Source: an uncultured Eubacteriales bacterium (GTDB taxonomy: Bacteria > Bacillota > Clostridia > Oscillospirales > QAKW01). From it: a DNA stretch of 17,227 bases. Every line of letters begins with the position of its first letter. Position 1 is the first letter of the stretch. A program made the position numbers and the translations under genes. The DNA lies in contig CAKRPM010000004.1 in assembly GCA_934378025.1 (NCBI GenBank), forward strand, positions 1 to 17,227. Reading direction: 5' to 3'. Of the stretch, positions 1 to 17,227 are shown in pieces. A model generated the notes under the pieces. That model saw only the letters and a program-made list of their open reading frames with translations, was not told the origin of the DNA and did not search any database.

Positions 1-77
1 CGCCGCGGGCACTGCTGCGCATCAGGCGTTCGCCTTCATATACATAAGTATATTCTATTTGCTGAGTGTTGTCAATT
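1..77 (-). pseudogene. Truncated second copy of the rhs core (5' end of an orphan Rhs cassette, runs off the window)
   Basis: These 77 bases match positions 2315 to 2391 of the full rhs gene without a single difference, in the same orientation; base 78 is the first mismatch and nothing upstream of it aligns. Read on the minus strand they encode the same peptide as rhs residues 1095 to 1119, beginning IDNTQQIEY. The copy therefore starts in the middle of the YD-repeat region. In frame upstream there is no ATG and no Shine-Dalgarno site between it and the terminator at 88 to 121, so it is probably not translated on its own. The match is cut by the window edge, so its true length is unknown. In Rhs and CDI loci such truncated core copies usually lead into an alternative toxin tip and immunity gene; that part is inference here. 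Confidence 0.85.
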
Positions 78-87
78 TTGGCACTTC

Positions 88-121
88 GGAAAAGAGCAAG
101 GGCGCACCGTTCGGCGCGCCC
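88..121 (-). terminator. Intrinsic terminator of the rhs-immunity unit
   Basis: On the minus strand GGGCGCGCC (121 to 113) pairs with GGTGCGCCC (108 to 100) through nine pairs including one G-T wobble, around the four-base loop GAAC. It is followed by the T-rich tail TTGCTCTTTTCC (99 to 88). It lies 20 bases beyond the stop codon of the membrane-protein gene and just before the orphan core copy, so it should end the rhs transcript and insulate the orphan copy from it. Confidence 0.75.
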
Positions 122-141
122 CTGCAACACAGAATAAATGC

Positions 142-564
142 TTATGATTGTTTGATTTGTAAATAATTTGTTGTTATAGTTACGATGATTAAGTTTACCA
201 TTAATGCGATTGCTATGCCGGCCATTACTGTATCACCAGCCACATATAAACCGTTTTCCGTATCAGCATGCTTGCAAAAAACAAACCGATATATAAGGTT
301 AATGCCTGCCATTCCCAAAAAAGTCACACTCTTTTTATCAAAACTGAACAAGTTATCTGCATTTTGTCCAAGCAAAAAATAATATATACCCGCAAGCACG
401 AGCATCAAATGCAAGGCAAACATCACGAATGCTATACCGAGATCATTCGTAAGCGTACCGCCCTCGATTTTTTTTGGATATACGGTTCCGTATATTGTTA
501 ATAAAGTTGCTATAACAATATTAAAATAAGCTATTATCCTCAAAAGTTTTGAATATATAATCAT
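142..564 (-). CDS. Small four-helix membrane protein, candidate immunity protein for the Rhs tip
   Basis: I do not recognise the family. The 140-residue product is mostly hydrophobic, with four likely membrane helices: about residues 6 to 28 (after YSKLL), 43 to 66 (LGIAFVMFALHL...), 78 to 97 (SVTFLGMAGINL...) and 108 to 134 (VAGDTVMAGIAIAL...). The short loops are polar. A GTG at 573 and an ATG at 570 are in frame but sit on or within two bases of the AAGAGG ribosome site; the ATG at 564 has an eight-base spacing and is preferred. It begins five bases after the rhs stop and has the same AT-rich composition as the 3' end of rhs, so the two look inherited as one unit. In Rhs and WapA systems the gene directly after the toxin is normally its cognate immunity gene. 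A membrane-bound immunity protein would suit a toxin acting at the cytoplasmic membrane. Gene reality is fairly secure; function is inferred from position. Confidence 0.8.
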   Translation of the reverse strand: MIIYSKLLRIIAYFNIVIATLLTIYGTVYPKKIEGGTLTNDLGIAFVMFALHLMLVLAGIYYFLLGQNADNLFSFDKKSVTFLGMAGINLIYRFVFCKHADTENGLYVAGDTVMAGIAIALMVNLIIVTITTNYLQIKQS

Positions 565-569
565 TTTCA

Positions 570-3500
570 TCACCTCTTTATAGTTTTTGCTTTCTTAACA
601 ACCGAATTATACAAACGCTGTATTCCTGAAAAAGCAGAGCTTGCCAACCAATAGTATGTTTTTGAATGTCCTGCACTTGCAAACTGTGAGCTCCAGCCAA
701 CGCCAACGGTAAAGCAAGAATTGCTCCATGAAGTATATGCTTTTACATGCCAAGCGCTTGCATACACGCCATTAAACCATTTTAAATAACTCTTGTAATT
801 TGTAAAATTAGAGTAACCAAATATTGCAAAAACACAAATCGATAAGCTAAAACCGCCTACGAGTGATTTTGGATTAAAAAGCAACGAAGGCTTAGCAATA
901 ATCTTTTTCAAAACATTTTTAGTTTTAGCACTGGATCCTATTCCACCACCTCCGTAAATATACACAAATGGGATAGTCCGCTTTTTACCTCCAACATTAA
1001 CACGCGAGGAAAAATACCATACAACTTCAATTCCTCCGGAAAGGCTTCCAATACCTACTTCAATTTGTATGCCGGCACCAATTAATAAAACAGGTCCCAT
1101 TCCCTCCGGATCACGTCCCTGCACCGGTTCATTAAAGCAATATGCGGCCAAATTATACCCTAATGGTTTTCCATTGGTGCCCAAAAGAATTGGTTCGTCC
1201 GCATTCAGGAATCTGCCGAGTTCGGGGTCGTAATAGCGGGACTGAAGGTAATACAGCCCGGTTTCCGTGTCGTAGTAATAGCCGCGGTAACGGTAGGGGT
1301 TGAGTTCGGCAATTTGCGTGGCGTCGTCGGACGCATATTCCGTGCATTTGCCCCACGCGTCATATTCGTAGCGCACCATCCTATTGCCGTCGCGATCCAG
1401 CACCTCGATAATGTCGCCCTGCAGATTCTTCCGGTAAAAATATGCCTCGCCGTTTACACTGATGCCATATAGCTCGTCCTCACGGTCATACAGCGGCACC
1501 AGCGTATACGCGTCAAACGTCTCGCAGACGATTTTGTCGCCGTCCAACACATAGCGATGCTCGCCCTTAGCGGTACGAATGCCTGCCGCATTGTACGAAA
1601 AGGTTACGCCGTCAAAGCTTTTCAGCTGCCGTCCCTTTTCCCAGCAAAGCGTATGCCCCAAATAATTCGTCGGATTGCCCTGTGCGTCATACGAAATGCT
1701 CTTGTTTCCGACGCCGGTCAACTGATCTTTCCACTTTGCATTGCCGTAGCTATAGCTTTTTCCGTTTTTGCTGAGGATATTGCCATAGCCGTCATAGGTC
1801 ATGGTATTGACGGTTTTGAAGTTTGCGGCGGTTACCCCTTTATGCCGCTCGGTCAGCAGCTGACCCAGTGCGTCATAGGTATATTCCGTGATTCCGTCCT
1901 CACTGTCGGTGACCTTGGTGATGCGCTCTTCCTCATCATATTCATACGTGAGGATTCGGCCGTTGTCAAAGGTGATTTGCCGTACCAGACGGGTTTGCGC
2001 CGTCGATTTGACCCGTGCATGATTTTGATGCTGCTCGCTGACCGTTCCCGTATAATACGCAAAGCGTCGGGAGGTCGCCGCAGTTCCCGTCTGCACCTCT
2101 TCAAATTCTTTTCGTCCCAAAAAGTCCGTCTTTGCATGAGCGGTGACCGTCCGTCCGTCAATCACCGTTTTGGTAACGACCGTGTCGTCCTCAGCATTTT
2201 CATAATAGACGGTCGGAACGTCGCACCCCCGGGTGACCTTTTGAATCAGCTTGCCCTCTTCGTCATAAATATACCGGGTAAAGTGTAAAACAATCTGCTC
2301 CCCGTATTCATTCACGCCGCGGGCACTGCTGCGCATCAGGCGTTCGCCTTCATATACATAAGTATATTCTATTTGCTGAGTGTTGTCAATTGTATCGGCG
2401 ACATTGCCCAAGCTGTCATACCGATAGGTATAGTCCGCCGTCAGCTCGCCCGCGGCATTATACCATTTTTCGGAGGTGATACGCCCATTTTCGTCATATA
2501 CCGCCTGCATGGTATCTCCGTTGGCATAGGTGACGGTCGAGGGCTGCTTGGCATACGCGCCATAGGTGTACTCAATCAGCTTTTCCGTTTTGCCCGCAAT
2601 GCCCACGCTTTTCAGCTTTTTCATTGCGTCATATTCCATCTGATAGCGCAAGCCGTCTCCGCGCACAATTTCTTTGGCGTTTCCGAACACGTCATAGCTG
2701 TAGCTGACGGAGGAGAGCGCATTGCCCTCACTGTCCTTCTGCGCAACGCTTGTGATTTCTCCACGGTCATTATATGTATATTCCGTCCGATTGCCCGTTC
2801 GGTCGGTGACCGCAGTATTTCGAGAGGTCAGGGCATCCACCGTATAAGCGGTATTATGTCCGCGAGCGTCGCTTTCCCCGATCAGGTCATTGCCGTTTTC
2901 GCCGTAGGAAAATGTACGATATACGGTTCCGAACTCGCCGTCTTTAAAGGTGGTTTCGGTCAACGCATTGCCGAAACTGTCTTTCAGCTCTTCAAATTCC
3001 GGTACGGTGGTTTCCAAGCTTTCAGGTTGATCGGAAGGGTCGGACTCAATTTCGGGAGCAACGACAAATTCCTCCGCACCCAAATCGGTTTCAATGCTGC
3101 TTCGAACCAGCTTGAAATCGGAAAAGAGTGCAAAACCGTAGTTTTTGTTATACACACAGCACACCTTAACGGACGCCACCGGCCGATATTCGTTTTTGCT
3201 GAATGAGAGGGTAAACAATTCCGGATCGGTCACATTGGTGGGCAATTCCAACGTATGAACTTCGGGGGCGGCGACGGCGGAAGCGTCGGCATAATAAATT
3301 TCTGCCATCAATTTGGGTGGTTCGATATCCACATTCCCACGATCGCGCAGCACCAATCCGCGCGACTGCACCTTTGCGGAAAAGGCAAAGGTTTCACGCG
3401 TGTCCGTCTTTTTGCACACCGCAACCTCTTGTCCCACCGTAACATCGCTATTCGGCTGTGCATTGATTTGCACCGTTTGATTTTGAATGGTGGTCTGCAG

Positions 3501-5672
3501 GCTTTTACTACTGCTCCATGTACCCTCCAAAAGATTATATTCGGTGGCAAAATCATTTTTCTCCAACTGCGCCGCGTCCACATAGACAGCGCCTGCACCG
3601 TCCGCCACAATTTGCACGGTTACCGCCTCAGTGCTTTGAAACGGCAGGATCAGGCGAACATACTGATCTCCGGTAGACGGCAAGTGCTCGCTTTCCGCCA
3701 ACACGGTTTGTCCGGACACAACCCGCAGATATACACCCGGTTTACCGCCGCCGAAATCGGCGTCCAGCATTTCATACGGTGTTGCTACCCGAACATACGC
3801 CGAAAATGTTCCGCGGAGGCAACTTGTACTTTGACCGACGCCGCAGGCCAGCGTATCCGTCTCAAAATACGAACCGTCCTCATACGTTTCCCGACTGTTG
3901 GTCGTAGCCATATACAGGGTGTTTTTCCCAAACAGAGCATTATTTTCATTGTCCACCAGATAGCGGGTCAGCGCCGCGCTGTTGCCTGTGATATTCCATG
4001 CCTCCAGGCTGTTAAAGTTGTGATCGGAAAGAAGATTGGCCGTCTCCACGGTATCTGCACGGGTTTCACTTTCTACATCGCCGTCCTCATTCATGCGATA
4101 AAAAATGACCGTATTTTCCGTTTCACTTTGTTTTTCAGTAATTTTGGCGCTTTTACCGGCAAGAGAATATTCAAGTTTGACATCCTCTCCGGCGGCAAAC
4201 GTCCCGTCCGTCTGGCGATTCAGCTCCGTAATATGCGTGACAAACCGATCCAGGTAGGTAACCTGCGTTTTGCTGACGATTTGTCCGTTTTCATCCGTCA
4301 AAACGATGCGCGTCGGCAAAGAATCGGCATATTCAATCTGCACCATTCGTCCGTCCCGATACGTCATACCGCTCAACCGTTTGTCCGAATAAGTATATTC
4401 GATATACGTTCCGTCCGGCGCTGTAATTTTGCTTAAAAAGTCGGCGCTGTATTCAAACGAAAACGTGCGGTTTGCGCCATCCGTTACCGACAGAATTTTT
4501 TCCTGCTGATAAGCAATATCCATGTGGTTGCCGTACAAATCCGAAATTTGAATCAACCGGCCGTCCTCGGAGAACTTATAGGTATCATCCCCTTGCTTCA
4601 GCGTGCGCTGACTTGGATTGTAATACATCTTTTCGTCCCCGATGTCCTCAAACAGAACCGTATTTCCGTCTTTCTTTTCGCTTTGCTTAAAGAACGTTTC
4701 CATGCCGTTTTCATCGGTATAGACATACCCGGTATAGGTGTCGCCCTCCTGCTCAAACTCGCAAGCACACATGCTCAGCATAATGTTTAACCGAAAGCCT
4801 TTGCCGAGCTTCATAGAGCTCCAATCGGCGGTATGCAGGCCAATGGCGCTGTTTTCCGTATAATTGCAGTCGGACAGTGCCCCCGCATACAAATGTTCAA
4901 GGGTCACCGGCATGCGGTTGCCCTCCCAGGCGAAATCCGGCACCCGCAAGTTGATATCCCCATTGTTCAGATTGACCTGTGCCGTCCCGAAATAGCCGAT
5001 ATTGTGGCTATATGACGCCTCCGAGGGAATATTTTTATAGCCGATTGTGTATGTTACCCGAAGCGAGGCGGATTCCGTCAAATGGATTTGACCGGTAAAT
5101 TCACTGCTCTCCGTCATCGATTTTAAAACGAACGCCCCCACTGCCTCATTTTTTACCATATCTTCATAAAAAGATGTGATATCCAGCGCATACTCGGCGC
5201 TTTCATTTTGCGACATTGCCTCCACCTCCAGCAAGGAGCCGATTTCCGGTTCGCTGGCGGTGCCGGGATTCAGCATGTCCAATACGCTGTATAGGCCAAA
5301 TCGCGGTTTTCCCTCTGTAGACACACTGCCGGCGTCCTGTTCCAGCAATATCTCCACTTTTTTGACTTTTGCGCCCAGCGGCATGTCCGGCAACTGAATA
5401 CTGCCGTAAATACGGAAAACGTTATGAAGCGTTTCGTCCCCCTCCTTGTGATGAAAAACGCCGAGGTTTCCGTCGCACGCACCGGACAGGTATCCGTTGC
5501 CCCAACTGTACAGTGCAAGCGGACTGTTTGCACTTGCCGATGTTCCGATCCCGATGCCCGAAAACACGGTTTGCAGACTGCCGTCACTCATTTGATACGT
5601 GTTTTCTCCCATCGACCCGATTGCTTTTACTTTTTGTCCTTCTTTTTGGTTTGTTACATAAATTTTCTCCAT
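570..5672 (-). CDS. Rhs/YD-repeat polymorphic toxin (WapA-like) with unknown C-terminal tip
   Basis: A 1700-residue protein of the Rhs/YD-repeat family, whose repeats build a shell that encloses and delivers a toxic C-terminal tip. The N-terminus (MEKIYVTNQKEGQK) is hydrophilic with no signal peptide or membrane helix. Residues about 80 to 210 look like a DNRLRE-type beta-sandwich. YD repeats follow at about 350 to 500, a carbohydrate-binding-like block at about 545 to 710 (ending VYVDAAQLEK), a second beta-rich block to about 860, an acidic linker (DQPESLETTVPEFEELKD), then the main YD array from about 905. The core closes with YYDPELGRFLNADE (about 1480 to 1493) and FNEPVQGRDPEG (ending at 1524). 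The last 176 residues are glycine- and aromatic-rich, AT-rich in DNA, and match no nuclease, deaminase or ADP-ribosyltransferase motif I know. The start is set by AAGGAAG (5688 to 5682), nine bases upstream. Family certain; tip activity and export route unknown. Confidence 0.95.
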   Translation of the reverse strand: MEKIYVTNQKEGQKVKAIGSMGENTYQMSDGSLQTVFSGIGIGTSASANSPLALYSWGNGYLSGACDGNLGVFHHKEGDETLHNVFRIYGSIQLPDMPLGAKVKKVEILLEQDAGSVSTEGKPRFGLYSVLDMLNPGTASEPEIGSLLEVEAMSQNESAEYALDITSFYEDMVKNEAVGAFVLKSMTESSEFTGQIHLTESASLRVTYTIGYKNIPSEASYSHNIGYFGTAQVNLNNGDINLRVPDFAWEGNRMPVTLEHLYAGALSDCNYTENSAIGLHTADWSSMKLGKGFRLNIMLSMCACEFEQEGDTYTGYVYTDENGMETFFKQSEKKDGNTVLFEDIGDEKMYYNPSQRTLKQGDDTYKFSEDGRLIQISDLYGNHMDIAYQQEKILSVTDGANRTFSFEYSADFLSKITAPDGTYIEYTYSDKRLSGMTYRDGRMVQIEYADSLPTRIVLTDENGQIVSKTQVTYLDRFVTHITELNRQTDGTFAAGEDVKLEYSLAGKSAKITEKQSETENTVIFYRMNEDGDVESETRADTVETANLLSDHNFNSLEAWNITGNSAALTRYLVDNENNALFGKNTLYMATTNSRETYEDGSYFETDTLACGVGQSTSCLRGTFSAYVRVATPYEMLDADFGGGKPGVYLRVVSGQTVLAESEHLPSTGDQYVRLILPFQSTEAVTVQIVADGAGAVYVDAAQLEKNDFATEYNLLEGTWSSSKSLQTTIQNQTVQINAQPNSDVTVGQEVAVCKKTDTRETFAFSAKVQSRGLVLRDRGNVDIEPPKLMAEIYYADASAVAAPEVHTLELPTNVTDPELFTLSFSKNEYRPVASVKVCCVYNKNYGFALFSDFKLVRSSIETDLGAEEFVVAPEIESDPSDQPESLETTVPEFEELKDSFGNALTETTFKDGEFGTVYRTFSYGENGNDLIGESDARGHNTAYTVDALTSRNTAVTDRTGNRTEYTYNDRGEITSVAQKDSEGNALSSVSYSYDVFGNAKEIVRGDGLRYQMEYDAMKKLKSVGIAGKTEKLIEYTYGAYAKQPSTVTYANGDTMQAVYDENGRITSEKWYNAAGELTADYTYRYDSLGNVADTIDNTQQIEYTYVYEGERLMRSSARGVNEYGEQIVLHFTRYIYDEEGKLIQKVTRGCDVPTVYYENAEDDTVVTKTVIDGRTVTAHAKTDFLGRKEFEEVQTGTAATSRRFAYYTGTVSEQHQNHARVKSTAQTRLVRQITFDNGRILTYEYDEEERITKVTDSEDGITEYTYDALGQLLTERHKGVTAANFKTVNTMTYDGYGNILSKNGKSYSYGNAKWKDQLTGVGNKSISYDAQGNPTNYLGHTLCWEKGRQLKSFDGVTFSYNAAGIRTAKGEHRYVLDGDKIVCETFDAYTLVPLYDREDELYGISVNGEAYFYRKNLQGDIIEVLDRDGNRMVRYEYDAWGKCTEYASDDATQIAELNPYRYRGYYYDTETGLYYLQSRYYDPELGRFLNADEPILLGTNGKPLGYNLAAYCFNEPVQGRDPEGMGPVLLIGAGIQIEVGIGSLSGGIEVVWYFSSRVNVGGKKRTIPFVYIYGGGGIGSSAKTKNVLKKIIAKPSLLFNPKSLVGGFSLSICVFAIFGYSNFTNYKSYLKWFNGVYASAWHVKAYTSWSNSCFTVGVGWSSQFASAGHSKTYYWLASSAFSGIQRLYNSVVKKAKTIKR
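573..578 (-). promoter_or_regulatory. Ribosome binding site of the candidate immunity gene
   Basis: AAGAGG, followed by TGAT, overlaps the end of rhs (last codon AGG and stop TGA). It is too close to the upstream GTG and ATG but eight bases from the ATG at 564, which decides the start. Its position implies coupling to rhs translation, so immunity would be made whenever the toxin is. Confidence 0.7.
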
Positions 5673-5693
5673 AATTTTCTACTTCCTTTCTTA

Positions 5694-5728
5694 TTTTTTG
5701 AGGACATCTTGATTGTACCCTCAAAAAA
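5694..5728. promoter_or_regulatory. Perfect 10-base inverted repeat around the likely rhs promoter -10 box
   Basis: TTTTTTGAGG (5694 to 5703) and CCTCAAAAAA (5719 to 5728) are perfect inverted copies separated by 15 bases. The spacer contains, on the minus strand, TACAAT (5717 to 5712), a good -10 box at a sensible distance before the rhs ribosome site. A nine-base tandem repeat AAAACGGAC (5725 to 5733 and 5734 to 5742) fills the place of the -35 region, where no good -35 hexamer is visible. A dyad over a -10 box suggests an operator for a dimeric repressor, or an RNA hairpin in a leader if transcription starts further upstream. The repeat is seen directly; its role is inference. Confidence 0.45.
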
Positions 5729-5757
5729 CGGACAAAACGGACAACTTTGCAAACAAT

Positions 5758-5790
5758 AAAAAAAGACCCGTGTTTAAAACACGGGCCTTT
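5758..5790 (-). terminator. Second intrinsic terminator after rplQ
   Basis: On the minus strand a GC-rich stem, GGCCCGTGTTT against AAACACGGGTC (11 pairs with one G-T wobble; the single central base means the top pairs open into the loop), is followed directly by seven T residues (5764 to 5758). It lies 11 bases beyond the first terminator and upstream of rhs, so read-through from the ribosomal operon should not reach the toxin gene. Confidence 0.85.
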
Positions 5791-5801
5791 TGCCGCCAAA
5801 C

Positions 5802-5837
5802 AAAAAAGGGTTGCAGAAAAATCTGCAACCCTTTTTT
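5802..5837. terminator. Intrinsic terminator of the ribosomal protein operon, symmetric
   Basis: A perfect ten-base stem, GGGTTGCAGA (5808 to 5817) against TCTGCAACCC (5822 to 5831), with a four-base loop. It is flanked by AAAAAA on the left and TTTTTT on the right, so a T tract follows the hairpin on either strand. It starts eight bases after the rplQ stop codon and ends the long ribosomal transcript; it could also stop transcription coming from the left. Confidence 0.9.
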
Positions 5838-5845
5838 ATATTTAC

Positions 5846-6187
5846 TTATACAAGCTCGATGATCGCCATTTCTGCAGCGTCGCCAACACGCGGTCCCTTT
5901 TTCAAAATGCGGGTATAGCCGCCGTTACGATCGGCATATTTCGGTCCGATCTCGGAAAACAGTTTGTTTACAACGTCTTCCTTGGTGATATAGGACAACG
6001 CCTGTCTTTTGGCGTGCAGTGTATCTTTTTTCGCCAAGGTAATCATTTTTTCAGCTACCTTGCGAACATCCTTCGCTCTGGTAACGGTTGTTTCCATAGA
6101 GCCGTTTTCCAGCAAAGATGTCACCAAACCTCTCATCATCGCTTTACGATGTGCGGTCGGTCTGCCAAGTTTTCTGAAACTTGCCAT
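5846..6187 (-). CDS. rplQ: 50S ribosomal protein L17
   Basis: L17 of the large subunit, which lies near the peptide exit tunnel. The 113 residues are the usual length for the short Gram-positive form and start with the family signature ([18 protein letters not shown] at residues 4 to 21). The basic N-terminal half is followed by the conserved segment [18 protein letters not shown], and the C-terminus has the usual [18 protein letters not shown]. It is the last gene of the alpha operon, 16 bases after rpoA with a ribosome site (AGGAGGTAGACTGCA before ATG), and runs into the terminator eight bases after its stop. Identification is secure. Confidence 0.98.
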
Positions 6188-6203
6188 TGCAGTCTACCTC
6201 CTT

Positions 6204-7154
6204 TTAGTCTTCTTCTTTCTTGAGCGTTAAGTCTAAGGACGCCATCTTATTGATGACCTCGTCCAACGATTTGCGTCCGAGGTTTCTGACTTTCATCATA
6301 TCGTCCTCAGTACGATTCGTCAAATCCTCAACCGTGTTAATTCCGGCGCGTTTCAGGCAGTTAAAGGAACGAACGGACAGATCCAATTCTTCAATGGTCA
6401 TCTCCAGAACCTTCTCTTTTCTCGTTTCTTCCTTTTCTACCATGATCTCAGCGTTTCTGGCGCACTCGGACAGATTGATAAACAAGCTTAAATGCTCATC
6501 CATAATCTTCGCAGAGAGCGAAACCGCTTCACTCGCGTCGATCACACCGTTTGTCCAAACCTCCAGCGTCAGCTTATCAAAGTCCGTGATTTGACCGACG
6601 CGGGTATTGGTAATGGTATAGTTTACCTTTGTTACAGGTGAATAGCTGCTGTCTACTGCCAGCAAATTCAGCTGACCGGCAACGTATTCTTTATTGTGCT
6701 CGCTGATCACATAGCCGCGGCCATGATCCATCACAAGCTCCAAATTGAGCACAGCGTCCTCGCCCAATGTGGCAAGCACATGCTCGGGATTGAGAATTTC
6801 AACATCGCTGTCAACTTTGATGTCGCCTGCCGTAACAACGCACGGACCTTTTGCGTCTAAATAGACGGTTTTCGGGCCGTCGCAGTACAGCTTAGGAATA
6901 ATCCCCTTGATGTTCAAAACGATCTCGGTGACATCCTCTTTCACGCCCTCAATGGTGGTAAACTCGTGCGGCACATTGTTGATTCTCGCTGCAACAACCG
7001 CACAGCCCGGCAAAGAAGAAAGCAAAATTCTGCGCAGGGAATTTCCCAGCGTGGTGCCGTATCCTCTTTCCAGCGGCTCTACTGTAAATTTACCGTATTC
7101 GCCTTTATCGCCGGTAACCTCGGCGGAAATGCGTGGCTTCTCAATTTCGATCAA
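6204..7154 (-). CDS. rpoA: DNA-directed RNA polymerase subunit alpha
   Basis: Alpha subunit of RNA polymerase, which dimerises to nucleate core assembly and contacts activators and promoter UP elements. Of the 316 residues, about 1 to 230 form the assembly domain, with the conserved [20 protein letters not shown] (29 to 48). About 250 to 316 form the helix-hairpin-helix C-terminal domain, with [17 protein letters not shown] and [11 protein letters not shown], the DNA- and activator-contacting surfaces. The start codon is TTG: no ATG lies between the AAGGAGG ribosome site (7168 to 7162) and MIEIEKPRI, the normal family N-terminus, and the spacing is seven bases. It follows the longest intergenic gap of the ribosomal section (68 bases), in which I find no clear promoter. 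Identity secure; only the UUG start is unusual. Confidence 0.98.
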
Positions 7155-7161
7155 GACAATC

Positions 7162-7168
7162 CCTCCTT
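7162..7168 (-). promoter_or_regulatory. Strong ribosome binding site before the TTG start of rpoA
   Basis: AAGGAGG, seven bases upstream of TTG at 7154. It matches the anti-Shine-Dalgarno sequence fully and probably offsets the weak initiation codon. It fixes the rpoA start. Confidence 0.8.
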
Positions 7169-7222
7169 AAATCAGCATTAAAATGATTTTCGACAAATAT
7201 CCAAAATGATAACAAATGCGTT

Positions 7223-7843
7223 TTATTTGGAGTACAACTCTACGATCAAGTGCTCCTCGATCGGCAGGTCGATGTCTTCTTTTTGAGCAAGGCCGACGAC
7301 TTTACCGGTCGTACCGTCCAGCTCCAGCCATTTTACAATGGCTTTCTTTTCATTTGCTTCCAGGATTGCTTTGATCTTTGCGGAGGAGGTAGCCCCCTCT
7401 TTCAATGCAATAACATCGCCGACCTTTACGAGATAGGACGGGATGTTTACTTTTTTACCGTTTACGGTAAAGTGACCGTGCAGCACCAACTGTCTTGCCT
7501 CGGGACGGGACATGGCAAATCCCAAACGGTATACCACGTTGTCCAAACGGGACTCAACAATTTGCAGCAGGTTTTCACCGGTAACGCCGTTTTTCTTTTC
7601 AGCCATCTCAAAATATTTGAGGAACTGGCTTTCCAAAACGCCGTAATATCTTCTAACCTTTTGTTTTTCTCTGAGCTGAAGACCGTACTCGGAGAATTTC
7701 TTTCTGCTCTGACCGTGTTGACCCGGCGCATATTGACGGCGGGTAACTGCGCATTTGTCAGAATAGCATCTTTCGCCTTTCAAGAAGAGCTTTTGACCCT
7801 CTCTTCTGCATTGGCGGCAAACAGCACCTGTATATCTAGCCAT
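7223..7843 (-). CDS. rpsD: 30S ribosomal protein S4 (zinc-binding form)
   Basis: S4 is a primary 16S rRNA binder that starts small-subunit assembly; in many bacteria it also represses its own operon by binding the mRNA. The protein has 206 residues, the usual length. Cysteines 9, 12, 26 and 31 form the zinc site of the C+ type, then comes QYAPGQHG. The S4 RNA-binding domain is at about 95 to 155 ([28 protein letters not shown]). It ends in LIVELYSK. The ribosome site GGAGG overlaps the rpsK stop region, 14 bases separating the genes. Its place between rpsK and rpoA is the clostridial arrangement. I see no leader structure that would let me claim autoregulation here. Confidence 0.98.
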
Positions 7844-7857
7844 GACAGTAATCCTCC

Positions 7858-8256
7858 TTATACTCTTCTTCTTTTCGGCGGTCTGCAGCCGTTATGCGGG
7901 ATGGGGGTAACGTCCTTAATCAAGCTGATCTCCAAGCCTGCGGTTTGCAGTGCACGGATGGCAGCCTCACGTCCGGCGCCCGGTCCCTTTACATAAACTT
8001 CTACAGTTTTCATGCCGTGTTCCATCGCAGCTTTTGCAGCCTGCTCGGCCGCCATCTGCGCAGCATAAGGTGTGCTTTTACGGGATCCTTTAAATCCCAT
8101 ACCGCCGGCACTCGCCCAGCTGATCGCGTTTCCGTTCACATCTGAAATGGTGACCAGGGTGTTGTTAAAGGTGGAGCGAATATGGGCCGCACCACGTTCG
8201 ATATTTTTCTTCACACGACGTTTTCCGGTCGTTTTCTTTGCAGCTTTTGTAGCCAT
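7858..8256 (-). CDS. rpsK: 30S ribosomal protein S11
   Basis: S11 forms part of the platform of the small subunit, near the E-site mRNA. The protein has 132 residues with a lysine-rich start and the family blocks [59 protein letters not shown] and the C-terminal [18 protein letters not shown]. It begins 16 bases after rpsM behind AAAGGAGGTTAAG, a strong ribosome site that overlaps the rpsM stop. Length and motifs are standard. Confidence 0.98.
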
Positions 8257-8272
8257 TGTCGCTTAACCTCCT

Positions 8273-8641
8273 TTATTTCTTCTTATTGGCCATGGTTTTT
8301 CTCGGGCCCTTGCGGGTACGAGCATTGGTCTTGGAACGTTGTCCTCTGACCGGCAGGCCTTTCTTATGTCTGTAGCCGCGGTAGCATCCGATTTCCATCA
8401 AACGCTTAATATCCATCGCTACATTTCTTCTCAGGTCACCCTCAACGGTATAACCGGCTTCAATGGCATCTCTGATCTTAGCAACTTCATCCTCGGTCAA
8501 ATCCTTAACGCGGGTATCCGGATTGATTCCGGTGGCAGCCAAAATGTCATTTGAAGATTTTCTGCCGATACCGTAGATATAGGTCAGGCCGATTTCCACT
8601 CTCTTTTCATTTGGTAAGTCTACACCAGCAATTCTAGCCAT
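8273..8641 (-). CDS. rpsM: 30S ribosomal protein S13
   Basis: S13 sits in the head of the small subunit and makes intersubunit bridges to L5 and the large subunit. The 122 residues show [26 protein letters not shown] at the start, the H2TH-like region ([20 protein letters not shown]), and the basic tail [24 protein letters not shown]. It lies 18 bases after rpmJ; the ribosome site (GAGGTG) is ten bases from the ATG. An ordinary member of its family. Confidence 0.98.
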
Positions 8642-8659
8642 TTAATAAATACACCTCAC

Positions 8660-8773
8660 TTATCCTTGTCTTTGTTTATGTTTCGGATTTTGGCAAATCA
8701 CCATGACTTTGCCATGTCTTTTAATTACCTTGCATTTTTCGCAAATGGGTTTTACGGAAGGTCTTACCTTCAT
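8660..8773 (-). CDS. rpmJ: 50S ribosomal protein L36 (zinc-binding form)
   Basis: A 37-residue protein beginning [14 protein letters not shown]. Cysteines 11, 14 and 27 with histidine 32 make the zinc site of the C+ type of L36, a late-assembling protein at the base of the large subunit that packs between 23S rRNA helices. It is preceded by an AGGAGGTAACTCACA ribosome site and lies 25 bases after infA and 18 bases before rpsM, its standard place. No zinc-free paralogue is present in the window. Confidence 0.97.
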
Positions 8774-8798
8774 TGTGAGTTACCTCCTTGTCAAAAGC

Positions 8799-9017
8799 CT
8801 ATTTGGCTCTCCAGATAATTCTGCCTTTGGAAAGATCGTACGGGCTCATTTCCACCGTTACCTTATCCCCGGGCAGGATCTTAATATAATTCATTCTCAG
8901 TTTACCGCTGATGTGCGCATGAATCTGATAGCCGTTTTCCAACTCCACTTTAAAATTGGCGTTGGGCATTGCCTCCAGAACCGTGCCCTCCAGCTCGATC
9001 ATATCCTCTTTGGACAT
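8799..9017 (-). CDS. infA: Translation initiation factor IF-1
   Basis: IF-1 binds the A site of the small subunit and helps IF-2 and IF-3 select the initiator tRNA. The 72-residue product starts [20 protein letters not shown] and carries a single OB fold (S1 type), with the conserved [34 protein letters not shown] longer reading frame from 9089 exists, but its 24 extra residues belong to the overlapping KOW gene, and the ATG at 9017 has a GGAGG site at the right distance. The first 19 bases overlap the end of the KOW gene, implying translational coupling. Confidence 0.97.
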
Positions 9018-9268
9018 GGTGTCAGTTCCTCCTTGTAATACATCTGAGTATAAGGCTTTAAGAAAGCCGTAACGGCGCGATTGGTACATGGATCGGGAAG
9101 GTTTCCTTTGGCAATCAACGCGATATGCTTTGTGTTTTTCTGCTTCGGCTTTTGCACTTTAACGCGCCTGCCGTCGGCAATCCAAACACGGCGATTTTCC
9201 TCGCGCATCACCAAGAAATATTTTCCCTTTTCCTTGCCCGCCGTCACTTGAACGACGCTGCCCGTCAT
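8999..9268 (-). CDS. KOW-domain RNA-binding protein (L14e-like)
   Basis: A small basic protein of 89 residues that opens with a KOW-type stretch ([19 protein letters not shown], residues 3 to 21), as in archaeal and eukaryotic L14e and in the small RNA-binding protein found between map and infA in many Firmicutes (YbzG of Bacillus subtilis is the likely counterpart). The middle is lysine-rich ([13 protein letters not shown]). Its role is not firmly known; a ribosome-associated or RNA-binding function is likely from the fold and the operon. The ATG overlaps the map stop by four bases (ATGA), and the 3' end overlaps infA by 19 bases, so it is wedged tightly into the operon. The tail after YYKEEL is read from the infA ribosome site and start and may be of little functional weight. 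Confidence 0.85.
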
Positions 9269-10029
9269 ACGGACTCCTCCGGATCGGTTAATATGGCAAA
9301 GCCGTCGGTATCAATATAAAAGGTATGCTCAAAGTGTGCTGCCGGCTTGCCGTCCGCTGTGCGGGTCGTCCAGCCGTCTTTGTTGTCCACCAGCACCCGA
9401 TCGGTGCCCGCATTTACCATGGGTTCAATGGCAATGGTTGTACCTTTCATCAGCCGCATACCGTGGCCTGCCCGTCCGAAATTGGGAACACTCGGATCTT
9501 CATGCAGCGCACGGCCGACGCCGTGCCCCACAAAATCCTTTACGGTGCTGTATCCAAACGAAGTGACGTATGAATCCACCGTATGTCCGATATCCCCTAA
9601 CCGTACGCCCTCTTTCAAAATCGCGGCGGCTTTCATCAAGCTTTCCTGCGTTACACGCATCAATTGCGCGGCCTGCTCGCTGACGTTCCCCACCGGGAAG
9701 GTATAAGCCGTATCTCCGTGGAACCCATCCAAATAGGCGCCGACATCGATACTGACGATATCCCCTTCTTTTAACACGATTTTTTTAGAAGGTATGCCGT
9801 GAATGACGACATCATTCACGGAAATGCATGCGCTGCCCGGAAACCCGCCGTATCCTTTAAAGGACGGTCGGGCACCGTGAGAACGGATGTAACTTTCGAT
9901 AATCCGATCCAACTCCAGTGTATTGACACCGGGGGCAACCGCTCTGCCGGCCTCATGCAGGGCACGCCCTGCAATCAATCCGGCCTTGCGCATTTTCCGC
10001 ACGTCTGAATCTGTTTTCAGAATCAGCAT
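9265..10029 (-). CDS. map: Methionine aminopeptidase, type I
   Basis: Removes the N-terminal methionine from nascent proteins after deformylation; a cytosolic dinuclear metal enzyme. The 254-residue pita-bread fold has all expected metal ligands: D95 (IVSIDVGAY), D106 (HGDTAY), H169 (VGHGVGRALHEDP), E202 (AIEPM) and E234 (HFEHTF), with catalytic histidines H77 (NDVVIHGIP) and H176. The short N-terminus without an SH3-binding zinc extension makes it type Ia. The ATG lies inside the end of adk (seven-base overlap) with a GGAGG site within adk, so it is probably coupled to adk translation. It overlaps the next gene by four bases. Confidence 0.98.
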   Translation of the reverse strand: MLILKTDSDVRKMRKAGLIAGRALHEAGRAVAPGVNTLELDRIIESYIRSHGARPSFKGYGGFPGSACISVNDVVIHGIPSKKIVLKEGDIVSIDVGAYLDGFHGDTAYTFPVGNVSEQAAQLMRVTQESLMKAAAILKEGVRLGDIGHTVDSYVTSFGYSTVKDFVGHGVGRALHEDPSVPNFGRAGHGMRLMKGTTIAIEPMVNAGTDRVLVDNKDGWTTRTADGKPAAHFEHTFYIDTDGFAILTDPEESV

Positions 10030-10664
10030 GATACTGCCTCCAAAACGGCCAGTACCAGCTTGGTCGTGTCTTCCACGCCCTGCTGACCTTCAACAATTTT
10101 CAGCTTTCCGGCCTTGCGATAGTATTCACGCAAAGGCTCTGTTTGCTTGTGGTAAACCTCCAAGCGCTCCAACACGGTTTCAGGACGATCGTCCTTGCGA
10201 ATGATCAATTCCTCACCGCAAGCGGCACAATGGTCGCCCGAAGCACTCGGTTTGAATTGCGTATGATAGGTGGCGCCGCATTTCGGGCACACCCGTCTTC
10301 CGCTCATTCGATCAATAATGACCTCATCCGCCACATGGATTTCCAAGCAAACGTCCACGCCCAGACCCATGGCGTCATACGCCTCGGCCTGCGGAATGGT
10401 ACGGGGAAATCCGTCTAAAATGTAGCCGTTTTTACAGTCTTCCTTAGCAGTACGCTCCCGAATCAACTGTACAACCGTGTCATCATCCACCAACGCGCCC
10501 GAAGCAATCAGGCCTTCCACCCGTTTGCCCAGCTCGCTGCCCTCGCGAATTGCCGCGCGAATCATGTCGCCGGTTGAAATCGCAGGAATGTTGTACCGTT
10601 CGGAAATAATCTGCGCCTGAGTGCCTTTACCGGCGCCCGGTGCACCTAACAAAATAATTTTCAC
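10023..10664 (-). CDS. adk: Adenylate kinase (zinc-LID form)
   Basis: Catalyses ATP + AMP to 2 ADP, the cell's adenylate balance enzyme. The 213 residues include the P-loop GAPGAGKGTQ (7 to 16), the AMP-binding region with STGDMIR (30 to 36), DGFPRT (84 to 89), and a LID domain carrying cysteines 126, 129, 146 and 149, a structural zinc site usual in Gram-positive enzymes. DDRPETVLERLEVYHKQT follows. The start codon is GTG (GTGAAAATTATTTTG) with an AGAGGTGG site six bases upstream, and 13 bases separate it from secY. The secY-adk-map order is typical of Firmicutes. Confidence 0.98.
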   Translation of the reverse strand: MKIILLGAPGAGKGTQAQIISERYNIPAISTGDMIRAAIREGSELGKRVEGLIASGALVDDDTVVQLIRERTAKEDCKNGYILDGFPRTIPQAEAYDAMGLGVDVCLEIHVADEVIIDRMSGRRVCPKCGATYHTQFKPSASGDHCAACGEELIIRKDDRPETVLERLEVYHKQTEPLREYYRKAGKLKIVEGQQGVEDTTKLVLAVLEAVSC

Positions 10665-10677
10665 GTACAGCCACCTC

Positions 10678-11973
10678 TTACTCTAAAAAGCCCTTATAGT
10701 GACGCATTACCATCTGGCTCTCCAGCTGTTGCACGGTTTCAAGCGCAACACCGACAACGATCAAAAGCGAAGTTCCGCCGATCGCCAATGCCGACAAACT
10801 GGGAATCCATCTTGACGCCAACGCCGGCAATGCCGAAATGATGCCCAGGAAAATGGCTCCCAGCAGTGTTACACGGTTAAGCGTTTTGGTAATGAAATCG
10901 GAGGTCGGACGGCCCGGACGAATGCCCATGATAAAGCCGCCGTTCTTTTTGAGGTTATTGGCCACCTCAATGGGGCTGAAGGTGATGATCGTATAGAAAT
11001 AGCTGAAGAATACGATCAACAAGAACATGCAGATAACATACAGATATCCGCCGTTAATACTTGTCAATTTGCCGAACCAGCTCTTCTCAAGGCTGGGGAA
11101 GAAGGAGCAAATGGTGGTGGGCAGCATCACAAAGCTTTGAGCGAAGATGATCGGCATAACACCGGTCATATTGACTTTCAAAGGAATGTGCGTGCTTTGA
11201 CCGCCGTACATTTTGCGTCCGACAACCTTTTTGGCATACTGAACGGGAATTCTTCTTTCACCCTCAGTAATAAACACAACGAAGGCGACGATGACCAGCA
11301 TCATTGCTACCAACAGCAGCAGTACCAAATCGTTGGTCCATTTGAAATCATTGCCCGCAATGTAGGCATAACCGGCCATTACCATATTCGGCAGACGGGA
11401 AATAATACCCGCGAACAAAATGATGGAAATACCGTTTCCGATGCCTTTTTCATTGACTTTTTCGCCCAGCCACATAATGATGGTGGCGCCGGCGGCAAAT
11501 GCAAAGACAATGACGCATGCGGCAAAGAAATTATCAACTTTAACAATATTCTTCTGATTTTTCAGAATGGTGTAATAACCAAAACCGAGCAAGAAAGAAA
11601 ATGCTACGGTCAGGTAACGCGTCCAACGATTCATAATCTTTTGTCCGCGCTGACCGTCCTCTTTCATCATGCGCTCCAGTGCCGGAATGGCAACCATCAG
11701 CAGCTGAATGATAATCGAGGCGTTGATATACGGTGAAATCGACAGGGAAAACAATGTTGCGTTTTCCAACGCACCACCGGCCATAATGTTCAAATAGCCG
11801 AAAATGTGACCGGTTTGCGTATACGTGGAGAACAAGTTGGCCAGTTGATCCTTATCCAAAAACGGAACAGGAATGGCACAACCCAAACGGAAAAGGACGA
11901 TAATAAAGAGTGTAAAGATAATTTTCTTGCGAAGATCTTCGATCTTGAACGCATTGGCAAATACTTTAAACAC
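10678..11973 (-). CDS. secY: Protein translocase subunit SecY
   Basis: The channel subunit of the SecYEG translocon in the cytoplasmic membrane, through which Sec-dependent proteins are exported or inserted. The 431 residues show the ten-helix pattern: first helix KKIIFTLFIIVLFRLGCAIPVPFL, plug region ATLFSLSISPYINASIIIQLL, and later the cytoplasmic loop GERRIPVQYAKK and C-terminal MRHYKGFLE. The start codon is GTG, abutting the rplO stop (TAAGTG), with the AGGTG ribosome site inside the last codons of rplO, so translation is likely coupled. Length and motifs are normal. Confidence 0.98.
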   Translation of the reverse strand: MFKVFANAFKIEDLRKKIIFTLFIIVLFRLGCAIPVPFLDKDQLANLFSTYTQTGHIFGYLNIMAGGALENATLFSLSISPYINASIIIQLLMVAIPALERMMKEDGQRGQKIMNRWTRYLTVAFSFLLGFGYYTILKNQKNIVKVDNFFAACVIVFAFAAGATIIMWLGEKVNEKGIGNGISIILFAGIISRLPNMVMAGYAYIAGNDFKWTNDLVLLLLVAMMLVIVAFVVFITEGERRIPVQYAKKVVGRKMYGGQSTHIPLKVNMTGVMPIIFAQSFVMLPTTICSFFPSLEKSWFGKLTSINGGYLYVICMFLLIVFFSYFYTIITFSPIEVANNLKKNGGFIMGIRPGRPTSDFITKTLNRVTLLGAIFLGIISALPALASRWIPSLSALAIGGTSLLIVVGVALETVQQLESQMVMRHYKGFLE

Positions 11974-12414
11974 TTAGATCACCTCAACCTTTCCTCCAAC
12001 TGCTTCAATTTTCTCTTTTGCACCGGCGGTGACTTTTACGGCTCTGAGGGTGATCTTCTTGTCCAAGCTGCCGCTGCCGATCACTTTCAGACCATCGTTC
12101 ATACGCGGACCGAAACCGGCTTCCAAAGCGGCTGCAATGTCCACAACGCCGTCCTCTGCAAAAGTGTTCAAGTCATTCAAATTGAGCGTAACATATTTTT
12201 TGGCAAAGATATTGTTAAAGCCTCTCTTGGGGAGTCTTCTTTGAAGGGGCATCTGACCGCCTTCAAAACCGGGGCGAATGCTGCCGCCGGAACGGGCTTT
12301 CTGACCCTTATGACCTTTACCGGATGTTTTACCGAGGCCGGAACCCGAACCACGTCCAACTCTTTTGGCGCTTTGGGTGGATCCGACTACGGGAGAAAGT
12401 TCATGAAGTTTCAT
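11974..12414 (-). CDS. rplO: 50S ribosomal protein L15
   Basis: L15 is a late-assembly protein of the large subunit, with a long basic N-terminal extension penetrating 23S rRNA. The 146 residues have the signature MKLHELSPVVGSTQSAKRVGRGSGSGLGKTSGKGHKG split over residues 1 to 37, then GGQMPLQRRLPKRGF, and end GKVEVI. A GTG at 12426 would add MSQG, but it lies inside the AAGGAGG site; the ATG at 12414 gives the family's normal start. It lies 16 bases after rpmD and directly abuts secY. Confidence 0.97.
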   Translation of the reverse strand: MKLHELSPVVGSTQSAKRVGRGSGSGLGKTSGKGHKGQKARSGGSIRPGFEGGQMPLQRRLPKRGFNNIFAKKYVTLNLNDLNTFAEDGVVDIAAALEAGFGPRMNDGLKVIGSGSLDKKITLRAVKVTAGAKEKIEAVGGKVEVI

Positions 12415-12427
12415 ACCTTGTGACACC

Positions 12428-12434
12428 TCCTTAT
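12428..12434 (-). promoter_or_regulatory. Ribosome binding site deciding the rplO start
   Basis: TAAGGAGGTG with its core AAGGAGG overlapping the rpmD stop codon. It overlaps the in-frame GTG at 12426, which cannot then be used, and serves the ATG at 12414. Confidence 0.75.
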
Positions 12435-12601
12435 TCGGCTTCCACCTTAATCAGGTGAGAAATTTTCTTAATTTTTCCTTGAGTCGCTGCATTGTCAGGT
12501 TGAGCGGTGGTGTCCCCGATTTTACGCAAACCGAGCGCTTCCGCTGTTGCAATCTGATCTTTTTTGGCACCAATCAAACTTTTTACCAGTGTAATTTTCA
12601 T
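12431..12601 (-). CDS. rpmD: 50S ribosomal protein L30
   Basis: A 56-residue protein starting [20 protein letters not shown], then the conserved helix ([12 protein letters not shown]) and the final strand [14 protein letters not shown]. This is the L30 fold of the large subunit, close to 5S rRNA. It lies 14 bases after rpsE, with AAGGAGG a few bases upstream of its ATG, and 16 bases before rplO, its normal slot in the spc operon. Identification by position, length and the LxxLGL(R/K)K motif is secure. Confidence 0.96.
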
Positions 12602-12615
12602 TGTTTGGTACCTCC

Positions 12616-13119
12616 TTAACCCTTAATTTCCGCTACTGTTTTGCCGCGCAGCGCCGCAACCTGAGCTGCGTCTTTCAGCGAGGACAAACCGTTAATGGTA
12701 GCGTTTACAACGTTTCTCTGATTTCTGGAGCGGAGCGCCTTGGTACGAATATCGCGGATGCCCGCCATTTCTACTACGGCACGTACTGCACCGCCGGCGA
12801 TAACGCCGGTACCGGGGGCAGCGGGTTTCATAACCACCATGGATGCGCCGAATTTACCGATCACATCGTGCGGAATGGTTGTACCGTTCAAAGAAATCGT
12901 TACAATGTTTTTCTTTGCGTCTTCAATGCCTTTGCGAATTGCTTCCGGAACCTCGGCAGCCTTGCCAAGCCCAACGCCGACATGACCGTTGCCGTCGCCG
13001 ACAACAATCAGTGCGGAGAATTTCATGATTCTGCCGCCCTTTACGGTCTTGGATACGCGGTTAAGGGAAACAACTTTTTCTTGCATCTCAACTGCACTTG
13101 CATCAAATTTCGTTTGCAT
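12616..13119 (-). CDS. rpsE: 30S ribosomal protein S5
   Basis: S5 shapes the mRNA entry region of the small subunit and affects decoding accuracy. The 167 residues contain the double-stranded RNA-binding-like N-terminal domain ([51 protein letters not shown] in about 14 to 64) and the C-terminal domain with [23 protein letters not shown]. The KGG loop, where spectinomycin resistance changes are known in other bacteria, reads TVKGGRIM, the normal sequence. An AAGGAG site lies a few bases upstream; 17 bases after rplR. Confidence 0.98.
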
Positions 13120-13136
13120 ATTTCTTTCTCCTTAAC

Positions 13137-13481
13137 TTAAAATTCAAGTCCGGCTTCTCTGGCGCCGGCAGCAAGTTCCGCTACGCGGCCGTGGTACTCG
13201 TATCCGCCTCTGTCAAAAACAACATTCTTGATGTTTTTCTCAATTGCTCTCTTGGCAATGGCCTCGCCGACCTTCTTCGCCGCCTCTTTGTTGCCGCCGG
13301 TCATGCCGAAATCCTTTTCACAGGAGCTGGCGCTTGCCAAGGTAACTGCGTTCACATCATCGATAATCTGTGCATAGATATGTTTGGTGGAACGATATAC
13401 AGCCAATCTCGGACAAGTAGGAGTACCGCTAATCTTAGCGCGAATTCTCTTATGTTTTTTAAGTCTTGCTTTCTTAAGCAT
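13137..13481 (-). CDS. rplR: 50S ribosomal protein L18
   Basis: L18 binds 5S rRNA with L5 and places it in the central protuberance. The 114 residues have a basic N-terminus ([18 protein letters not shown]), the core ([20 protein letters not shown]), and the C-terminal block [28 protein letters not shown]. It lies 24 bases after rplF behind AAGGAAG, nine bases from the ATG. Standard length and motifs. Confidence 0.98.
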
Positions 13482-13505
13482 AATTCATATCTTCCTTTCT
13501 TATCC

Positions 13506-14051
13506 TTATTTACCTTTACCGGCTTTGCCTTCTTTGCGTTTGATGACCTCGTCGGAGTAGCGAATTCCGGCACCCTTATAGGGCTCCGGCGGTCTCTTCT
13601 CACGAACGTTGGCCGCAAACTGACCGACCAGCTGTTTGCTGGCACCGGAAATTACAACGGTATTCGGATCGGTCACCTCGATGGTAATGCCCGGCACCGG
13701 ATCAACCGTGACCTGATGGGAATAACCCAGGTTCATTACCAACTGTTTACCCTGCAACTGTGCTCTGTAACCTACACCGCTGATTACCAACGTCTTTTTA
13801 TAACCGTTGGTAACGCCCTCGATCATATTGGCAATCAAGGTGCGCGTCAGGCCGTGCAAGGAACGATGTGCCTTGTCATCGGACGGACGGGTTACGATAA
13901 CCTCATCCCCCTCAACCTTAATGCTCATGTCTTTGTGCATTTGAGCGGTAAGAGTTTCTTTTGCGCCTTTTACGGTCACAACATTATCTGCGTCCACGCT
14001 GACGGTAACGCCCGCGGGGATGGCAATCGGTTTTCTTCCAATTCTCGACAT
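13506..14051 (-). CDS. rplF: 50S ribosomal protein L6
   Basis: L6 lies at the base of the L7/L12 stalk near the GTPase-associated centre. The 181 residues form two repeated domains: MSRIGRKPIAIPAGVTV at the start, and in the second domain YSHQVTVDPVPGITIEV and the signature PPEPYKGAGIRYSDEVIKRKEGKAGKGK at the end. It starts 13 bases after rpsH and is complete, with no oddities. Confidence 0.98.
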   Translation of the reverse strand: MSRIGRKPIAIPAGVTVSVDADNVVTVKGAKETLTAQMHKDMSIKVEGDEVIVTRPSDDKAHRSLHGLTRTLIANMIEGVTNGYKKTLVISGVGYRAQLQGKQLVMNLGYSHQVTVDPVPGITIEVTDPNTVVISGASKQLVGQFAANVREKRPPEPYKGAGIRYSDEVIKRKEGKAGKGK

Positions 14052-14064
14052 CTGTGTTACCCCC

Positions 14065-14463
14065 TTACCAAATAAATGCCAAAACTTCGCCGCCTACGCC
14101 CAGTGCGCGCGCCTGTTTGTCGGTCATAACACCCTTGGAGGTAGACACGATAACAGTGCCGAGGCCTTTCATAACCTTCGGCATATCCGCACAACCGGAA
14201 TAGATGCGCAAGCCCGGTTTGGAAATTCTCTTCAAGCCTTGCAGAATACGGGTCTTGCCGGCGCCGTATTTCAAGGTGAGTACGATTTTGCCCTGTACCC
14301 CGTCTTCCACGAGCTGCATATCTTTAATGTAGCCCTCGTCCAACAGGATCTGGCAAATTGCTTTTTTCATGTTAGAAGCAGGAACCTCTACGGTTTCATG
14401 TTTTGCGTTATTCGCATTTCTGACACGAGTCAGCAAGTCTGCGATCGGATCTGTAATTTGCAT
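14065..14463 (-). CDS. rpsH: 30S ribosomal protein S8
   Basis: S8 is a primary 16S rRNA binder in the central domain; in Escherichia coli it also represses the spc operon by binding a 16S-like hairpin near the L5 start. The 132 residues show [33 protein letters not shown] and the C-terminal [31 protein letters not shown], both diagnostic. It lies 12 bases after rpsN with an AAGGAGG site. I could not identify an S8-binding hairpin near rplE by eye. Confidence 0.98.
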
Positions 14464-14475
14464 TGTTTTTCCTCC

Positions 14476-14661
14476 TTACCAGCTTGCTTTCTTTACGCCC
14501 GGGATCTGGCCTTTATAGGCAAGTTCACGGAAGCAAATTCTGCAGACGCCGTAATCTCTTAAATAAGCGTGCGGTCTGCCGCAAACCAGGCATCTGTTAT
14601 ACTCACGCGTAGAGAATTTTTGCGGTTTCTGCTGTTTCAAAATCATTGATTTTTTAGCCAT
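14476..14661 (-). CDS. rpsN: 30S ribosomal protein S14, type Z
   Basis: The short zinc-binding form of S14 in the head of the small subunit. The 61 residues carry cysteines 24, 27, 40 and 43 ([21 protein letters not shown]) and end PGVKKASW, as is typical. The long zinc-free form has about 90 to 100 residues, so this is clearly the Z type, which in some Firmicutes is swapped for a paralogue under zinc shortage; no paralogue is seen here. It lies 14 bases after rplE behind AAGGAGGGA. Confidence 0.97.
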
Positions 14662-14675
14662 TAAAAATTCCCTCC

Positions 14676-15215
14676 TTATTTCGCAAAGGGTGCGCCCAAC
14701 AGGGTCAGCAGCTCTTTGGCTTCTTCGTCCGTTTCGGCAGTGGTCACCATGCAGATTTCCATGCCGCGGATCTTATCGATTTGATCATACTCGATTTCCG
14801 GGAAAATCAACTGCTCGGTTACACCGAAAGCATAGTTGCCGCGGCCGTCGAAGCCGTTGGGGTTAATCCCGCGGAAGTCGCGTACACGGGGCAGCGCCAC
14901 GCTGAACAAACGATCCAAAAACTCATACATACGCTCGCCTCTCAGCGTAACCTTGGCACCGATTACCTGACCTTCGCGAAGCTTAAAGTTTGCAACCGAT
15001 TTTCTTGCTTTGCAATCCACCGCTTTTTGACCGGTGATTACCGCAAGATCGTTTTTAATGGAATCAACGACTTTTGCATTGTCCTTTGCCTCGCCGCAAC
15101 CGACGTTTACAACGATCTTGGAAAGTTTCGGAATTTGCATCGTGCTCTTATACTCAAACTTTTTCATCAGAGCAGGAGCAATTTCTTTCAAATATAAATC
15201 TCTAAGTCTGGCCAT
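14676..15215 (-). CDS. rplE: 50S ribosomal protein L5
   Basis: L5 binds 5S rRNA and forms a bridge to S13 in the small-subunit head. The 179 residues include [16 protein letters not shown], the conserved block [25 protein letters not shown], and the C-terminal [34 protein letters not shown] with [24 protein letters not shown]. The length is normal. It lies 18 bases after rplX with a GGAGGAAGC ribosome site. Confidence 0.98.
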
Positions 15216-15233
15216 TTATTGCTTCCTCCTCAC

Positions 15234-15557
15234 TTAAAAAGTTTCACCGCAGTCCTTGTTTTTGCAAACACGAACTTTGGTACCGTCCTCCAGGGTCTTG
15301 CTTCCGACTCTGGTGGGTTGTTGACACTTCGGGCAAACCAATTGAACTTTGCACGCATAAATTGCGCCTTCCGCTTCAATTCGTCCGCCGACCTCGCCCT
15401 GACGGCGGGGTTTAACATGCTTGGTAACCATGTTGGCCTTCTCAACGATTACCTTGCCCTCTTTCGGAGAAACCTCCAGAACCTTGCCGGTTCTGCCTTT
15501 GGATTTTCCGGAGATAACCATTACGGTATCGCCTTTTTTAACATGTAATTTACTCAT
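15234..15557 (-). CDS. rplX: 50S ribosomal protein L24 (with zinc-ribbon-like cysteines)
   Basis: L24 initiates 50S assembly and sits at the tunnel exit. The 107 residues contain a KOW motif (VKKGDTVMVISGKSKGRTGKVLEVSP, residues 6 to 31) and the usual VEKANMVTKHVKPRRQGEVGGRIEAEG. The tail has paired cysteines C75-x2-C78 and C98-x4-C103 (VCPKCQQ and CKNKDC), probably a small zinc ribbon; this tail occurs in many bacterial L24 proteins but is absent from Escherichia coli. It lies 12 bases after rplN. Confidence 0.97.
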   Translation of the reverse strand: MSKLHVKKGDTVMVISGKSKGRTGKVLEVSPKEGKVIVEKANMVTKHVKPRRQGEVGGRIEAEGAIYACKVQLVCPKCQQPTRVGSKTLEDGTKVRVCKNKDCGETF

Positions 15558-15569
15558 CGTTCTTCCCCC

Positions 15570-15938
15570 TTACAGTACCTCAGGAGCAAGAGAAAGAATT
15601 TTCAAAAACTCTTTATCTCTCAGCTCTCTGGCAACCGGCCCAAAGATACGGGTACCTTTTGGGTTTTTATCTTCATTGACAATGACAGCTGCGTTCTCAT
15701 CAAAACGGATGAAGGAACCGTCAGCTCTCTTTACGCCCTTAACGGAGCGAACGATCACGGCTTTCACGACATCGCCTTTTTTAACGCTGCCGCCCGGAGC
15801 CGCTTTCTTTACAGAACAAACAACCACATCGCCGATGTTGGCATATCTTCTTCTGGTGCCGCCGAGCACGCGAATGCACATCAGTTCTTTTGCACCGGTG
15901 TTGTCCGCAACATTCAGATAAGTCTGTTGTTGTATCAC
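15570..15938 (-). CDS. rplN: 50S ribosomal protein L14
   Basis: L14 is in the intersubunit face of the large subunit next to L19, where the silencing factor RsfS binds in other bacteria. The 122 residues show [27 protein letters not shown] and the C-terminal [26 protein letters not shown], both diagnostic. The start codon is GTG, preceded by AAGGAGGACAAAGTC. It lies 34 bases after rpsQ, one of the wider gaps of the run. Confidence 0.98.
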
Positions 15939-15972
15939 GACTTTGTCCTCCTTTAAATTTTAGGTAGTTTTG

Positions 15973-16230
15973 TTATTTTGCTTTTTCGATAATGCGGACC
16001 AAACGCCAGTTTTTGTCTTTCGACAAGGGTCTGGTTTCCATGATCTCCACGGTATCGCCCACACCGCACTCATTCTTCTCATCGTGAGCCTTAAGCTTGA
16101 GCGTGGTTTTAATAACCTTTCCGTATAAAGGATGCTTAACATTGTCGGCAATCGCAACTACGATGGTTTTATCCATTTTATCGCTGACCACTTTGCCAAC
16201 GCGTTTTTTTCTTAAATTTCTTTCAGCCAC
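15973..16230 (-). CDS. rpsQ: 30S ribosomal protein S17
   Basis: S17 is an OB-fold primary 16S rRNA binder in the small-subunit body. The 85 residues start [29 protein letters not shown], then have [48 protein letters not shown], the family core. The start codon is GTG (GTGGCTGAAAGA) with a GGGAAAGGAG site upstream. It lies 27 bases after rpmC. Confidence 0.97.
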
Positions 16231-16257
16231 TTGCTTTTACTCCTTTCCCAAAAAAAG

Positions 16258-16458
16258 TTATTTACTTTCCTTGAGTTCCCTTTCACGAAGAATAGTGTTC
16301 ACTCTTGCAATGTCTTTTTTAACAGCAACAATTCTCTGCGGATTATCCAGCTGATTGGTGCTGTGCTGGAACTTCAAATGGAAAAGCTCCTCTTTCAGGT
16401 CATTGAGTTTTTTGCTGAGTTCTTCGAAACTCATATCTCTTACTTCGTTAGCCTTCAT
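16258..16458 (-). CDS. rpmC: 50S ribosomal protein L29
   Basis: L29 is a two-helix protein at the tunnel exit, near the signal recognition particle and trigger-factor docking site. The 66 residues show [31 protein letters not shown] and the typical [22 protein letters not shown]. The start ATG overlaps the rplP stop by four bases (ATGA), so it is likely translated by the ribosome ending rplP. Confidence 0.97.
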
Positions 16459-16886
16459 TCTTGTTCACCGCCTGTCACTGTTTCTTTTTTAATGAACTTG
16501 CATTTGATCGGAAGTTTGTGGGACGCAAGACGCATGGCCTCTCTTGCCATATCCTCCGGGATATCCGCAACCTCAAAAAGGACTCTGCCGGGTTTTACAA
16601 CCGCTACCCAATATTCCGGACTGCCTTTACCGGAACCCATGCGGGTTTCAGCCGGCTTTTGCGTAACCGGTTTGTCGGGGAATACCTTAATCCATACACG
16701 ACCGCCTCTTTTCAAGAAACGAGTCAGCGCGATACGGGCAGCCTCAATCTGATTGTTGGTCAGCCAGCACGGCTCCGTAGCAACCAGACCGAATTCACCG
16801 TACGCCAGTGTATTGCCGCGGGTTGCCTTGCCTTTCATGCGGCCTCTCTGCACTTTTCTGTACTTAGTTCTCTTCGGGATTAACAT
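16455..16886 (-). CDS. rplP: 50S ribosomal protein L16
   Basis: L16 lies near the A and P tRNA sites, on 23S rRNA helices at the elbow of the tRNAs, and is needed for a functional peptidyl transferase centre. The 143 residues show [59 protein letters not shown] and the C-terminal VTGGEQE. The start ATG overlaps the rpsC stop by one base (TAATG), and the GGAGGC site is in the end of rpsC. Confidence 0.98.
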
Positions 16887-17227
16887 TATTTATTGCCTCC
16901 TTCCTTTTTGTTGGAAGCTCTTTTGGTTTCGTTAAGGATTTCGCCCTTGTAGATCCAAACCTTAACGCCGATTTTACCGTAGGTCGTGTTGGCCTCGGCG
17001 AAACCGTAGTCAATGTCGGCTCTCAGGGTTTGCAGCGGAATGGTACCCTCATGGTAGCTCTCGCTGCGGGCAATTTCAGCACCGTTCAGACGGCCGGAAA
17101 CCGCAACTTTAATACCTTTGGCTCCGGTTTTCATGGTTCTGCCGATCGCCTGTTTGGTGGCGCGACGGAACGCAATTCTTTTTTCCAGCTGAGCGGCAAT
17201 GTTCTCGGCCACCAACTGACTGTCGGT
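16886..17227 (-). CDS. rpsC: 30S ribosomal protein S3, C-terminal part (gene cut by window edge)
   Basis: The last 113 residues of S3, the protein of the small-subunit head that helps form the mRNA entry channel. The frame is open from the window edge to TAA, with [56 protein letters not shown] and the final [15 protein letters not shown]. The N-terminal KH domain lies outside the window. The gene's ATG is not seen; a TTG at 17215 is only an internal codon. It ends within the TAATG overlap with rplP. Confidence 0.96.

Follow-up and report, generated by a model that had tools for sequence, protein, structure and literature searches.

A truncated rhs core at a probable contig end as the likely start of an orphan rhs cassette in an uncultured Clostridia-like bacterium

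The 17,227-nucleotide stretch of DNA analysed here (the window) opens with a second, N-terminally truncated copy of the core of its own rhs gene, and we consider it likely, though well short of certain, that these first bases are the start of an orphan rhs cassette whose visible length was set by assembly at k = 77. The repeat, its truncation and its position are read directly from the window, and relatives supply both units of the same layout and another tip on a near-identical core. According to the model that we favour, the core fragment, which lacks the N-terminal part and stands behind the main rhs gene, an immunity-like gene and a terminator, would continue leftwards of base 1 through the core into a tip and an immunity gene of its own. 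A de Bruijn assembler run at k = 77 would end its contig with k bases of such an impassable repeat, whatever the true length, and recombination between the main and the orphan core would, by analogy with known systems, provide the full-length gene with the orphan tip. In gene direction, the order is core, tip, small hydrophobic gene, terminator-like hairpin, second core copy and window edge. The features are as follows.

570–5672, minus strand: main rhs gene, 1700 aa, with YD repeats and Rhs-associated core (open reading frame; Pfam and NCBIfam profiles)
2315–2391, minus strand: the 77 nt within the main rhs gene that recur at the window start (exact repeat)
573–1190, minus strand: variable Rhs tip, diverging from the protein P0001 just after GRFLNADE (protein comparison)
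142–573, minus strand: small hydrophobic protein, putative immunity partner, 143 aa from GTG 573 (or from ATG 570) (open reading frame)
96–125, minus strand: terminator-like hairpin of 13 pairs between the immunity-like gene and the core copy (hairpin search; minimum free energy)
1–77, minus strand: second rhs core copy, N-terminally truncated, which begins near residue 1094 of the main-gene product and is interrupted by the window edge (exact repeat; tblastn, 100% to the core)
47–75, minus strand: candidate promoter-like TTGACA-17-TATACT at the edge of the copy, 11/12 matches, with a second occurrence at 2389–2361
20–22, minus strand: candidate start, an in-frame ATG behind a weak Shine-Dalgarno-like TGAAGG (sequence scan, duplex energy)

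A repeat search of the whole window showed that bases 1–77 equal bases 2315–2391 on the same strand, with 0 mismatches and a start-to-start distance of 2314, and blastn of positions 1–600 against the window returned this pair as its sole match, with no similarity past base 77. The two methods agree with each other and with the initial annotation, which had described a perfect same-strand repeat whose similarity stops at base 78. The probability that an identity over 77 nt arises by chance is negligible. The first base of the window interrupts the copy, so that the repeat measures at least 77 bases; the initial annotation had taken this number as its length. Both searches place the onset of the copy near residue 1094 of the main-gene product; the N-terminal part is missing and similarity upstream of this point is absent. 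One further family of direct repeats of at least 20 nt occurs in the window (a 20-nt pair at 15523 and 15766, 90%), and no inverted repeats were detected at the settings that gave the 77-nt direct pair. Near-identical DNA relatives were found neither among phages nor among plasmids, and a peptide-pattern search of viral contigs yielded no relatives. A degenerate-pattern search of genome contigs likewise gave none, with a pattern that does match both window copies.

The product of the main gene contains YD repeats (PF05593, E = 2.3e-20) and an Rhs-associated core (TIGR03696, E = 4.7e-20), the domains of an Rhs/YD-repeat polymorphic toxin; toxins of this type have a variable, toxic C-terminal tip that the product of the neighbouring gene neutralises. 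It is identical to P0001 at 1485 of 1525 aligned residues (97% over the core), and P0001 carries a DUF4474 tip instead; this demonstrates no more than the occurrence of a different tip on a nearly identical core. Among the candidates searched, the window tip has two relatives, P0239 and P0238, the latter a 380-aa protein with little core. A Pfam search of the tip gave no family above the cut-off, and its predicted structure, built from three sequences, is poor (mean pLDDT 44.5). The protein encoded at 142–573 displays three hydrophobic peaks and has no match in Pfam or NCBIfam; its position suggests that it is the immunity partner of the Rhs tip, and we treat it as putative in this role. Folding of positions 80–135 resulted in a minimum free energy of -28.3 kcal/mol (z = -3.9). 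The G+C content is 52.0% in the core (1191–2391) compared with 37.8% in 78–1190, as expected for an exchanged cassette.

An orphan cassette had been postulated from the repeat, and its position after a tip, an immunity-like gene and a terminator, the layout in relatives and the existence of a near-identical core with another tip (P0001) are consistent with this proposal, but the orphan's own tip was never seen. The 2314-base deletion predicted for recombination between the two copies is arithmetically correct, whereas the tip that it would fuse to the core would sit beyond the window edge and did not turn up in the searches.

Assemblers commonly work with k-mers of 77 bases, SPAdes among them. 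When true repeats of 90, 120, 300 and 1200 bases were passed through a toy graph, the contig end displayed 73–77 bases of them at k = 77 and 51–55 bases at k = 55 (20 trials each), ends shorter than k arising because the missing bases happened to coincide with those on the opposite side. Overlaps left by SPAdes at contig ends are described in PMC5481147.

As a control, we considered 48 contig ends in the fetched Rhs loci, among them the two ends of the window, which were assumed to be contig ends as well. Exact matches of at least 17 bases inside the own locus were present for 7 of the 48, giving nine matches of 72, 55, 67, 141, 141, 20, 122, 77 and 77 bases, where the two of 141 are one pair seen from both sides. 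Five of the nine lengths are usual values of k; 72, 67, 20 and 122 are not. In the genome G008, six ends of four contigs were compared with the available stretches; five match, at 141, 141, 141, 119 and 99 bases, and one has no match; its contig C122, the contig of locus L014, contributes its 141 pair both to this count and to the 48-end control. The lengths 99, 119 and 141 are steps of the MEGAHIT k list as printed in PMC11018836 and PMC11155115, and a differing list (25,43,67,87,101,127) is given in PMC8035907. Since such lists differ, the agreement of a length with one of them carries limited weight.

The exact 77-base match at base 1 may be a contig-end overlap of k bases with k = 77. That the window spans an entire contig and was built at this k is our inference, as are the assemblers of the window and of G008, and the exact length of 77 was probably set by the stop of the assembly and not by biology. 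The initial annotation had taken the lack of changes to suggest a recent duplication or gene conversion. We reject this argument, because a contig end selects an identical stretch: in locus L067 (contig G095:C14), the first 77 bases match position 4123 exactly, yet over 215 bases the identity of the same copies is 91.6%. When a contig ends in a perfect repeat of 55, 77, 99, 119 or 141 bases, this may reflect assembly and not the age of a duplication.

A match of exactly k length, at a sequence end where errors gather and in a sample that was likely mixed, might also be produced by a misjoin, in which base 78 was connected to a core fragment from elsewhere or from another strain. The join is located directly behind the terminator, however, a place at which a core fragment is found in relatives too (locus L065 has the end of its small gene at 9115 and the start of the core at about 9397), and we regard a misjoin as improbable.

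Related genomes offer a view of how such loci are organized. By RpoA, the nearest genomes are G196 (92% identical) and G149 (91%), with 365 of 394 genomes of the order sample matched; this sample is centred on G007, the genome of locus L013. Rhs core matches were obtained in 5 of the 12 genomes of the nearest sampled family, and three of these five (G149, G095 and G109) contain units in series, with truncated core pieces followed by tip-like ends and small genes. In G095:C14, three units are alike for 36–37 residues past the core landmark and then diverge, one of the tips being Ntox44. Tips within arrays are mostly alike over their first 20–50 residues only, and one tip pair of G095:C9 retains weak similarity further on (26% over 122). 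Contigs also end inside core pieces in G149:C64, G095:C14 and G060:C29. A site-specific breakpoint was considered for G095:C9, where four fragments start at main-gene base 5538, and was rejected: the fragments share upstream sequence and hence look like copies of one orphan. The array of G095:C9 further comprises two very similar small genes of 274 and 276 aa (L066, 6206–7030 and 13712–14542) with exact common stretches of up to 93 bases. Just before truncated core fragments of G149 (L065, 9140–9365; L064, 2170–2225) lie short, palindrome-like elements that recur, among them one 22-nt exact pair.

Given that the visible bases number only 77, the copy might alternatively be a decayed remnant, a short core piece that has neither tip nor partner, and core pieces of about 45–55 residues do occur in G095:C9 (tblastn). 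These pieces still lead to a tip-like end and a small gene, however, and 0 mismatches in 77 bases do not suggest decay; we find such a remnant very improbable.

Other results count against the start of an orphan cassette as the preferred reading. No short Rhs product of the same species was detected among the matches listed (120 of 5933 proteins; best identity 72%), a search confined to candidate lengths of about 334–1062 aa. In addition, the end of the contig repeats sequence of its own interior, as would be expected equally of tandem copies or a circle. With a 2314-base unit in tandem or in the form of a free circle, core, tip and immunity gene would all recur unchanged to the left of base 1 and the contig would lead back into itself, as it does. 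In G008, the main rhs contig C62 ends in 141 bases with which the cassette contig C122 starts and ends. On the other hand, in those arrays of relatives that can be read, the tips past the shared motif mostly differ, and a finite array should show an exit from the loop, of which none was seen, so that we judge tandem copies or a circle unlikely. Should the cassette be amplified, its copies would form a pool of donors from which tips are exchanged, and each copy could be expressed by means of the promoter-like box and the ATG at the repeat edge.

The copy had been described as having no start codon or ribosome site, which is not exact, as the sequence contains an in-frame ATG at 22–20 behind TGAAGG as candidate signals. 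The Shine-Dalgarno duplex energy of TGAAGG is -4.7 kcal/mol; the rhs start reaches -5.9 and rplQ -12.1 kcal/mol. Both the ATG with TGAAGG and the promoter-like box are equally present in the main gene. Boxes with at least 11/12 matches number 86 in the 1,521,796 bases of the fetched loci (both strands; some loci overlap). We rejected the promoter-like box as evidence of expression: 2.6% of 500 synonymous shuffles have it at the same place, and among the relatives' sites, main-gene sites included, only 1 of 14 has a box with at least 10/12 matches. Orphan rhs-CT/rhsI modules usually lack translation start signals.

Earlier work has described orphan modules of rhs and cdi, arrays of them and the way in which they fuse to the main gene (PMC3967940, PMC3150448, PMC12704120), and the window copy is probably a further example of this type. 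As reported in PMC3967940, the orphan rhs-CT/rhsI of Salmonella Typhimurium LT2 has 522 bp at 95% identity in common with the main gene, and recombination was proposed to fuse the main gene and the orphan tip. Like the copy in the window, the LT2 orphan is a truncated rhs fragment that follows the main rhs/immunity pair and shares its core (PMC3967940). In LT2, however, the tip and the immunity gene are known and tested (PMC3967940), whereas in the window 77 bases are visible and the tip would lie beyond the edge; moreover, the bacterium differs and the mode of delivery probably does too. The orphan cdiA-CT/cdiI and rhs-CT/rhsI modules described in PMC3150448 form arrays of displaced tip modules with core of varying length in front, and in Yersinia pestis Microtus 91001 a deletion of 3,557 bp fused an orphan tip to cdiA. 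These arrays belong to Proteobacteria and several are complete, in contrast to the window with its single copy, begun and cut (PMC3150448). A Gram-positive case is WapA-CT2 of Streptococcus suis (PMC12704120). According to that source, WapA-CT2 has a visible tip, whose expression in Escherichia coli inhibits growth, whereas the orphan tip of the window would lie beyond its edge; the main gene of S. suis is also far larger and has LysM and other domains (PMC12704120), none of which Pfam found in the window gene.

Our analysis suggests that an uncultured, Clostridia-like family has arrays of rhs tip cassettes downstream of the main gene, which would be a suitable setting for following the exchange of tips. 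Short-read assemblies of Rhs arrays break at the point where the next cassette begins, and orphan tips may consequently be under-counted in metagenomes.

Some further observations concern the surroundings of these genes. In the cassette contig C122 of G008 (L014, 1–3534; 3534 nt), the two ends are joined by a shared stretch of 141 bases, in which the main rhs contig C62 of the same genome also ends (L090, 1–141). As judged by eye, the Rhs protein of the window lacks a hydrophobic N-terminus (5600–5672), unlike the main rhs genes of G149 (L065) and G008 (L090), where it is present. In G149, the rpoA and Rhs matches are situated on separate contigs. In the window, the rhs gene begins directly behind an operon of ribosomal-protein genes (5672–6187), which includes rplQ and rpoA and extends to 17227, and strong terminator-like hairpins at 5761–5837 lie between the two.
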